Assembly (NCBI GenBank): GCA_030442055.1
Contig: JAUJEB010000004.1
Span: forward strand, 558,001-622,000
Origin: Agaribacillus aureus
Lineage (GTDB): Bacteria > Bacteroidota > Bacteroidia > Cytophagales > Cyclobacteriaceae
Length of the DNA stretch: 64,000 nucleotides
Direction of reading: 5' to 3'
Below are positions 1 to 64,000 of the stretch, piece after piece. Numbering within the stretch: the stretch's first letter is position 1; every line of letters starts with the position of its first letter. The notes under the pieces were generated by a model. The model was not told the DNA's origin. It searched no databases and saw only the letters and a list, made by a program, of their open reading frames with translations. The position numbers were made by a program, and so were the translations under genes.

Positions 1-930
1 GCCGCCATTAATTGGTTTTGTTTTATTTTGAATGCAATCTACCAGGTGTGCTGCTTCAAGTTTCAGGGCCTCCGTCATTTCCACAACCGGCACTAGGATA
101 TCTCCCGAATGATACTTTACCTGTAACTTGTAAAATTCGCTTTTTTCCTGCACCTCTTCCACCCGCTTATTATAGATTTTTATTTTCTCATCAGCCTCAA
201 GATCATCCCAAACCAACATCTTTTTATCTCCTGCTACCAGGGTTTTACGCACTTTAACCGGAGAGAGCCAGTTGGCATGAAAATGACCAATAAAATTGTT
301 TTCACATTTCACCGTAAGATAGGCTACATCCTCAAATCCCTTACCTATATGATCGGCCCCTACCGCATTAACGGAAACGGGCTTGATATCCTTATTGAGG
401 AAATTCATTATAGACAGATCGTGGGGTGCCAGATCCCATATAACATTAGCATCATATTGAAATAAACCGAGATTTACCCGCACCGAATCGTAATAGTATA
501 AACTACCCAGCTCTCCGCTTTCCACCAGTTCCTTCATCTTCCTCACGGCTCCCGTAAATAAAAAGGTGTGATCTACCATTATCAGTAAACCTTTTTTCTC
601 CGCAATTTCTATTAATTCCTCTGCTTCAGCCACTGTCGCCGTAAACGGTTTTTCAACAAAAATATGCTTTCCGTTTAGCAACGCCTGCTTGGCCAGCTTA
701 AAGTGCGTGGATGTGGAAGTAATAATGGCTACCAATTCGATATCGGGATCATTCAGAATACTTTCAGCTTCCGTTTCAGCCTTGATATCGGGATAGTTGG
801 CACTTAATAATTTTAGTCGGTCCTCAGCTATATCAGAGACTTTTACAACATTTAAGTTTTCATTTGAAACAAAATTCCTAACAATATTTGGCCCCCAATA
901 ACCGTAGCCAATTACACCAGTATTTATCAT
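1..930 (-). CDS. Gfo/Idh/MocA family oxidoreductase, C-terminally truncated by the window edge
   Basis: The reading frame starts at an ATG (928-930) and stays open for 310 codons to the first base, so the C-terminus lies outside the window. The N-terminus has a Rossmann fold with the dinucleotide motif GYGYWGPN (about residues 8-15), followed by the family signature EKPFTA (about 96-101) and a substrate-domain stretch WDLAPHD (about 165-171). These identify an NAD(P)-dependent sugar oxidoreductase of the Gfo/Idh/MocA family, cytoplasmic, of the kind that oxidises or reduces nucleotide sugars and inositols. Its neighbour downstream of its start is a polyprenyl-phosphate sugar transferase, which suggests it makes a modified sugar for a surface polysaccharide, in the style of WlbA. 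The exact substrate cannot be read from the sequence. Confidence 0.88.
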   Translation of the reverse strand, partial: MINTGVIGYGYWGPNIVRNFVSNENLNVVKVSDIAEDRLKLLSANYPDIKAETEAESILNDPDIELVAIITSTSTHFKLAKQALLNGKHIFVEKPFTATVAEAEELIEIAEKKGLLIMVDHTFLFTGAVRKMKELVESGELGSLYYYDSVRVNLGLFQYDANVIWDLAPHDLSIMNFLNKDIKPVSVNAVGADHIGKGFEDVAYLTVKCENNFIGHFHANWLSPVKVRKTLVAGDKKMLVWDDLEADEKIKIYNKRVEEVQEKSEFYKLQVKYHSGDILVPVVEMTEALKLEAAHLVDCIQNKTKPINGG

Positions 931-988
931 TCTGAGTATATATTTAAATTAAATAATTGAAAGATGAAATTAAATAAACAGAGGAGTA

Positions 989-2413
989 TCACCCGCCACC
1001 TTTTCCAAAAATTACTACAGGTATGGTATTTAGTAATATTTCGAAGTCAAGTTTGATTGACCGATGTTCTATGTAATATAAATCCAAAACAATTTGATCA
1101 TTAAAAAGCACTTCATCCCGTCCTTTTATCTGCCATAAGCCGGTCATTCCTGGTATAACGCTGAATCGTTTCTTTTGCCAATCTGCCATGTGCTTGTATT
1201 CATATGGTAGGTTTGGCCTGGGACCTACCAAACTCATCTCTCCTTTAAGTACATTAATCAGCTGGGGGAATTCATCTATGGAAAGTTTTCTTAAGACCTT
1301 ACCTATGGTAGTGATACGCGGATCGTTTTTGAGTTTAGTTGTTGCCTCGTTCTCCAGAATCATTTTAATCACCTTATCCTGGTGTATCTGATTACTTGAC
1401 GAGGTTCTCATAGAGCGGAATTTGTACATCTTAAATTCCTCTCCGTTTAATCCTACTGAGGTAGCTTTATAAAAAATTGGACCGGGAGATGATAACTTAA
1501 TCAAAGTGGCTATAAATATCCATACCGGCATAAAAGCAATGATGATTATACTTGCCACTACCAGGTCAAAAAATCTCTTAAACATGTGATAGAAATACAG
1601 TTTCCTGGGAGGGTGGAACCGGAAGGAAGAGACCATTCCTATCTGTTCGATTTCAATTTTTTCATTGACAATATTGTAGAAATCTGACGCGATATGGATC
1701 GTCCTGTTAGTACTCTTACACCTGTTAATAATATCATGTAACCGTTCAACACTTTGATAATTGGCCGTAACCAGTATATCGCAGATCTGAAGTCTGGACA
1801 CAATATGCTTTAAGTCATCCAGGTTACCCAAAACCGGAAGCTTTCCCAGCATGTTGTTTTCGTCTTCATAATATTCTTCTTCACCATCGTCGACAAAACC
1901 TACCAGACTAAAATTGCTGTTCTTGATCGTGGATAAATACTTGGCTCTTTGCATGCTCTCCTTGCCGACACCCACAATAAGCATATTGCGGTTAATTCTT
2001 TTGGTTTTTACCATCCAAAAATAAATAATCGGCGCCAGGGTAATCCTGGTTATCAGGAATATGGCAAAAATGGTAGTATATACCATTCCAATCAAAATCC
2101 TGCTGGTGGTTATCTCAAGTATTTTAAAAACAAAAGACAGAAAAATTACCGATACCAAACTAAAAAATAAGGCCTTCAGTATATTCGTTACCTGGGTTGG
2201 CCGGTTCAGGACCACCTGGTATTTGTAGAGATTATTTTCTGCAATAAACCACAGCAATGACAATAAAATGATTACTGCCCCAACCACCAGGCCATTGTCG
2301 GACTTAAAATCATCGTAATAAAGATGGTAAATAAGTAATGACAGTGCCTCCGCAAAGAGGATAACAATAATATCGTGCAGAAAAAGAAGTGTCTTGTGAA
2401 GAGGGAGATTCAT
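989..2413 (-). CDS. Polyprenyl glycosylphosphotransferase (initiating sugar transferase for exopolysaccharide)
   Basis: This is an inner-membrane enzyme that transfers a sugar-1-phosphate to undecaprenyl phosphate, the first step of capsule or exopolysaccharide repeat-unit assembly (WcaJ/WbaP type). Hydrophobic helices fill about residues 1-130, a nucleotide-binding-like CoA_binding_3 region follows, then one more membrane helix near residue 290. The catalytic bacterial sugar-transferase domain carries KFRSMR, SIDEFPQL and SLVGPRP, all hallmark motifs. I chose the ATG at 2413 (474 residues), which places the start directly before the first membrane helix. A TTG at 2506 would add 31 residues. 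The oxidoreductase ending at the window edge lies downstream on the same strand, 58 bp away, so the two are probably part of one polysaccharide locus. The sugar specificity is unknown. Confidence 0.9.
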   Translation of the reverse strand: MNLPLHKTLLFLHDIIVILFAEALSLLIYHLYYDDFKSDNGLVVGAVIILLSLLWFIAENNLYKYQVVLNRPTQVTNILKALFFSLVSVIFLSFVFKILEITTSRILIGMVYTTIFAIFLITRITLAPIIYFWMVKTKRINRNMLIVGVGKESMQRAKYLSTIKNSNFSLVGFVDDGEEEYYEDENNMLGKLPVLGNLDDLKHIVSRLQICDILVTANYQSVERLHDIINRCKSTNRTIHIASDFYNIVNEKIEIEQIGMVSSFRFHPPRKLYFYHMFKRFFDLVVASIIIIAFMPVWIFIATLIKLSSPGPIFYKATSVGLNGEEFKMYKFRSMRTSSSNQIHQDKVIKMILENEATTKLKNDPRITTIGKVLRKLSIDEFPQLINVLKGEMSLVGPRPNLPYEYKHMADWQKKRFSVIPGMTGLWQIKGRDEVLFNDQIVLDLYYIEHRSIKLDFEILLNTIPVVIFGKGGG

Positions 2414-2879
2414 CGTCCTAGACAACCTCACAGGATACCGTAGCTCAGAATAGATCGGAAATCTCCACTTAAAAGATCTACTTAGATTAATGTACAATTT
2501 CCTCAAAATAATACAATTTTAATTTTAATAGAGTAATATCGTATATCCTTTTCTAAAAAATTTCGGTGATTTTGCTTAACCCCTCAGCACAATTTTAGGA
2601 AATGATTCTAATAGTATTTCACCCAAGAAGCGTAAAATTATAAATTTTAATTGTAAAATACAATTTTCAGGACGTAAAGGAGCGAGATCATTTTACAACT
2701 TGTTAACTTCGATCACGTTAATATTAAAAATTCACCCGTTTCAGACTGAATACCAAAGGTTTACAGATGAAGTCATTTCCGGTTATTTACAAAAAATTAA
2801 CTATTTAATCATATAATTTTCATGTGTTTATAATTTATTTTCATTGGTCACATGGAACCTCGCATATTCATTATCATTC
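2414..2879. other. AT-rich intergenic region, no gene seen
   Basis: The stretch upstream of the sugar transferase is AT-rich, with multiple stop codons in all frames and no convincing RNA gene. A promoter for the minus-strand polysaccharide genes is expected here, but I found no full Bacteroidota-type TTTG/TAnnTTTG pair. The closest is CAAAATAA at 2504-2511 (one mismatch to the complement of TAnnTTTG). Confidence 0.5.
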
Positions 2880-3075
2880 CGTTGCGCCTCCGCTAGCACC
2901 TCCGCCTTCGGCTGACGAAGTAGCCAACGGCGTACGCAGTCCGCAGAGTAGCTTTCTCCGGTCTCTTACGCTTTAGCTGCTTCAGCGACAGCGTGCGGCC
3001 GTAGCCTTGCTCCTCCGCTGAAGCTTCGGCGACACACGGATGGCGAAGGACTCAGCGACACGCGGTGTGTGTCGA
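2880..3075. repeat. GC-rich palindromic repeat island
   Basis: This 196-bp block is clearly more GC-rich than the AT-rich sequence before it and is built from recurring variants of CTTCGGC, GCTGAAG and CAGCGACA. It contains a near-palindrome around an AAGCTT centre (3016-3029, CGCTGAAG/CTTCGGCG arms). A strong hairpin is formed by CGACAC (3056-3061) and GTGTCG (3069-3074), and an outer copy CGACACAC at 3030-3037 can pair with 3067-3074. It sits 18 bp beyond the stop codon of the minus-strand oxidoreductase, so it could act as a transcription end or a REP-like element. It has no convincing reading frame of its own. Confidence 0.55.
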
Positions 3076-3092
3076 TTACGCCATGTTCGGTT

Positions 3093-4094
3093 TCATCCGA
3101 TTTTAATGACAATTTTACCAAACTGTCTGCCATCTCTCAGATCATCAAATGCGGAAACGATATCTTCAAAGGGTCTGATCGAATCAATGACCGGTTTGAT
3201 TTTATGTTTTTCTACAAAAGACAACATTGCCGCAAATTCCTCGTCATTTCCCATTGTAGATCCCTGAAGTTTTGTTTGCCCCCAAAACATTCGGTATAAG
3301 TCCAGGGACTTGGGCAACCCGTTGGTAGCACCGTAAAACACGATGGTCCCGGCTGGTTTCAGCATCCTGATAAAACTGTTGATCTGATCGCCCCCGGCAC
3401 TGTCAATGACTACGTCAAACCCACCGCTTTCCTTTAAAGCAGTTTTAAACCAATTTTCATTTTTGTAATTGTATCCTGCGCGGGCGCCAAGCTTAATGGC
3501 ATGACCCAGCTTTTGCTCGCTGCCAGAGGTTACGTAGGTATTGGCCCCGGCTGCCACCGAAAATAAAAAAGCAAACTGGGCTACACCGCCCCCCACGCCG
3601 GAGATTAAAATGTTATCCCCTGACTTTATCTTACCGTGTGTAAACACGGCGCGATAGGCGGTTAGTGCGGCTAACGGCAAAGCTGCTGCTTCCTCTAAAT
3701 TCAGATGGGTAGGCTTTATATGCAACCGGTCAACGGCAACGATAAGGTATTCAGCGAATGTGCCGTGATCTGGCATTCCCAATATTTTATAGTCTGGCGA
3801 CTGGACGGCAGGATTATTCCCCCAATTAATATTCGGGTTAATAACTACTTCTTTTCCAACCCAACGCTGGTCCTGAGCGTTTCCTACCTCTATAACTTCT
3901 CCGCTTCCATCTGAACCCAACACACAATCGTAACGCAAGTTTGGGTATTTGCCTTCTCTGCACCATTGATCACGGTGATTCAAAGCTGCGGCTTTTAGCT
4001 TTATTAATGCTTGTCCCGGATTGGGTTTTAAGCGGTCGATTTCGGCAAGCTTTAACTTTTCATGGGGATCATCTACCAGGAGCAATGCTTTCAT
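3093..4094 (-). CDS. MDR-superfamily NAD(P)H-dependent alcohol/quinone oxidoreductase
   Basis: The 333-residue protein has the full medium-chain dehydrogenase/reductase layout. A GroES-like N-terminal domain (about 25-120) contains the NHRDQW and GSDGSGEV motifs. A Rossmann domain follows with the cofactor loop SGVGGGVAQ (about 165-173), and then a C-terminal segment containing FYGATNG. I see no cluster of four cysteines for a structural zinc, so it belongs to the zinc-independent quinone-reductase/enoyl-reductase branch or carries only a catalytic site. Such proteins reduce quinones, enones or aldehydes in the cytoplasm. It appears to be a single-gene unit: the start is ATG at 4094, dnaB ends 140 bp upstream, and the palindromic GC-rich island follows the stop. 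The physiological substrate is not deducible. Confidence 0.88.
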   Translation of the reverse strand: MKALLLVDDPHEKLKLAEIDRLKPNPGQALIKLKAAALNHRDQWCREGKYPNLRYDCVLGSDGSGEVIEVGNAQDQRWVGKEVVINPNINWGNNPAVQSPDYKILGMPDHGTFAEYLIVAVDRLHIKPTHLNLEEAAALPLAALTAYRAVFTHGKIKSGDNILISGVGGGVAQFAFLFSVAAGANTYVTSGSEQKLGHAIKLGARAGYNYKNENWFKTALKESGGFDVVIDSAGGDQINSFIRMLKPAGTIVFYGATNGLPKSLDLYRMFWGQTKLQGSTMGNDEEFAAMLSFVEKHKIKPVIDSIRPFEDIVSAFDDLRDGRQFGKIVIKIG

Positions 4095-4233
4095 AGGGTT
4101 ATTTTTGGGTTAGTTTAAATATACTCGCTAAAATAAGCAATGCGTATAGAATAGCGTATGTCTTTATGCAGAAATAGTAGATCTCTAAATCCCTGTGATC
4201 AGTGCCAGGTCAATCGACCATAGGACACCACCC

Positions 4234-5829
4234 TTAGAAAGGTGCCTTCTCATTACCATCCGGTGTTGTATCACTGTCGTTCCCTTCATCTGTGGCATTG
4301 TTTTCAGGATCATTAATTTTGCTGCCGAATGTCATGGTTTTAGCACTGGACTCAAAGGCCAACGGACCGTCGTCGGTGGGAAAAGAAGTGCCGTATTGAT
4401 CGCCAAAATTATCCAGATCCGTAAATCTGGTATATTTTCCGATGAATTTAAGTTGGACAGTATCCAAAGAACCATTTCGATGTTTTGCAATAATCACTTC
4501 ACCGACCCCCTGGGTTGGCATCCCGCTTTCATCCTGCGTTATACCGTAGTACTCGGGTCGATATAAGAACATGACCATATCGGCATCCTGCTCGATAGAA
4601 CCCGATTCCCTTAAATCAGACAACTGGGGACGCTTGTCTCCTCCCCTGGTTTCTACAGCTCTACTCAACTGGGAAAGTGCGATCACCGGCACATTCAATT
4701 CTTTGGCAATTCCTTTTAAAGCCCTGGATATGGAGGCAATTTCCTGCTCCCGGTTGCCGCTTCCGCCGCCGCTTTTTGAGTTGTCGCCGGACATCAGTTG
4801 CAGATAATCAATAATTATTAATCTAATATCATGCTGGGCTTTCAGTCGCCGGCATTTGGCACGCAGCTCGAGAATACTCAATGCCGGTGTATCATCTATA
4901 AAGATTTTGGCATGGCTTAACTTGTCGGTTTTATGGACCAGCTGCTTCCATTCGTAATCAGCCAAATTACCCTTTTTGATCTTTTCACTTTCCAATTCCG
5001 CTTCAGCTGAGATGAGCCTGTTGACCAATTGTATGGACGACATCTCCAGTGAAAAAATGGCTACGGCATGATTGAAATCTACGGCAGCATTTCTCATCGC
5101 CGAGACTACAAAAGCTGTTTTACCCATACCTGGCCGGGCGGCGATAATGATCAGGTCGGAGTTTTGCCAACCGGAAGTCAGGCGATCCAGGGCTGTAAAA
5201 CCGCTGGCCACCCCGGTCAACCCATCTTTATGATCTTTTCTTGCCTGCAATTCCAACATCGCTTCATGCATCAGCGATTTCATGTCCGCATAATTCTTGC
5301 GGATATTGGATTCCGTTACCTCGAAAATCTCCTGAGCGGTGTGATCCAGTAGTTGAAAGGCATCGGTAGTATCTTCGTATGCATCCTTTTGAATTTCAGA
5401 GGCAATTTTAATTAAGTCTCGTTTAATCGATCTTTCAGTTACGATCCGGGCATGAAACTCAATATTGGCGGCCGAATTGACCCTGGTAGTCAACTGAGTT
5501 ATATAATAAGCGCCACCCACCAACTCGAGCTTGCCATCTTTTTTCAATTGATTGGCAACAGTAAGCAAATCAATCGGCTCCGAATTATTAAAGAGTGCAA
5601 CAATCGCCTGGTATATTTCTTTATTGGCAGCCTTATAAAAGTTTTCTGGTTTAAGGATATCAATAACTGTAGTAAGTGCATCTTTCTCAAGCATTAATGC
5701 ACCCAAAATAGCTTCCTCTATCTCGGTAGCCTGGGGCGGCAATTTTCCAAGTTGACTACTTAAATCAGGTGTTAAAAGACTCCTGGTTTTAAGCGGTAAC
5801 CTTGAGGCAGCAGACTTATCCTTTTCCAT
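4234..5829 (-). CDS. dnaB: Replicative DNA helicase DnaB
   Basis: This is the hexameric 5'-3' helicase that unwinds the replication fork and recruits primase. The N-terminal primase-interacting domain spans about residues 30-135. A linker helix follows, and then the RecA-like C-terminal ATPase with Walker A ARPGMGKT at 231-238, a Walker B-like LIIIDYLQLM, and SQLSRAVE and ADMVMFLYRPEYY motifs typical of DnaB. The length of 531 residues is normal for Bacteroidota, and the acidic, Asn-rich C-terminal tail is a common extension. I see no intein. The start is ATG at 5829. It is divergent from mpl, and the shared 277-bp upstream region contains several DnaA-box-like sites, which may couple its expression to DnaA. 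Confidence 0.97.
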   Translation of the reverse strand: MEKDKSAASRLPLKTRSLLTPDLSSQLGKLPPQATEIEEAILGALMLEKDALTTVIDILKPENFYKAANKEIYQAIVALFNNSEPIDLLTVANQLKKDGKLELVGGAYYITQLTTRVNSAANIEFHARIVTERSIKRDLIKIASEIQKDAYEDTTDAFQLLDHTAQEIFEVTESNIRKNYADMKSLMHEAMLELQARKDHKDGLTGVASGFTALDRLTSGWQNSDLIIIAARPGMGKTAFVVSAMRNAAVDFNHAVAIFSLEMSSIQLVNRLISAEAELESEKIKKGNLADYEWKQLVHKTDKLSHAKIFIDDTPALSILELRAKCRRLKAQHDIRLIIIDYLQLMSGDNSKSGGGSGNREQEIASISRALKGIAKELNVPVIALSQLSRAVETRGGDKRPQLSDLRESGSIEQDADMVMFLYRPEYYGITQDESGMPTQGVGEVIIAKHRNGSLDTVQLKFIGKYTRFTDLDNFGDQYGTSFPTDDGPLAFESSAKTMTFGSKINDPENNATDEGNDSDTTPDGNEKAPF

Positions 5830-5947
5830 TAAGTATTAAAAAGTTAAATGTTTTGTTAGATAAAAGACCAATTATATTGAATCAGAAAACAAACCTATTA
5901 AATCATTTTCAAAATCCCCCTAACTGCTCCTTTTTCTTATCAAAAAT

Positions 5948-6039
5948 TTATCCACTTAAAATAAAGAATTTTTCCACTTAATTATTAATTTTCCCCGTGT
6001 TTATGCACAGTTTTTTTTGTAATCCACATTTTATCAACA
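5948..6039 (+). promoter_or_regulatory. Cluster of DnaA-box-like nonamers between dnaB and mpl
   Basis: Five same-orientation nonamers resemble the DnaA box TTATNCACA. They are TTATCCACT (5948-5956), TTTTCCACT (5970-5978), TTATGCACA (6001-6009, a perfect match), TAATCCACA (6020-6028) and TTATCAACA (6031-6039). They lie within 92 bp of very AT-rich DNA, between the start codons of dnaB and mpl. Such density is uncommon by chance. The cluster could be a DnaA-controlled promoter region for dnaB or part of a replication origin. The sequence alone does not decide between these. Confidence 0.5.
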
Positions 6040-6060
6040 TTTAAAAAACCATTAAATTTG
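6029..6060 (+). promoter_or_regulatory. Possible Bacteroidota-type promoter for mpl
   Basis: TAAATTTG at 6053-6060 matches the Bacteroidota -7 element TAnnTTTG exactly. TTTT at 6029-6032, 20 bp upstream, is one base from the -33 TTTG element. The start codon of mpl follows 46 bp later. The promoter overlaps the last DnaA-box-like nonamers. Confidence 0.5.
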
Positions 6061-6106
6061 TCACTCCTTGATTTTATCTTAATTTTAAGGTTTTAATATC
6101 AGGTTA

Positions 6107-7480
6107 ATGCATACGAGAAATAAAAAAGTACATTTTATTGCCATTGGAGGAAGTGTGATGCACGGATTGGCTATTGCAATGCATCAACAAGGCTATCAGG
6201 TATCCGGGTCAGATGACCAGATTACCGGGTTGTCAAAAACGAATCTTGAAAAGCATGGATTACTGCCTGAGCCTGGCTGGGATGCCAGCCGGATTACAGC
6301 ACAATTGGATGGTGTAATCTTGGGAATGCATGCAAAAAAAAACAATCCTGAATTAAAAAAAGCTCAGGACCTCGGATTAAAAATATACTCCTACCCCTCC
6401 TATATTATGGAGCAATGCCAGGACAAACAAAGAATTGTCATTGCAGGCAGTCACGGCAAAACCTCCATTACCGCCATGATCATTCATGTGCTCCAATATT
6501 TAAATAAGGATTTTGATTATTTGATAGGTTCCAAAGTAGCTGGATTCGACAACCTCATTCGACTAAGTGAAGCCCCGGTTATTATTATTGAGGGAGATGA
6601 ATATTTGTCTTCCGCCATTGACGATAAGCCAAAGTTCCTGCAATATCAACATCACATCGGCCTGATCAGTGGCATTGCCTGGGATCACATGAATGTTTTT
6701 CCAACAGAAGAAAACTATGTACGCCAATTTGATAGGTTTGCTGATTCTTTGCCAAAAGCCGGGTCTATCGTGTTTTGTGAAGAAGATGGTATGGCTTCGG
6801 TAATTGGTAATAAGGAAAGGGCAGATGTAAACCGGGTTGAATATAAGACCCATCCGCACTTTGTGAAAGACGGCAAAACCTACCTCACTACAGACAACGG
6901 CGATGTGCCACTGCTTGTTTTTGGTTCTCACAATATGCAAAATATTGCTGGCGCCAAAGCTGTACTGGCCAGATTGGGTATCACCGATGAGCAATTCTAT
7001 GAGGCTATCACCACTTTTAAAGGAGCCAACAGAAGATTGGAAATGGTAAACCAAAACCATTCCACCACCATTTATAAAGACTTTGCCCATGCGCCGTCAA
7101 AGGCAAAAGCCACTATTAAAGCATTAAAAGAACAGTCTGCCAGGGAATTAGTAGCCTGCCTGGAATTACATACTTATAGTAGTTTAAACAAAGATTTTCT
7201 ACCTCAGTACAGTGGCAAACTAAGCGAGGCGGAATATCCAGTTGTATATTTCAATCCGGAGACCCTGGCCAACAAAAACCTACCTGACTTAAACGAAGAC
7301 AGTGTGAAAAAAGCGTTTAACCTTGAGTCTTTAGAAGTTTTTACCGACAAAAACGCCTTGGTGTCCTATTTAATGAACATCAACTGGCAAAATAAAAACC
7401 TGGTGATGATGAGTTCGGGTGATTTTGGGGGAATCGATTTACAAGAACTTGGTAAAGACATCATTTCCCGATGCAATTAA
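6107..7480 (+). CDS. mpl: UDP-N-acetylmuramate:L-alanyl-gamma-D-glutamyl-meso-diaminopimelate ligase
   Basis: Mpl attaches recovered murein tripeptide to UDP-MurNAc, returning cell-wall peptide to peptidoglycan synthesis in the cytoplasm. The 457-residue protein has the three Mur-ligase domains. The N-terminal Rossmann-like domain starts with FIAIGGSVMHGLA, where the Mpl-type G-x-x-M-H-G replaces the GIGGxGMS of MurC. The central ATPase has the P-loop GSHGKT at 114-119, EGDEY and WDHMNVFPT. The C-terminal domain contains FAHAPSKAKAT. The length and the MHG signature favour Mpl over MurC. The start is ATG at 6107. The exonuclease gene follows 45 bp downstream on the same strand and may be co-transcribed. 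This links the window to murein recycling, as does the operon at 59-64 kb. Confidence 0.93.
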   Translation: MHTRNKKVHFIAIGGSVMHGLAIAMHQQGYQVSGSDDQITGLSKTNLEKHGLLPEPGWDASRITAQLDGVILGMHAKKNNPELKKAQDLGLKIYSYPSYIMEQCQDKQRIVIAGSHGKTSITAMIIHVLQYLNKDFDYLIGSKVAGFDNLIRLSEAPVIIIEGDEYLSSAIDDKPKFLQYQHHIGLISGIAWDHMNVFPTEENYVRQFDRFADSLPKAGSIVFCEEDGMASVIGNKERADVNRVEYKTHPHFVKDGKTYLTTDNGDVPLLVFGSHNMQNIAGAKAVLARLGITDEQFYEAITTFKGANRRLEMVNQNHSTTIYKDFAHAPSKAKATIKALKEQSARELVACLELHTYSSLNKDFLPQYSGKLSEAEYPVVYFNPETLANKNLPDLNEDSVKKAFNLESLEVFTDKNALVSYLMNINWQNKNLVMMSSGDFGGIDLQELGKDIISRCN

Positions 7481-7525
7481 CAGAACACTGCCATCACCTA
7501 TTTACTTTTCAAACTGAAGAAATAA

Positions 7526-8332
7526 ATGATTTTAAAACTGAAAAACCCGCTTTCATTTTTCGACCTTGAAACGACCGGTATCAATATTGTCGCCGATAGA
7601 ATTGTTGAAATATCGATTGTAAAGGTGATGGTGAATGGAGAGGTGATCAAAAAAACGCAAAGGATCAATCCAACCATTCCAATACCCACCGAATCAAGCC
7701 TGATACATGGGATCTATGATGAGGATATCAAGGATGCCCCGACTTTTAAAAGTATGGCCAAGGAATTTGCCAAATTCCTGGAGGGCAGTGATTTGGCGGG
7801 TTTTAATGTGCTCAAATTTGATATTCCGGTGTTAGTAGAAGAGTTTTTAAGAGCCGATATTGATTTTGATACCAGTAACAGAAAAGTGGTCGATGTTCAA
7901 AGGATTTTCCATATGATGGAAAAAAGAAACCTGAGTTCCGCTTATAAGTTTTACTGCGATAAAAACCTGGAAAACGCCCACAGCGCCGAAGCGGATACCA
8001 TTGCCACCATGGAAATATTGGAGGCCCAGGTTCAAAAATATGATGGCATGGATGTAACCGATATGAAAGGCAATAAACTTGGCATCATCGAAAACAACAT
8101 AGATACGCTGCACCTTCTTACTAATAAAAATATGGTGGACCTGGCTGGCAGAATGGTTTTTAACAGCGATGGCGAGGAAGTTTTTAATTTTGGTAAACAC
8201 CGTAATAAAAAAGTCAGCGAAATTTTTCAAAAGGAACCGAGCTACTATGACTGGATGATGAAAGGTGACTTTCCCCTGGAAACAAAAAAGAGACTCACAG
8301 AAATTAAACTGAGGGGATTTAATTCAAAGTAG
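7526..8332 (+). CDS. DnaQ-like 3'-5' exonuclease
   Basis: The protein has the DEDDh exonuclease fold. Motif I is FFDLETTG with catalytic D13 and E15, motif II lies in the GFNVLKFDIPVL region, and motif III is the HSAEADT segment. These bind two metal ions for removal of 3' nucleotides. After the exonuclease domain there is a short C-terminal module (FNFGKHRNKKVSE ... YDWMMKGDFP) that is found in many Bacteroidota exonucleases of this group. At 268 residues it is shorter than PolC and carries no polymerase domain, so it is either an epsilon-like proofreading subunit or a general repair nuclease. It follows mpl by 45 bp in the same direction. A dedicated dnaQ role is possible but not demonstrated. 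Confidence 0.88.
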   Translation: MILKLKNPLSFFDLETTGINIVADRIVEISIVKVMVNGEVIKKTQRINPTIPIPTESSLIHGIYDEDIKDAPTFKSMAKEFAKFLEGSDLAGFNVLKFDIPVLVEEFLRADIDFDTSNRKVVDVQRIFHMMEKRNLSSAYKFYCDKNLENAHSAEADTIATMEILEAQVQKYDGMDVTDMKGNKLGIIENNIDTLHLLTNKNMVDLAGRMVFNSDGEEVFNFGKHRNKKVSEIFQKEPSYYDWMMKGDFPLETKKRLTEIKLRGFNSK

Positions 8333-8346
8333 TTTGCTTACTATTT

Positions 8347-9516
8347 TTAAAAGCTCCATTTCACCCTTAAGAACAAGGCCGGAGAATCTGACCGGTACCC
8401 CTGCTCTTTTTTTTCGTAAAATATCTGACCGATAACATCGAGGTCCACATTGCTAAATACAGAAGCCGTAAGCACAGGGTTAATAAAAAACGCTTCTTCT
8501 CCTGGAAAGGTCATCCACGAAACGCCCATTGTCAATAGGGGATTGATTGTATAGTTACTTTGTAAAAAAGTAGCGTAGGGATAAGGCAATACACTTTTTG
8601 TATCCAAACGATCGGCGCTTAAAGTATTGAAGGTATCCGTTCCCAAACCTGATTCCAGCCCTGTATTAATTAGAAAAGATCCGTTTAGGTAAAGCCCTCC
8701 GCTAAAAGAATAATCTGCCGAAATTGATAACAGCCAGGTTTCAAATGTATCCTGGCGGCTATCGTCAAAGGGCTTAAACCAGGTCACTTCTCCTTTAAAG
8801 CCCGCGTTATAAATACTACCTGCCCAACCGGCGCCCAATACAAAATCCTGCCGGGCCTTTCCGGCCAATAGCTGAAAGTCATAATTCCACTTATTGGTTT
8901 TCCATAATCCCGCCAATACCCAATCGTCGCTGTCATCTGCTATGTTGGCAGCTACCTCGATACTTGAGGCGATCCCTGTGTATTTTTTTATCCGGACAGC
9001 ATCGGAACCGGGGCGTTCCTCATAGTCAAAATCGAAAAAGGAATAAGCATTGAAAATATCGTTTGGATTCCAGGCAAGATTAATTCCCCAGTTAATACGT
9101 TGCCGACCAACTCTAACTTCCCAATCATTTTTATTGTATTCTATGTATCCCCGGTCAATCGTCGTATTAAAAACAAGGGAGTTGGCATCGATAATATTAA
9201 AACTAAGATCAAAGAAATCATTGTTGGTATCAGGTAATTTGCCGAAGTCAGGGAATTGACGAACTAACTCTCCATAAAATATCCGGTTTCTCAATTCAAG
9301 CTTAACGGTGAAGTGCTCATGGGCATACCATCTGAAATTTAGCCGGTTATGCAACAGGTTGTCAACCAGAACCGAGTCCAGGCCATCAAAAAAGTAAAGC
9401 GCGCGCAAATCTTTTACATAGCCGTTTAGCTCCCATTTTCGCTCTTTTTCCTGTGCCCGGAGCGGACTATTATTTATCAAAATAAACAACAGCAAGCCAG
9501 TAAAGATATATTTCAT
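8347..9516 (-). CDS. Outer-membrane beta-barrel protein, porin-like (DUF1302-like)
   Basis: The start at ATG 9516 gives a clean signal peptide (MKYIFTGLLLFILINNS, cleavage near RAQ) and 389 residues. An upstream in-frame start would add 12 residues before the signal. The mature protein is a run of amphipathic beta strands with many aromatic residues and ends in ...VKWSF, the terminal Phe expected of an outer-membrane barrel. The segment VGRQRINWGINLAWNPND resembles the conserved centre of alginate-export/DUF1302-type barrels. It lies 85 bp downstream of an ABC transporter operon on the same strand, with a LolA-fold protein in the operon, so it is likely the outer-membrane partner of that system. 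The ligand is unknown. Confidence 0.75.
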   Translation of the reverse strand: MKYIFTGLLLFILINNSPLRAQEKERKWELNGYVKDLRALYFFDGLDSVLVDNLLHNRLNFRWYAHEHFTVKLELRNRIFYGELVRQFPDFGKLPDTNNDFFDLSFNIIDANSLVFNTTIDRGYIEYNKNDWEVRVGRQRINWGINLAWNPNDIFNAYSFFDFDYEERPGSDAVRIKKYTGIASSIEVAANIADDSDDWVLAGLWKTNKWNYDFQLLAGKARQDFVLGAGWAGSIYNAGFKGEVTWFKPFDDSRQDTFETWLLSISADYSFSGGLYLNGSFLINTGLESGLGTDTFNTLSADRLDTKSVLPYPYATFLQSNYTINPLLTMGVSWMTFPGEEAFFINPVLTASVFSNVDLDVIGQIFYEKKEQGYRSDSPALFLRVKWSF

Positions 9517-9601
9517 AAGTGTTTCATTGTCTTTTCTCAAATTACCAGGCACTGTCTTAAATTAATATTACTGATGTGGGAGCTTTTACCTGCCAGGGGT
9601 T

Positions 9602-10297
9602 TCATGGGTTCAATACCATATTGTCATCAGAAACTATCAGGCCATCATCCAATTTAATTACTCTTCTCGCCTTATTGATTACCCGTTGGTCGTGGGTTGA
9701 AAAAATAAAGGTGGTGCCTTTTTCTCTATTCATCTCTGCCATGATATCTAATAAATTATTGGTTGAAACCGAGTCAAGATTGGCCGTAGGCTCGTCAGCC
9801 AGAATAAAAGACGGTTCCGACGCCAGTGCTCTCGCCACCGCTACCCGTTGCTGCTGCCCTCCAGATAGCTCGGAGGGTTTTTTATGCTCTTTTCCCTCCA
9901 ACCCAACAGCTTTCAGCAATTCCATAGCCCTGTCGTCTCTGGCCTTCTTACTCAGTCCCTGCAATTCCATGATCAGGGAAATGTTCTCCTTGGCAGTCAA
10001 AACGGGAATTAAATTGTAGGACTGGAATACAAAGCCAATTTTATTCAGGCGAAAATCAATTAATTTGTTTTCCTTTAAATTGGAAAGATCCTTACCATCA
10101 ATCGTAATTTCTCCCTCGGAAGGGCTGTCCAATCCTCCTACGATATTTAGCAAGGTAGACTTACCACATCCCGATGGTCCGACTATCGCTGTAAATTCTC
10201 CCTTATCCACCGAGAAACTCACGCCTCGCAAGGCATTTACAGGCACCTTGTCAGCATTATAGACTTTAGTAATATTTTTGGCTTCTATAACTTTCAT
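9602..10297 (-). CDS. ABC transporter ATP-binding protein (LolD/MacB family)
   Basis: This cytoplasmic ATPase energises the FtsX-type permeases encoded just upstream. All motifs are intact in 231 residues: Walker A GPSGCGKST (40-48), Q-loop FVFQSYNLIP, signature LSGGQQQ (144-150), Walker B FILADEPTANLD and the H-loop STHD. The family (LolD, FtsE, MacB N-domain) powers mechanotransmission rather than classical import or export, moving lipoproteins, lipids or drugs at the outer face of the inner membrane. The spacing is 10 bp from the permease at 10308-11522, so it is co-transcribed. The start is ATG at 10297. With two permeases in the operon, the complex is probably a LolCDE-like heterodimer, but the cargo is unknown. 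Confidence 0.93.
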   Translation of the reverse strand: MKVIEAKNITKVYNADKVPVNALRGVSFSVDKGEFTAIVGPSGCGKSTLLNIVGGLDSPSEGEITIDGKDLSNLKENKLIDFRLNKIGFVFQSYNLIPVLTAKENISLIMELQGLSKKARDDRAMELLKAVGLEGKEHKKPSELSGGQQQRVAVARALASEPSFILADEPTANLDSVSTNNLLDIMAEMNREKGTTFIFSTHDQRVINKARRVIKLDDGLIVSDDNMVLNP

Positions 10298-10307
10298 AAT
10301 AATGTGT

Positions 10308-11522
10308 TTAAATTTTTCTCAACGCTTCCGCAGGTTTTAATTTAATGGCTTTTAAAGCCGGGTAAATGGAAGCGACTATGGTTGTGATAAAAATCCCCAT
10401 AGAAAGCATAAAATAATGATTACCTGAGATAATCGGATAAATAACCGTCTCGTAGCCAAATTTCTCCAGGCCCTGGGAATAGTCAGACAGATCAAATCCA
10501 TTGCCGTTAAAATAACTGATGGTCAGGTGTCCTAAAAACAAACCCACCGGACAAGCTACCAGTCCCAAAAAGATCGTTTCAATAATAATCATGGTAAATA
10601 CTTTGATCCTATTCATACCAATGGCCATAAGCATTCCCAATTCCTTGATCCTTTCCAATACTGCCATAAGCATTGTATTGATAATCCCAAAAATTAAGGC
10701 TGTCATGAAAATTGTCACTAGAATAAAGACATTAGTCTTGGATTGTTGTACGATCAAGGATAACTCCGGGGCCAATTTATCCCATTTCTCGACGCGATAG
10801 TCGGGAAGTATTGATGAAATGGCTTCCTGACTTTCCTCTATTTTATCTACGTCGTTCAAATAAACTGCGATCTCGCTCACCAGGTTTTTATCGCCAAGGT
10901 TTTTATTGATATCCCGGAAGTTAACCATGACCACGGTTTCATTCAAAATCGGAGATTTGGCATTAAATATTCCTGCCACTCTGAAAGCTTCCGAAACAAT
11001 CTCTCCTTCAAGGTTCTGGAAAGTGAGTACAATCTTGGATCGTAGTTTCACCTTAAGTTTCTCCGCGAGCTTCTCTCCAATAAGTAACGGGTTCCGCTTT
11101 ACCGACTTAAAATAAGTACCATCTGTAATTAACTGATCAAAGGAAGTCACCTCTTTTTCAAGCAGGGAATCAACACCCAACACCTTCACACCGGAGGAAG
11201 CTTTGGCAGAACCTATCATAGCGTTTACTATCGTGCGATGCGTCGCGGCTTTGACATTGGTGTCAGTGACGATCTCCGCTACCTTTTTAATACCTTGCTT
11301 AATATTATATTTTATTTCCTGATCCTGCTTAAAGTCCGGATGATGGACCTGAATGTGCGAATACTCATATTTTAATGCATTGCTTAAATAACTATCCATA
11401 AAACCGCTCATAAACCCTATGGCAAAAATCAGTCCCCAAAGCCCTACTACCATGGCACCGATAATAACCAAACTCCTCACTTTTTGTCTCCATACATTTC
11501 TCCAGGCAATTGTGAATAACAT
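10308..11522 (-). CDS. FtsX/MacB-type ABC permease, copy 1
   Basis: The 404-residue permease has the LolC/LolE topology. One membrane helix lies near the N-terminus (about 18-40, beginning IAWRNVWRQK). A large periplasmic MacB_PCD domain follows, and then three C-terminal helices (about 265-290, 310-340, 370-395) ending in the conserved YPALKAIKLKPAEALR. This shape is shared by mechanotransmission ABC systems, which do not thread substrate through the membrane. It follows the second permease gene by 18 bp and precedes the ATPase by 10 bp. The start is ATG at 11522. The pair of non-identical permeases argues for a heterodimer. The overall arrangement resembles lipoprotein release, but E. coli LolCDE releases lipoproteins constitutively, whereas this operon has its own TetR regulator. 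Confidence 0.9.
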   Translation of the reverse strand: MLFTIAWRNVWRQKVRSLVIIGAMVVGLWGLIFAIGFMSGFMDSYLSNALKYEYSHIQVHHPDFKQDQEIKYNIKQGIKKVAEIVTDTNVKAATHRTIVNAMIGSAKASSGVKVLGVDSLLEKEVTSFDQLITDGTYFKSVKRNPLLIGEKLAEKLKVKLRSKIVLTFQNLEGEIVSEAFRVAGIFNAKSPILNETVVMVNFRDINKNLGDKNLVSEIAVYLNDVDKIEESQEAISSILPDYRVEKWDKLAPELSLIVQQSKTNVFILVTIFMTALIFGIINTMLMAVLERIKELGMLMAIGMNRIKVFTMIIIETIFLGLVACPVGLFLGHLTISYFNGNGFDLSDYSQGLEKFGYETVIYPIISGNHYFMLSMGIFITTIVASIYPALKAIKLKPAEALRKI

Positions 11523-11540
11523 ATTTTCTAATTTTAAGAC

Positions 11541-12758
11541 CTAACTTCTGATTGCTTCCACAACACGCAGACGATGAATGTGCCAAACCGGGTAAATACC
11601 CAGTAACAGCGACAACACCAAAATAATGGTGGCTTGATCGGTAAAAATCACCGGCGATATTGAAAAGTTCAGCACCGGCTCGATACCAAATTTTTTGTAT
11701 ACCTCAGCATATTCCCCACTGATCGGAATAGGGTTAAAATGAAGTATTGTCAGGATCGGTAAACTAATAATAACCCCCAACAAAACACCTCCAAAACTGA
11801 GCATCACCAACTCCAGCAGTGATAATAGCTTCAGTCGCATACGTCGCATGCCGATCGCCACCAAAATGCCAAACTCATAGGTCCGCTCCTTGGCCATCAT
11901 TAAAAATGTCCCGAACATTCCAAAACCTATGATGATGTATAATATAAAGAGAATGATCCTGCCACTCACATAGTCCAGTTCAATTTGCTGGACCAGCTCG
12001 GGCATCATTTCACGCCAGGTCATCACCTCGTATTCGTCGCTGCCAAGTTGGTTATTGATATGGGCCTTCAACCTTTCCAGTTTGGCCTCATCGTCGACAT
12101 TTATGGCCAGACTGGTAACCTGGTCTTCCATGCCGAAATAGAACTGGGCGGTGGCCAGTGGCAAATAAATCGCCTGGTCGTTAAACGCGGCAATAGGCGT
12201 TTCAATAATACCCTTGACATGATATTTTCCAACCGCATTAATACCGTGATAGCCTTGCCCAATCAGGGCCAATGTATCGCCGATACTCACATTCAGGTAA
12301 TCGGCCAAGCCCTGTCCCATCATGAGGGAGTTTTCATTGCCGGCGAGATATTGTCCCTTGGTCAGTCTTTTCTTCAGAGAAGTAAGCTCATTTTCCTTCA
12401 TTGGATCAATACCGATCAGCATGGCTGCCTTGGCCTTTTCGCCATAGGCCACAAGGGAGAAAGATTCTACCCGCGGTATCATACCGGCAATAGACTTGTT
12501 GCCGGCCAACACTTCCGTGATGTTTTCCGGCAAGGCAAAACTATTGTCGAGACTTTTTTCTTCCCAGTAGCCCGATTTATGAATTTGTGCATAACCGGTA
12601 TAAAACCTGACCGAATTACTGATCATATTGGCGTAAGTACCCAGTTGCATTGATTGCGTGATGGAGGCAAAAAAAACGGCAAAGGCGATCGATGCCAGGG
12701 TGATCAGTGTTCTCCTTTTATTTCGCCAGATATTTCGCCATGCGAGTTTTAAATACAT
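11541..12758 (-). CDS. FtsX/MacB-type ABC permease, copy 2
   Basis: This 405-residue paralogue of the next gene has the same plan: N-terminal helix after LAWRNIWRNKRRT, a periplasmic MacB-like domain (about 45-265) and three C-terminal helices, the last ending in the IYPVWHIHRLRVVEAIR region. The LGIYPVWHIHRLRVVEAI tail corresponds to the family's C-terminal FtsX motif. Divergence between the two permeases is substantial, so they are not a recent duplication and probably form a heterodimer. The gene lies between the LolA-like gene (16-bp gap) and the other permease (18-bp gap). The start is ATG at 12758. Confidence 0.9.
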   Translation of the reverse strand: MYLKLAWRNIWRNKRRTLITLASIAFAVFFASITQSMQLGTYANMISNSVRFYTGYAQIHKSGYWEEKSLDNSFALPENITEVLAGNKSIAGMIPRVESFSLVAYGEKAKAAMLIGIDPMKENELTSLKKRLTKGQYLAGNENSLMMGQGLADYLNVSIGDTLALIGQGYHGINAVGKYHVKGIIETPIAAFNDQAIYLPLATAQFYFGMEDQVTSLAINVDDEAKLERLKAHINNQLGSDEYEVMTWREMMPELVQQIELDYVSGRIILFILYIIIGFGMFGTFLMMAKERTYEFGILVAIGMRRMRLKLLSLLELVMLSFGGVLLGVIISLPILTILHFNPIPISGEYAEVYKKFGIEPVLNFSISPVIFTDQATIILVLSLLLGIYPVWHIHRLRVVEAIRS

Positions 12759-12774
12759 AGTTGGAGTTTTGGTA

Positions 12775-13518
12775 TTATCGTATTCTTTTCATGTTCTGAA
12801 GTGAAAAAAACTGGTCTGAAATATCAATGTCAAATGCCATGTGCTGGTATTGTATGATGGTCTTTTGTCCAACCTCCTCGGCTGGTATCATTTCCAATCG
12901 CGTAGGAATGACGCGCCCTCCGATATCCCTGATGTCCTTGAGCTCCATGATATTGATCAAATAACCATCTTCATCATAATATTTGATCAATTTTTGCAAC
13001 AAATCATCTTTGGTGATATATACATCAATTTTTCCCCATACCACCGGTGCTCCCTCTTTTGGCGTCAGGAGAATTTTATAACAATCGTAGTTATCAATCA
13101 GGGTATCTGCCAGCAGTTCATGGTAGTAATCTTTTACAATGGAGGATTGCTTGACCAAATCATCATTGGTAAAATCAGACCCCATCCATGATTGCATCAT
13201 CATGGATGGCGGCAGCTTAATAACCCTGTCGATACGCGGCTGCCAGTTCCACAACTCCTTGTGTCTTTTTAAAAAGGCTGTCCCTTTATCCCGGGCCGGA
13301 GCCGTAATCAAAATCAAACTCAACTCCGTCCCTTTCGCCCAACTTTTGATGCTCACCTCTCTTTTCCAGTCAGGGCGCAGGATGGTCATGGTCATCTCTG
13401 CACTATTGGATTTCCCCTGCATTTTTTCATCGGCCTTTCTTATAATTTCTGTCGCATCCTGAGCCGTAACCGACCAGCCAAAACCAAGCATAACTATCAG
13501 TAGTGTAACTCTTATCAT
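12775..13518 (-). CDS. LolA-fold outer-membrane lipoprotein-sorting-type protein
   Basis: I chose the ATG at 13518, which overlaps the stop of the upstream regulator as TAATG and implies translational coupling. A TTG at 13527 would add three residues. The product has 247 residues with a signal peptide (MIRVTLLIVMLGFGWSVTAQ) and a single LolA/COG2834-type half-barrel: SNSAEMTMTILRP, a Trp-rich central strand (LWNWQPRIDRVIKLPP) and a DVYITKDDLLQKLIKYY segment. Proteins of this group accompany pumps and outer-membrane barrels and are thought to shuttle lipids or acylated molecules across the periplasm. Here it is flanked by its regulator and two FtsX-type permeases, so it is probably the periplasmic carrier of this system. 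It is not the housekeeping LolA, which is shorter and differently placed. Confidence 0.82.
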   Translation of the reverse strand: MIRVTLLIVMLGFGWSVTAQDATEIIRKADEKMQGKSNSAEMTMTILRPDWKREVSIKSWAKGTELSLILITAPARDKGTAFLKRHKELWNWQPRIDRVIKLPPSMMMQSWMGSDFTNDDLVKQSSIVKDYYHELLADTLIDNYDCYKILLTPKEGAPVVWGKIDVYITKDDLLQKLIKYYDEDGYLINIMELKDIRDIGGRVIPTRLEMIPAEEVGQKTIIQYQHMAFDIDISDQFFSLQNMKRIR

Positions 13519-14096
13519 TATTTGCAATATTTTTCTATTAAAAAATCTATAACTTCCTCCAGTGGGTATTTTTCACTAAAAGTATATTGTAAACTTATGC
13601 CATCAAAAAGGGCTCCTAAAAGCAGTGCTTCACCTTTGGCATTTTTGACGCCCTTCTTTGTCATCAAACTTTCAAATACCGTCAAAAACCCCTGAAATTT
13701 TTCTTCAATGATATCCTTTAAAAATTCAAACTTGCCTACCTCCTCCTGCACTGACAGCGACACTGCCAGGCGATATAGTCCCCTTTTTTCAATCAGGTAG
13801 TTTTTCAATAAAACAAATAAGCTTCGCAACGCCTCATTGGGATCCTCTTTTTGTGTTGCCAGAAAGAATTCGCTGCTATCTTCCATCAACATTTCAATGA
13901 CACCTTTTAAAAGTTCTTCTTTACTATCATAGTAATTATATATCAAGCCTTTAGAGATACCCGCATGCCGGGCAATGGCGCTCACGGAGGTATTGTGGTA
14001 GCCTTTTTTGGCAAAAAGATCCAGTGCGGCCATAAGGATTTTATCCTTACTCCGGGTTCTGATCTTTGCAATCTGTTCCTTGGTTTTTGGTGTCAT
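13518..14096 (-). CDS. TetR/AcrR family transcriptional regulator
   Basis: This 192-residue repressor has a TetR N-terminal domain. DKILMAALDLFAKKGY forms helix 1, and the helix-turn-helix is SVSAIARHAGISKGLIYNYY (about 38-57). The C-terminal ligand-binding domain is variable. It is the first gene of a six-gene minus-strand operon (regulator, LolA-fold protein, two permeases, ATPase, outer-membrane barrel). Its TAA overlaps the next start codon. A 20-bp imperfect palindrome lies 6-25 bp before its start codon and is the likely operator, so the protein probably represses itself and the transporter and is released by a small molecule, perhaps the cargo. The ligand cannot be read from the sequence. 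Confidence 0.9.
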   Translation of the reverse strand: MTPKTKEQIAKIRTRSKDKILMAALDLFAKKGYHNTSVSAIARHAGISKGLIYNYYDSKEELLKGVIEMLMEDSSEFFLATQKEDPNEALRSLFVLLKNYLIEKRGLYRLAVSLSVQEEVGKFEFLKDIIEEKFQGFLTVFESLMTKKGVKNAKGEALLLGALFDGISLQYTFSEKYPLEEVIDFLIEKYCK

Positions 14097-14101
14097 TTTT
14101 T

Positions 14102-14121
14102 TTGACTGACCGGTTGGTCAA
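14102..14121. promoter_or_regulatory. Palindromic TetR-type operator
   Basis: A 20-bp sequence has arms TTGACTGACC and GGTTGGTCAA, 8 of 10 positions symmetric, with inner half-sites TGACC and GGTCA around a GGTT centre (14107-14120). It ends 5 bp before the tetR start codon region and resembles the TGACC-nnnn-GGTCA class of TetR operators. Its position suits repression of the whole operon. Confidence 0.65.
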
Positions 14122-14227
14122 TATATTTATACGGGAATTAATTTGAAGGGTTAGGTTTTGGAGCATTATTTTATTTGTGGTGTAAAACTACGGTTGCAAG
14201 CATCCTAAAATGCTTCCTGGGATGGGT

Positions 14228-15373
14228 TTATTCCTGAAGTACTTCTATCTCTACCCTTCTATTCAGCGGGGCTTTCAAATGTCCTTTGGGATATAACATT
14301 TTATTATCGCCCCAGCCCTGGGTTTCAATTCTGCCGGCGTCAATTCCATGCACGCCCAAATAGCGTTTAATGACCTTTGCTCTTTCCGCCGAGAGTAATT
14401 TGTCTCCCCCTTTGACTACCTTATTTTTTCCGCTGAGCTTAAAAAACCTGTCATCATTTTCTGCCAGCAAATAAATCTCTCCTTTAAAATCTCCATTGGT
14501 ATGGCCATGTATTTTAATCCGCAGGTTTTTATTGGCATTTAGTACCTCCTGAAGCCGCTCCATTTCATCTTTTGATACCTTCCTCAGGACCGATGAGTTT
14601 TTGTGGAATAATAAATCATCAAAAATAATAATATCTCCTTTACTGGCCTTTACCAGCTGGTTAATCGCTTTGGAAGAGGTAGTTCTAAAACTAGCTGCTT
14701 TTACCTGCTCCTTTGGTTTTTTGGGAGTCTGCGCCAGTACCTGGTTATTATCTTTGCCGGCTGGTTCTTCAACATTTTCTTTTGCTGTGGTTTTATCGGC
14801 CGGCGGCAAGGTTGTCTTAACCTCTTTTTTTGGCTCTGATGAGGCGGGTTTCTCCGCGGGTCTTGGACGGCGGACTTCATCTTTGGGTCGCCCCCTGCGC
14901 GGGTCGCCTATTAGTTGAAGGTTTTGATTCTTAACGCTGGCGTTAGCTATCAGGCCTTCTGACAATGGCTCATTACCCTCCGCTGAAAACACCCAGGCAT
15001 CTTTGATGAAATTAACCTCACGAAGTTTTGAGCTGACGCGATAAGCAGCCTTGGCATCGTTGTAGATAACGATATATACATAATAGAGACGCCTTTCCCT
15101 GTTCCAGAAATATTTCGGCTCAAACCCCACCGAGGTGACTCTTCTTATCAGCTGATTGGCATTTTTCATTTCCCTGTAGGCTCCGATCACAACATAGTAC
15201 CGGGTTGCTATCGCGTTGGTATTCTTCACATATTCCGGTGCCGGATCAGTTGCGATTATTCCGGACACCATCCCATTTACTTTAAAACCATCGGTTGCCA
15301 CAGCCTCTGAAGACGAGGGTAGTAACCAACACAAGCACAAACACCATAAAAACATTTTGTAGTCAATCAGCAT
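14228..15373 (-). CDS. SPOR-like/OmpA-domain envelope protein
   Basis: The ATG at 15373 gives 381 residues with a signal peptide (YKMFLWCLCLCWLLPSSSEA); an ATG at 15406 would add 11 residues. The N-terminal domain (about 50-140) has the SPOR-like pattern YYVVIGAYREMKNANQL ... YYVYIVIY, which may bind denuded glycan. A long Pro/Lys/Glu-rich linker (about 160-225) follows, and then a C-terminal OmpA domain (about 255-380) with IHGHTNGDFKG and NRRVEIEVLQE, the motif that binds diaminopimelate in peptidoglycan. It therefore probably tethers an envelope complex to the cell wall. SPOR-like plus OmpA proteins in Cytophagales occur near gliding or type IX secretion genes, but I see no such genes here. 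The OmpA domain is cleaner than the SPOR-like one. Confidence 0.8.
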   Translation of the reverse strand: MLIDYKMFLWCLCLCWLLPSSSEAVATDGFKVNGMVSGIIATDPAPEYVKNTNAIATRYYVVIGAYREMKNANQLIRRVTSVGFEPKYFWNRERRLYYVYIVIYNDAKAAYRVSSKLREVNFIKDAWVFSAEGNEPLSEGLIANASVKNQNLQLIGDPRRGRPKDEVRRPRPAEKPASSEPKKEVKTTLPPADKTTAKENVEEPAGKDNNQVLAQTPKKPKEQVKAASFRTTSSKAINQLVKASKGDIIIFDDLLFHKNSSVLRKVSKDEMERLQEVLNANKNLRIKIHGHTNGDFKGEIYLLAENDDRFFKLSGKNKVVKGGDKLLSAERAKVIKRYLGVHGIDAGRIETQGWGDNKMLYPKGHLKAPLNRRVEIEVLQE

Positions 15374-15677
15374 AGCCCGACACAATTTTACTATTAATAT
15401 AGCCATAAATCACGAGAATAGATTATATATGTACTATATCACCTTTTAATTACCAGAAAATCCTTTACAAAAATCATTATAATTGTGTACAAATATAAAT
15501 CATTTACTTCAAGGCCAATATTTTCTGTAAAATTCTCTAAACCAAAGTCTTATTCTGAGAAATAAAATATAGTTTTGCACCTGGCTGGCCGCAATACTAT
15601 TTGGGAATCAAAACACGCCAAACCAAATAGAAACATTGTACCGGGTAAAGCATATGACAATTAACAAACGATCATAG
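15374..15677. other. Divergent intergenic region between OmpA-like and FAH genes
   Basis: The AT-rich gap separates divergent genes, so it should hold a promoter for each. For the minus strand, CAAATATA at 15490-15497 is the exact complement of TAnnTTTG, but no -33 TTTG is found at the right spacing. For the plus strand, TAGTTTTG at 15570-15577 matches TAnnTTTG with no good -33 partner. No small ORF or RNA was recognised. Confidence 0.4.
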
Positions 15678-16292
15678 TTGATGAAAATTCTCGCGATTGG
15701 CAGAAATTATGCGGAGCACATTGAGGAATTAAATAATGAAAGGCCCGATGAACCATTGATCTTTCTCAAACCTGAGACTGCCGTTATCAAAAATAACGAC
15801 CCATTCTTTTATCCCGATTTTTCTACCAATATCCACCACGAAGTTGAAATATTGGTAAGGATTGAAAAGCCCGGTAAAAATATCTCTGAAAAATTTGCGC
15901 ACAACTATTACCACCAGGTTGGCATAGGTATTGATTTTACTGCCAGGGATTGGCAGGAAAAAGCCAAAAAGAAAAGCTGGCCCTGGGCAATAGCCAAAGG
16001 ATTTAATGGTTCGGCCCCTATTTCTGCCTTTTACCCGTTAAGTGACATAGGCGATATCAAGGATCTGAATTTTAGTCTGAAGATAAACGGGGAAATCAGG
16101 CAGCAGAGCAACACTAAATTAATGTTGTTTTCTGTTGACTATCTGATAGCCTATTTATCAAAATTCTTTTTATTAAAAAAGGGCGACATTATTTTTACGG
16201 GTACACCAAAGGGTGTGGGACCAGTACAAATAGGAGACCGGCTGGAAGCATTTATTGAGAGCGAAAAATTACTGGATTTTGAAGTTAAGTAA
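15678..16292 (+). CDS. Fumarylacetoacetate hydrolase family protein
   Basis: The 204-residue protein has the FAH C-terminal fold. The metal ligands are in HHEVEILVRI (E-x-E, about 54-58) and GIDFTARDWQ (Asp, about 88-97), followed by the KGFNGSAP loop and the FTGTPKGVGP motif near the end. Family members hydrolyse C-C bonds of fumarylacetoacetate-like or acylpyruvate substrates, or decarboxylate oxaloacetate; the short single-domain form is closest to acylpyruvase/FAHD1-like enzymes. It is cytoplasmic, with no signal peptide. The start is ATG at 15678. Its 3' end overlaps the start of the next gene by 14 bp, so the two are probably co-transcribed, though their functions look unrelated. Confidence 0.88.
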   Translation: MMKILAIGRNYAEHIEELNNERPDEPLIFLKPETAVIKNNDPFFYPDFSTNIHHEVEILVRIEKPGKNISEKFAHNYYHQVGIGIDFTARDWQEKAKKKSWPWAIAKGFNGSAPISAFYPLSDIGDIKDLNFSLKINGEIRQQSNTKLMLFSVDYLIAYLSKFFLLKKGDIIFTGTPKGVGPVQIGDRLEAFIESEKLLDFEVK

Positions 16293-18192
16293 GCAGATAC
16301 TTTTAGGTTTTATCCTGGTGGCGCTCATACATCAGGTTGCGGGCCAAAACGGGGATGGCAAAAGCTATTACTTTTTTCCGATAAAACCCGGTAAGAGGAA
16401 CTACCTTGCCGGAACTATGGGAGAATTAAGATCTACCCACTTTCATGCCGGAGTGGATATCAAAACCGACGGTGTGGTGGGATTACCTATTTATGCCACA
16501 GCGGATGGCTATGTGTCAAGAATAAAAGTTTCTACCGGAGGATATGGCAATGCCTTGTACTTACTTCATCCCAACGGTACCACCTCGGTCTATGCCCACC
16601 TCCAAAAATACCAAAAAGATGTAGCGGAGTACATCAGAAAGGCACAATACGAAAAAGAGAGTTTTACTATTGAATTATTTCCCGCCCCGGGCCAGTTTAA
16701 GTTCAAAAGAGGTGACATCATTGCTTATTCCGGCAATAGTGGCTCTTCAAGTGGACCCCATTTACATTTTGAGATCAGAAATGCCCGGCAGCATGTCATC
16801 AACCCTTTAAGCTGCCGGTTTTCTGAAATAATTGATACCACACCTCCGTCGGTTGGTAAAGTGGCCCTGGTACCCCTCGATATTAACTCCCGGATCAATC
16901 GGGCATTCAAGCGTGAAGAATTTACGCCGGTAAGAAATGGCCAAAAGTACACCATCACCAGAAGTATAAATGCCAGCGGGCAAATTGGCATTGAATTGCT
17001 GACCTATGACCGGCAGGACGGAAGTACCAACAGGAACGGTGTACAGGAAATTGCCCTGCATGTAGACGGAAAATTAATTCTTAAGCAGGAGATCAACGTG
17101 TTCTCCTTTGCCCGCACCCGTGATATTCTCGCGCTGACTAATTTTGAAATCATGAAAAAAAACGGGGCCAGATTCAATAAACTATATATTGATGATGGTA
17201 ATGAATTAGGATTTTACAGCATAGCGCTAAACAAGGGAAAAATTCAATTGCAAGATGGCAAAGAACATTTGATTGAAATTCACCTCTCCGATACCTATGG
17301 CAACAAAAGCCAGGTTAACTTCAACATAACCGGTGAAAGGCTGGAGCCGGGACGCAAGGTGTTTACGCGAATGCCTCCCAAAAAGGGAAAGTATGAAATC
17401 TTGAACAATACCCTGATGCTATCGGCAAAGGTCAAGCAAAACCAGGCTCCTTACGCCCTGGTGTACGCTAATCGTATGAAACACGAGTTGACACCCTCTT
17501 ATTATCATAATAACGAGGCCATTTATTTATGGAATCTAAAATATGCATTTCCCGATTCGGTTGACATCTGCGGAGAGCGCCAGCAATTTAATTTTAAAGC
17601 CACCGTGCCACCTGGTAGTTCTTTCAATTTTTACCATAAAAATCTCTCCATCAACTTCCCGCGAAAGGCGCTTTTTGACACCTTATATCTGGGCAGCGAT
17701 TACCGGTTGAATAGCGACTCTACGCTTGAATACTTCGAAATTGGCGCAAGAAATATTCCACTCAGAAAATTTGCTACTTTTACTTTCAAACCAAAATTGA
17801 CCTACCAGGATAAGCAGCGATACAAAGCCTATCTGGTCACCGGAAAAGAAAACTACAGTTATCAGGGAGGAAATTGGAACAAGAACAGCTTTCAACTCAG
17901 AACCAGAGATTTTGGTATTTTCACGCTTTTGAAAGATTCTATACCTCCCACCATCAATCCACTCAGGATCAGCACCAGTCAAATCAGAATGAAAATCAAG
18001 GATGATCTTTCCGGTATTAAAAGTTTCAGGCTCACGGTAGACGGAGCATGGGTCTTAATGAATTATGATTATAAAAGGCAACTATTATGGTCAGAAAAAT
18101 TAGATCCGAGCAAACCTTTCAAAGGAAAAATGATTCTTAAGGTAACGGATAACTGTGGCAATGAAAATGTTTACACCAAAACCATCAATTAA
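16279..18192 (+). CDS. M23-family metallopeptidase, secreted
   Basis: There is no ATG available before the conserved domain. The TTG at 16279 gives a textbook signal peptide (KLSKQILLGFILVALIHQVAGQ) and 637 residues, while a TTG at 16255 would add eight. It overlaps the previous gene by 14 bp. The LytM/M23 domain sits unusually near the N-terminus, with the zinc-binding H56-x3-D60 (HAGVD) and the catalytic HLH at 161-163, all intact. About 430 residues of beta-rich sequence follow, including two Ig-like-looking stretches such as PPTINPLRIS...DDLSGIKSF. M23 enzymes cleave peptide cross-links in peptidoglycan, and the intact zinc site suggests this one is active. The C-terminal domains could position it or regulate it. 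Bacteroidota commonly have this architecture. Confidence 0.88.
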   Translation: MKLSKQILLGFILVALIHQVAGQNGDGKSYYFFPIKPGKRNYLAGTMGELRSTHFHAGVDIKTDGVVGLPIYATADGYVSRIKVSTGGYGNALYLLHPNGTTSVYAHLQKYQKDVAEYIRKAQYEKESFTIELFPAPGQFKFKRGDIIAYSGNSGSSSGPHLHFEIRNARQHVINPLSCRFSEIIDTTPPSVGKVALVPLDINSRINRAFKREEFTPVRNGQKYTITRSINASGQIGIELLTYDRQDGSTNRNGVQEIALHVDGKLILKQEINVFSFARTRDILALTNFEIMKKNGARFNKLYIDDGNELGFYSIALNKGKIQLQDGKEHLIEIHLSDTYGNKSQVNFNITGERLEPGRKVFTRMPPKKGKYEILNNTLMLSAKVKQNQAPYALVYANRMKHELTPSYYHNNEAIYLWNLKYAFPDSVDICGERQQFNFKATVPPGSSFNFYHKNLSINFPRKALFDTLYLGSDYRLNSDSTLEYFEIGARNIPLRKFATFTFKPKLTYQDKQRYKAYLVTGKENYSYQGGNWNKNSFQLRTRDFGIFTLLKDSIPPTINPLRISTSQIRMKIKDDLSGIKSFRLTVDGAWVLMNYDYKRQLLWSEKLDPSKPFKGKMILKVTDNCGNENVYTKTIN

Positions 18193-18193
18193 C

Positions 18194-18201
18194 TATTTTT
18201 G
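18194..18201 (+). promoter_or_regulatory. Possible -7 element for the peroxiredoxin gene
   Basis: TATTTTTG matches TAnnTTTG exactly and lies 43 bp before the start codon of the peroxiredoxin gene. The -33 position (about 18168-18173) reads TGTTTA, a poor match to TTTG, so the call is tentative. Confidence 0.35.
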
Positions 18202-18244
18202 CCCGTTCCAATTAAAAAACTAAAAACAATAACCCTTTTTATCT

Positions 18245-18694
18245 ATGAAATTTAACACTGGCGATCTAATTCCCGATTTCGAAGCAACTATTCAAGACGG
18301 ATCAACCATTAATCTATCTCAATTCAAAGGAAAAAAAGTAGTCCTGTTTTTCTATCCGAAAGACAATACCCCTACCTGCACCACAGAAGCCTGCAACCTT
18401 AGGGACAATTACAAGGAATTCCAAAAGCGAGGCTATGTTATTTTGGGTGTGAGCACCGACAGCACAAAATCACACCAAAAGTTCATTGATAAATTTGATT
18501 TGCCCTATGACCTGATTTCCGATCCTGATAAAAAACTTCACGAATTGTTTGGCACATGGGTAGAAAAACAGATGTATGGCCGCAAATACATGGGCACTGC
18601 AAGAAGTACTTTCATCATCAATGAAGAGGGCCATCTCGAAAACATCATAGAAAAAGTTAAAGCCAAGGAGCACACCAATCAAATTTTGTCGTAA
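18245..18694 (+). CDS. bcp: Thioredoxin-dependent thiol peroxidase (Bcp/PrxQ type)
   Basis: This cytoplasmic peroxiredoxin reduces H2O2 and alkyl hydroperoxides using thioredoxin. The peroxidatic site TPTCTTEAC gives Cp = C45 and Cr = C50, the close C-x4-C spacing typical of atypical two-cysteine BCP/PrxQ enzymes. FFYPKDNTPT, the STDS motif and FGTWVEKQMYGRKYMGTARSTF are also family hallmarks. The length of 149 residues is standard. The start is ATG at 18245. It is followed 95 bp downstream by the transketolase operon, which has its own promoter. Confidence 0.95.
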   Translation: MKFNTGDLIPDFEATIQDGSTINLSQFKGKKVVLFFYPKDNTPTCTTEACNLRDNYKEFQKRGYVILGVSTDSTKSHQKFIDKFDLPYDLISDPDKKLHELFGTWVEKQMYGRKYMGTARSTFIINEEGHLENIIEKVKAKEHTNQILS

Positions 18695-18710
18695 GGGTTT
18701 TTACAAGCTC

Positions 18711-18742
18711 TTTGTGATATGAATTAGAAAATACTAAATTTG
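18711..18742 (+). promoter_or_regulatory. Bacteroidota-type promoter for the transketolase operon
   Basis: TTTG at 18711-18714 and TAAATTTG at 18735-18742 are separated by exactly 20 bp and match both halves of the Bacteroidota primary-sigma consensus perfectly. The transketolase N-subunit start codon lies 47 bp after the -7 element. This is the best promoter I can see in the window. Confidence 0.75.
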
Positions 18743-18789
18743 GCCTTTCAAATTAGCAACTACATTTTATTAATTCATTTGCTTAAATA

Positions 18790-19641
18790 ATGATAGACCA
18801 AACAGAAGTAGCAGAACTAAAAAAAACAGCCTCACAAGTTCGAAGAGACATTGTTAGAATGGTGCATGCAGTGCAATCCGGGCATCCCGGAGCTTCGCTG
18901 GGCTGTACTGAGTTTTTTGTAGCGCTTTACTTTAAACTACTGGAGACGGGAGCGACTTTCAACCCTGATGGCATTAATGAGGATTTGTTTTTCCTTTCCA
19001 ACGGCCATATTTCACCCGTATGGTATAGCGTTTTGGCGCGTAAAGGATACTTTGATGTGGCAGAGCTTGCTACTTTCAGGAAAATTAATTCCAGGCTCCA
19101 GGGACATCCGGCCACTGAGGAAGGATTACCGGGAATAAGAGTTGCCTCCGGCTCGCTGGGACAGGGATTATCGGTATCCATTGGCGCTGCCCAGACAAAA
19201 AAGTTAAACAACGACGGTCATTTGGTTTATGCGCTGACCGGAGACGGAGAACTGCAGGAAGGGCAGGTTTGGGAAGCCATCATGTATGCCGCACATAACA
19301 AGGTCGACAACTTAATAGTCACTGTGGACCATAACGGACAACAAATTGATGGCCCGGTGGATAATATTCTTTCGCTGTCAGATCTAAAAGCCAAGTGGCA
19401 AGCATTCGGATGGCAGGTAATTGAATCCGATGGCAATGATCTGGAGGGAATTATTGAGGCGTTAACCAAAGCAAAAAGCCTGACGGGAAATGGAAAACCC
19501 GTCGTCAATTTGATGGCAACGCAAATGGGCTACGGCGTAGATTTCATGGTCGGCACACATAAGTGGCATGGCATAGCGCCCAACGATGAACAATTGCAAT
19601 CTGCCCTGGACCAACTGGAGGAAACTTTAGGAGATTATTAA
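18790..19641 (+). CDS. Transketolase, N-terminal subunit
   Basis: This is the thiamine-pyrophosphate-binding half of a two-polypeptide transketolase, which moves two-carbon units between sugars in the non-oxidative pentose phosphate pathway. In its 283 residues, the TPP/Mg motif starts GDGELQEGQVWE at 151 and runs to the conserved Asn in DHNGQQ. HPGASLG and SNGHISPVWY contact substrate and cofactor. The partner subunit is encoded at 21134-22087, but a von Willebrand factor A gene lies between them, which is unusual because the halves are normally adjacent. The start is ATG at 18790, with a strong promoter upstream. The stop is followed by 92 bp before the next start. Confidence 0.93.
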   Translation: MIDQTEVAELKKTASQVRRDIVRMVHAVQSGHPGASLGCTEFFVALYFKLLETGATFNPDGINEDLFFLSNGHISPVWYSVLARKGYFDVAELATFRKINSRLQGHPATEEGLPGIRVASGSLGQGLSVSIGAAQTKKLNNDGHLVYALTGDGELQEGQVWEAIMYAAHNKVDNLIVTVDHNGQQIDGPVDNILSLSDLKAKWQAFGWQVIESDGNDLEGIIEALTKAKSLTGNGKPVVNLMATQMGYGVDFMVGTHKWHGIAPNDEQLQSALDQLEETLGDY

Positions 19642-19733
19642 GTTTGCCAGAGTATCCCGGACATGCGGAGGTATAATTTCCAAGCCTGAACCGCTTGCCT
19701 GGCTTTAATACGTGGGACTAAATGACCTGAATT

Positions 19734-21137
19734 TTGTCGCCAAAATCCACCATACCATCCATCTTCCTTATTCTGGTGCTGGTGCTGCCTGTGACGGCTG
19801 TTTTTGGGCAAGTCAACCAACAGCAATTACCGGAGAAAACCAGGATTTTGTTTCTTTTAGACGCTTCCGGCAGTATGCTGGGACCGTGGGAAAGAACCAA
19901 CAGGATCACCGCTGCTAAGAAGCTCCTTTCCGATCTGGTTGATTCCCTGAAGGTCAATCAAAACCTGGAGCTCGCCCTTCGTGTTTATGGGCATCAGTTT
20001 AACAAAAGACTGCAAAATTGCAAAGACAGCAAGCTGGAGGTGGGATTTAGGGCCGGCAACCATGATTTAATAAAAAATAAACTTGCTGCCTTGGTACCCA
20101 AAGGTACTACTCCCCTCGCCTATTCCCTGGAGCAGGCCGCTAATGACTTTCCGGACCAGCAGCATGTCAGGAATATTGTTATCATTATTACCGACGGACT
20201 GGAGTCATGTGATGGTGATCCATGTGCCATATCGCTGGCCTTGCAAAGAAAGCGGATATTTTTAAAACCCTTTATCATAGGCCTGGGGATGAATGAGAGT
20301 TTTGAGGATGAATTTGATTGCCTCGGCCAGTTTTTCGATGCCGCCAACATCAGAAAATTCCGCAAAGTATTAAACACCGCCATTCAGCAGACACTGGATC
20401 ACACCACCGTCAGTGTTGAATTGCTGGACAGGCAGAATCAACCTACCGTATCAAATGTCAATGTCACCTTTGTCAACAACGTAACAGGGGAGCCGGCATA
20501 TGATTTTGTACATTACCGCGATTCACAGGGCCGTCCCGACTCGGTGGAAATAGATGCTGTTTTGAGCTATGACCTGACTGTCAACACCATACCGGCCATA
20601 AATAGAAAAAACATTAAGATCGTTCCCGGCAAACACAATGTATTAAAAGTTAAGGCGCCTCAGGGTCAGTTAAGACTCCTGCAGCCCGGGCATACGGAAT
20701 ACCGCAGGGGCATAAAATTCATTGTCAGAAAAAAAGAACAGGGAAAAACGCTTCATGTGCAGGACATCAACACAAAAGAAAACTATTTAATTGGGAAATA
20801 CGATCTGGAAGTCCTTACTTTGCCAAAAATTGTGCTGCAGGATGTAGAAATACAGCAGGGGAAATTAAATGAAATAAAGATTCCTGATCCTGGCGTATTG
20901 AATCTCTATGCCAATGTTTCCGGATTTGGTAGTTTATATACCATTGGTAAAAATGGCGAACAGCGGTGGATTCTAAACCTGGACCGGGATAAAAGCAGAT
21001 TTACCATGGCTATACAGCCCGGACATTATAAATTGGTATTCAGGGCAAAAAATGCCTTTGGAAGCAAATATACTACTATTAAAAAATTTACTATAAAATC
21101 AGGTTCCACAACGAACATCAAATTAATTGGCGGATGA
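19734..21137 (+). CDS. VWA-domain exported protein inserted between transketolase halves
   Basis: No ATG fits, because an in-frame ATG at 19722 is followed by a TGA at 19728. The TTG at 19734 starts a good signal peptide ([20 protein letters not shown]). The 467-residue product has an N-terminal von Willebrand factor A domain (about 37-225) with an intact metal-ion-dependent adhesion site, D43-x-S45-x-S47 (DASGS) and IITDGLESC. Roughly 240 residues of beta-sandwich-like repeats follow, with alternating hydrophobic strands such as VSVELLDRQ and [11 protein letters not shown]-like segments. It ends at an ATGA overlap with the transketolase C-subunit start, so it is translated in the same operon. 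Its function is unknown. VWA proteins bind protein partners at the envelope, and nothing in the sequence ties it to carbohydrate metabolism. Confidence 0.85.
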
Positions 21138-22087
21138 CAAAATATACTTTTACAGAAAAACAAGATACCAGATCAGGTTTTGGCGCCGGACTACTTGAAG
21201 TAGGCAGGAAAAACGAAAACGTGGTAGCGCTATGCGCTGATTTAATCGGTTCATTAAAAATGGGTGCTTTCCAGAAAGAATTCCCTGAACGTTTTTACCA
21301 GGTTGGCATCGCCGAAGCAAATATGATGGGTTTGGCCGCGGGCATGACCATCGGCGGAAAAATACCCTTTACCGGTACCTTTGCCAATTTTTCAACAGGC
21401 CGGGTATACGACCAGATCAGGCAATCTATTGCATACTCTGAAAAAAATGTTAAAATCTGCGCTTCGCATGCCGGCCTGACATTGGGCGAAGATGGCGCTA
21501 CCCATCAGATACTGGAAGACCTGGGTTTGATGAAAATGTTGCCCAACATGGTAGTCATAAACCCTTGCGATTACAACCAAACCAAGGCTGCTACCATCGC
21601 GATTGCAGATCATCACGGACCGGTTTATTTAAGGTTTGGCCGTCCTAAAATGCCCATCTTTACGCCCGAAGATCAAAAATTTGAAATCGGCAAAGCTATC
21701 AATTTCGTGGAAGGCAGTGACGTGAGTATTTTCGCAACCGGTCATATGCTCTGGTACGCTATCGAAGCTGAAGCCATATTAAATGAAAAGGGAATCAGCG
21801 CTGAGGTAATTAACGTGCACACCGTTAAGCCGCTTGATGAAGAGGCAATCCTAAGGTCAGTAGCTAAAACAGGATGTGTTGTAACGGCAGAAGAGCATCA
21901 GATTAATGGTGGACTGGGAGACAGCATCGCGCAAACTTTAGCCAGAAATAATCCGGCCCCGATCGAGTACATCGGTGTCAACGATTCTTTTGGCGAAAGC
22001 GGGAAACCATTGGAACTGCTTGATAAATACGGACTTAGTACAGAAAACATCGTAAAGGCTGCCGAAAAAGCTATTTCCAGAAAATAA
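21134..22087 (+). CDS. Transketolase, C-terminal subunit
   Basis: This is the pyrimidine-binding and C-terminal domain half of a split transketolase (317 residues). The conserved catalytic glutamate that activates TPP is E61 in [22 protein letters not shown], the [15 protein letters not shown] segment and RFGRPKMP match the family, and the C-terminal domain has [14 protein letters not shown]. It starts at an ATG at 21134 that overlaps the stop of the VWA gene by 4 bp, so its translation is probably coupled to that gene rather than to its own N-subunit. The active enzyme should be an alpha2-beta2 complex with the product of 18790-19641. Confidence 0.93.
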
Positions 22088-22275
22088 CCAAGGATCTCAG
22101 GGATGGACCCATGGAGCTATTTGCACCCAAAAATAAGGTAAAAATAGATATTGGGTTTTATCCTGATTTTTTTGTACTTAACAAAAAATAATCTTTATTT
22201 TGGCTTCTTTTCTTGGGTATTAAAAAAAACATCCGTCTTTTTTGACAGTAACAACCGAATCGAAACTTACAACCA

Positions 22276-24327
22276 ATGAAGTCCTATACTGTGAATTTCT
22301 TGTCCATTCTATGTCTGATTTTCCTTCAATTTTCGGGAAACGCGCAGGGCATTCAATGGGCCTCTTCTTTAGATTTTGTGTACAACCAGTATGGCGATGA
22401 TGCGTATTCTGCCAGTAAGGTTTTGGGGAAACCTGATGCGGCGCCTTATGGGACAAAACACGAAAATGCTTTTACGCTTAAAACGGAGGCCAGCTTCGGC
22501 ACGGTAGTCGTAAACTATGAACGCCCCCAGCTTGTCAGAAATATTATTATCATCGAAAACCACCTGCCGGGGCGGATTACAAATGTCATCTTATACGATG
22601 ATACCGGCAGCAGATACCAGGTCTATAAAAATGGGTCCAACCAGGTGAATCTCGACAACCGTTCCCTGATCATTAATGTCCCTGAAAACGATTATATCGT
22701 GTCTAAGGTCGAAGTGAATGTCGACACACAGACCTATAATGGCTGGAGTCAGATTGATGCCATTGGGATTTCGCAGGAAAGCGACACAAAGAACATCAAG
22801 ATCATGCTGGCCAACGAGGGGCTAAAAAACTTTTACGAAGAGCTTTCCTACGGGGATTCCAAAATCAATCTGGGGCCCAATATCAATACGGACTATAACG
22901 AAACACGACCGGTCATATCGCCCGATGGAAATGTACTGTATTTTTGTCGCCAAAACTATCCTGAAAATGTACGAGGGATAGATGATCCGCAGGATATCTA
23001 CTATGCTACCTATGAAGGTGGCAACTGGTCAATGGCCAAAAATATTGGCCCACCTTTAAACGATATCTTTGCCAATGGCGTCAACTCCGTTTCTCCGGAT
23101 GGAAATTCCCTATTGCTTATTAACCAATACGAGGAATTTGCGCCTGTACAAAGTGGTGTTTCATTAACCTATAAAAATGGGGGTAGATGGAATTTTCCGG
23201 AAAAGCTTACCATAAAAGATTATCATAATAAAAGCCCGTATGCAGACTTCTTTCTTTCCTCAGATGGCAAAGCCCTCATTCTGGCGGTAGAAAGAGAGGA
23301 TAGTTACGGGGACCAGGACTTGTACGTAAGCCTGGACCAATGGGCCAATACCTGGTCTAAACCAATTAATCTGGGAAAGGTGATTAACACGCCAAAGGCC
23401 GAGTTTGCGCCATTTCTGTCAGCCGATGGTAAAACCCTGTACTTTGCCTCAGAAGGTCATCAGGGCTTTGGTGGCAGTGACATATTTTTTAGTGAAAGGT
23501 TGGATGACAGCTGGCTAAAGTGGTCTGAGCCCAAAAACATGGGTAGCATGATTAACACACCTTATTGGGACGCCTATTATTCCACCACTGCCAAAGGGGA
23601 TTTCGCCTACTTCGTAAGCACCAAGGATGCAAGCGCGGGATCCAAGGACATATTTAAAATTCCATTGCCCAAAAAGATTAAACCACGGCCAGTACTGCTG
23701 GTTCAGGGAAAGTTGACAGACAAAGAATCCAATAAGCCGCTATCGGCAAACCTTGAATTCATATCGGCTGAGAACAATGAGGTACTGGGAAAAGCTACCA
23801 CCAATCCAATAGATGGGCACTACACGTTGACCTTGCCGGTAGGATACGATTTTCTGGTAAAGGCTCATTCTGTAGGGTACGTCACAAAGGAAGACACCCT
23901 GCTGGTGGGAGATCAAACAGATTATATGGAAATTACAAAGGACATTTCCATGGGAATCATCGACGTAGGTAAAACTGTGGTGATGGATAAGATCAATTTC
24001 AAGCAAGGTGAGGCGATCCTGCTGGAAGATTCTTATCCGGAATTGAAAAACCTGCTGCAATTTCTCAAAGAAAACCCCGGACTGGTTGTAGAAGTAGGCG
24101 GGCACACGGATGGCACCGGGAGTTTCCAGCTAAACATGAAACTTTCCGAAAAAAGGGTTAAGATGGTAAAAACCTATTTACAGGAAAACGGAATTGATGG
24201 CAAAAGAATCGTCCCTAAAGCTTATGGGTCTACCAAGCCAATTGCCAGCAATTCAAAGGAAGAAACCCGGAAATTAAATAGAAGGGTGGAAATCAAAATC
24301 CTCAAAAATCTGAATGCTGCCAGATAA
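22276..24327 (+). CDS. OmpA-family protein with discoidin-like domain and PD40 propeller
   Basis: The 683-residue exported protein (signal peptide near MKSYTVNFLSILCLIFLQFSGNA) has four parts. A jelly-roll resembling F5/8-type (discoidin) folds spans about 30-165. A PD40/WD40-like beta propeller spans about 200-455, with repeated SPDGN/SADGKTLYF motifs. A carboxypeptidase-regulatory-like domain spans about 475-560, and an OmpA peptidoglycan-binding domain (about 570-683) carries GHTDGTG near residue 609 and NRRVEIKI. The arrangement resembles PorE-type proteins of type IX secretion and other Bacteroidota wall-anchored complexes, but I see no porin/T9SS genes nearby. The start is ATG at 22276 and it appears to be a monocistronic unit. 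The N-terminal jelly-roll is the least certain domain. Confidence 0.82.
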   Translation: MKSYTVNFLSILCLIFLQFSGNAQGIQWASSLDFVYNQYGDDAYSASKVLGKPDAAPYGTKHENAFTLKTEASFGTVVVNYERPQLVRNIIIIENHLPGRITNVILYDDTGSRYQVYKNGSNQVNLDNRSLIINVPENDYIVSKVEVNVDTQTYNGWSQIDAIGISQESDTKNIKIMLANEGLKNFYEELSYGDSKINLGPNINTDYNETRPVISPDGNVLYFCRQNYPENVRGIDDPQDIYYATYEGGNWSMAKNIGPPLNDIFANGVNSVSPDGNSLLLINQYEEFAPVQSGVSLTYKNGGRWNFPEKLTIKDYHNKSPYADFFLSSDGKALILAVEREDSYGDQDLYVSLDQWANTWSKPINLGKVINTPKAEFAPFLSADGKTLYFASEGHQGFGGSDIFFSERLDDSWLKWSEPKNMGSMINTPYWDAYYSTTAKGDFAYFVSTKDASAGSKDIFKIPLPKKIKPRPVLLVQGKLTDKESNKPLSANLEFISAENNEVLGKATTNPIDGHYTLTLPVGYDFLVKAHSVGYVTKEDTLLVGDQTDYMEITKDISMGIIDVGKTVVMDKINFKQGEAILLEDSYPELKNLLQFLKENPGLVVEVGGHTDGTGSFQLNMKLSEKRVKMVKTYLQENGIDGKRIVPKAYGSTKPIASNSKEETRKLNRRVEIKILKNLNAAR

Positions 24328-24432
24328 CACTGGCTTTTCAGCAATTCCTGGCGGCAAAACGCTGGTAACCGGCCCTTGCCAAATTATCGGATGGATACTG
24401 CCAAATGATCTGAATTGTCACTAGATTTGGGC

Positions 24433-25620
24433 ATGCTATCGCAAAGACAACTCTTTCTCAACTACCTGGCCCAAACCTCAGATTTTCCGTTAATGCTTGA
24501 AATTGAAAGGGCGGAAGGTATCCACTTATTTGACAGGGAAGGGAAAAAATACATTGACCTTATTTCAGGTATCGGCGTCAGCAATGTCGGCCACTGCCAT
24601 CCAAAAGTGGTGGAAGCCGTAACTGGGCAGGCAGCTACCTATATGCATTTAATGGTTTACGGAGAATTTGTGCAATCGCCTCAAACACAACTGGCCAAAG
24701 CCCTGGTTGATACCCTTCCGGATAGCTTAAACAATGTTTATTTGGTGAATTCCGGTTCGGAAGCCATTGAAGGAGCCTTAAAACTGGCAAAGCGGTATAC
24801 GGGACGAAAAAAAATAATTTCCTGCATCGATGCCTATCATGGCTCTTCTCACGGCGCACTCTCGGTTGGCGGCAACGAATCATTTAAAAACGCTTTCCGC
24901 CCACTGCTTCCCGGCATCAAACACCTACCCTTTGGAGATCTTGGGTCTCTGAATACAATAGATAACGAAGTGGCAGCGGTTTTGGTGGAAACTGTACAAG
25001 GTGAAGCCGGGGTAAGAGTCGCGGATATCGCCTACTTTAAAGCGTTGAGCGAAAAATGCCGTCAATCCGGTGCCTTATTAATCCTGGATGAAATCCAATG
25101 TGGCTTTGGCAGAACCGGAAAATTTTGGGGCTTCGAGCATTATCAAATTACACCTGACATTATCGTCTCGGCTAAAGCCCTCGGCGGGGGCATGCCTCTT
25201 GGGGCTTTTATCGCCTCCGGCGAGATTATGTCCGTATTAAAAAATAATCCGATTTTAGGCCACATTACCACATTCGGAGGTCATCCCGTATCTGCCGCCG
25301 CTGCTTTGGCAGCAATACATGTTATCCAGGAAGAAAACCTTTTGTCGCAAGTCGGTGAAAAAGCTGATTTATTTAAACAACAATTGACACATCCCGCGAT
25401 CAAATCTGTTCGCAATCTCGGATTGATGATGGCGGTGGAATTTGAATCATTTGAGGTTTTAAAACCAATCATAGATCGCGCCATCGAATTGGGAGTGATT
25501 ACGGACTGGTTCTTGTTTTGCGACAACTCCATGCGGATCGCTCCGCCTTTAATTATTACCGGGGACGAAATACAAACAGCCTGCGAGATTATTAACCAGG
25601 CTATTGCGGACTGTTCTTAA
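24433..25620 (+). CDS. Class III PLP aminotransferase (acetylornithine/ornithine type)
   Basis: I use the ATG at 24433 (395 residues), where the protein starts with LSQRQLFLNYLAQ; a TTG 18 bp upstream would add six residues. It has the whole class III fold: VNSGSEAIEGALKLAKRYTG binds the phosphate, DEIQCGFGRTGKFWGFEHY contacts PLP, and the Schiff-base lysine is K248 in SAKALGGGMPLGA. THFGGHP-like ITTFGGHPVSAAA completes the site. Enzymes of this shape move an amino group from ornithine, N-acetylornithine or other omega-amino donors to 2-oxoglutarate. With no arginine genes nearby, I cannot say which. Its stop codon overlaps the stop of the convergent arsC-like gene. Confidence 0.88.
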   Translation: MLSQRQLFLNYLAQTSDFPLMLEIERAEGIHLFDREGKKYIDLISGIGVSNVGHCHPKVVEAVTGQAATYMHLMVYGEFVQSPQTQLAKALVDTLPDSLNNVYLVNSGSEAIEGALKLAKRYTGRKKIISCIDAYHGSSHGALSVGGNESFKNAFRPLLPGIKHLPFGDLGSLNTIDNEVAAVLVETVQGEAGVRVADIAYFKALSEKCRQSGALLILDEIQCGFGRTGKFWGFEHYQITPDIIVSAKALGGGMPLGAFIASGEIMSVLKNNPILGHITTFGGHPVSAAAALAAIHVIQEENLLSQVGEKADLFKQQLTHPAIKSVRNLGLMMAVEFESFEVLKPIIDRAIELGVITDWFLFCDNSMRIAPPLIITGDEIQTACEIINQAIADCS

Positions 25621-25958
25621 AATAACTCCTTTACATTGACAGGTGGCCTGCCAATGATGGCTTTATTCCCTTCCACTACTATCGGTCGCTCAATTAATTT
25701 AGGATTTTCATGCAGTATGTTGAGCCATTCCTCATCAGTAAAATCTTTGCCCTTAAATTGCTCCTTAAACACCGCCTCTCCCTTACGAACAATTTCCACA
25801 GGCTTTAAACCAAGCTTTTTTAAAACCGACCGAAGCGTTTCAACGCTCGGAATTTCGTTTAAATACTCAACTACCTCCACGTCTTTTCCGTGATCCTTGA
25901 TCAGTTGCAATGTTTCCCTGCTTTTCCTACACCTGGGATTATGATAGATTTTTAACAT
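25617..25958 (-). CDS. ArsC/Spx-superfamily thioredoxin-fold reductase
   Basis: The 113-residue protein belongs to the ArsC family with a glutaredoxin-like fold. The active-site cysteine is C10 in NPRCRKSRE, and the downstream motif IERPIVVEGNKAIIGRP is the usual substrate-binding segment. Small chromosomal members such as YfgD reduce arsenate using glutathione or act as thiol oxidoreductases with other roles. With no ars operon here, arsenate specificity is only a possibility. Its TAA overlaps the convergent aminotransferase TAA by 3 bp (25617-25620), so the two genes end tail to tail with no room for separate terminators. The start is ATG at 25958. Confidence 0.88.
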   Translation of the reverse strand: MLKIYHNPRCRKSRETLQLIKDHGKDVEVVEYLNEIPSVETLRSVLKKLGLKPVEIVRKGEAVFKEQFKGKDFTDEEWLNILHENPKLIERPIVVEGNKAIIGRPPVNVKELF

Positions 25959-26053
25959 GTTTTCCGATATTTAATGACCTGGTCAAAATTACAAAATCAA
26001 AGTTACTTTCAGACAACTGGTAGGAGATTAAATGCCATAACAGTAATGATGAT

Positions 26054-26326
26054 TCACTTACCATTTATCTTTACTAATAACTGGCACCTTTTGCTCAGCA
26101 ACCGTACAAGTTTTTTGAGGATTTGGGCATCGGTATACATGGACTTTATATCCCTATTGCTGACCGATTTATGAAGGCCACTGTTACCCAAAGCAAATTC
26201 CATGGCGCGGTCTATATTCTTTATGTAAGCTTCTTCCCAATAGTCAAAAGCACAATCCATGGCCATCTTATCAATTTGGGCGTTTAGAAGGTCAAGTTTG
26301 TTTTTTTGGTCTTTGTTGTTTTTCAT
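26054..26326 (-). CDS. Small hypothetical protein (90 aa)
   Basis: I do not recognise this protein. It is predicted mostly alpha-helical and cytoplasmic, with a basic C-terminus (LVRLLSKRCQLLVKINGK) and charged N-terminal residues (NNKDQKNKLD). There is no signal peptide or membrane helix. The frame is clean with an ATG at 26326. CAAAATTA at 26362-26369, the exact complement of TAnnTTTG, lies 36 bp upstream of the start. It is the first of four unrecognised or unusual genes in an AT-rich interval with sparse coding, which suggests accessory DNA. Confidence 0.5.
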   Translation of the reverse strand: MKNNKDQKNKLDLLNAQIDKMAMDCAFDYWEEAYIKNIDRAMEFALGNSGLHKSVSNRDIKSMYTDAQILKKLVRLLSKRCQLLVKINGK

Positions 26327-26589
26327 TTTGGCTAGTTTCAGGTCATCGAATTACTTTTTGGCAAAATTACTATCGATCATAATTAACGATCGATAACATT
26401 ACGAATATAAGCTTACGAACATAAACAAACAACCGATAATTAAATTTACTTTGAATATTGCAAGTTGCTTGCCCTGTTTCCTTCAAATATTCTTCAAATA
26501 ATTATATTGTCAATTGTTAGCTTGTCATTGATTACTAACAACCATATATTTACAAACGCCAACTGACTTGTCAAATACATTTTTTTGAA

Positions 26590-26778
26590 ATGCACGACTT
26601 AAAAAATCTATTTACTATTAAAACTATCGCTGAAAACTATCAGGGTAAGAAAGGTAAGGGTGTGAGTAAAACGTATATGACTTCTATACTGGCTCCTTAT
26701 TTATTAATAATTGATGGTTATAGATTTGTAGACATTACCACCCTACCAAAGGAAATTAGGGAAAAAATTGATTTATAG
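26590..26778 (+). CDS. Very small hypothetical ORF (62 aa), possibly DNA-binding
   Basis: The 62-residue frame is mixed charged and hydrophobic, starting MHDLKNLFTIKTIAENYQG. The stretch TIKTIAENYQGKKGKGVSKT could form a helix-turn-helix-like pair, and the rest contains LLIIDGYRFVDITTLPKEI. I do not recognise a family. There is no ribosome-binding site that stands out, and the upstream sequence is AT-rich. It is coded on the opposite strand to its neighbours. The call as a gene is tentative. Confidence 0.35.
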   Translation: MHDLKNLFTIKTIAENYQGKKGKGVSKTYMTSILAPYLLIIDGYRFVDITTLPKEIREKIDL

Positions 26779-26913
26779 TGATTAGGGAATGAAAAATCAG
26801 AAACTATGCTTTATTTAATTCACTATAAGTCAGATAAACGCTAATATTCAGGAGGGCTAAATCAAGCATCTGGTTTTGAAATTCAATAGCACACCCGCAA
26901 ATTTTCCATTGGA

Positions 26914-27120
26914 TTATTTGTCATTAAACTTTGTCAAGTCGTGAAGCGTTCGACCTATGGTATCCTTGAGCGGCAAAGAGTATTCGCTTTTTTCCAACAG
27001 ACCTTTTTTAGAAACTTTTTCCATCAGAATAGTTAAATGGCTATTTCTAGTCTTTTCTTTGATTTGCTTGTTATCCAGTAATTTTTCAAGCTTTTCCACT
27101 AATGACAATTGCGTTTCCAT
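26914..27120 (-). CDS. Very small hypothetical ORF (68 aa)
   Basis: This is a lysine- and leucine-rich, probably coiled or helical peptide beginning METQLSLVEKLEKLLDNK. No family is recognised and no membrane segment or signal is present. It starts at ATG 27120, 102 bp downstream of the protease gene's stop on the same strand, so it could be co-transcribed with it. The composition is biologically plausible but the size makes it uncertain. Confidence 0.4.
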   Translation of the reverse strand: METQLSLVEKLEKLLDNKQIKEKTRNSHLTILMEKVSKKGLLEKSEYSLPLKDTIGRTLHDLTKFNDK

Positions 27121-27222
27121 GAATTAAATTTAAAAAAATATTCTCGAATGTAAAAACGCATTTCCTCCATGTCTCAGTATATACTCACAGATTAAATCAT
27201 TATAATCTCTGATAAGTTCTCT

Positions 27223-27993
27223 TTATCCGGAATTTTGGGAGTAATCATCAATTTTAAGTTTTAAGATGGTTGTAAGCGATGAAATTCCGATTGACCGACC
27301 ATGTGAATGCCATAGACTATTATTTCCAAGAAGTTTAGCTATATCTTCAGCACGCTTCTCTTTTTCCTCCATTGTTACTGTTTTTTTACTTTTACGGTGA
27401 GTATTCCAATTCTTGAATTTATATTTTACCAACCAATGTTTTAGTAAAGAAACAGTTAGATTCTTAGCCATTTCATAACTTCTTAATTCAGCCAAATCTA
27501 TTTTTTGAAGAATTAAAAATTCGGCTTCCGTTAATATCCCATCCGCCGATTTCTTAATGAGTTCCTCAACCTTATCCAAATATCCTAACGCCGGAACCCA
27601 CTTTTTACCGTTGTAAACTTGCGGATCAATCGGCCCGAGAGAAGATGAATAATCCATGTAAATTTTATCTCCAGACATACAAAATATCGTTCCGGCCGAC
27701 ATCGCATAATCGGGTACAACAAAATTTACTTCATTATAGTGATATCTAATAATATCAACCATTTTTTCAACCGTCTCAGCGCTACCTCCAGGAGTATTCA
27801 GAATAATAGTAAGTCTGTTTCTGTTAAATTCAGTATCTTTTTTCAATTCTTCAATAAAATCTCTAAACCCCTTTTCTAACGATGGATGAATTTCACCATA
27901 ATAGAATATTACGTCAGAATCAAAATGTTTCTCTAATTTTTTTAATCTCTCATTTAGTATTACTCTAATGTTTTCATCAAATATATTCCGCAT
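27223..27993 (-). CDS. SDH/ClpP-fold serine protease-like protein
   Basis: The 256-residue protein belongs to the crotonase/ClpP-fold serine dehydrogenase-proteinase (SDH_sah) group. NTPGGSAETVEKM (from about 66) forms the oxyanion loop, and the nucleophile is S99 in YAMSAGTIF. LGPIDPQV follows at about 119-126, as in other family members. The C-terminus after 190 is basic (NTHRKSKKTVTMEEKEKRAED) and has no membrane helix, unlike SppA. Family members are cytoplasmic or membrane-adjacent peptidases of uncertain role, often in accessory DNA. Here it lies in an AT-rich islet with tiny ORFs. The start is ATG at 27993. A role in defence or signalling is only speculation. Confidence 0.78.
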   Translation of the reverse strand: MRNIFDENIRVILNERLKKLEKHFDSDVIFYYGEIHPSLEKGFRDFIEELKKDTEFNRNRLTIILNTPGGSAETVEKMVDIIRYHYNEVNFVVPDYAMSAGTIFCMSGDKIYMDYSSSLGPIDPQVYNGKKWVPALGYLDKVEELIKKSADGILTEAEFLILQKIDLAELRSYEMAKNLTVSLLKHWLVKYKFKNWNTHRKSKKTVTMEEKEKRAEDIAKLLGNNSLWHSHGRSIGISSLTTILKLKIDDYSQNSG

Positions 27994-28176
27994 AATAATT
28001 AATTTATGCTCGTTGATGTAATACAGTCAAAATAACCTGGTTTATTATCTTCAATGCTAATATAACAAACTGAACAGAGCGCCCCTATTATTAAGGAATA
28101 ATCCATAAAAAATCGGTAATATAAATTGATTAGTATAAATTAGTGGCAAATTCAGGACCTAACTAAAACTATTATC

Positions 28177-28629
28177 ATGTACGAAATTTTTTTATTTATA
28201 CACTCCTGGTTAAGATGGATTGTTCTAATTCTGGGCCTACTGGTCATTATAAAGTCTTTTTTTGGTTGGCAGGGAAAAAAAACCTATGGTAAAGCTGACA
28301 ACGCTTTATCAGGTTCATTTATCGGCATACTACACCTGCAGCTACTAATTGGTTTAGTGCTCTATTTCTTTCTAAGCCCGATCACCACCAGTGCTTTTCA
28401 GGACTTTGGTGGCGCTATGAAAGCGGCCAGTCTAAGATATTGGGCCGTTGAGCATATTTTTGTAATGATACTGGCTGTTGTCATCGCACAAATCGGTCGC
28501 ACCAGATCGAAGAAAGCCAGCGGTAATGTCAAAAAATTCAAGAGTGTTACCATATTTTATTTGATTGCCATGATTCTGATGCTCTCCAGAATACCCTTTG
28601 GCGAGGTTGGAAGACTATTTCGAAATTAA
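28177..28629 (+). CDS. Four-helix membrane protein, cytochrome b-like
   Basis: The 150-residue protein has four membrane helices (about 5-27, 45-67, 85-105, 125-145). A histidine lies in each of the first three: IHSWLRW, ILHLQLL and VEHIFVM. The spacing of histidines on helices suggests haem coordination, and related short proteins are often labelled cytochrome b in Bacteroidota. I cannot show haem binding from the sequence. There is no signal peptide and no obvious partner gene. The start is ATG at 28177, and the gene ends 18 bp before a perfect terminator hairpin, so it is a single-gene unit. Confidence 0.7.
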   Translation: MYEIFLFIHSWLRWIVLILGLLVIIKSFFGWQGKKTYGKADNALSGSFIGILHLQLLIGLVLYFFLSPITTSAFQDFGGAMKAASLRYWAVEHIFVMILAVVIAQIGRTRSKKASGNVKKFKSVTIFYLIAMILMLSRIPFGEVGRLFRN

Positions 28630-28647
28630 CTTAACAGGCAATCTTCT

Positions 28648-28690
28648 ATACCCCGGGATTTAAATGCGTAAATCCCGGGGTATTTTTTTG
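28648..28690 (+). terminator. Rho-independent terminator
   Basis: A perfect 15-bp stem pairs 28648-28662 with 28669-28683 (core CCCCGGGA) around the loop AATGCG, and a run of seven T residues follows (28683-28689). It ends the cytochrome b-like gene. The palindromic core makes it potentially bidirectional. Confidence 0.92.
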
Positions 28691-28699
28691 CTATATCAT

Positions 28700-28996
28700 T
28701 CCCAAAATCCCCTCTATCGTCCGTATTTGTGCGCATGCCTTGCGCGAATGGCTAATGCGGATGCACTGGTTTGGCATTTGCAATGCCAGGAGCCGCTTTT
28801 ATAACTGTTGAAACCAACTTTTATGTAGATAAAAACGGTGTTGCAAACGCTAAGACATAGAATCCTGATTGCTAGCCAGGACTAGTGAATTACTTAAAAA
28901 CATTATAAAACAATAATAAACAGTAATAAACTTGACTATACATTAATATTTTGCTTAATTGAATGCAGGTATTTAATCAATTATTCCAATTCAGTT
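28700..28996. other. Non-coding region with small inverted repeats
   Basis: No reading frame is supported here. It contains a GC-richer block (28715-28800) with a small hairpin, GGCATT (28773-28778) and AATGCC (28782-28787), and several GCGC/ATGC-rich near-repeats (GTGCGCATGC, ATGCGGATGCAC). These look like the end of a decayed mobile or repetitive element, but I cannot identify it. The rest is AT-rich and leads to the next gene. Confidence 0.4.
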
Positions 28997-29809
28997 ATGA
29001 AAAACAACGATAACAACGCCATTAAGCTGGCCTTTGAGGTTTTACAGGACCGCGAAAAGTATTTTCAAAATATTTCCGAGGACAATTATCCAAAAAGCAT
29101 CATTTGGGGACAAATAGGACTTTTATGCATTTTCACTTTTGCTTACGGATTGGTCATGGGAAGCTACAATGGGGTTCTCCAGGCACTGGTAAGCGGCCTG
29201 AAAATTTTAATACTTATATTTATGACCTTGTTGATCTGCTTTCCTTCATTTTATATCGTACAGCTTATTCTTGGTTCAAAAATCGTCATCAGACACCTGA
29301 TCATTATTTTGCTGAGTGGTTTTGTAATGACTACCACCATCATGTTGGCCTTTGCTCCCATTGTTTTATTCTTCCAGCTATCCGGCGACAATTATCATTT
29401 TTTACAATTGCTCCATGTTTTTATTTTCGTGTTTTCCGGTTTTTTCGGAATGCGTGTGGTATTGGAAGCACTGAAAAATGCTTTTGAAAGCACAAAGGTT
29501 TATCCTAAAATCGGCTTGACTGTTTTTCGTATCTGGTTGGTTATCTTTGCATTTGTGGGTATTCAGTTATCATGGAATTTACGTCCGTTTGTAGGCACCA
29601 AAAGCATGCCTTTTCAAATTGTGAGAAAATCAACACAGGGTAATTTTTATTCTACAATTCTGGGCTCTCTGGGACATATGATGGGTATTAGCAAAGAAAA
29701 AGAAGATACCCCTAACACCATCAAATCGCCCGATAAAAAAGACGCGGACACGTCGCAGCCTGTGAAAAAGGATACTAAACAGTTACTCGACTCATTGTCT
29801 AAACCATAA
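28997..29809 (+). CDS. Multi-pass membrane protein of unknown function
   Basis: The 270-residue protein has about five to six membrane helices between residues 35 and 200, a soluble N-terminus, and a C-terminal charged tail (KEKEDTPNTIKSPDKKDADT) that should be cytoplasmic. There are no catalytic motifs I recognise. Its helix layout is Yip1-like in outline, but I would not call the family. It is separated by only 5 bp from a small helix-turn-helix gene, so the two are almost certainly co-transcribed. The start is ATG at 28997. Confidence 0.8.
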   Translation: MKNNDNNAIKLAFEVLQDREKYFQNISEDNYPKSIIWGQIGLLCIFTFAYGLVMGSYNGVLQALVSGLKILILIFMTLLICFPSFYIVQLILGSKIVIRHLIIILLSGFVMTTTIMLAFAPIVLFFQLSGDNYHFLQLLHVFIFVFSGFFGMRVVLEALKNAFESTKVYPKIGLTVFRIWLVIFAFVGIQLSWNLRPFVGTKSMPFQIVRKSTQGNFYSTILGSLGHMMGISKEKEDTPNTIKSPDKKDADTSQPVKKDTKQLLDSLSKP

Positions 29810-29814
29810 AAAAT

Positions 29815-30045
29815 ATGAGCAATGACAACATTATGAATTTGGAGGAAGTAGCCAGGTATTTAAAAATGAAGCCTCAAACGATTTATACCTGGGCTCAAAA
29901 CGGTAAAATTCCGGCGGCAAAAATTGGGAAGGAATGGCGTTTTCGCAAGGACATCATAGATGAGTGGTTCATCCAACACATGGATGAAAAATTTTTGCCG
30001 TTGTTACAAAAATTAGAATCTAAAAACAAAAATAAAAAATCATAA
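29815..30045 (+). CDS. Helix-turn-helix (excisionase/MerR-like) small DNA-binding protein
   Basis: The 76-residue protein is a complete HTH_17-type winged-helix module: MNLEEVARYLKMKPQTIYTW forms the recognition helices, and KIPAAKIGKEWRFRKDIIDEW is the wing and following helix. Such proteins bind DNA as excisionases or small regulators. It begins 5 bp after the stop of a multi-pass membrane protein gene and is likely co-transcribed with it. No integrase or phage gene lies nearby, so it is probably a regulator rather than a phage excisionase. Its target is unknown. Confidence 0.88.
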   Translation: MSNDNIMNLEEVARYLKMKPQTIYTWAQNGKIPAAKIGKEWRFRKDIIDEWFIQHMDEKFLPLLQKLESKNKNKKS

Positions 30046-30213
30046 TATCCAATCGCAATAGCCATTACCCAATCATACCAGCCTTTGGGATAACAAAAGC
30101 AACCTGATCTTTTTGCTTTGAGAAGAATTTTGTAAAACAAAGGGACCTATTCCTGCAACCTTCAAATCCAATTTTACATCTTATGAATAAACCAAAGGTC
30201 TAAAACTAAAACC

Positions 30214-32631
30214 ATGTTCAAAAACTATCTTAAAATTGCTTTTAGGAATCTCCAAAAGCAAAAATTCTACGCCTTTATAAACATTCTGGGCTTAACCATT
30301 GGCATTGCTGCCAGCTTGTTAATCATTGTATATATTGCGGATGAACTGAGCTATGACCGGTTTCATCAAAAAGCAGACAACATCTACCGCGTTGGTACCA
30401 GGGCAGCAATATCGGGTCAAACCAGCGAATTAGCTACTAATTGCGCCCCATTCGCCAGTACGGCCGTCGCAGAATTTCCCGAGGTAGATGAGGCGATACG
30501 GCTGGATATGCAAACCGAAATCGTCGTCTCATTCGGTGATAAATCATTTACAGAAAAAAGATTATTACTGGCTGACTCCAACTTCTTCCAGGTTTTTTCC
30601 TTTGACCTGTTACAGGGCGATCCGGATTTAGCGCTAAAAGATCCCTACAAAGTAGTTTTAACCGAGTCGATAGCCACAAAATATTTCGGATACACTGGTC
30701 ATGGAGATTCTTCACCAATCGGTAAATCTTTGAAAATTGGTGATGGCACCGTCGAGGTGACTGGCATTGTCGCAGACCCACCAAGCAATTCTCATTTGGT
30801 TTTTGATATCATTGCCTCCCTGAACAGCTCCGACCGGGCGTTTGAAAGCGAATGGACCAGCAACAACTTATATACTTATATTGTGCTCAATCCCAAAGCC
30901 GACTGGAAAGCTTTGGAAGGCAAGTTCAGTGCACTGATAGAGAAATATATAGGACCGGAAATTGAAAAGTATCTTGGGTTTGGCCTACAAAAATTCAAAG
31001 AACAGGGAGGTGATTACGGTTATTTTTTGCAGCCCATTACAGACATCCATTTAAAATCCAAACTAGATGCTGAAATCAGTACAAATGGAGACATTACCTA
31101 TCTTTACATCTTCGGGGTCATAGCCCTCTTTATAGTGACCATTGCCTGCATTAATTTTATGAACCTGTCCACCGCCCGATCTGCTAATCGCGCCAAGGAA
31201 GTAGGTGTCAGAAAGGCCGCAGGTGCCAGAAGGGTTGGCCTTGTTTATCAGTTTTTAACCGAGTCGATACTCTTCAGCCTTATTTCCACTATTCTGGCAC
31301 TTGCCTTGATTTCGCTGTTATTGCCATCATTTAATGATCTGGCCGGGAAAGAAATCTCCATGTCCTTTCTCTTAAACGGCAGTATTCTTGGCGGACTGGC
31401 CATTGTCATCATCCTCATAGGACTCTTTGCAGGGAGTTATCCTTCACTCTATCTGACATCTTTTAAACCCGCTGAGGTGTTAAAAGGCAAAATCAGGGCG
31501 GGTTTCAAAAGTAGTGGTATCCGAAGTACACTGGTAATTTTTCAGTTCACAATTTCCATAGGTCTGATTGTCAGCACATTATTAGTATACAAGCAATTAA
31601 ATATGATGCAGACAAGAAACCTTGGGTTTGATAAAGAAAATGTACTTATTATCAACAATGTTTCCATGCTCGGAAACCATCAGCAAGCATTTAAAAACGA
31701 ATTAAAAAACTACAACGGTATTATTAATGTAAGCAGCAGTACCTCTCTACCGCCTTATATCGGCAGCAATACCGTATTCAAGGTATTGGGAGAAAACGAA
31801 AAAGAACTGCTGTTACGCTGGTATTGGGCAGATTGGGATCATTTGGAGACCTTGGATATCAAGCTAAAATCGGGGAGATATTTTTCAGAAGATTTTCCTT
31901 CCGACTCCTCAGCTATCATCCTCAATGAAACCGCCATGAAAGAAATAGGCTGGGACAATCACGAGAATCAAAAGCTAATGTCCTATCGCTACAGTTATAA
32001 GGGTGAGGAAATGAATGTTATCGGTGTGGTAAAAGACTTTAACTTCGAAAGCCTGAAAAGCAGCATTAGGCCCATGGGCATCGTACTGGGTAGCGGTAAT
32101 CTTATCTCTGCAAGGCTGGCTCCGGGAGATGTCAGGGAAAAAATCGCTTTAATAGAATCCAAATGGAAGCAATATGCCCCAGATAGCCCCTTTGAATATA
32201 GTTTCATGGATGAGAATCTGGAGCAACTATATGGAGCCGAAGAGCGGCTATCCAGACTTTTTATATTGTTCACCAGCCTGGCCATTATTATTGCTTGTCT
32301 GGGCCTTTTGGGACTAGCCACATTTACCGCTGAGCAACGATCAAAGGAAATAGGCATTCGCAAAGTGCTGGGCGCAACAGTAGGCCAGGTAATAGTGCTC
32401 ATGTCAAAGGATTTTACAAAGCTGGTGGTGATCTCCTTCGTCCTGGCGATCCCTCTTGCCTATTTGTTTATGTCAAAATGGCTGGAAGGATTTGCTTATA
32501 AGGTAGATATCGGGATTATCAGCTTTGTTACCGGGGGATTGGCATCTTTGTTAATTGCCTGGTTAACAGTCAGCTACCAATCATTTAAAGCCGCGGCTGC
32601 CAATCCGGTGGATTCGTTGAAAAGCGAATAA
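30214..32631 (+). CDS. MacB-like ABC permease with duplicated domains, no partner ATPase
   Basis: The 805-residue protein has two MacB_PCD periplasmic domains and two FtsX cores. Helices lie near 22-45, 290-315, 345-370 and 390-415, then near 435-460, 690-715, 740-765 and 775-800. The signature FKAAAANPVDSLK ends the second core, and LTSFKPAEVLKGK ends the first. Its start is MFKNYLKIAFRNLQKQ, a very common N-terminus for Cytophagales permeases. These long duplicated proteins are often encoded without an ATPase, as here, and presumably use a separate MacB-type ATPase. The substrate is unknown. The start is ATG at 30214, and a small hairpin at 32663-32685 separates it from the convergent hslV. 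Confidence 0.9.
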   Translation: MFKNYLKIAFRNLQKQKFYAFINILGLTIGIAASLLIIVYIADELSYDRFHQKADNIYRVGTRAAISGQTSELATNCAPFASTAVAEFPEVDEAIRLDMQTEIVVSFGDKSFTEKRLLLADSNFFQVFSFDLLQGDPDLALKDPYKVVLTESIATKYFGYTGHGDSSPIGKSLKIGDGTVEVTGIVADPPSNSHLVFDIIASLNSSDRAFESEWTSNNLYTYIVLNPKADWKALEGKFSALIEKYIGPEIEKYLGFGLQKFKEQGGDYGYFLQPITDIHLKSKLDAEISTNGDITYLYIFGVIALFIVTIACINFMNLSTARSANRAKEVGVRKAAGARRVGLVYQFLTESILFSLISTILALALISLLLPSFNDLAGKEISMSFLLNGSILGGLAIVIILIGLFAGSYPSLYLTSFKPAEVLKGKIRAGFKSSGIRSTLVIFQFTISIGLIVSTLLVYKQLNMMQTRNLGFDKENVLIINNVSMLGNHQQAFKNELKNYNGIINVSSSTSLPPYIGSNTVFKVLGENEKELLLRWYWADWDHLETLDIKLKSGRYFSEDFPSDSSAIILNETAMKEIGWDNHENQKLMSYRYSYKGEEMNVIGVVKDFNFESLKSSIRPMGIVLGSGNLISARLAPGDVREKIALIESKWKQYAPDSPFEYSFMDENLEQLYGAEERLSRLFILFTSLAIIIACLGLLGLATFTAEQRSKEIGIRKVLGATVGQVIVLMSKDFTKLVVISFVLAIPLAYLFMSKWLEGFAYKVDIGIISFVTGGLASLLIAWLTVSYQSFKAAAANPVDSLKSE

Positions 32632-32662
32632 CGCAAACCCCGGTTATGAAAAGTATCGGATG

Positions 32663-32685
32663 ACCATGCGTTCAAAACGCATGGT
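32663..32685. terminator. Intergenic hairpin between convergent genes
   Basis: A 9-bp stem, ACCATGCGT (32663-32671) and ACGCATGGT (32677-32685), with a five-base loop lies between the ends of the permease and hslV. The following T-run is weak, so it is a plausible but not perfect bidirectional terminator. Confidence 0.5.
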
Positions 32686-32694
32686 TACCTATTC

Positions 32695-33234
32695 TTATTC
32701 CACAGTTTCCACCACTACATTATGGTTGGTATAGATGCAGATATCAGCGGCAATTCCAAGGCTTTCCCTGACCATCTCTTCGGCACTTAGCCCTGTGGCA
32801 TGCTTTTTTAATGCTGAAGCCGCGGCTTTGGCAAACATACTTCCCGAGCCAATAGAAGCAATCTCATCATCCGGCTCCAGCACATCGCCTGTTCCGGAAA
32901 GAATGAGAATTTCGTCCTTATTGGCCACAATCAACATAGCCTCCAACCTTCTCAAATAGCGATCCATACGCCAGTCTTTTGCCAATTCGATAGCCGCCCG
33001 TTTCATATTTCCCCCGTAGGCATTCAACTTTTCATCAAACCTTTCCAGCAGTGTAAATGCATCGGCTGTGGAACCTGCAAAGCCTGTAATAATTTTCCCG
33101 TCTTGCAATACCCTGATCTTCTTAACATTACTTTTGGCCACAGTGTTGCCCATAGTGGCCTGGCCATCGGCACCAATAGCTACCTGTCCATTGTGTCTGA
33201 TAGCTACTACGGTGGTTGATTTTATTTTTGTCAT
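32695..33234 (-). CDS. hslV: ATP-dependent protease subunit HslV
   Basis: This is the proteasome-like peptidase that pairs with the HslU unfoldase to degrade cytoplasmic proteins. The 179-residue protein carries an N-terminal propeptide of six residues, so mature HslV should start at T7 (motif [19 protein letters not shown]), the catalytic threonine. [29 protein letters not shown] and the [11 protein letters not shown] region are standard. In E. coli the catalytic Thr follows Met directly, so the extension here implies processing. The hslU gene is not adjacent in this window. The start is ATG at 33234. Confidence 0.96.
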
Positions 33235-33423
33235 TATTAATGCTTTATTTTAAAATTATCGCTCAAAGCACATATATCATACTTTGATCCTTTTAAAACA
33301 TATCAATTATGATGCAAAAAGTGCATTTCATGACAAACCGTCATAGGAGCAGCAACAACTTGAGATGAGAGCAACAGGTTATATTAACACATTTGCTCTG
33401 GTGGTTACTTTAAAATGAGAATA

Positions 33424-35058
33424 TTAAACCAGGATCCTGATAGGGTCTTCCAGAATGGATTTGAAGGTTTTCAGGAAGGCTGATCCGACGGCTCCGTCTA
33501 CCGCTCTATGATCGCATGACAACGTTACCTTCATCACATTACCTGGCACTACCTGTCCATCTTTCACCACAGGTGTCTGCTTAATACCACCTACAGCCAT
33601 GATACACGCATCTGGTGGGTTAATAATCGCGGTGAATTCTTCGATGCCAAACATACCTAGGTTAGAGATGGTAAATGTGCTGCCCTCCCAATCTGAAGGT
33701 TGTAGCTTTTTGTTATGGGCTTTTTGTGCCAGGTCTTTCACTTCCGCAGAGATATGAGAGAGTGTTTTATTATCGGCAAACCTGACCACAGGAACCAACA
33801 AACCTTCCGGAACCGCCACAGCCACACCAATATGAATATGGTGATTTTTTCTCATCTTGTCTCCCATCCAGGAAACATTGACATCAGGATGTTGCCTTAA
33901 TGCCGCAGCGGCTGCCTTGACAACCAAATCGTTAAATGAAATCTTGACAGGAGCAACTTCATTAAGGCTTTTTCTGGCTTCGATGGCTTTATCCATATTT
34001 ATCTCCATGGTGAGATAAAAGTGCGGAGCAGTAAATTTGCTTTCAGATAAACGTTTAGCAATGGTTTTCCTCATTTGCGACAACGGAGCCTCCTCAAAGC
34101 TTTCTTCCCCAACTACCTGCGGCAGTGTTACCGGGGCAGCTCCAGGGGCGGCTGCATCAGTCGATGGTGCAGCGGTGGGAACAAATGCTTCAACATCCCT
34201 TTTAATAATCCTGCCATGATCGCCGGTTCCCGGTATTTGGGCTATATCATAACCTTTTTCCTGCGCCAATTTCTTGGCCAGTGGCGAAGCTTTGATCCTT
34301 CCGTTGGATGAAGTGGCAGGCCGGCTTTCAACTTTCGTTTCCGTTGCCACGGCTGTGGGTGCAGCTGCGGTTTCCACGGGTTCTGGTGACGAAACTGTTT
34401 CAGCCGGTGCGGAGGCAGCCATGGTTTGCGCTTTTAACAAAGTTTCATAGTCCGCTCCCTTTTCACCAATGATAGCAATTACTCCGTCCACGGCCACAGC
34501 CTCTCCTTCTTTGACCCCTACATACAGCAAGGTACCATCATCATATGACTCCAGTTCCATCGTGGCTTTGTCAGTTTCAACCTCAGCAAGAATATCGCCG
34601 GAACTTACACTATCGCCCACCTTCTTATGCCAGGAAGCGATAGTTCCTTCAGTCATGGTATCGCTCATTTTGGGCATAGTTATCACGCTGGCATTTATCC
34701 CTGAGGTATCAATTGTTTCTGAACTGGTTTCGGCGGGTGTTGCAGCCGGGGTTTCAGCGGTGGTAGCAGCACTTGCAGCTCCTGTTTCTATTTCCTTCAA
34801 TACCGCATTAATATCTTCTCCCTTTTCACCGATAATGGCAATAACGCCGTCTACAGGAACCGCCTCTTTTTCTTTTACACCAATATATAATAATACGCCA
34901 TCCTCGTAAGACTCTAATTCCATGGTCGCTTTGTCGGTTTCTACCTCAGCCAGGATATCGCCGGACTTTACCGCATCTCCCTCTTTAACTAACCAACTGG
35001 CGATCACCCCCTCTTCCATGGTGTCGCTCATCTTGGGCATTTTAATAACTTCTGCCAT
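33424..35058 (-). CDS. pdhC: Dihydrolipoamide acetyltransferase (E2 of pyruvate dehydrogenase), two lipoyl domains
   Basis: This is the core subunit of the pyruvate dehydrogenase complex, transferring the acetyl group from lipoyl-lysine to CoA. It has two consecutive lipoyl domains (about 2-78 and 125-205), both with the lipoylation motif ETDKATMELES (K43 in the first). Ala/Pro-rich linkers follow, then a peripheral-subunit-binding domain (about 255-295, motif SPLAKKLAQEKGYD) and a catalytic acyltransferase domain ending in DHRAVDGAVGSAFLKTF with the active-site His. The 544-residue length fits a two-lipoyl E2. E1 and E3 genes are not adjacent. The start is ATG at 35058. Confidence 0.95.
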   Translation of the reverse strand: MAEVIKMPKMSDTMEEGVIASWLVKEGDAVKSGDILAEVETDKATMELESYEDGVLLYIGVKEKEAVPVDGVIAIIGEKGEDINAVLKEIETGAASAATTAETPAATPAETSSETIDTSGINASVITMPKMSDTMTEGTIASWHKKVGDSVSSGDILAEVETDKATMELESYDDGTLLYVGVKEGEAVAVDGVIAIIGEKGADYETLLKAQTMAASAPAETVSSPEPVETAAAPTAVATETKVESRPATSSNGRIKASPLAKKLAQEKGYDIAQIPGTGDHGRIIKRDVEAFVPTAAPSTDAAAPGAAPVTLPQVVGEESFEEAPLSQMRKTIAKRLSESKFTAPHFYLTMEINMDKAIEARKSLNEVAPVKISFNDLVVKAAAAALRQHPDVNVSWMGDKMRKNHHIHIGVAVAVPEGLLVPVVRFADNKTLSHISAEVKDLAQKAHNKKLQPSDWEGSTFTISNLGMFGIEEFTAIINPPDACIMAVGGIKQTPVVKDGQVVPGNVMKVTLSCDHRAVDGAVGSAFLKTFKSILEDPIRILV

Positions 35059-35191
35059 TGTTAACTCCTATAAAATAATTGCTCGTTTATAATATTTTCT
35101 CAAAATAAAGATGAAGTAATAACTTATAAAAATAAAATTGACTTTTATTTAGGCTACTCCCCCATTTTTTCTTCATTTACCTGTTTTCCTC

Positions 35192-38080
35192 CTAAAATCC
35201 AAGGTTAGCCACGGTAAATTCAATTTTCACATCATTCAGTTCTGGCACCACACTTAGTCTGACGCCTAAATCAATTAACTGATTAAAGCGTAAAATGTTT
35301 AAGTCCGTGCTTAACTCGACACCAAAGGAGTTAAATGCGTTATTGAAATTCCTGATTTTGCCATAACCATAGTCGTAAAACAAATTGGCTTTGATACGCT
35401 GAAAATTTAGGAAGGGCCCCAACGCCAGGTCGGGATAAATTAATGGCAGGGTATAATCTGCCTTCAGATGATAAAAATTCTGAAATGTGGTGGAACTGTA
35501 ACCCCGCGGAAAGAAGAAATAACTGGGAAACAAATAGGTGCCTTCCACCGCATCCGGCCCCTGAAAGATAATCTCCTGATATTGATAGCCACCTCTTAAA
35601 CGAAGAGAATGATGCTTTGCCAATGCAGGAAAAAACAGCTCGGCCTGCGTGGCCAAATATTTGCCATTAAAATCTCCTCCGATGGGAGTATGCTGGTAAT
35701 TTAAAAAAAACGTTTGCCCCCACTTACTGTTGATATCGCGCTGAGATCTTTTAAGCAGCCTGTTAAACCGCAAGCTATGCTCCAGAGATCTTAATGTCCC
35801 ATCTGATAGTTGATCCAGCGGGCGAAGTGTCTGATTAAAATCCGTGACTTTGGTAATGCCGATATTACTACCATAGGAAAGGTTGGTTAAATACTTGGAC
35901 CTGGTTAAGGTAAAGGGTAATCTAAAACCTACGTTGGCCCCTTGCTCCTTCCACCTGAAATTAAATCTTTCTATGGCGTTGGTTTCGGGATTGCGGAGAT
36001 TTTCAAAGGTAGAGCGATTACCCAACCTGAATTCAAAATCCAAAATAGGATACAGCCCCTGGTAGCTTACATTTAAGATAGCCGATCCTACCTCTTCATT
36101 CACATCATAGCCATAGCCCAGTGTAGTAGAAATGGTGCTTAAAACGTCCCGCATTTCCAAACCGGCAAAGATGGTGCTACTTGTAGAATTTATTTCCGGA
36201 CCCCAGGTATGTGGGTTCAGAAATCCTCTTGCTTTGGCATAATTGGTTACCTCATATTGCTGGTTGGATATGTTGTCGAGTACATGATGATTGTTCTCCT
36301 GCTCTACGATCTTTTCATAATATCTGACCGTCCGGTCCTCTACTTGTGTTATTGGTTTCCATAAAGTGGTATCAAACGGAATTTTTGCAACATTAAAACC
36401 GTCCTTTTGAAAATCATTAAAATAGATGGTATTACCTACCTGATCAATAGTCGGATTATAGGCGCCATGTTTTGCCGAAGTCACCTGGTATCGCTGAAGG
36501 CTCTTGATATTTATCGCATAAATATTGTCGATGCCGCTATAAGGTGAATTATAAAATATATATTGATTATAGGGCACGGGATGACCAATATTTTCATCAG
36601 AAGCGGGAATGATTACTGTTTCTTTTTCCGATTCAACATCAACGAGTACCAGTGCCTTTCCCTCATCGCCTGATTTTAGCGCAACGATTCCCTTACCATC
36701 GTTGGTCCACCTGGGCATGCTGAAAAAGTGATTATCTTGATTGGGAAAACGTTTGATCTCTTTTCCGGTACCTGTATCAAGAACTACCAGAAAGTACTCA
36801 TTGGCTTCGGTGGTTAAGACGGTGGCTACCCTGGCAGCATCCGGCGAGAGCGCAGCGGCGGCGTAACGCCCTTTACTGCCTAATCTACGATGTTTATTAT
36901 TTTTCAGGTCATAAAGTTTAACCACCGAATAACTTTTTGCCCCCCAACGAGGATCAAATTCAAACTCGTTCCAGGCTACGACATCGTTTTGCACTGACAG
37001 CATAGAAGCCGAGTTGACAATGCCCGGCGTAAAGATTACAGTCTCATCGCCCTGATCATCCAATTTAACCAATTCCGCAATATCGCCTATCCCGGATCTC
37101 ATGACCAGTATTTCCCTGGAATTCAATACCTGGGGAAAATTATAACTTGTATAAGCACTGTGCTTTCTTTGGTTGACGGTCGTCATGGACGTCAATGGCA
37201 GGTCAGCCAGTTGTTGTTGCCATAAACCTGTCATTTCCGTCATCATGTCGTCATACGTTTGCAACAGGTTTTTTCCGCTTACTTTTTTTAAGGCGTCGGA
37301 AAAGGTAAATGGAATAAAGGGCAGGCCAAAAGCCTTGTCAGTAATTTTTGACCAACTTTCTGCCCCGTGCTTGTTTCGAACATGCGTGGTCATGAAATAA
37401 CCCAGTCGATAATGATCCGGCACAAAATGTTTAAAGGATCTCAGGTGTTGTTTATTGTAGTCAAAGGCTCCCCGTTCCAGTAAATTAGTTCTGAAAACCA
37501 AGTCAAATCTGGGTATCCGCCCCCGGCCGCTGGGTGTTAGCGCCGTTTCAATACCTACAGCGTCTCCTTCCCAAAACCAGTCAGGCACTGATAAATTAGC
37601 CCATAAGCTTTGAGCCGCCTGGCCAAATAGAATATAAAAAAACTTGTTAAAGCCCGTCAAACTTTTGTCAAACTGCACAACATGGCGAAATTCATGCACC
37701 GCCAGGAGGTCAAACCAATCATTCGTTCCTAAAAAATTGTAATCCTGCGGTGGGGTGGTAAAAAATTCGGATCTTCTGGGGCCAAGGCTGACAAAACCGT
37801 TGGGTATAGAAGTTTGATTTTGCAAGATCAGGGACAATTTCCTGGGGCGCTTATCGAGTGTTTTAGATCCCGGTTCATAGATCCCCTCCATCAGGTTGGC
37901 TACCCGCTGGGCATTTTCATCATAGCCATTGGGAAATATTACTTTGAAATGTGGCGTGTTGATCTGTTTCCACTTGAGATAAGCCGGATTATTTTCCAAA
38001 ATCACGCCTTGCCCTCTTGTAATAAAAATGATGCCCAACAAAAAATAAAATGTTGTGAAAAGGCTTTTTCTTATCCTCAT
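35192..38080 (-). CDS. Secreted gluzincin peptidase fused to a propeller and an outer-membrane barrel
   Basis: I use ATG 38080, giving a signal peptide (MRIRKSLFTTFYFLLGIIFITRG) and 962 residues; a start at 38116 would add 12. The N-terminal third is a peptidase MA-like domain with H129-E-x-x-H133 (HEFRH) and a downstream Glu in WFWEGD (E171), the three ligands of a gluzincin. The middle (about 330-590) has WD40/TolB-like repeats such as LSPDAARVATV and PRWTNDGKGIVAL. The last 300 residues are amphipathic beta strands with D15/BamA-like character ending in VANLGF, a terminal Phe. A protein combining these three parts in one chain is unusual. It may be an outer-membrane-anchored protease with the propeller outside or in the periplasm; topology is not known. 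Confidence 0.78.
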   Translation of the reverse strand: MRIRKSLFTTFYFLLGIIFITRGQGVILENNPAYLKWKQINTPHFKVIFPNGYDENAQRVANLMEGIYEPGSKTLDKRPRKLSLILQNQTSIPNGFVSLGPRRSEFFTTPPQDYNFLGTNDWFDLLAVHEFRHVVQFDKSLTGFNKFFYILFGQAAQSLWANLSVPDWFWEGDAVGIETALTPSGRGRIPRFDLVFRTNLLERGAFDYNKQHLRSFKHFVPDHYRLGYFMTTHVRNKHGAESWSKITDKAFGLPFIPFTFSDALKKVSGKNLLQTYDDMMTEMTGLWQQQLADLPLTSMTTVNQRKHSAYTSYNFPQVLNSREILVMRSGIGDIAELVKLDDQGDETVIFTPGIVNSASMLSVQNDVVAWNEFEFDPRWGAKSYSVVKLYDLKNNKHRRLGSKGRYAAAALSPDAARVATVLTTEANEYFLVVLDTGTGKEIKRFPNQDNHFFSMPRWTNDGKGIVALKSGDEGKALVLVDVESEKETVIIPASDENIGHPVPYNQYIFYNSPYSGIDNIYAINIKSLQRYQVTSAKHGAYNPTIDQVGNTIYFNDFQKDGFNVAKIPFDTTLWKPITQVEDRTVRYYEKIVEQENNHHVLDNISNQQYEVTNYAKARGFLNPHTWGPEINSTSSTIFAGLEMRDVLSTISTTLGYGYDVNEEVGSAILNVSYQGLYPILDFEFRLGNRSTFENLRNPETNAIERFNFRWKEQGANVGFRLPFTLTRSKYLTNLSYGSNIGITKVTDFNQTLRPLDQLSDGTLRSLEHSLRFNRLLKRSQRDINSKWGQTFFLNYQHTPIGGDFNGKYLATQAELFFPALAKHHSLRLRGGYQYQEIIFQGPDAVEGTYLFPSYFFFPRGYSSTTFQNFYHLKADYTLPLIYPDLALGPFLNFQRIKANLFYDYGYGKIRNFNNAFNSFGVELSTDLNILRFNQLIDLGVRLSVVPELNDVKIEFTVANLGF

Positions 38081-38299
38081 ACGCTTTTTCTTATCCACAC
38101 ATCGGAAAATTATCAATCTTTAAATAAAGTATTTGCCGTACAAATAAACAAATCCTTAAAAGGTTAATTTTTAATTTAAATTCCGGTGCGATAATTGTTA
38201 ATTTCTGTTATTGGAATGATGAAATAGCCGTAAAAGTTCAATTAATTTTCAGGCATTCACTACATTTAAAACTTTATTTAATCACGCAAATTGTCCATA

Positions 38300-40564
38300 A
38301 TGCATAAACAACCTAAACGACCCTTTGACTGGAAAATAGTCATGCTGGGTGCTTTGCTTTCTGCAATAACTTTTTGTTTGCCAGCTCAAAAGCAATCTTA
38401 CCAAAATCTTGAAGAAGCATTATATTCCGGCTCCAAACTGCAAGGAGGAAGCGGTCCCCAAAATATCAATTGGATTGATGGAGGTGACAAGTTCTCTTAC
38501 GTAAAAAGAAATATGGCCGATGGTTCCAGGGAAATCAGATCCTTTGTGCCTAAGAGCGGAGAAGATAAGCTCATATTTAATGGCGGGAGGCTTACTTTCC
38601 CTGACTCGGATTCACCTTTTCAGTATTTATCTTTCCAATGGTCCCAGGATTCAAAATACATATTGTTCCAATCCAATTTCAGAAAAGTATGGAGACGTTC
38701 AGGCATCTCTGACTACTATTTTTACTCGCTGAAGGATAAAACGTTACAGCTGGTAGCCAAAGATGCCCAGACTGCGGCATTATCACCGGATGGTCAGAAG
38801 GTGGGCTATGAAAGACAAGGCAACCTGTTTGTGTTCGATTTCGAATCGGGGAAGGAAACACAATTAACCAGTGATGCGGCCGAGCATTTTTACAATGGCC
38901 GGTTTGGCTGGGCTTATGAGGAAGAATTTGGCCTGGCTCAGGCATGGGTTTGGTCGCATGACAGCAAATATATTGCCTTCTGGCAATCGGATGAAAGAGA
39001 TGTACCCATATTCCAAATGACCGATTATAGCGGAAAACATGCCGAATACGTGAATGTCCGCTATCCAAAAGTCGGCGACATGAATCCCACCGTCAAAATT
39101 GGGGTCATCGATGTCGCCGCCAGATCAAACCAGTGGATGGATGTTGCCCTGAAAGGAGGTTATATTCCCAGAATCTACTGGACAGCCAGAAGCGGAGAAC
39201 TGGCCATTGTTCATCTCAACAGGAAGCAAACTGAATTAAAACTCACCTTTCACGATGTGAAATCAGGCAAGGGCAGATCCATCATGCAGGAAAAATCCGA
39301 TAAATGGATTGACGTTTTTGATTTCTTTGCCGGTGTCGATCATCTGTTTTTCTTTCCACCCGACACCGAAGAATTTTTCTGGATTTCGGATAGAAACGGA
39401 TGGAGTCACCTATACCGGTATAACTATGAAGGTAAAATGTTGAATCAGGTAACCCGTGGCGAGTGGGAAGTTACCACCGTGGAAGGTGTGGATAGCAAAA
39501 AGGGCACCATCTATTATACGTCAACAGAAAAGTCGCCACTGGAACGGCAACTTTATGCCATAAACTTCGATGGCAATGGCAAAAAGCGCCTCAGCACTCA
39601 AGATGGCCGCCATCATGTCAATTTTTCTCCCAACGGCAAGTATTTTGTCGATCGGTTTTCCAATGTCGATACCCCTACTCAGGTAGCATTGTGGTCTACC
39701 AGGGGTAAAAAGCTACATCAGTTTGAGGAAAACACAAAAGTTACCGAGTTCACAGAAAAACATCACTACGCTCCAAAAGAACTCATGCAGTTCACAACTT
39801 CAGATGGTCAGGTATTGGATATTTACGTTGTTAAACCCCTTGATTTCGATCCCAACACACCTTATCCGCTTGTACTCAATATATATGGCGGCCCCGGAGC
39901 CCAATCGGTTTACAATGAATTTGGAACCAATAGCTGGGAACAATATTTGGCACAAAGCGGCTATGTGGTTGCCAGTGTGAATAACAGAGGCAGTGGCGGC
40001 TATGGCAGTAAATTTGAAAAAGTTGTCTACGAAAATCTGGGAAAATGGGAAAGCCATGACTTTGTGGAAGCTGCAAAATTCTTAGGGGCCAAGACCTGGA
40101 TAGATGCTGATAATATGGCCATCCGCGGGCACAGCTATGGCGGCTACATGGCAAGTTATACGGTTCTTAACCATCCCGGGATTTTTAAGGTATCATTGGT
40201 GGGGGCACCGGTAACCGATTGGCGCCTGTACGACAGCATTTATACGGAAAGGTATATGGGGCTGTTAAGTGAAAATGAAGAAGGATATATACAAAGCGCC
40301 TCATCGACTCATGCCGGTAAATTGGAAGACAATATGTTCATCGCCCATTCCGGGATGGATGAAAATGTTCATATGCAAAATACCATGCAGCTAGTGCAGG
40401 CACTGATCGACAATGGTAAGGATGCTGATCTCAGGATCTACCCACCGGGCACACATGGTGTTGCTTATAGCGGTAAAAGTTATGTATTATTATACAGCCA
40501 GTATATGGAATACCTCGACCGCCATCTGAAAGAAAAAATGCAGGTTAAAATGCGCTCAAAATAG
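38300..40564 (+). CDS. S9B prolyl oligopeptidase (dipeptidyl peptidase IV type)
   Basis: The start is ATG at 38300 (754 residues); a TTG nine bases upstream is less likely. The protein has an N-terminal hydrophobic signal (DWKIVMLGALLSAITFCLPAQ), an eight-bladed propeller (DPPIV_N), and a C-terminal alpha/beta hydrolase. The catalytic serine is S612 in GHSYGGY, the aspartate is in GMDENVH, and the histidine is in GTHGV. The EEEFGLAQAW segment in the propeller matches the double-Glu motif of DPP4 that binds the substrate amino terminus. It should cleave X-Pro or X-Ala dipeptides from peptides in the periplasm. The gene is divergent from the gluzincin, so both peptidases may be controlled by the same 219-bp region. 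Confidence 0.92.
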   Translation: MHKQPKRPFDWKIVMLGALLSAITFCLPAQKQSYQNLEEALYSGSKLQGGSGPQNINWIDGGDKFSYVKRNMADGSREIRSFVPKSGEDKLIFNGGRLTFPDSDSPFQYLSFQWSQDSKYILFQSNFRKVWRRSGISDYYFYSLKDKTLQLVAKDAQTAALSPDGQKVGYERQGNLFVFDFESGKETQLTSDAAEHFYNGRFGWAYEEEFGLAQAWVWSHDSKYIAFWQSDERDVPIFQMTDYSGKHAEYVNVRYPKVGDMNPTVKIGVIDVAARSNQWMDVALKGGYIPRIYWTARSGELAIVHLNRKQTELKLTFHDVKSGKGRSIMQEKSDKWIDVFDFFAGVDHLFFFPPDTEEFFWISDRNGWSHLYRYNYEGKMLNQVTRGEWEVTTVEGVDSKKGTIYYTSTEKSPLERQLYAINFDGNGKKRLSTQDGRHHVNFSPNGKYFVDRFSNVDTPTQVALWSTRGKKLHQFEENTKVTEFTEKHHYAPKELMQFTTSDGQVLDIYVVKPLDFDPNTPYPLVLNIYGGPGAQSVYNEFGTNSWEQYLAQSGYVVASVNNRGSGGYGSKFEKVVYENLGKWESHDFVEAAKFLGAKTWIDADNMAIRGHSYGGYMASYTVLNHPGIFKVSLVGAPVTDWRLYDSIYTERYMGLLSENEEGYIQSASSTHAGKLEDNMFIAHSGMDENVHMQNTMQLVQALIDNGKDADLRIYPPGTHGVAYSGKSYVLLYSQYMEYLDRHLKEKMQVKMRSK

Positions 40565-40755
40565 CAGCCAAGAAGTTTTATCATGCTTAGGCCACCCAAA
40601 CCCGGAGTCTGGGGACGGTCGTCATTCGTCTTTGGACTTTGTTACTTTAACAACCCTTTGGTTCTTAATGCCAACGAATATTACCCGCCCGCTTTTATAT
40701 TCGTAATAATTTCCGAAATTTAGCTTAGGAATTAACTTTTTAAACCATCTCAAAG

Positions 40756-43700
40756 ATGACCAGTCAGCCCAAACATCGCAACACCAATAAATATGGCATT
40801 CAACACCTGATCTTATTATTCCTGGTATTGGCCGCTATTGTCACCGGTATTTTCTATTTTTCCAACGCCAGCCAGGCCGCCCGAAACCCACAGGAATCCG
40901 TAGACGCGGCCTATGGGGCCTACGTCGCCGCCTATACCGCCGGGGTAATATCCAAAGAATCGGCCATCAGGGTACGGTTTGCTGAGGAGTTCCAGGAATC
41001 CGTTGTTGCCGGAAAAGAGGCAGCTGATAATTTATTTAAAATAAGTCCGGCTGTCAGCGGAAAAGCCTACTGGACGGATAGTAAGACCATTGAATTTAAA
41101 CCCGATCAATTACTGACTTCCGGCCGGCAATATCAGGTAGCCTTTAAGCTGGGACAGATCATGGAGGTTCCGGATGAGCTATCGGTGTTTGAGTTTAACT
41201 TTCAGACACTGGACCAAAATTTCGAGGTGAATATAGAAGGTTTTGCTATCTATGATAAAACCAATCTGCAAAGACAAAAGCTTGTCGGCAACCTGGTAAC
41301 AGCGGATATGGCTGATCCGGCACAAGTTCAAAAAATACTTAGTGCCGCACAAGGTGATAAAAACTTAAAGATCACCTGGGATCATAGCACCGACCAAAAA
41401 AATCACAATTTCATCTTGGAAGATGTGCTGAGGAGCGATAACACAAGTGAACTTGAAATAAAATGGGACGGGTCGTCATTGGATGTAAGTAAAACCGGCG
41501 GTCAGGTTATCCAGGTACCGGCCATCGGAGATTTTAAGTTATTAAGTGCAAAGGTTATTCATAATCCCGAACAGTATGTGAGCCTTCAATTCTCCGACCC
41601 TTTGTTGCAAAAACAAAATCTGAATGGGTTAATTACGGTGGCGGACTTAAACAATCTTCGCTTTCTAATAGAAGATAATGAGATCAGGGTTTATCCATCA
41701 GTAAGACAAACCGGAAAAAAGACCCTCCAACTGTTTGCCGGCATTAAGAATGTCCAGAATTACAAAATGAAAAAGGGTACAAGCCTGGAGGTAGCTTTCG
41801 AACAGCTAAAGCCAGCAGTAAAGCTGGTTGGAAAGGGGGTTATATTGCCGAGCACCGACGGCCTTGTCATGCCATTTGAGGCGGTAAGTCTCAAGGCTGT
41901 GCAAGTACAGGTTACTAAGGTATATGAAAGCAACATTGCCCAGTTTTTACAGGTCAATAATTTACAGGGCGACCGGGAAATACGGCGTGTAGGGCGACCT
42001 TTGTTGAAAAAGACCATTGCCTTAAACAACCAGGGGGTTACCGACCTGGGTAAGTGGAACAGGTTTACCCTGGATCTCAGCCAGCTCATATCGTCAGAAC
42101 CCGGCGCTATTTATCAGGTGCAATTAAGTTTTGATCAGAAACATGCCGCTTTTAATTGCCCCGGGCAGGACAGCGCCGGCGAGGGCCTGACAAGCATAGA
42201 AGAAGACAGTTGGGATAACCCGGAAGAAGACGAATTTAGTTATTGGGATACCTACCAGGATTATTATTATGATCCCGAGTACAGATGGGAAGAGCGCGAC
42301 AATCCCTGCCACTCCTCGTACTACGCATATGGGCGCAGGGCAGTAACAAAAAATTTGATGGCATCTAACCTGGGCCTCACAGCTAAATTGGGCAACAATA
42401 AGCAACTGGTAGTAGCGGTTACCGATATGCAAACCACCGTGCCGTTGTCCGGGGTTACTGTGGAAATTTATGATTACCAGCAACAGCTAATCGAAAACAC
42501 CTTCACCGATACCGAGGGCTTTGTAAAAGTCGATCTGCGAAAAAAACCGTACTTGATTATTGCCAAAAATAAAGATGAAAGAGGCTATCTTAAGGTGGAT
42601 GATGGCAATGCATTATCATTAAGTAGCTTTGACGTGTCAGGACAGGTGGTTGAAAAAGGGATCAAAGGTTTTATCTACGGGGAAAGAGGTGTGTGGAGAC
42701 CCGGAGACGATATTTTCCTCACCTTTATTCTGGAGGACAAAAATGATCAGCTACCGGATAAACATCCTGTCATTTTTGAACTTCGAAACCCAAAAGGACA
42801 AATCAAGCAAAAGTTGGTTAAAACAGCCTCGATTGGCAATATGTATCACTTTGCGACCAAAACAGCTGTCGACGACCCGACGGGAAACTGGCAGGCTACG
42901 GTGCAGGTCGGGGGTGCTACTTTCAGGAAATCATTAAAGATCGAGACAATCAAGCCCAACCGTCTGAAAATTAACCTGGACTTCGGCACCGATAAAATCA
43001 AAGCCGGGCAACAAAACCTTGCCGGGCAACTTCATGTCAATTGGCTGCATGGCGCTCCGGCAAGAAACCTAAAGGCCGAATTTGATGTCGTGCTCCAGGG
43101 GGCCACAACCACCTTCCCCAAATATGCCGAATATGCTTTTGACGATCCTGCTCGAGATTTTTATAGCGAAAGCCAGAAAATTTTTGAAGGTGTTTTAGAT
43201 GCCGATGGCCATGCCATTATCAATGCGGCGCTAAGTCCTGAAAATGCTGCCCCAGGCATGCTAATGGCACATTTTAAAGGAAAAGTATTTGAAGGCGGGG
43301 GTGGATTCAGCATCGATCGATTCAGCATTCCCTATTATCCATACACCTCTTTTGTAGGATTAAGGACACCAAAAGGCGATAAGGCCAGGGGGATGTTGTT
43401 AACAGATACAACACACGTGGTAGATATTGTCACAGTTGATGCCGATGGACAGCCGGTGTCGAGATCAGGTGTAGAAGTGTCATTATACAAATTGGAATGG
43501 CGCTGGTGGTGGGATCAATCCACCCAAAACATCTCCAATTACATCGGTCGCTCCCACAATATTCCTTTGGAAAAAGCAAGCATCAATACAAAAAATGGCC
43601 AGGGAAGCTGGAAGTTTAAAGTAAAATATCCGGAATGGGGCAGGTTTTTTATCAGGGTATGTGATCCCGTTTCTGGGCATTGCGCCGGCAAAGTCATTTA

Positions 43701-46377
43701 CCTGGACTGGCCCGGCTGGGCAGGTCGTGGCCAGCGGGAGTTTCCAGGGGCTGCTACCATGCTTTCATTTTCTGCCGATAAGGACAAATATAAAGTCGGC
43801 GAAGATGTCAAAATCAGCATCCCCACCAGTGAAAACGGCAGGGCTTTGGTCAGCATTGAAAATGGTAGTGGGGTCATTGACCAGCAATGGATTGAAACAC
43901 AAAAAGGAGAGACGCCATTTTTGTTTGCAGTTACAGAGGAGATGGCTCCTAATATTTACGTACATATCAGCCTGATGCAGCCGCATGCCCAAACCGTGAA
44001 TGATTTACCCATAAGATTATATGGCATTCTCCCGGTCACCATAGATAACCCCGACACCCATTTGGATCCGGTGATAGATATGGCGGCCGAGCTGGAGCCT
44101 GAGCAGGAAGTAACCATTAAAATCTCTGAGTCTAATGGTAAGCCAATGGCCTATACCGTTGCCGTGGTAGATGAGGGGTTGTTGGATCTGACCAAATTCA
44201 AAACGCCCGATGCCTGGAAATCGTTTTATGCAAGGGAAGCACTAGGTGTAAAGACCTGGGATGTTTTTGAAGATGTCATTGGCGCCTACGGCGGAAATCT
44301 GGAACGCATCCTGGCCGTCGGAGGAGACGAAAGTGGCGGTCAGGAAGAAAACACCAAAGTGAATCGTTTCAAGCCGGTTGTTAAATATATGGGCCCCTTT
44401 TACCTGGAACCAAGCCAAAAAGCCACCCATACTTTTACCATGCCGCAGTACATCGGGTCTGTTAAAACCATGGTCATTGCGGCTCACGAAGGAGCCTATG
44501 GCAAAGCCGAGGCGGTGACCCCGGTGAGGCAATCGCTGATGGTCCTGGGAACATTGCCCAGGGTGCTTGGACCCGGTGAAACGGTTTCTTTGCCAGCCAA
44601 CGTTTTTGTCTCCGATCAATCCATCAAAAATGTAGCAGTACATCTGGAAACCAATGACCAGTTTAGCTTCAATGGCAGCTCGAGTAAAAACCTGAATTTC
44701 AACGGCCCTTCGGATCAACTGGTCGATTTTTCTTTGCTGGTAAAGCCGCAGCTGGGCTCAGGGAAAGTTACGGTAAACGCAAAATCGGGTAGTAAAAGTG
44801 CTGTCCACAATATAGAGATTGAGGTAAGAAACCCCAACCCGCCGGTGGTAGAGGTGATGGAAAAAGTAATCCCTGCAGGAGGGTCATGGGAAACGGAATT
44901 TAAAAATGTGGGCATGGCCGGCACCAATTCAGGTATGCTGGAATTGTATAGCATCCCACCTATTAATCTCGAAAAAAGATTGCGATACCTGCTGCGATAT
45001 CCCCACGGATGCATAGAGCAAACGGTATCCTCGGCCTTTCCCCAGCTATTCCTGGCAGATGTCATGGATATGAATGAAACCAGCCTTCAAATGATCCAAA
45101 AAAATGTAACCGCCGCGATCGTAAAGTTACAATCATTTCAAAACAGCGACGGCGGCTTTAGCTATTGGCCGGGGCAGTCGGATTATGATGCCTGGTCTAC
45201 CAGTTATGTAGGGCAGTTTCTGATAGAGGCCCAGCAGAAAGGATATGTCGTTCCCCATGAATTATTGCGAAAATGGAAACAGTTCCAAAGAAGTGCTGCC
45301 AGGAAATGGCGAAAAAATTCAAGCCGCTATCAAAGCGATCTTATTCAGGCTTACCGTCTATACACCCTGGCGTTGGGCGAATCACCGGAAAAAGGCGCCA
45401 TGAACCGGCTGAGAGAAAGGAGTGACCTATCCAACGTTGCAAAATGGCAGCTGGCTGCGGCCTACCATCTGGCGGGACAGGCTGAGGCGGCAAAGCAATT
45501 GGTTAAAAACGTTACAACAACTGTTCAACCCTACCGGCAATCATCCTATACCTATGGCTCCAGCGTCCGGGATGAGGCCCTCATTCTGGAGACTTTAAGC
45601 CTGATGGGAGAAAAGGAAAAGGGTTTTGCCTTAATGAAAATGATTGCCGACCGTTTGAATAGCAACAATCACTGGATGAGTACCCAAACAACGGCATTCT
45701 GCCTGATAGCTGCGACCAAATTCATTCAGCTGGAAAAACCTAAGGGGGGTATTTCTTTTACCTTCACCTTAAACGACCAACCGCAGGAATCGGGCAAGAC
45801 AGATTTGGCTATTGCCCAAAAATCTTTGAGCATTGACAACCGGCCAAATGGTCAGATCAAAGTGACCAATACCAGCCAGCAACAACTGTATGCACGGTTG
45901 ATACTGGAGGGCACACCAGAAACCGGAGATCAAACACAGGCGGAGAATAACATGCGCTTGGCGGTAATATATAAAGATATGGACGGCAAGCTGATCGATC
46001 CCGCTACGATTGAACAAGGTACTAATTTCATTAGCGAGGTAACAGTCAGCAACCCCGGCTTAAGAGGTGACTACAGAGAGCTGGCCCTTACCCAGATTTT
46101 CCCTTCAGGGTGGGAAATCATCAATAATCGCCTGGATGACACGGACTATCCCGGAGATAAGGATCAACCCCAGTATCAGGATATCAGGGACGACCGGGTT
46201 TACACTTATTTTAGCTTAGGGGCCAATAAAAGAAAAACTTTCCGCATTATGCTTAATGCCAGTTACACCGGTCGCTTTTATCTACCCACCATTTATTGCG
46301 AAGCCATGTACGACAATACCATCAATGCCAGAAAACCTGGTAAATGGGTAATGGTAAAAAAAGCCGGTGTGCAGTAA
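40756..46377 (+). CDS. Bacterial alpha-2-macroglobulin with intact thioester motif
   Basis: The 1873-residue protein traps attacking proteases. An N-terminal membrane helix (about 15-34) would anchor it; there is no lipobox Cys, so it is not a classical lipoprotein. MG-type beta-sandwich domains follow, then A2M/A2M_2 signatures such as GVWRPGDD and the CVVDEGLLDLT-like VAVVDEGLLDLT. The thioester-containing domain has C1419-I-E-Q (GCIEQ), the conserved thioester pair, and the C-terminal receptor-binding-like domain ends ...VMVKKAGVQ. An unusual acidic and Tyr-rich segment (about 470-520, with WDTYQDYYYDPEYRW) lies between MG domains. Such proteins usually sit beside pbpC in Proteobacteria, and in this window no pbpC follows. 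The start is ATG at 40756. Confidence 0.93.
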   Translation: MTSQPKHRNTNKYGIQHLILLFLVLAAIVTGIFYFSNASQAARNPQESVDAAYGAYVAAYTAGVISKESAIRVRFAEEFQESVVAGKEAADNLFKISPAVSGKAYWTDSKTIEFKPDQLLTSGRQYQVAFKLGQIMEVPDELSVFEFNFQTLDQNFEVNIEGFAIYDKTNLQRQKLVGNLVTADMADPAQVQKILSAAQGDKNLKITWDHSTDQKNHNFILEDVLRSDNTSELEIKWDGSSLDVSKTGGQVIQVPAIGDFKLLSAKVIHNPEQYVSLQFSDPLLQKQNLNGLITVADLNNLRFLIEDNEIRVYPSVRQTGKKTLQLFAGIKNVQNYKMKKGTSLEVAFEQLKPAVKLVGKGVILPSTDGLVMPFEAVSLKAVQVQVTKVYESNIAQFLQVNNLQGDREIRRVGRPLLKKTIALNNQGVTDLGKWNRFTLDLSQLISSEPGAIYQVQLSFDQKHAAFNCPGQDSAGEGLTSIEEDSWDNPEEDEFSYWDTYQDYYYDPEYRWEERDNPCHSSYYAYGRRAVTKNLMASNLGLTAKLGNNKQLVVAVTDMQTTVPLSGVTVEIYDYQQQLIENTFTDTEGFVKVDLRKKPYLIIAKNKDERGYLKVDDGNALSLSSFDVSGQVVEKGIKGFIYGERGVWRPGDDIFLTFILEDKNDQLPDKHPVIFELRNPKGQIKQKLVKTASIGNMYHFATKTAVDDPTGNWQATVQVGGATFRKSLKIETIKPNRLKINLDFGTDKIKAGQQNLAGQLHVNWLHGAPARNLKAEFDVVLQGATTTFPKYAEYAFDDPARDFYSESQKIFEGVLDADGHAIINAALSPENAAPGMLMAHFKGKVFEGGGGFSIDRFSIPYYPYTSFVGLRTPKGDKARGMLLTDTTHVVDIVTVDADGQPVSRSGVEVSLYKLEWRWWWDQSTQNISNYIGRSHNIPLEKASINTKNGQGSWKFKVKYPEWGRFFIRVCDPVSGHCAGKVIYLDWPGWAGRGQREFPGAATMLSFSADKDKYKVGEDVKISIPTSENGRALVSIENGSGVIDQQWIETQKGETPFLFAVTEEMAPNIYVHISLMQPHAQTVNDLPIRLYGILPVTIDNPDTHLDPVIDMAAELEPEQEVTIKISESNGKPMAYTVAVVDEGLLDLTKFKTPDAWKSFYAREALGVKTWDVFEDVIGAYGGNLERILAVGGDESGGQEENTKVNRFKPVVKYMGPFYLEPSQKATHTFTMPQYIGSVKTMVIAAHEGAYGKAEAVTPVRQSLMVLGTLPRVLGPGETVSLPANVFVSDQSIKNVAVHLETNDQFSFNGSSSKNLNFNGPSDQLVDFSLLVKPQLGSGKVTVNAKSGSKSAVHNIEIEVRNPNPPVVEVMEKVIPAGGSWETEFKNVGMAGTNSGMLELYSIPPINLEKRLRYLLRYPHGCIEQTVSSAFPQLFLADVMDMNETSLQMIQKNVTAAIVKLQSFQNSDGGFSYWPGQSDYDAWSTSYVGQFLIEAQQKGYVVPHELLRKWKQFQRSAARKWRKNSSRYQSDLIQAYRLYTLALGESPEKGAMNRLRERSDLSNVAKWQLAAAYHLAGQAEAAKQLVKNVTTTVQPYRQSSYTYGSSVRDEALILETLSLMGEKEKGFALMKMIADRLNSNNHWMSTQTTAFCLIAATKFIQLEKPKGGISFTFTLNDQPQESGKTDLAIAQKSLSIDNRPNGQIKVTNTSQQQLYARLILEGTPETGDQTQAENNMRLAVIYKDMDGKLIDPATIEQGTNFISEVTVSNPGLRGDYRELALTQIFPSGWEIINNRLDDTDYPGDKDQPQYQDIRDDRVYTYFSLGANKRKTFRIMLNASYTGRFYLPTIYCEAMYDNTINARKPGKWVMVKKAGVQ

Positions 46378-46430
46378 AGTCAGGCCCTCTTACCGGCATA
46401 GACGATCTGCAAGCCTATTACTGCACCGGC
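46363..46430. terminator. Inverted repeat spanning two convergent stop codons
   Basis: GCCGGTGTGCAGTAA (46363-46377) includes the alpha-2-macroglobulin stop codon and pairs with TTACTGCACCGGC (46418-46430), which includes the stop of a tiny minus-strand ORF. Apart from a two-base bulge the arms are perfect. It could act as a bidirectional terminator, although the loop is long (40 bp) and there is no T-run, so the function is uncertain. Confidence 0.45.
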
Positions 46431-46594
46431 GAATACCTGGTGTTTTCCCTGGGAGTGGTAACCACTTTATCACTTTCTTTTTTAACTTGTTGGTCATGCC
46501 AGGTGCCGCATCTGAATAATATTTTACACACAGCACTCAGACAACTTAGTTTAGGTGCTACGTTAGAGGTTGTAATGACACCGTTTACGGCCAT
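46418..46594 (-). CDS. Putative small Cys-containing ORF (58 aa)
   Basis: This is a clean 58-residue frame from ATG 46594 to TAA. Its product has three cysteines in the middle (KLSCLSAVCKILFRCG) and ends VTTPRENTRYSPVQ. It is in the same frame as the next ORF upstream, separated by one TGA and four codons. No family is recognised. Its stop codon lies in an inverted repeat shared with the alpha-2-macroglobulin stop. It may be a real short peptide, or the second half of a gene broken by the TGA. Confidence 0.3.
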   Translation of the reverse strand: MAVNGVITTSNVAPKLSCLSAVCKILFRCGTWHDQQVKKESDKVVTTPRENTRYSPVQ

Positions 46595-46606
46595 GTAATT
46601 TTCTTT

Positions 46607-46738
46607 TCAAACGGTGATAGCAAATGTTTTTTCTTCACTTATTATCATCAATTCTACGGCAAAGCGTGATTGCTTTTCCGCAGTACAATTCTCTTCTGAA
46701 AAAATGCCTGCTCCGGCGTTAGTATCTAAAATATGCAT
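46607..46738 (-). CDS. Putative small ORF (43 aa) with a good Shine-Dalgarno site
   Basis: The frame from ATG 46738 to TGA 46607 begins MHILDTNAGAGIFSEENCTAE. An AGGAG (complement of 46745-46749) sits 6 bp before the ATG, a clear ribosome-binding site. An ATG at 46744 would add two residues but leaves no spacing. The only in-frame stop before the next ORF is the TGA at 46607-46609. No family is recognised. It could be a peptide gene or, with the next ORF, a remnant. Confidence 0.35.
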   Translation of the reverse strand: MHILDTNAGAGIFSEENCTAEKQSRFAVELMIISEEKTFAITV

Positions 46739-46929
46739 TGACATCTCCTGTTGCTATTTTTGACATCAATCTAATCAAGTCTATACCTAAGATCAGCACA
46801 TGGAAAAGTCTGTAAGCAGAGACCGTCATTTACATTTAAACCTAAAACTTACACAGTACCATTTGGCCAAAAAAAAGTTGGAGACTTTTCCAAATTGATT
46901 GGAAATTGTATGCAAAAAACAACAAATAT

Positions 46930-48963
46930 ATGTATCAAATTAAATGGTTTTCAGTGGGCCTGATATTGAGTCTCTTCCTCCATATCAACGGCGTGGGGTC
47001 AACCCCGGATCCCGAACCATCGCAGGCATGGAAATTAAAATTCGCAAGCTCTATACGGTGGCAGCAAATCACACCACTTGGTAATTTAGTGGTAAATACC
47101 GATGACGGTTTATATGGCATTGATCCCGACAAAGGCCAGGTGTCCTGGGAGATTAAAAAATTAGCTGGCATACCTTATGAAAGTTATCAGGTTTTGCCAA
47201 ATACCTTTTACGCACAAATATCAGTGGATAACCAGGTTATTGTATTGGATCCCTATGAAGGCAAGATACTTTCCGATACCAGGAAAGCCGGATTCAAATC
47301 AGTGGTAGCCAAAAATATATTGTATGAATCAGGCGCTATTTTAGTTTATGGTTTTAAGGAAAAGTTATCAGCCTCCTTAAGCCTGTTTGATATCGCCACT
47401 GGAAAGGAATTATGGAATAACAGTGAAATTTTCACCAAATCCAAAGGACTGGGAGGTCTTATGAGCAATTTGAGCGCCGCCTCCGACCTGGCAGAAGGTG
47501 AAGACGGCCCCGCTTTTAATCTGATTGAAGTGGATGAGCAGGCCTTTATCATCGCCAATGCCAACGGCATTTTTAACATAAATACCCATTCGGGCCAAAT
47601 GAATTGGAAGGCCGACTTACCCAGACCTAAAGGGGCTGTTTCGTCTTCCAATGAATCCAGGCTTATCAAGGCAGAGTCCGGACCGTACTTTTATTATGCC
47701 AAGTCAAACTACCTGATGGGATACAATATAAAAGATGGTGTACAGGCATGGCCTGAAATTGTAAAAATCAACGGGCTGGTTAATGAAATTATCAGCCACC
47801 CAAAGGGATTGATTTTACTGCCTAAGATTGATCCCGTCAACAATATGTTCGGAACCAGAATCAACCTGGTTGATTATCAAACCGGAAAAACGTTCTGGGG
47901 CAAAAAAGGCAAGGGGCTGAAAATTCCCGGTTCGGTAGTCAACATCAACTATATTGACGATGATATCATTCTGGTAATGGCCGATGGTGATAAATCATTT
48001 TTAAACATCCTGGATGTTAACAATGATCAGTTAAAATTTGACAACTCCCTGAAAATTAAGGGCGTTTTGGAATATACTGAAATGACCAAAAGTGGGCTTT
48101 TGTATATTACCAAACCGGATATTAGCTCCCAGGGTGAAATAAATATATTTGACCTGCAAAACGGTCAGCCCAAATTAGCAAAATCCATTAAGTCAGGCAG
48201 GCCTGCCGATGAGGCCCAATTTCTATCTGGTAAATTCAGGTTGTTGAGAGCTTTCAAGGATAATTTACTTTATGTTTTCTCGAATAAGGCGAAAACGCTA
48301 TATGAGGTCAACCTTGATAATGCCAAGATGAAAATATTGCAGGAAAAGATTGCTTTTGAGGGTAAAGAAAGAGCCACACATTTAGAGGTTCGAAATGATG
48401 GCCTGCTATTAAATTCAGAGCAAAACATTGCCTCTATCGGATTTGACGGAAAGATGAAATTTCAAAAATACTACCCTGCACCAAAGGAACCAGGTATTTT
48501 GAGAGCCTTACATACGCTTGACGCCATCCATGCCGCTCTTTACAGCGCCCAGGCGCAGATGGTGGCCTCAACCTTTAATCAGGCCGCGGCACAATCGTCC
48601 AATGAACTGGGCAGGGAAATTTCTACAGAAATTGCCAGTGCCTACGATCAACAGGCACAAAAGGCCAGGGCCTATTCATCCAGCGCCATGGCAGCCGCCA
48701 AGAGACGTTTCAAAGCCAGCGCGGTAACTTCCGATTTTATTTTTATGATGGTTACATTGGACAAGCAGAAAACCGGGGTGGCCAAAGCGCTTGAAGGTAG
48801 AAATTACGGCTTGGTCAGGGTAAGTAAAAACACTGGCGAAATCATCGAAACCATCAACATGAAAGATGAAAAAGAGCCCAGCTACCAGGTAGATGACGTG
48901 CAAAGCGCCATCTATTACAGGCAAAATCCAAATGAAATTGTAAGTTATAAATTTGATAAGTAG
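46930..48963 (+). CDS. PQQ-type beta-propeller protein, exported
   Basis: I use ATG 46930, with a signal peptide (MYQIKWFSVGLILSLFLHING) and 677 residues; a TTG at 46906 is possible but weaker. The core is a beta propeller with PQQ-enzyme-like repeats, for example ATGKELWNNSEIF, HSGQMNWKADLP and YQTGKTFWGKKGKG. It has no quinoprotein dehydrogenase active site I can see, so it is probably a scaffold or binding protein. Within the last third, about residues 535-597, is an alanine-rich helical stretch (containing STFNQAAAQSS and SSSAMAAAKRRF) that is out of place in a propeller. The location is probably the periplasm. The start context is AT-rich, with no clear promoter. Confidence 0.8.
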   Translation: MYQIKWFSVGLILSLFLHINGVGSTPDPEPSQAWKLKFASSIRWQQITPLGNLVVNTDDGLYGIDPDKGQVSWEIKKLAGIPYESYQVLPNTFYAQISVDNQVIVLDPYEGKILSDTRKAGFKSVVAKNILYESGAILVYGFKEKLSASLSLFDIATGKELWNNSEIFTKSKGLGGLMSNLSAASDLAEGEDGPAFNLIEVDEQAFIIANANGIFNINTHSGQMNWKADLPRPKGAVSSSNESRLIKAESGPYFYYAKSNYLMGYNIKDGVQAWPEIVKINGLVNEIISHPKGLILLPKIDPVNNMFGTRINLVDYQTGKTFWGKKGKGLKIPGSVVNINYIDDDIILVMADGDKSFLNILDVNNDQLKFDNSLKIKGVLEYTEMTKSGLLYITKPDISSQGEINIFDLQNGQPKLAKSIKSGRPADEAQFLSGKFRLLRAFKDNLLYVFSNKAKTLYEVNLDNAKMKILQEKIAFEGKERATHLEVRNDGLLLNSEQNIASIGFDGKMKFQKYYPAPKEPGILRALHTLDAIHAALYSAQAQMVASTFNQAAAQSSNELGREISTEIASAYDQQAQKARAYSSSAMAAAKRRFKASAVTSDFIFMMVTLDKQKTGVAKALEGRNYGLVRVSKNTGEIIETINMKDEKEPSYQVDDVQSAIYYRQNPNEIVSYKFDK

Positions 48964-49023
48964 GTTTTTGTTTGGCAGGCTACTTGAGAAAATAACTTAA
49001 CAGGTAGTAAAGTTTTACGTTTC

Positions 49024-49063
49024 GGTGCCCTGGTGATTGCAAGCAGTAAATCATCAGGGCACC
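49024..49063. terminator. Hairpin between convergent genes
   Basis: GGTGCCCTGGTGATT (49024-49038) pairs with AATCATCAGGGCACC (49049-49063) over 15 positions with a single G:T wobble and a 10-base loop. It lies between the end of the propeller gene and the convergent Gre-like gene. The following T-run is short, so I give it moderate confidence as a bidirectional terminator. Confidence 0.55.
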
Positions 49064-49134
49064 AAAGCGTTTTGAGGAAATTGCTCGCCTGGAGGCCTCC
49101 GCTAAATATCTCCGCACTTCAAATGGTAAAAGGA

Positions 49135-49596
49135 TCAGAAGACCTGCTCAATGGTGATTTGCCTCCCGTTGAAAGTAATTTCATCGCCCGCCTGATGTTG
49201 GTACAAAGCCTGACCAATAGGAGAAGCCAGGGAAATCGTAAAATACACGGTGTCTTCTATCGCAATCTTCCCCAGGCTTACAGCGATAAAAAAATTGCCG
49301 ATCGACGTGATAATCACGCTCCCCAATTCAGCCTGATGGCAAAGTTCCTGCAGCTTAATCTGGTGTAATTGTTTTTTCAATTTTATGGCTTCCTCCAGTT
49401 GAAATGCCATTTTTTCAAGTTCCAGCTGCATCATGGCCCGGCCGGTTTCATATTTATCTCCCACGCTGCTTTTGGACTCCTGGTTGGCCGCTTTTTGAAC
49501 CACCTCCATCGCTGACCGGGAAGCGTGGATCTTTTCTTCAACCGTTGCCAGGCATGCTTCATGTAACCTGTGCTTTAAATCCATTGAGGCTTCCAT
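49135..49596 (-). CDS. GreA/GreB-like elongation factor family protein
   Basis: The protein begins at ATG 49596 (153 residues); a TTG at 49614 would add six. Its N-terminus is a predicted coiled coil (EACLATVEEKIHASRSAMEVVQKAANQ ... EAIKLKKQLHQI), and the C-terminus has the FKBP-like GreA/GreB C-domain (GSVIITSIGNFFIAVSLGKI ... TISLASPIGQAL). These factors insert their coiled coil into RNA polymerase and rescue backtracked complexes by transcript cleavage. The coiled coil here is shorter than in GreA, and the acidic residues at its tip are not obvious, so cleavage activity is uncertain. It may be a Rnk-like or Bacteroidota-specific member. Confidence 0.75.
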   Translation of the reverse strand: MEASMDLKHRLHEACLATVEEKIHASRSAMEVVQKAANQESKSSVGDKYETGRAMMQLELEKMAFQLEEAIKLKKQLHQIKLQELCHQAELGSVIITSIGNFFIAVSLGKIAIEDTVYFTISLASPIGQALYQHQAGDEITFNGRQITIEQVF

Positions 49597-49712
49597 AACT
49601 TTCAGTTTTAACAAAAACTTACCTTTAACATATTTATATCTCCACTGAACATATCCAAAAAGGTATTGTTTCGTAAAATATGTTAATTCGTCGAATATTA
49701 AAAATTAGATAA

Positions 49713-52196
49713 GTGCGCCTATACTTTACGATCATCTTAATCCTATGGTCAATACAAATTTTTGGACAACAACGCGGGGGAAATTTTAAAAGGCCCGCGG
49801 CCAGTACGATCAAGGGTAAAATTACCGGAATAATTGTGGATGCCAAAGATGATAAGCCATTATCATTTGTGACCGTTGTGGTACGAAATCCTGTAACCCA
49901 AAAAGACGTGGACGGCACCATTTCGGAGGACAATGGAAGTTTTAAATTGAGTAATATTCCCGTCGGCAATTACAATGTGCTCATATCCTTTGTAGGCTAT
50001 GAAACCATCACCAAAAAAATAACCTCAACACCGAAAAAACCAGATATTAACCTGGGTACGGTGAAACTGGCGGCCACTTTTCAGCAGTTGGATGAGGTCG
50101 TGGTACAGGGCGAAAAAGAATTGGTAGAAAGCAGAATAGACAAAATCGTTTACAATGCCGAACGCGATGTGGCCAATGCCGGTGGTGATGCCTCAGACGT
50201 TTTGCGGCGGGCGCCGCTTTTAAGCGTAGACCTGGAAGGAAACGTATCCTTGCGGGGAAGTTCCAATATTCAAATACTACTAAATGGTAAACCTTCCACC
50301 CTGTTTGCCGGGAGTCCCGCCGATGCCCTGAAAGTAATACCTGCCGATCAGATCAAATCCGTTGAAGTGATCACCACGCCATCGGCCAAATACGACGGTG
50401 AAGGCACTGCTGGCATTATTAATATAATCACCAAAAAGAAAAAGGTCGAGGGGTTTGTTGGCAATGTCAACATGTCTGTAGGCACCAGGCAGAATAATGC
50501 TGTTTTGGGCCTCAACGCCGGAAGGGGGCGATTTGGCTTTAACGCCAACGGAAGCACGTATTACAGCTGGCCACGGGATGGTAGCAGCAGCTTTTACCGC
50601 GAAGATAACGTCGGTGAAACGCTGAGAACATTAAACGAGGATGGCGGCACCGAGAGCAGCAGGATAGGATTCTTTGCCACAGCCGGCGCATTTTATGACT
50701 TCAACGCTTATCACAACCTCACCTCATCATTTAGGTTACGCGGTTTCGGCTTTGACCGGGAGGGCGTTTATCTGACAAACTACAACGATCCGTCTATAGA
50801 CCTCTCTCAACGCTATCAAAGATCCAGTATTAGCGACAGGCTGGTCAGTGGCTATGAATGGTCAATGGATTACATCATCAAATTCCCGGAGCATAAGGAA
50901 AAAGAACTCGCATTCTCTTATAAGCTTGACGGTAATGTGAGCAACCAGGATTTTATTATCGAGCAAGAGGATCTGATAGGCGATGATGTTGAGCTTTTCC
51001 GTGATGAAAGAAATGAAAATGATGGCACCAATCACGAAAATACCATCCAGGTAGATTATACACATCCCGCCGGTGAAAAAATAAAAATTGAGACCGGTGC
51101 CAAGGCTGTATTGAGAAGTGTTAAAAGCGATTACAACTACGAGTTCTTTGACCTGTCAAGGAATGCCTATATTGTAGATGCATCCAGAACGGACGTGTTT
51201 GACTACGAACAGGATGTAATGTCCGGATATTTTTCAAGCAATATAAAGCTCGGTGATAAGTACGGTTTAATAGCCGGTGTGCGCTTTGAACATACCCGTA
51301 TAACGGGTGCATTTGAAAATTTCGAGGCGCCATTTGAAAATGATTATAACAACTGGCTCCCCAACATCATCGTCAGCCGGAAATTTGGGAAGATGACAAC
51401 GGCCAAGTTAAGTTACAACCGCCGGATTCAAAGGCCCAGTCTCCGGTTTATTAATCCTTATGTTCAAATTGATAACAACCGAAACATCTCGGTAGGAAAC
51501 CCACAAATAGAGCCCGAGTTGACCGACCAGATTGAGATAAGCTACAATACTTTCATTAAAAAAATATTACTCAATGTTTCCGGCTACTACAAAAGGACTA
51601 CTGACAATATCGAAAGTTTCCTGCAGGTAGACGATGAAGGTATATCAACAGTAACATATCAAAATGTGGGTGAAAATAACTCCATTGGCATGAACGCATT
51701 TACTTCTGTCACCATGTTTAAAATATGGACACTCAGAGGTGGTATAAATCTGTTTACCTACAACGCCTCAGGCATCGTAGATGGCGAAAGCCTGACCAAC
51801 GAAGCCATATTGTTCAATGGCAATATCAATTCAAATATTAAACTAAAAAATGACTGGATAATTGATATGTTTGGTTTTTACCGGAGCCGCCGGCAGACAT
51901 TGCAGGGTTTTAACCCTTCATTCTCAATTTTTAGTATGGGGATCAGAAAAACCATTTGGGAAAAACGAGGATCGATAGGATTAAGAATTGTGGAGCCTTT
52001 CTTCGAAAATAAAAAATTTGGCAGCGAATTGCGTGGCGATGACTACTATCAAACCAGTGAAAATGTTATTGCTTTCCGTTCATTTGGTATCAATTTTAGC
52101 TATAAATTCGGAAAGCTGGATTTCAAACAACAACAAAGGCGAAGTAAAATAAAAAATGATGATGTAGGAGGGGGAGATGACAACCAACAGTTTTAG
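49713..52196 (+). CDS. TonB-dependent outer-membrane receptor family protein
   Basis: It begins with a GTG at 49713 (no ATG is available) and a signal peptide (RLYFTIILILWSIQIFGQ). The 827-residue protein has a carboxypeptidase-regulatory-like domain (about 32-115), a plug domain (about 120-235, with DVLRRAPLLSVDLEGN and SVEVITTPSAKYDGEG) and a long beta barrel. The C-terminus is Gln/Arg/Asp-rich (RRSKIKNDDVGGGDDNQ) and ends NQQF. Such receptors take up large or scarce nutrients, or in this OMP_b-brl family may be signalling or assembly proteins. No SusD partner lies beside it, so it is not a typical SusC. The substrate is unknown. Confidence 0.88.
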   Translation: MRLYFTIILILWSIQIFGQQRGGNFKRPAASTIKGKITGIIVDAKDDKPLSFVTVVVRNPVTQKDVDGTISEDNGSFKLSNIPVGNYNVLISFVGYETITKKITSTPKKPDINLGTVKLAATFQQLDEVVVQGEKELVESRIDKIVYNAERDVANAGGDASDVLRRAPLLSVDLEGNVSLRGSSNIQILLNGKPSTLFAGSPADALKVIPADQIKSVEVITTPSAKYDGEGTAGIINIITKKKKVEGFVGNVNMSVGTRQNNAVLGLNAGRGRFGFNANGSTYYSWPRDGSSSFYREDNVGETLRTLNEDGGTESSRIGFFATAGAFYDFNAYHNLTSSFRLRGFGFDREGVYLTNYNDPSIDLSQRYQRSSISDRLVSGYEWSMDYIIKFPEHKEKELAFSYKLDGNVSNQDFIIEQEDLIGDDVELFRDERNENDGTNHENTIQVDYTHPAGEKIKIETGAKAVLRSVKSDYNYEFFDLSRNAYIVDASRTDVFDYEQDVMSGYFSSNIKLGDKYGLIAGVRFEHTRITGAFENFEAPFENDYNNWLPNIIVSRKFGKMTTAKLSYNRRIQRPSLRFINPYVQIDNNRNISVGNPQIEPELTDQIEISYNTFIKKILLNVSGYYKRTTDNIESFLQVDDEGISTVTYQNVGENNSIGMNAFTSVTMFKIWTLRGGINLFTYNASGIVDGESLTNEAILFNGNINSNIKLKNDWIIDMFGFYRSRRQTLQGFNPSFSIFSMGIRKTIWEKRGSIGLRIVEPFFENKKFGSELRGDDYYQTSENVIAFRSFGINFSYKFGKLDFKQQQRRSKIKNDDVGGGDDNQQF

Positions 52197-52397
52197 CGTC
52201 TTTTCCCGGTTTCAATTTCCTTCGGCGTCGAGGTGTTGATTTTCCGGAACGATTAAAACCATTATCCTTAAGGTTAAATACCAAAATTTTCAAGAAAACG
52301 CGTCTTTCCTGCAAAAAGGTCTTTAAGCAAGAATTTAGTGTCATAAAAATTTCTTAAATTTTAAAAAATTTAAAAAATCCAAATCTTATTTACCGAT

Positions 52398-53762
52398 ATG
52401 GCAAACCGCAAAATTTTACTCTCCGAAAATGAAACTCCTGACAAATGGTATAACATCGTGGCTGATATGCCCAACAAGCCCTTGCCCCCACTGCACCCGG
52501 GCACCAAGGAGCCTATTGGTCCCGAAGCGCTGGCCCCGCTTTTCCCGATGGAGTTAATCAAACAGGAAGTGAGTGCGGACAAGTGGATTGACATTCCCGA
52601 CGAGGTAGTTAATATCTACTCGCTGTGGCGTCCCACGCCTTTATATCGCGCCTACAATTTTGAAAAGATGTTGGATACCCCGGCAAAAATTTATTACAAA
52701 TATGAAGGCGTCAGCCCCTCTGGATCACATAAACCTAATACGGCTGTTGCACAGGCGTATTATAACAAGCAGGAAGGTGTAAAACGAATTACCACCGAAA
52801 CCGGTGCCGGTCAGTGGGGTAGCGCCTTGAGTTTTGCCTGCAACTTATTTGATATTGCCTGCGAGGTTTATATGGTAAAAATCAGCTATGAACAAAAGCC
52901 TTATAGAAAACTAATGATGAATACGTGGGGGGCCGATGTGATTGCTTCCCCGTCTGATCAGACGCAGGCAGGAAGGGAAATACTCAACCAGGACCCCAAC
53001 TCACCCGGAAGCCTGGGTATCGCTATTTCCGAAGCAGTGGAAAAGGCTGCCATGGATGAAAACACTAAATATTCCCTTGGGAGTGTCTTGAATCACGTTT
53101 TGATGCATCAAACTATCGTGGGTCAGGAGGCATTATTACAAATGGAAAAGGCGGGAGATATGCCTGATATTGTCATCGCCCCTTTTGGCGGCGGGTCAAA
53201 TTTTGCAGGATTAACGTTTCCTTTTTTACGCCTTAATTTTGACGAGGGGAAAAGCATCAGGTGTATTGCCAGCGAACCAGCTTCCTGCCCCAAGCTTACG
53301 AGAGGTGTATTCAGATATGATTTTGGGGATACCGTTGGAATGACGCCACTACTGCCTATGTACACCCTCGGTCACAACTTTGTGCCCGCTCCTATTCACG
53401 CCGGCGGATTGAGATATCATGGCGCCGGGGTTGTGGTCAGCCAATTGTTAAAGGATAAACTGATTGAAGCTCAATCACACGACCAACTCGAGTGTTTTGA
53501 TGTTGGTGTCAAATTTGCCAAAGCAGAAGGCATTATTCCAGCGCCGGAAGCTAACCACGGCATTGCCACTGTGGTACAGGAAGCCATGAAGTGTAAAGAA
53601 GAAGGTGTTTCCAAAACCATATTATTTAACCTTTGCGGTCATGGTAATTTCGATATGGCTGCCTATGAGGCCTATTTCAATGGGGGACTGGTCAAACATG
53701 AAGTCACCACAGAAGATATTAACGCTTCCCTCGCTAAATTAAACACGCCGGAAATAAATTAA
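52398..53762 (+). CDS. TrpB2-like PLP-dependent tryptophan synthase beta-chain
   Basis: The 454-residue enzyme belongs to the TrpB2 branch, which couples indole and serine to make tryptophan, or acts on other substrates. The PLP lysine is K112 in SHKPNTA, TETGAGQWGSAL follows, and PFGGGSNFAG binds the phosphate. The N-terminal extension (NILLSENETPDK-like ILLSENETPDKWYNIVADMP) is normal for TrpB2. There is no trpA or other tryptophan gene nearby, so a stand-alone tryptophan synthase or salvage role is inferred. The start is ATG at 52398 and the next gene begins 33 bp later. Confidence 0.9.
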   Translation: MANRKILLSENETPDKWYNIVADMPNKPLPPLHPGTKEPIGPEALAPLFPMELIKQEVSADKWIDIPDEVVNIYSLWRPTPLYRAYNFEKMLDTPAKIYYKYEGVSPSGSHKPNTAVAQAYYNKQEGVKRITTETGAGQWGSALSFACNLFDIACEVYMVKISYEQKPYRKLMMNTWGADVIASPSDQTQAGREILNQDPNSPGSLGIAISEAVEKAAMDENTKYSLGSVLNHVLMHQTIVGQEALLQMEKAGDMPDIVIAPFGGGSNFAGLTFPFLRLNFDEGKSIRCIASEPASCPKLTRGVFRYDFGDTVGMTPLLPMYTLGHNFVPAPIHAGGLRYHGAGVVVSQLLKDKLIEAQSHDQLECFDVGVKFAKAEGIIPAPEANHGIATVVQEAMKCKEEGVSKTILFNLCGHGNFDMAAYEAYFNGGLVKHEVTTEDINASLAKLNTPEIN

Positions 53763-53795
53763 ACCAGAAATTAAACAACAAAACCTCTTCCAAAC

Positions 53796-55628
53796 ATGAA
53801 ACACAATTATTTCATGGTGGTAAGTTTATGCCTTGCCACCTTTCTTCTATTTAAGTGTACCACGCCCAATAACCAGGAGCAGGCTTCTGCGGAAGCCACA
53901 ACAAGGGAATCACAAAAAGCCAACGCCTTTTTTGAAGAAGCCTTTGAGCGGGACACGGATAGAAAACCTGAACTCCAAACCCGGTTGGGCATCAAGAAAG
54001 ATTATGGTCTTTGGAATAATGTCAGCGAAAGCTTTGCTCAGAAGGGATTAAAAATCACCGAAGATAATTTAAAATTCCTGAAGGATTCGATCAATTTTAA
54101 CCAGTTAGACAAGGACACAAAATTGAGTTATAAGATTTTTGAAAAAAAGCTGAAGAATGAGATCGCAAAATTTCCTTTCCGGCTCCACAACTATCCCATT
54201 AATCAAATGCGGGGCTTTCATGCCCAGATGCCTGCCTTTTTGATTAACTACCACCAAATTGAAGGTGAATCGGATGCCAGGGCTTACATCTCCAGGTTAG
54301 GCAAAATAAAAAGTCATTTTAAACAGCGGATGGAAAACCTAAAGGTAAGAGAGGAGAAAGGGATTGTATTGCCAAAATTCCTTTTCTGGCGCGTAATTGA
54401 ATCCTCCGAAAATATTATCAGCGGTCAACCATTTGATCAATCTGACAAAAAAAGCACCTTGTTGGGTGACTTTGTCAAAAAAGTAGACAACCTTTCGCTG
54501 GACGATCAAATTAAACAAGAGCTGATCGGTGAGGCAACGCGGGTACTAGCTGATTCCGTAAAGCCCGCTTATGAAAATCTCATTACTTTCCTGAAGGGTC
54601 AGGAGCAAAGGGCAACAAATGAGGCCGGCGCCTGGAAATTCCCTGAAGGTGATCGCGCCTTTAGCGTGGCATTGGCGCAAACCACCACCACAAATCTTAC
54701 CGCAGAAGAAATCCACGAGATTGGATTGAAAGAAGTCGAAAGAATTCATGGCGAAATGGAAAAGGTCATGAAGCAGGTAGACTTTGCAGGAGACCTGTCC
54801 TCGTTTTTTAAATTCATGGCTACTGACCCGCAGTTTTATCTACCCGAAACCGAAGCGGCAAAACAGCAGTACCTGGACTCCGCTATCTTGCTAATCAATA
54901 ATATGAAGGAACGGCTCGACGAACTATTCATCACCAAGCCAAAGGCCGATATGGTTGTCAGGCAGGTGGAAGCATTCAGGGAAAAATCGGCCGGCAAAGC
55001 CTTTTACAATCGGCCGGTTATCAATAGCTCCATACCTGGTACCTACTATGTCAATCTCTACAAAATGGCGAATATGCCAACTTATGAAATGGAAGCACTG
55101 GCATATCACGAAGGTATTCCGGGGCACCATATGCAGATTGCGATCGCACAGGAATTGGAGGACCTTCCCAGGTTTAGAAAATTTGGCAGTATTACCGCCT
55201 ACATTGAGGGGTGGGCCCTCTATTGCGAGGCTATTCCGAAAGAAATTGGCTTATACGCCAATCCCTATGCCGACTTTGGCCGGTTGGCGATGGAGCTGTG
55301 GCGGGCATGCCGTTTAGTGGTAGATACGGGTATTCATCATAAAAAATGGTCGAGAGAGGAAGGCATCGAATATTATAAAAAAAATACACCAGCTCCCGAG
55401 GAACAATGTGTTAAAATGGTAGAGCGGCATATCGTGATGCCATCACAAGCCACTGCCTATAAAATCGGGATGCTCAAAATCATGGAATTACGACAACATG
55501 CAAAAACGCAACTGGGAGATCAATTCGATATCCGTGAATTTCACGACGTCATCTTAACCAATGGTGCCATTCCCCTGGATATTTTGGAGGAGTTGGTCAA
55601 TGATTGGATTGACGCTAAAAAGTCCTGA
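53796..55628 (+). CDS. DUF885-family lipoprotein, probable zinc peptidase
   Basis: The 610-residue protein has a lipoprotein signal peptide ending LLFKC. The C-terminal half carries a conserved metal-binding signature, H438-E-G-I-P-G-H444-H445, followed by EGWALYCE at about 475-482. This pattern is the DUF885 family, related to thermolysin-like or M32-like metallopeptidases. It is anchored to a membrane by its lipid and probably degrades peptides in the periplasm or on the surface. It follows the TrpB2 gene by 33 bp and may be in its operon, though the two functions have no evident link. The start is ATG at 53796. Confidence 0.88.
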   Translation: MKHNYFMVVSLCLATFLLFKCTTPNNQEQASAEATTRESQKANAFFEEAFERDTDRKPELQTRLGIKKDYGLWNNVSESFAQKGLKITEDNLKFLKDSINFNQLDKDTKLSYKIFEKKLKNEIAKFPFRLHNYPINQMRGFHAQMPAFLINYHQIEGESDARAYISRLGKIKSHFKQRMENLKVREEKGIVLPKFLFWRVIESSENIISGQPFDQSDKKSTLLGDFVKKVDNLSLDDQIKQELIGEATRVLADSVKPAYENLITFLKGQEQRATNEAGAWKFPEGDRAFSVALAQTTTTNLTAEEIHEIGLKEVERIHGEMEKVMKQVDFAGDLSSFFKFMATDPQFYLPETEAAKQQYLDSAILLINNMKERLDELFITKPKADMVVRQVEAFREKSAGKAFYNRPVINSSIPGTYYVNLYKMANMPTYEMEALAYHEGIPGHHMQIAIAQELEDLPRFRKFGSITAYIEGWALYCEAIPKEIGLYANPYADFGRLAMELWRACRLVVDTGIHHKKWSREEGIEYYKKNTPAPEEQCVKMVERHIVMPSQATAYKIGMLKIMELRQHAKTQLGDQFDIREFHDVILTNGAIPLDILEELVNDWIDAKKS

Positions 55629-56013
55629 AGTTGTATACAGGACACTACCAATCCGTGCAGAGGTACAAAATACTTCTATTAGTATAATTAATTCTGCCAA
55701 TAATTATAACCTCGTTACCCCCTCCTCCTGTAGGGGGTAGTCAATATTCTATGTCTAAAAATTCATGTGCATTCCTTTAAAAGGAAGCTTATCTATTGGG
55801 TTTTTCCAAAAAACAAAACCCGATTTTTGCTTATTTAACCAATATAAAATATTGATTATCAGTATTTTAAATACATGTACACTTATTGTATACCTCAAAA
55901 AATCACTCTTAAGTCATCATTGTCGTAACATTACACCGGGAATAATTTTATTCGCTGGCTAGCATATATTGTACATACATCAAACAGTAAAAAACTAAAA
56001 AATCAATACCATC
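55629..56013. other. Intergenic region with hairpins, no gene seen
   Basis: Two hairpins are visible. TACCCCCT (55716-55723) pairs with AGGGGGTA (55732-55739). GGGTTTT (55798-55804) pairs with AAAACCC (55815-55821) and is followed by ATTTTTG, which is a weak terminator. A 65-codon frame at 55765-55962 has an unnatural composition and is rejected. The rest is AT-rich and precedes the TPR lipoprotein gene. Confidence 0.5.
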
Positions 56014-57753
56014 ATGAAAAGAGCCTTCTCAATGGTGATTATGCTATTAATAATAGTATCATGCCATAACAGTAAAAAGCAGGTAAAGCTGGAAGCGCCA
56101 CTATTTGATAATCTGGGGCAACATCACCTGGAAATCACAACAAACGAAGCGTTGACCCAAAGATTATTTGACCAGGGATTAAACTTGTCTTATGGATTTA
56201 ACCACGCGGAGGCAGCCAGGGCCTTTCGGGAAGCGGCCAGACTTGATCCGGAATGTGCGATGGCTTATTGGGGCATCGCGCTTGTGTTGGGTCCAAATCT
56301 CAATGCGCCTATGGACCCGAGTGATATGGGTGAAGTATATATGGCCGTGCAAAATGCGCTGGCTAAAAAACAGAACGCCACAGAATGGGAACAGGCCATG
56401 ATAGATGCCATTGCGATAAGATACCCGGACAGTATTACCACTGATCGCGCGCAATTTGACATTGATTACGCTGCCGCCATGGGTAAGGTATACAAAAGGT
56501 TCCCTGATAATTCTGACATCGCCACGCTATATGCCGAAGCCCTTATGGATGTGCACCCGTGGGATTTATATACTTATGACGGGGAACCCAAAGAATGGAC
56601 ACCGCAAATTGTGTCGTTATTTGAAACCATTTTGGAAAGATGGCCGGAACATCCCGGAGCCAATCATTTTAATATCCACGCGATAGAAGCATCTAACAAT
56701 CCGGAAAAGGCGATGGCCAGTGCCGATGTTTTACGGGAGCTGGTACCCGGCGCCGGTCATTTGGTGCATATGCCTTCTCATATTTATATCAGAACGGGCA
56801 GATATCACGAAGGATCCATTGCCAATGAAAAGGCCATGATCGCCGATAGTATCTATATCAGTACCTGCCAGACACAAGGACTTTATCCGTTATTGTATTA
56901 TCCCCACAACATCCACTTCCTGGCGGCAACTGCTGCGCTGGAAGGCAGGGGTGACCGGTCGATCAGCGCATCCTGGCAATTGTCCAAACGTGTTGACACA
57001 GAATTAATGAAAGATCCCGAGTGGGCAACTCTGCAACATTTTTTCTCCATACCTTATTTTGTCATGGTCAAGTTTGGCCAATGGAACAGAATTTTGGAAT
57101 TGCCCGAACTGGTTGACGTCCCGCCCTATCCGAAGGCTATTGAACATTACGCCAGGGGAATGGCCTATCTGAAACAGGGAAAGGTTACAAAGGCGGAGGA
57201 AAGTCTGGCCGGCATCCGGGAAATTATGGGCGATGAATCACTGCAAGACCTTACCATTTTCGGACTCAACCTGATTACAGACGTCCTGGAAATCGCCAAT
57301 CATGTATTAACTGCCGAAATAGCGGCAAACAAGGGAAATTATGATGTGGCCGTGGAGCATTTTCAAACAGCCATTAACATAGAAGACCACTTAATATACA
57401 ACGAGCCTCCGGATTGGTTTTTTTCTGTAAGGCACCACCTTGGTGCTACTTTACTGGAAATGGACAAATACGAGGAAGCCGAAACCATCTTCCGGCAAGA
57501 TCTTGCCAAATACCCTGAAAACGGCTGGGCACTTAACGGATTGATGAACAGTCTTGAGAATCAGGATAAAAAAGAAGAGGCAAGCGAGGCAAAAAAGAGA
57601 TTTGATAAGGCCTGGCAATGGGCCAATGTTGAGCTGAGTGGGTCATTGGTAGCTCAAAATTCCTATGACGTTTATGATGACCAGGATCTATTCAAAAGTA
57701 GCCTGGCCTTTCACCAAGTAAAAGCCTTACCCAATTGTGGGGTAAAGCAATAA
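56014..57753 (+). CDS. TPR-repeat lipoprotein
   Basis: The 579-residue protein starts with a lipoprotein signal (MKRAFSMVIMLLIIVSC, Cys near residue 17). It has TPR-like helical repeats across its length: an N-terminal pair (NLSYGFNHAEAARAFREAAR), a central block, and a C-terminal pair (GNYDVAVEHFQTAINIEDH and YEEAETIFRQDLAKYPENGWALNGL). The motif HAIEASNNPEKAMASAD and MPSHIYIRTGRYHEG suggest conserved His residues that could bind a ligand or metal. No enzymatic domain is seen. It is exported and membrane-anchored, with protein-protein interaction the likely role. A strong terminator follows 18 bp after its stop. Confidence 0.82.
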   Translation: MKRAFSMVIMLLIIVSCHNSKKQVKLEAPLFDNLGQHHLEITTNEALTQRLFDQGLNLSYGFNHAEAARAFREAARLDPECAMAYWGIALVLGPNLNAPMDPSDMGEVYMAVQNALAKKQNATEWEQAMIDAIAIRYPDSITTDRAQFDIDYAAAMGKVYKRFPDNSDIATLYAEALMDVHPWDLYTYDGEPKEWTPQIVSLFETILERWPEHPGANHFNIHAIEASNNPEKAMASADVLRELVPGAGHLVHMPSHIYIRTGRYHEGSIANEKAMIADSIYISTCQTQGLYPLLYYPHNIHFLAATAALEGRGDRSISASWQLSKRVDTELMKDPEWATLQHFFSIPYFVMVKFGQWNRILELPELVDVPPYPKAIEHYARGMAYLKQGKVTKAEESLAGIREIMGDESLQDLTIFGLNLITDVLEIANHVLTAEIAANKGNYDVAVEHFQTAINIEDHLIYNEPPDWFFSVRHHLGATLLEMDKYEEAETIFRQDLAKYPENGWALNGLMNSLENQDKKEEASEAKKRFDKAWQWANVELSGSLVAQNSYDVYDDQDLFKSSLAFHQVKALPNCGVKQ

Positions 57754-57770
57754 TCCTCAATACAACCGAA

Positions 57771-57804
57771 AAAGCCTTACCAGCGAGCTGGTAAGGCTTT
57801 TTTT
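57771..57804 (+). terminator. Rho-independent terminator
   Basis: AAAGCCTTACCAG (57771-57783) pairs perfectly with CTGGTAAGGCTTT (57788-57800) around the four-base loop CGAG and is followed by a T-run (57798-57804). It ends the TPR lipoprotein gene and, because of the A-run on the other side, may also work on the minus strand. Confidence 0.93.
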
Positions 57805-57914
57805 ATGGCAGGCAGCGTAACCGGGTTTGAGACGAATGGCAATTGTGTATAAAATTTTGTATTATGAATTTATTTTATAGGTCAAACTAATAGCTAACAA
57901 AACTCAAACTACTC

Positions 57915-58352
57915 ATGATTATCTCCAGTAAAATTATCATCAACAGACCGGTCAAAGAGGTCTGGGATTTTTTTAACAACCCTGACAATATGCACCTATG
58001 GCTGACAGGCTTTAAACGATTTGAACAGATCAGCGGTGAATTTGGAAAAGTTGGCGCCAAAGCCAGGCACATTTATGAAGAGCGGGGTAAGTTGTTGGAA
58101 ATGGTGGAGGAAATTACAGGGCGGGAAGAATACAAAAAAATATCGTTAATTTTGAGCCATAAATCAATGGAATCAACAATCGAAACCGATTTTGAAGACT
58201 TAAACCATGAACGCACCTCTTTAATATGCCTGGTCAATGTGAAATTTAAATCTGTCTTTTTCAAGCTGTTTGGAAAAATGATGCTAGGATCGATGCAAAA
58301 ACGACAGGACAAGGACTTTAATACATTAAAAACCGTGATTGAATCAAGATGA
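57915..58352 (+). CDS. SRPBCC (START/Bet v1-like) domain protein
   Basis: The 145-residue protein is a single SRPBCC domain. INRPVKEVWDFFNNPDNMHLW is the family's N-terminal signature, with a long C-terminal helix from about residue 120. The fold forms a cavity for hydrophobic ligands such as lipids or polyketides. I cannot identify the ligand. It ends 40 bp before the ankyrin gene and could be co-transcribed. The start is ATG at 57915. Confidence 0.85.
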   Translation: MIISSKIIINRPVKEVWDFFNNPDNMHLWLTGFKRFEQISGEFGKVGAKARHIYEERGKLLEMVEEITGREEYKKISLILSHKSMESTIETDFEDLNHERTSLICLVNVKFKSVFFKLFGKMMLGSMQKRQDKDFNTLKTVIESR

Positions 58353-58392
58353 GCGCCATCCTTTCTTATGTTTTAATCAGAAAATCATTCCT

Positions 58393-59067
58393 ATGAAAAA
58401 ATCAAAAAAACCGTTGATTGAAGCTATAAAATCCGGAGCTGCGCAACAGGCCATCTCACTGTTGAATGAGCATCCATCCATGGCCGAGGAGCATACGGAT
58501 GAGGGTATCAGCCTACTATTGCTGGCAGCCTACTACCGGCAAGCAGACATTGTTGATACAATCCTGCGTTACAGGGAGCATTTAACTGTCTTCGAAGCAG
58601 CTGCCTGCGGCCACGTAAAATCTCTTAAGGAGGCCGTTAACAAGGATCCGGCCGTTTTGAACGCGCACGCTGAGGATGGTTTCACACCCTTGGGTTTGGC
58701 TTGTTTTTTTGGGAATGAGGAGATATGCAGCTTTTTGATTGAAGCCGGCGCAGACGTAAATCTTGCTGCCAATAATTCATTCAAAGTTCGTCCGTTACAT
58801 TCGGCGGTAGCCACTAAAAACATTAAAATCGCCCGCTTATTACTAAATCAGGGTGCCGCGGTAAACGCCAGTCAAATGGCTGGCATCACCCCTTTGCATT
58901 CAGCCGCTCACAACGGGCAAATGCCAATGGTTGAGCTTCTTTTGGCGCATAACGCGGATAGATCTCTTAAAACCAATGAAGGTAAATCACCGGCGGATCT
59001 GGCGCTGGAAGGTGGTTTTGACAATATCTCAAAATACATCGAAGACTTTGATGACCACAAGGGCTGA
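58393..59067 (+). CDS. Ankyrin-repeat protein
   Basis: The start is ATG at 58393 (224 residues); a TTG at 58339 would overlap the previous gene. Five to six ankyrin repeats are visible: EGISLLLLAAYYRQADIV, EDGFTPLGLACFFGNEEI, LHSAVATKNIKIARLLL and ITPLHSAAHNGQMPMVELLL carry the G-x-TPLHxA pattern. No signal peptide is seen, so it is cytoplasmic. Ankyrin proteins bind other proteins, and here no partner can be identified. The stop precedes a hairpin that serves the convergent operon. Confidence 0.9.
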   Translation: MKKSKKPLIEAIKSGAAQQAISLLNEHPSMAEEHTDEGISLLLLAAYYRQADIVDTILRYREHLTVFEAAACGHVKSLKEAVNKDPAVLNAHAEDGFTPLGLACFFGNEEICSFLIEAGADVNLAANNSFKVRPLHSAVATKNIKIARLLLNQGAAVNASQMAGITPLHSAAHNGQMPMVELLLAHNADRSLKTNEGKSPADLALEGGFDNISKYIEDFDDHKG

Positions 59068-59082
59068 CAAGGCAGGTTGTCG

Positions 59083-59115
59083 AAAAAAAATGACCACCTC
59101 TGAACAAGGTGGTCA
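59083..59115 (-). terminator. Rho-independent terminator for the salvage operon
   Basis: TGACCACCT (59091-59099) and AGGTGGTCA (59107-59115) form a perfect 9-bp stem with a seven-base loop. On the minus strand the stem is followed by eight T residues (complement of 59083-59090). It lies 51 bp past the stop of the epimerase gene, ending the three-gene minus-strand operon. Confidence 0.92.
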
Positions 59116-59165
59116 ATAGTCACTAAAAATGGAACAAGCAAAAGGTCCATTTACTCTTTAATGTC

Positions 59166-60233
59166 TTAAATGAGTTCTACGCCTAATCCGGGTTTATCGG
59201 TGATAGACATCCAACCGTTTTCGATCTTAAATCCCGGGCTTACTACGTCTACTACAAGGTCGAGACTACCGTCGAGATCTATGTATTTTGTATGGCGGTA
59301 AGAAAGTGCGCTGTGCAGGGCAGCGGTAATGCTGATTGAGCTTTCATCATTACAACCCCACATTAAATCAATGCCGGCTGCCTTGGCTATCGTAGCAATC
59401 TGCCTGGCAGGATAAATACCTCCGGACTTCATCAACTTAATGTTAAAAATGTCACAGGCCTTCGGAGCAGAGGACAGGAGGAAAGCATCTTCGGCGGATT
59501 TAAGACATTCATCAGCGGCAATCAAGGCCTTAATTTCCGCCGGTAATTGCTTCATCAAATCTACCTGACTGGCCGGTACCGGCTGTTCTATCAGCTCCAT
59601 GTTCAACTGCCTTGTTTCCCTGAAGAAACGGACCAAGTCATTTTCGTCATATCCCTGGTTGGCATCAACCCGGATAGTCATTTCCCCGTTGTAGCGCTCC
59701 CTTAGCTTTCTCATGCGTTCAATATCTTCCTCCACATCTCTCCCTGTCTTCACCTTGAGCACTCTAAAGCCCATTTCATAATATTCCTGTGCCTCTTCCA
59801 GGGTACCGGTTACATCCTTAATTCCAATGGTCACAGAAGTGGGCATAGATTTTATTTTTTGCCCCAAAAAGATACTTAGAGGTATATCGATCGTTTTGGT
59901 AAAAGCGTCATGTACCGCAATATCCAGCGCGGCCCTGGCTGCAGGTGTAGCCGGAAAACGGGTAAGGATCTCATCCAGAATGCCATGAAATTCTCTAATA
60001 TCCCTCCCTATCAGGAATTCCAGGTTTTCCTCGGTTAGAGTACTCATACTATCGGCCAGTGACTCGCCAACAACCTGCTCGCTGGGGTTACCCGACCCGA
60101 GGCCATACTGGCCATTTTCCAGATTAAGCTTCACAAAAACATTGTCGACATCGTCAACCGTTTTAAATGCGATGGTATAGGGCCTGGTGTTACCCAGGTT
60201 TTTTCTCCAGACTTCTATTGATTTTATTTTCAT
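59166..60233 (-). CDS. Dipeptide epimerase / N-acyl-glutamate racemase of the enolase superfamily
   Basis: The 355-residue enzyme has the muconate-lactonising-enzyme fold. Acid/base lysines are in K160-V-K162 and K266 (FNIKLMKSGG), and the metal ligands are D190 (DANQGY), E216 (IEQPVPA) and D241 (AADE). A C-terminal DxD at 319-321 (IDLDG) is the mark of dipeptide epimerases, where it binds the substrate ammonium group. The reaction is likely epimerisation of L-Ala-D/L-Glu or another dipeptide, as in murein peptide recycling. The neighbouring DUF1611 protein suggests the related DgcA reaction, racemising N-acetyl-D-glutamate. Its ATG overlaps the stop of that gene by 4 bp. I cannot decide between dipeptide and N-acyl-Glu substrates. 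Confidence 0.9.
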   Translation of the reverse strand: MKIKSIEVWRKNLGNTRPYTIAFKTVDDVDNVFVKLNLENGQYGLGSGNPSEQVVGESLADSMSTLTEENLEFLIGRDIREFHGILDEILTRFPATPAARAALDIAVHDAFTKTIDIPLSIFLGQKIKSMPTSVTIGIKDVTGTLEEAQEYYEMGFRVLKVKTGRDVEEDIERMRKLRERYNGEMTIRVDANQGYDENDLVRFFRETRQLNMELIEQPVPASQVDLMKQLPAEIKALIAADECLKSAEDAFLLSSAPKACDIFNIKLMKSGGIYPARQIATIAKAAGIDLMWGCNDESSISITAALHSALSYRHTKYIDLDGSLDLVVDVVSPGFKIENGWMSITDKPGLGVELI

Positions 60234-61324
60234 ACCTTGATCATTTTTCTTTTGATAACTTCAACCAATCCGCCCATGCCGTCTACCAACGGACTGACAA
60301 CCGGCAGGCCGCTTCTTGTTGCCAAATCTTCCTTACTGGCACTTATTTGTGCCGCTGTCATGTCTGCAGTGTTCACCGTTAAGGCCCAGGTATCACAGCC
60401 TAGCAGCTCAATGATCTTTACATCCTCCAGGGCATCCGGAATAGTGGCCGGGAAGTATTCCAAATTACTATAATGGGTCCGTATAGGGTGATGCTGTAAA
60501 ATTACGCCATCCAACCTTCCGGAAACAATAAATTCCGATCCGCAGGGTCCACCAGGATTTTTGAGACTTGCCTGCCCTTCGATCAACATCACCTCCGGCT
60601 GTTCATTTTTCCAACAGCTATACATAGCATTTTCTAATTCGCCCGGAATAAAATCGTTAGGTGTGGCGTCGAAAATAAAACCGTATTTGGTGCCTTGCAG
60701 CCAACCGGTCTGACCAGTAAATATCATTTCAGATTTAATCCCAGCCTGGTTGAGCGCATTGTTAAGCAATTTTGTGGTGGTTCTTTTACCAATTGAACAA
60801 TCCGTTCCCAACACACCGATTTTAAGGCAATTCACCTCCTGTATTTTTCCATCCCAAAAATGAAGGTCCTCAAACGGTTTGGGTTTTCTGATATCGTAAA
60901 GTATAGCCTCATTTTTTTTTGCCAGATCGCTTAATTCACTAATACCGGATAAGGGCTGGTGTAAGCCGTTGACAATATGAATACCGTGAGACAAGACCTC
61001 GCTAATGACCGGATAAAGGCTCGGAGGAAGTATTCCTCCTTTGGTAGCCATACCAATAATAGCATATTCCGGTCTGTTCCCATTCTTCTCAATTAATTGC
61101 GCTATCGAGGATAAAATTGGGATATTCCTGTACTGGCCATCCAAAACCTCTCCGGCATCCCGGTTGGCGGCTTTGTTGTCAATCACGCCCACAATTTCAA
61201 ATCGCTTAGACTCCCTGATCAGACCATGCGCCGTTTTGGCATGAATGGTCTCCAATAAATCTCCGGTTATAATACAAGCTGTTCCTGTCAACTCCGGATC
61301 AATCATACGCTGTACTGTTGTCAT
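60230..61324 (-). CDS. DUF1611/DgcN-type P-loop protein
   Basis: The 364-residue protein has a Rossmann-like N-terminal domain (about 10-125) and a P-loop C-terminal domain with GTDCSIGKRT at 173-182 and VMLIEGQASL at about 246-255. It belongs to the DUF1611 family. Studied members (DgcN) acetylate D-glutamate so that an enolase-superfamily partner (DgcA) can racemise it. The gene is between a peptidase fusion gene (20-bp gap) and the epimerase gene (4-bp overlap), all in one transcription unit. I infer a role in handling D-glutamate or its dipeptides from cell-wall turnover. The nucleotide-binding motif is intact. The exact acceptor is not known. Confidence 0.85.
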   Translation of the reverse strand: MTTVQRMIDPELTGTACIITGDLLETIHAKTAHGLIRESKRFEIVGVIDNKAANRDAGEVLDGQYRNIPILSSIAQLIEKNGNRPEYAIIGMATKGGILPPSLYPVISEVLSHGIHIVNGLHQPLSGISELSDLAKKNEAILYDIRKPKPFEDLHFWDGKIQEVNCLKIGVLGTDCSIGKRTTTKLLNNALNQAGIKSEMIFTGQTGWLQGTKYGFIFDATPNDFIPGELENAMYSCWKNEQPEVMLIEGQASLKNPGGPCGSEFIVSGRLDGVILQHHPIRTHYSNLEYFPATIPDALEDVKIIELLGCDTWALTVNTADMTAAQISASKEDLATRSGLPVVSPLVDGMGGLVEVIKRKMIKV

Positions 61325-61344
61325 CCTTGTTTTAAATCTTTTAA

Positions 61345-63828
61345 TTATTCTAAATTAATTATTTGTCCATTGCTAATGGCCAGTATATTTTTATTATCCT
61401 TTTTTAGCAGAAAGTAAGCCTCTTTCCCCAGGGCAGGAAACGAAGTGGTTTCATCATCAGTAGATAATGTCATACCCTCCGCATCGATTTCTTTATAGCC
61501 ATAATAAGTGGAAAGATCTCCCATATCGGCAACGGCGCTTCGATAATATAATTCTTCCGAGCCGTCAGCAGCTATTTCATGTAGAAAAATACCAATATCA
61601 CTGGTATATGAGTGACCGTCTTTTTCCATGCCAACATTTCTAATCAATAAATCAAACAACTTCCGGTCGTTGTCCGGAATGTCGTAATAATCCTCCTCTA
61701 CCTCATTTTCATAATCCCCTTCGGCAATATCTATTAAGGCAGTTAACATGGCTACAAAGTTCAGTTTAACCAAATTTGTTTTTTCCGGATCGTCCGGGTA
61801 TCCACCAGATTCGATTAAAATGGTGCTGGTACCCCATTTCTGAATATTATCGCCAAAAGCTCTGGGTTCGAAGCTATCGTCATATTTCCCTACCTGGCCC
61901 GGAATATATTCCTGTAATACCTTGTTCATCGAAACGATGACTTTCATCGCATTTCTGCGGGTGTCGTTTACTTCTTTTTCATAATTATAGGCCGGAGCCA
62001 GAAAAGAAATTGACGCCGGCTTACCTGTGCGGTGAACGTTATAGTATATGCTCTGATCGTGCAGATTAAAACCAAAATCAGGGTCATATTGATCCCTTGC
62101 CTTCTTCAGAATTTCGGACTCCGGTGACTGAAGGCGCAAAGCATCTCTGTTCAAATCAAAGGACCAGGCATTTCTCCTGTTATATTTCTCCGCGCCATCG
62201 GGATTGAGCATGGGTATAAAATACAGGGTCAGCTTTTGCAATAGCTTTTTTCTTACAGGATCCATCAGATCGGAGGAAGAAAGGAATCTGAATATCTCAA
62301 AAAGTGACCTGGTCGCCGTTGACTCATCGCCGTGCATTTGAGACCAAAGCAGTACTTTTATTTCTCCATCACCGGCCTTAACAAGGTTTATTTCCCTGCC
62401 CTCCACGGAGGTGCCCACTTTGCTGACTTCAAAAAGTGGTATCTCTTCTAACCCGGTAATAAAAGGTTCGATATCCCGGCGCTTTATTCTCCGCTTACCC
62501 AGTGCAGGAATGTGATAATGTTTATAATTCTGGAACAAATCCACGTGTGTTTCACCTTGCCCTCCCACCGGCTTGTCATAACCCACCATAAATTTAGACA
62601 GATCCGGAAGTTGCTTTTTTTGCCTTTTCAATTCATACTGATACACTATCTCACCCAGGTTTTTCATGAAAGGGAGCCCCACTTCATCATACTCATATTT
62701 ACCGTCATTATAAATCTTGTTGGCGTTGGTATGAATGACCGCCGATAACATAAACTCCACCTTGTTTTCCAAATCGACGATATAAGCGTTATCGATCAGA
62801 TACCCGTAAGCCAATCCAATTTTATTAAATATCCTGATATGCTGCGGAATGGATGTTTTCTCTGAACCATACATCAAAAACTTACTGTAGGTGTCATAGT
62901 AATTGGCTGTATCGTAGTCGGGATAGGTGGTTTCCGCCGGTAACTGGGACATGTACCGGTATAAAAATTCATAGTCATCGTTGCTAAGGTTAAAACGCTG
63001 TTTTTGCGGCACGGACTCCGGAAATATAACGGCGCGAAGCATCATTTGCATTTCGTCCAGGGGAATATGGTTCTTTTGGCCAAAGTCCATGGGTTCGTTA
63101 ATAATACGCTCTCCTTTCAAATATCCCACACCTTTTAAAATCTGTCGTTTTTCGGGTAAAGGACCTGTATTGTATATTAAAGGTTGCTGATATACAACAC
63201 TGTCGTTTTCTTTAAAGGTTACAGGATTTGTATGTCGATTTTCTTCCTCACTCAGCGGAATGGAAAGGCGATGGGTAATGCGCGCATTCACATAACCCTT
63301 CTGATGCAGGTTGTCATTGATGGTAGCCTGGCCTAAAAATTCGTAAAGCCGGTTAAAAGCATCATTATCACTCACCAGAAATATTTTCCTGGCGTAATGC
63401 GCTACACTTGGCAGGCCTGAGGCAGCCGTTGTATCCTCGTAAACCGTCGATTGGCCGGAGTAGGCACTATCTGTCAACATAGAAGTATATTTGTTCAGAC
63501 CGTTGATTCCGAGTTCGTTCAGCTTTTCAAGGGCCAGGAAAGCTGCGGGCATTTTTACGGTACTGGCGGGATAGAAATATCGGTCCCGGTCAAAGTTGTA
63601 ATAAAATGATTTGAAGGAGGGAACATTGTTGCTATCACGGTTGATCTGTGTATAGATAATCTGCGTTTCGTACGCTTCCTTATTTTGCAGAACTTCGTCA
63701 AATTGAGCCGGTGCCGTACGCATAAGATTTTCTAAAAAATCCTGATCTTCGATTAATGCACTTTCGTTATTCATACAGCTAGTGAGTATAAAAAAAGCGA
63801 GTAGGGAACATCTTATAAGTGTTTTCAT
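61345..63828 (-). CDS. Lipoprotein fusing a serine hydrolase (penicillin-binding fold) and an M14 carboxypeptidase
   Basis: This 827-residue lipoprotein has a signal ending LTSC18. The first half (about 35-400) is a class-A beta-lactamase/DD-peptidase-like domain with the nucleophile motif S89-T-V-K92, S153-D-N155 and a K336-I-G338 in place of KTG. The second half (about 430-700) is an M14 zinc carboxypeptidase with H499 and E502 (MHGDES), DLNRD (560 region), H590 (NLHDQ) and the catalytic E673 (LIESGG). Both active sites look complete. The tail (about 710-827) is acidic and of unknown fold. One protein could thus remove terminal D-residues and then cleave a gamma-D-Glu-DAP-type bond. The next two genes encode a D-Glu-related pair, which supports murein peptide degradation. 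Confidence 0.85.
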   Translation of the reverse strand: MKTLIRCSLLAFFILTSCMNNESALIEDQDFLENLMRTAPAQFDEVLQNKEAYETQIIYTQINRDSNNVPSFKSFYYNFDRDRYFYPASTVKMPAAFLALEKLNELGINGLNKYTSMLTDSAYSGQSTVYEDTTAASGLPSVAHYARKIFLVSDNDAFNRLYEFLGQATINDNLHQKGYVNARITHRLSIPLSEEENRHTNPVTFKENDSVVYQQPLIYNTGPLPEKRQILKGVGYLKGERIINEPMDFGQKNHIPLDEMQMMLRAVIFPESVPQKQRFNLSNDDYEFLYRYMSQLPAETTYPDYDTANYYDTYSKFLMYGSEKTSIPQHIRIFNKIGLAYGYLIDNAYIVDLENKVEFMLSAVIHTNANKIYNDGKYEYDEVGLPFMKNLGEIVYQYELKRQKKQLPDLSKFMVGYDKPVGGQGETHVDLFQNYKHYHIPALGKRRIKRRDIEPFITGLEEIPLFEVSKVGTSVEGREINLVKAGDGEIKVLLWSQMHGDESTATRSLFEIFRFLSSSDLMDPVRKKLLQKLTLYFIPMLNPDGAEKYNRRNAWSFDLNRDALRLQSPESEILKKARDQYDPDFGFNLHDQSIYYNVHRTGKPASISFLAPAYNYEKEVNDTRRNAMKVIVSMNKVLQEYIPGQVGKYDDSFEPRAFGDNIQKWGTSTILIESGGYPDDPEKTNLVKLNFVAMLTALIDIAEGDYENEVEEDYYDIPDNDRKLFDLLIRNVGMEKDGHSYTSDIGIFLHEIAADGSEELYYRSAVADMGDLSTYYGYKEIDAEGMTLSTDDETTSFPALGKEAYFLLKKDNKNILAISNGQIINLE

Positions 63829-64000
63829 GGCTTCCTGTTTATTTCTCTAAAATGACCAAAAAAAGTCTTATTTGCTATCATTAATTTACCTTGACATCCT
63901 ACTTTTAAAAACAACCGGCCATTTTTAGCCATTGATAATCGGTTACCTGTTAATCTGTCAATCGTGTACATCAGCCATTAGTTCCGTTTTATTAAACCAT

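Follow-up and report, generated by a model that had tools for sequence, protein, structure and literature searches.

In the DgcN-DgcA pathway of D-glutamate, as presented in the relevant sections of two reports (PMC12363236; PMC10845958), a DUF1611 protein is paired with an enolase-superfamily epimerase, and the latter source also refers to bacterial peptidoglycan as an important component of the slowly used dissolved matter of the ocean. The dipeptide epimerase genes ycjG of Escherichia coli and ykfB of Bacillus subtilis are, in the passages of PMC5808125 devoted to them, accompanied by genes for murein-peptide cleavage. Finally, the portion of PMC10199937 on the murein locus of a Urechidicola symbiont of Idas mussels lists susCD, an N-acetylmuramoyl-L-alanine amidase, a D-Ala-D-Ala carboxypeptidase and an L-Ala-D/L-Glu epimerase.

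The locus analyzed here occupies positions 59,083-63,828 of a 64,000-nt stretch of the Agaribacillus aureus genome (contig JAUJEB010000004.1, 558,001-622,000; hereafter, the window) and resembles each of these systems in part. It shares with DgcN-DgcA the combination of DUF1611 and an enolase-superfamily epimerase, the P-loop and core residues of the former and the DxD motif of the latter; however, both window proteins score far below the respective cut-offs, the epimerase belongs to a different branch, and the genes adjoin those for exported peptidases and SusCD. As with ycjG and ykfB, so far as that source depicts them, a dipeptide epimerase is encoded next to enzymes that cut murein peptides, but the window contributes an M14 peptidase outside the MpaA model, a partner with a beta-lactamase fold, DUF1611, S66 and SusCD. 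The Urechidicola locus likewise comes from Bacteroidota and unites its uptake, cleavage and epimerase genes in one place, but it also includes ampG, murQ, nagB, bioF and glycosidases, and the portion describing it names neither DUF1611 nor M14 (PMC10199937). The statement of the first-pass annotation that this is not a described system is thus valid for the gene set in the literature searched, whereas a Bacteroidota murein locus, to judge from the same portion, is already in print; the salvage idea is known, and what seems new is this version of it, with its particular enzymes and an uncommon fusion of two of them.

ORF calling in the window confirmed three minus-strand genes, encoding a lipoprotein of 827 aa (61,345-63,828), a DUF1611 protein of 364 aa (60,230-61,324) and an epimerase of 355 aa (59,166-60,233). 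The first two are separated by a 20-bp gap and the last two overlap by 4 bp; 50 bp past the last stop codon, a 10-pair hairpin with a T run behind it resembles an intrinsic terminator (59,115-59,091, minus strand), in agreement with the original description of three packed genes with their own terminator. The unit also runs upstream past base 64,000. Across a gap of 171 bp (63,829-64,000, where 64,000 is the last base of the next gene) and outside the window (L003:4001-10231), the minus strand encodes an S66 LD-carboxypeptidase (window-equivalent 64,000-65,061), a small lipoprotein (65,152-65,601), SusD (65,632-67,107) and SusC (67,117-70,230), the latter two being adjacent and on the same strand, as in a SusCD-type uptake locus.

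According to Pfam, the 827-aa protein combines a Beta-lactamase2 domain (PF13354, aa 78-350) with a Peptidase_M14 domain (PF00246, aa 466-561), above cut-off, and a lipobox, LTSC, is recognizable by eye, in keeping with its designation as a lipoprotein peptidase. The serine domain extends over approximately residues 27-402 of the model, and matches to separate M14 proteins place the M14 domain at approximately 430-790. The zinc ligands and the catalytic Glu of M14 (H499, E502, H590 and E673) are kept in all 16 aligned rows; the proposed MpaA type is not supported by the MpaA murein tripeptide amidase model NF007897, with which the M14 half scores 12.0 of 157 bits. The other half possesses the SxxK, SDN and KxG motifs and the fold of a class A beta-lactamase or PBP-A-like serine enzyme and scores 16.3 of 200 bits with the class A beta-lactamase model NF033103, below its curated cut-off. 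No equivalent of the omega-loop Glu166 was identified in it, and residue 195 is acidic in 47 of 47 rows. The 425-aa beta-lactamase-like part was modelled alone, the model of the whole protein being poor (pLDDT 39, 5-row alignment); Foldseek and the VIA rows did not separate beta-lactamase from D,D-peptidase for this part, with PBP-A among the ties. The fusion is rare: the first homologue search found it only in the source genome among the matches listed, and a later search of named genomes added three, which brings it to at least four genomes (for relatives, the best 80 of at least 567 were taken).

The DUF1611 protein consists of a Rossmann-like N-terminal domain and a P-loop C-terminal domain (PF07755, 6.5e-50; PF17396, 9.3e-21). 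The designation "DgcN-like" is appropriate with respect to the family and to the P-loop and core residues common to this protein and four DgcN-type rows (G173, D175, G179, K180, D219, D224, E231 and E249-Q251), but not as a functional assignment, given that it reaches 131.6 of 480 bits with the DgcN model NF041892, whereas the DgcN proteins of L095 (560.9) and L097 (540.0) exceed this cut-off. To our knowledge, the DgcN branch, for which we take 7xrj to be the structure of the protein from the original study, is the only part of DUF1611 with an assigned activity. The other DUF1611 gene of the A. aureus genome shares a gene row with an S13 D-Ala-D-Ala carboxypeptidase.

In the epimerase (Pfam MR_MLE_N/C), the lysines K162 and K266, the metal ligands D190, E216 and D241, and the DxD residues D319 and D321 are present in every aligned row. 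The DxD motif, previously considered the mark of dipeptide epimerases, is indeed there but does not discriminate: it also occurs in four DgcA proteins that exceed the curated cut-off, which refutes its use as proof of a dipeptide rather than an N-acetyl-D-Glu substrate. Phylogenetic analysis placed the window epimerase in a 25-row group with 3rit (support 98/91), outside the DgcA branch, and its score with the DgcA model is 140.8 of 400 bits (NF042940), so the DgcA assignment finds no support. Both L-Ala-D/L-Glu epimerase models also remain under cut-off, namely NF041118 (228.8 of 500 bits) and NF011708 (91 of 343); their cut-offs overlap other activities, the DgcA of L095 passing NF011708 at 343.7. 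The nearest solved epimerase is 3rit, with 51% identity and the same GCxDES loop; 3rit and 3ro6 reportedly represent, in work by Lukk et al. from 2012, a dipeptide epimerase of Methylococcus capsulatus acting on cationic dipeptides (L-Arg-D-Lys). A link between cyanophycin and dipeptide epimerases had no match in the literature searched. Database labels for the window epimerase are chloromuconate cycloisomerase-like names.

The DUF1611 protein and the epimerase form a near-obligate pair. Among 291 genomes of the order, 52 encode both, two encode DUF1611 only (counted at 240 bits or more), one encodes the clade epimerase only and 236 encode neither. This near-perfect association holds without adjacency because 14 of the 54 epimerase rows have no DUF1611 gene inside 1 kb. 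The trees of the two proteins are also correlated (mirror-tree r of 0.92 over 113 pairs, with none of 1000 permutations as high), which carries little weight since shared descent predicts it.

Gene order was compared in 80 loci with 8-kb flanks, some of them cut by contig ends, using a 700-bp adjacency rule that misses loci with over-extended ORF starts (e.g., L156 and L174); ten loci, four of which begin near a contig end, have no DUF1611 gene. In the 70 DUF-adjacent loci, whose counts are not independent events because the loci share descent, an M14 gene, fused or separate, directly precedes the DUF1611-epimerase genes in 10 and a beta-lactamase-like gene alone in 26 (29 fused or alone), so that the gene-order check suggested for Bacteroidota came out positive. 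The two halves of the fusion thus occur elsewhere as separate neighbors of the pair, in different lineages. Other murein-related genes recur as well: L130 has the order SusC-SusD-S66-DUF1611-epimerase; in L132 and L133, M14-DUF1611-epimerase adjoins lipoprotein-SusD-SusC, with a beta-lactamase-like gene 8-9 kb away; and in L151, L153, L154 and L157, SusD, S66 and an amidase (PF01510 Amidase_2, N-acetylmuramoyl-L-alanine amidase, in all four) precede a beta-lactamase-like or fusion gene and the DUF1611-epimerase pair. Furthermore, in all 20 genomes of the window's family with both rows listed, the M14 homolog is the divergent neighbor of a second epimerase type (73 M14 rows among the matches listed, compared with 23 of 111 second-epimerase rows, these 23 comprising 21 of the 22 from this family and two others).

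Collectively, the gene content, the conserved catalytic residues, the DUF1611-epimerase pairing and the repeated linkage to murein enzymes suggest that the unit is probably the downstream end of a murein (peptidoglycan)-peptide utilization operon. The scheme we infer, in its substrate, the order and cellular location of the steps and every activity, would be as follows. Murein fragments would cross the outer membrane via SusC/SusD and the small lipoprotein; outside the cytoplasm, the stem peptide would be trimmed by the S66 LD-carboxypeptidase, probably exported by Tat, by the beta-lactamase-fold domain as a likely D,D-peptidase, and by the M14 domain, which likely cuts at the D-Glu-DAP region; the small product would then enter the cytoplasm, and there the DUF1611-epimerase pair may turn a D-configured residue into an L-residue for ordinary catabolism. 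Accordingly, from the overall interpretation offered initially, murein-peptide salvage is retained, whereas the DgcN/DgcA and MpaA-type assignments are not supported. Several observations count against the murein reading: the 3rit enzyme is reportedly a cationic-dipeptide rather than an L-Ala-D-Glu epimerase; the second epimerase type coexists with the pair in 30 of 52 genomes, so that the window epimerase may have a different role; 34 of the 70 loci have neither a beta-lactamase-like nor an M14 gene directly upstream, and S66 and SusD appear in only 5 and 10 of the 80; no amidase relative turned up in the A. aureus genome, in a search run without a positive control; and the second epimerase itself falls below the L-Ala-D/L-Glu epimerase cut-offs (157.3 of 343 and 145.3 of 500) and matches DgcA best among the NCBIfam models (228.3 of 400). 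If the reading is correct, cell-wall peptides serve as food for a Bacteroidota lineage, which imports them through a dedicated outer-membrane locus and leaves the inversion of the D-residue to DUF1611, of unknown function, and to a protein filed as chloromuconate cycloisomerase-like; in any case, the locus places DUF1611 and the 3rit epimerase clade in a specific setting that experiments can probe.

The original, narrower version, in which M14 is MpaA-like in its action, L-Ala-D-Glu becomes L-Ala-L-Glu through the epimerase and DUF1611 handles D-Glu as DgcN does, has a real but lesser than even chance of being right. At the position of R24 of YkfB, which binds the Glu side chain, the window protein and 109 of 112 clade members have a lysine, K24; M14 adjoins both epimerase types; and, within the window's family, the second epimerase (22 of 42 genomes) and the DUF1611 pair (10) are nearly exclusive, with both in one genome (p 0.003), as if one replaced the other. 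The order as a whole speaks differently: of the 52 genomes with the pair, 30 have the second epimerase too (19.3 expected, p 0.001; this tally of 108 genomes includes a few weak rows at 30-35% identity), and the window epimerase may therefore do another job. The placement of this epimerase in the 3rit clade and the scores under the DgcN, DgcA, L-Ala-D/L-Glu epimerase and MpaA cut-offs also count against the narrower version. A basic or DAP-bearing substrate, such as an N-acylated D-center of DAP or DAP-D-Ala, by which the operon would recover the stem peptide's DAP half, would fit the cationic specificity reported for 3rit but seems to us rather unlikely. D296 is invariant in the clade (112 of 112 members) and shared by 3rit, whereas YkfB has Ile there and the five rows with the lowest scores, including four DgcA proteins, have Val or Gly, so that K24 and D296 might together hold a zwitterionic side chain; yet D296 also occurs in 20 of 22 sister rows and hence is not special to the clade. 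Similarly, lysC, lysA-type and asd genes accompany distant DUF1611 genes, joined by S66 in L087 and L092 (56 of 59 rows examined, the others being two own-genome rows and the weak G074 row), but the DUF1611 proteins with such lysC or lysA-type neighbors are only ~29-33% identical to that of the window, and no epimerase was found within the stretches fetched. Its bolder extension, that DUF1611 and the 3rit-clade epimerase are a general Bacteroidota mask-and-invert module, whose target here would be the DAP or basic portion of murein peptides instead of D-glutamate, and that this module is fed by a bifunctional lipoprotein whose single chain makes two successive stem-peptide cuts, with a serine peptidase of the penicillin-binding type and a zinc peptidase, is speculative and improbable.

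More improbable still is that the lipoprotein serves beta-lactam resistance or some other peptide scavenging, with an incidental link to the epimerase. The class A fold would suit it, and many homolog genomes have no pair (26 of the 74 typed genomes among the matches listed do, with 13.2 expected); the low NF033103 score, the M14 fusion, the location immediately before DUF1611 in 29 of 70 loci, and the amidase and S66 genes beside the beta-lactamase-like gene in L151, L153, L154 and L157 all argue otherwise. That these are ordinary neighbors with unrelated functions, their order kept by descent in related genomes, we consider scarcely credible in view of the co-occurrence of DUF1611 and the epimerase even when unlinked and the separate attachment of beta-lactamase-like and M14 genes in different lineages.

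Finally, when the surroundings of separate beta-lactamase-like or M14 genes, 20 in all, were inspected by eye, no clear theme emerged except the second epimerase, which in L245 and L247 lies close to M14 and in L232 is found near the beta-lactamase-like gene.

We regard the unit as most probably, and with moderate confidence, an operon for murein-peptide utilisation. Its three genes in the window lie on the minus strand (63828 to 59166), spaced by one 20-bp gap and one 4-bp overlap, and a hairpin with a T run (59115-59091) stands after the last of them. In the first-pass annotation these genes were described as encoding a lipoprotein peptidase, a DUF1611 protein and an epimerase; the ORFs and Pfam bear this out (827 aa, Beta-lactamase2 and Peptidase_M14; 364 aa, DUF1611 N and C domains; 355 aa, MR_MLE), with the beta-lactamase-like half of the lipoprotein as an addition. 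The unit extends on the same strand past the window edge. In window-equivalent coordinates (all minus), the gene for an S66 LD-carboxypeptidase occupies 64000-65061 and is separated from the lipoprotein gene by 171 bp; further upstream come a gene for a 149-aa lipoprotein that matches no Pfam family (65152-65601), SusD (65632-67107) and SusC (67117-70230). Inspection by eye revealed a twin-arginine-like sequence at the N-terminal start of the S66 protein and no export signal in the DUF1611 protein and the epimerase. The convergent neighbour of the operon encodes an ankyrin-repeat protein (58339-59067, plus strand). Just past SusC, and divergent from it, lies the gene for a 346-aa protein without any Pfam match (L003:10458-11498, plus strand, in the same genome), look-alikes of which (by eye) adjoin SusC or a SusC remnant in four other fetched loci (L130, L131, L150 and L155).

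A Bacteroidota murein locus consisting of susCD, an amidase, a DD-carboxypeptidase and an L-Ala-D/L-Glu epimerase is already in print (PMC10199937), so that the operon appears to be a variant of a described theme; compared with that locus, as given in the accessible part of the source, DUF1611 with the 3rit-clade epimerase, S66 and the beta-lactamase-fold/M14 fusion are new. No description of this set was found in a literature search that most subscription papers lay outside, which makes this weak evidence.

Among the matches listed in a draw of 291 genomes of the order, all except that of the genome studied here cover either the beta-lactamase-like or the M14 half of the fusion. When the 80 best epimerase loci from named genomes are compared, DUF1611 is located directly upstream of the epimerase in 70, and directly upstream of DUF1611 in these 70 are the fusion (3 loci: Cytophagales MAG.99, Fulvivirga imtechensis AK7 and Cyclobacteriaceae RM1_1_3), a beta-lactamase-like gene alone (26), M14 alone (7, in Rufibacter and Sabulibacter) or neither (34). 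Of the 80 loci, 10 contain SusD and 5 contain S66. In four loci (L151, L153, L154 and L157) S66 is separated from the beta-lactamase-like gene or fusion by a gene for a protein of 220-224 aa, which is an Amidase_2 in every case and, in L151, matches solved N-acetylmuramoyl-L-alanine amidases. Two further loci (L132 and L133) combine M14, DUF1611 and epimerase, then lipoprotein, SusD and SusC on the opposite strand, with a beta-lactamase-like gene 8-9 kb off. In MAG.99, the closest relative, just a 92-aa SusC remnant lies ahead of the fusion (L150:3805-6894), and no SusD or S66 ORF is labelled between the two. Elsewhere (L240:2416-5352), a gene for an S13 D-Ala-D-Ala carboxypeptidase and a separate M14 gene form a divergent pair.

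A phylum-wide draw yielded DUF1611 matches in 57 of 296 genomes. Neighbourhoods were fetched for 56 of the 59 rows; in 37 of them the epimerase lies on the same strand no more than 700 bp away and in 5 others no more than 2.6 kb away, and in 14 none was found in the fetched stretch. In the order draw, where DUF1611 was counted at 240 bits or more, it occurs in 54 of the 291 genomes, this epimerase clade in 53 and both in 52 (Fisher p 6e-54). For 40 of the 54 epimerase rows DUF1611 lies on the same strand at a distance of 1 kb or less, and all but one of the genomes of the remaining 14 carry it elsewhere. Because the pair is thus kept even where it is unlinked, these data speak for a shared pathway of the two proteins rather than for gene order alone.

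The operon epimerase retains lysines 162 and 266, the metal ligands and the DxD motif, is 51% identical to the solved structure 3rit and groups with it in the tree, apart from YkfB (an L-Ala-D/L-Glu epimerase) and DgcA (of the known D-glutamate pathway); it scores below the NCBIfam cut-offs of DgcA and of both L-Ala-D/L-Glu epimerase models. The DxD motif had been taken as the mark of a dipeptide substrate, a reading that we abandon: it is shared by DgcA proteins that pass the cut-off (L095, L096, L097 and L100), and the motif therefore cannot separate dipeptide from N-acetyl-D-Glu substrates. At position 24, where YkfB has Arg, 109 of the 112 clade members carry Lys; at position 296, where YkfB has Ile, all 112 carry Asp, as do 3rit and 20 of the 22 sister rows. 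Glu at position 24 in 13 of 22 mid-scoring epimerases hints that these might act on a basic substrate.

Genomes of the window's family that lack the DUF1611 pair carry M14 as a separate protein. In all 20 of these genomes for which both this M14 and a second type of epimerase are among the matches listed, the two are divergent neighbours, 168-218 bp separating the matches. The nearest solved structure of this second epimerase is 3iji/3ijl/3ijq, which we take to be a Bacteroides L-Ala-D-Glu epimerase, and its scores are below the cut-offs for AE-epimerase (157.3 of 343 and 145.3 of 500) and DgcA (228.3 of 400). Among the family's 42 genomes, the second type (22) and the pair type (10) almost exclude each other, with one genome carrying both (p 0.003), which favours a common substrate there, perhaps L-Ala-D-Glu. 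Order-wide, 30 of the 52 genomes with the pair also have the second type, against 19.3 expected (p 0.001), a warning that the operon's clade may act otherwise than the second type.

Distant DUF1611 genes without an epimerase adjoin lysC, a lysA-type decarboxylase and/or asd (L084, L087 and L092, also L085, L090, L091 and L098; Pfam was run on L084, L087, L090, L091 and L092), neighbours that suggest a role of DUF1611 in lysine/DAP metabolism; a Tat-like S66 is also found beside DUF1611 in L087 and L092. The second DUF1611 gene of the genome studied here is tightly followed on the same strand by genes for a metallophosphatase (calcineurin-like phosphoesterase) and an S13 D-Ala-D-Ala carboxypeptidase (L004:6305-9582, contig C35). 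Finally, a sister branch of DUF1611-epimerase pairs (L067-L080) is located beside a PLP-fold PALP enzyme, some of these loci also encoding CN_hydrolase or a protein with a creatininase domain; within this branch, Pfam covered just L069 and L072.
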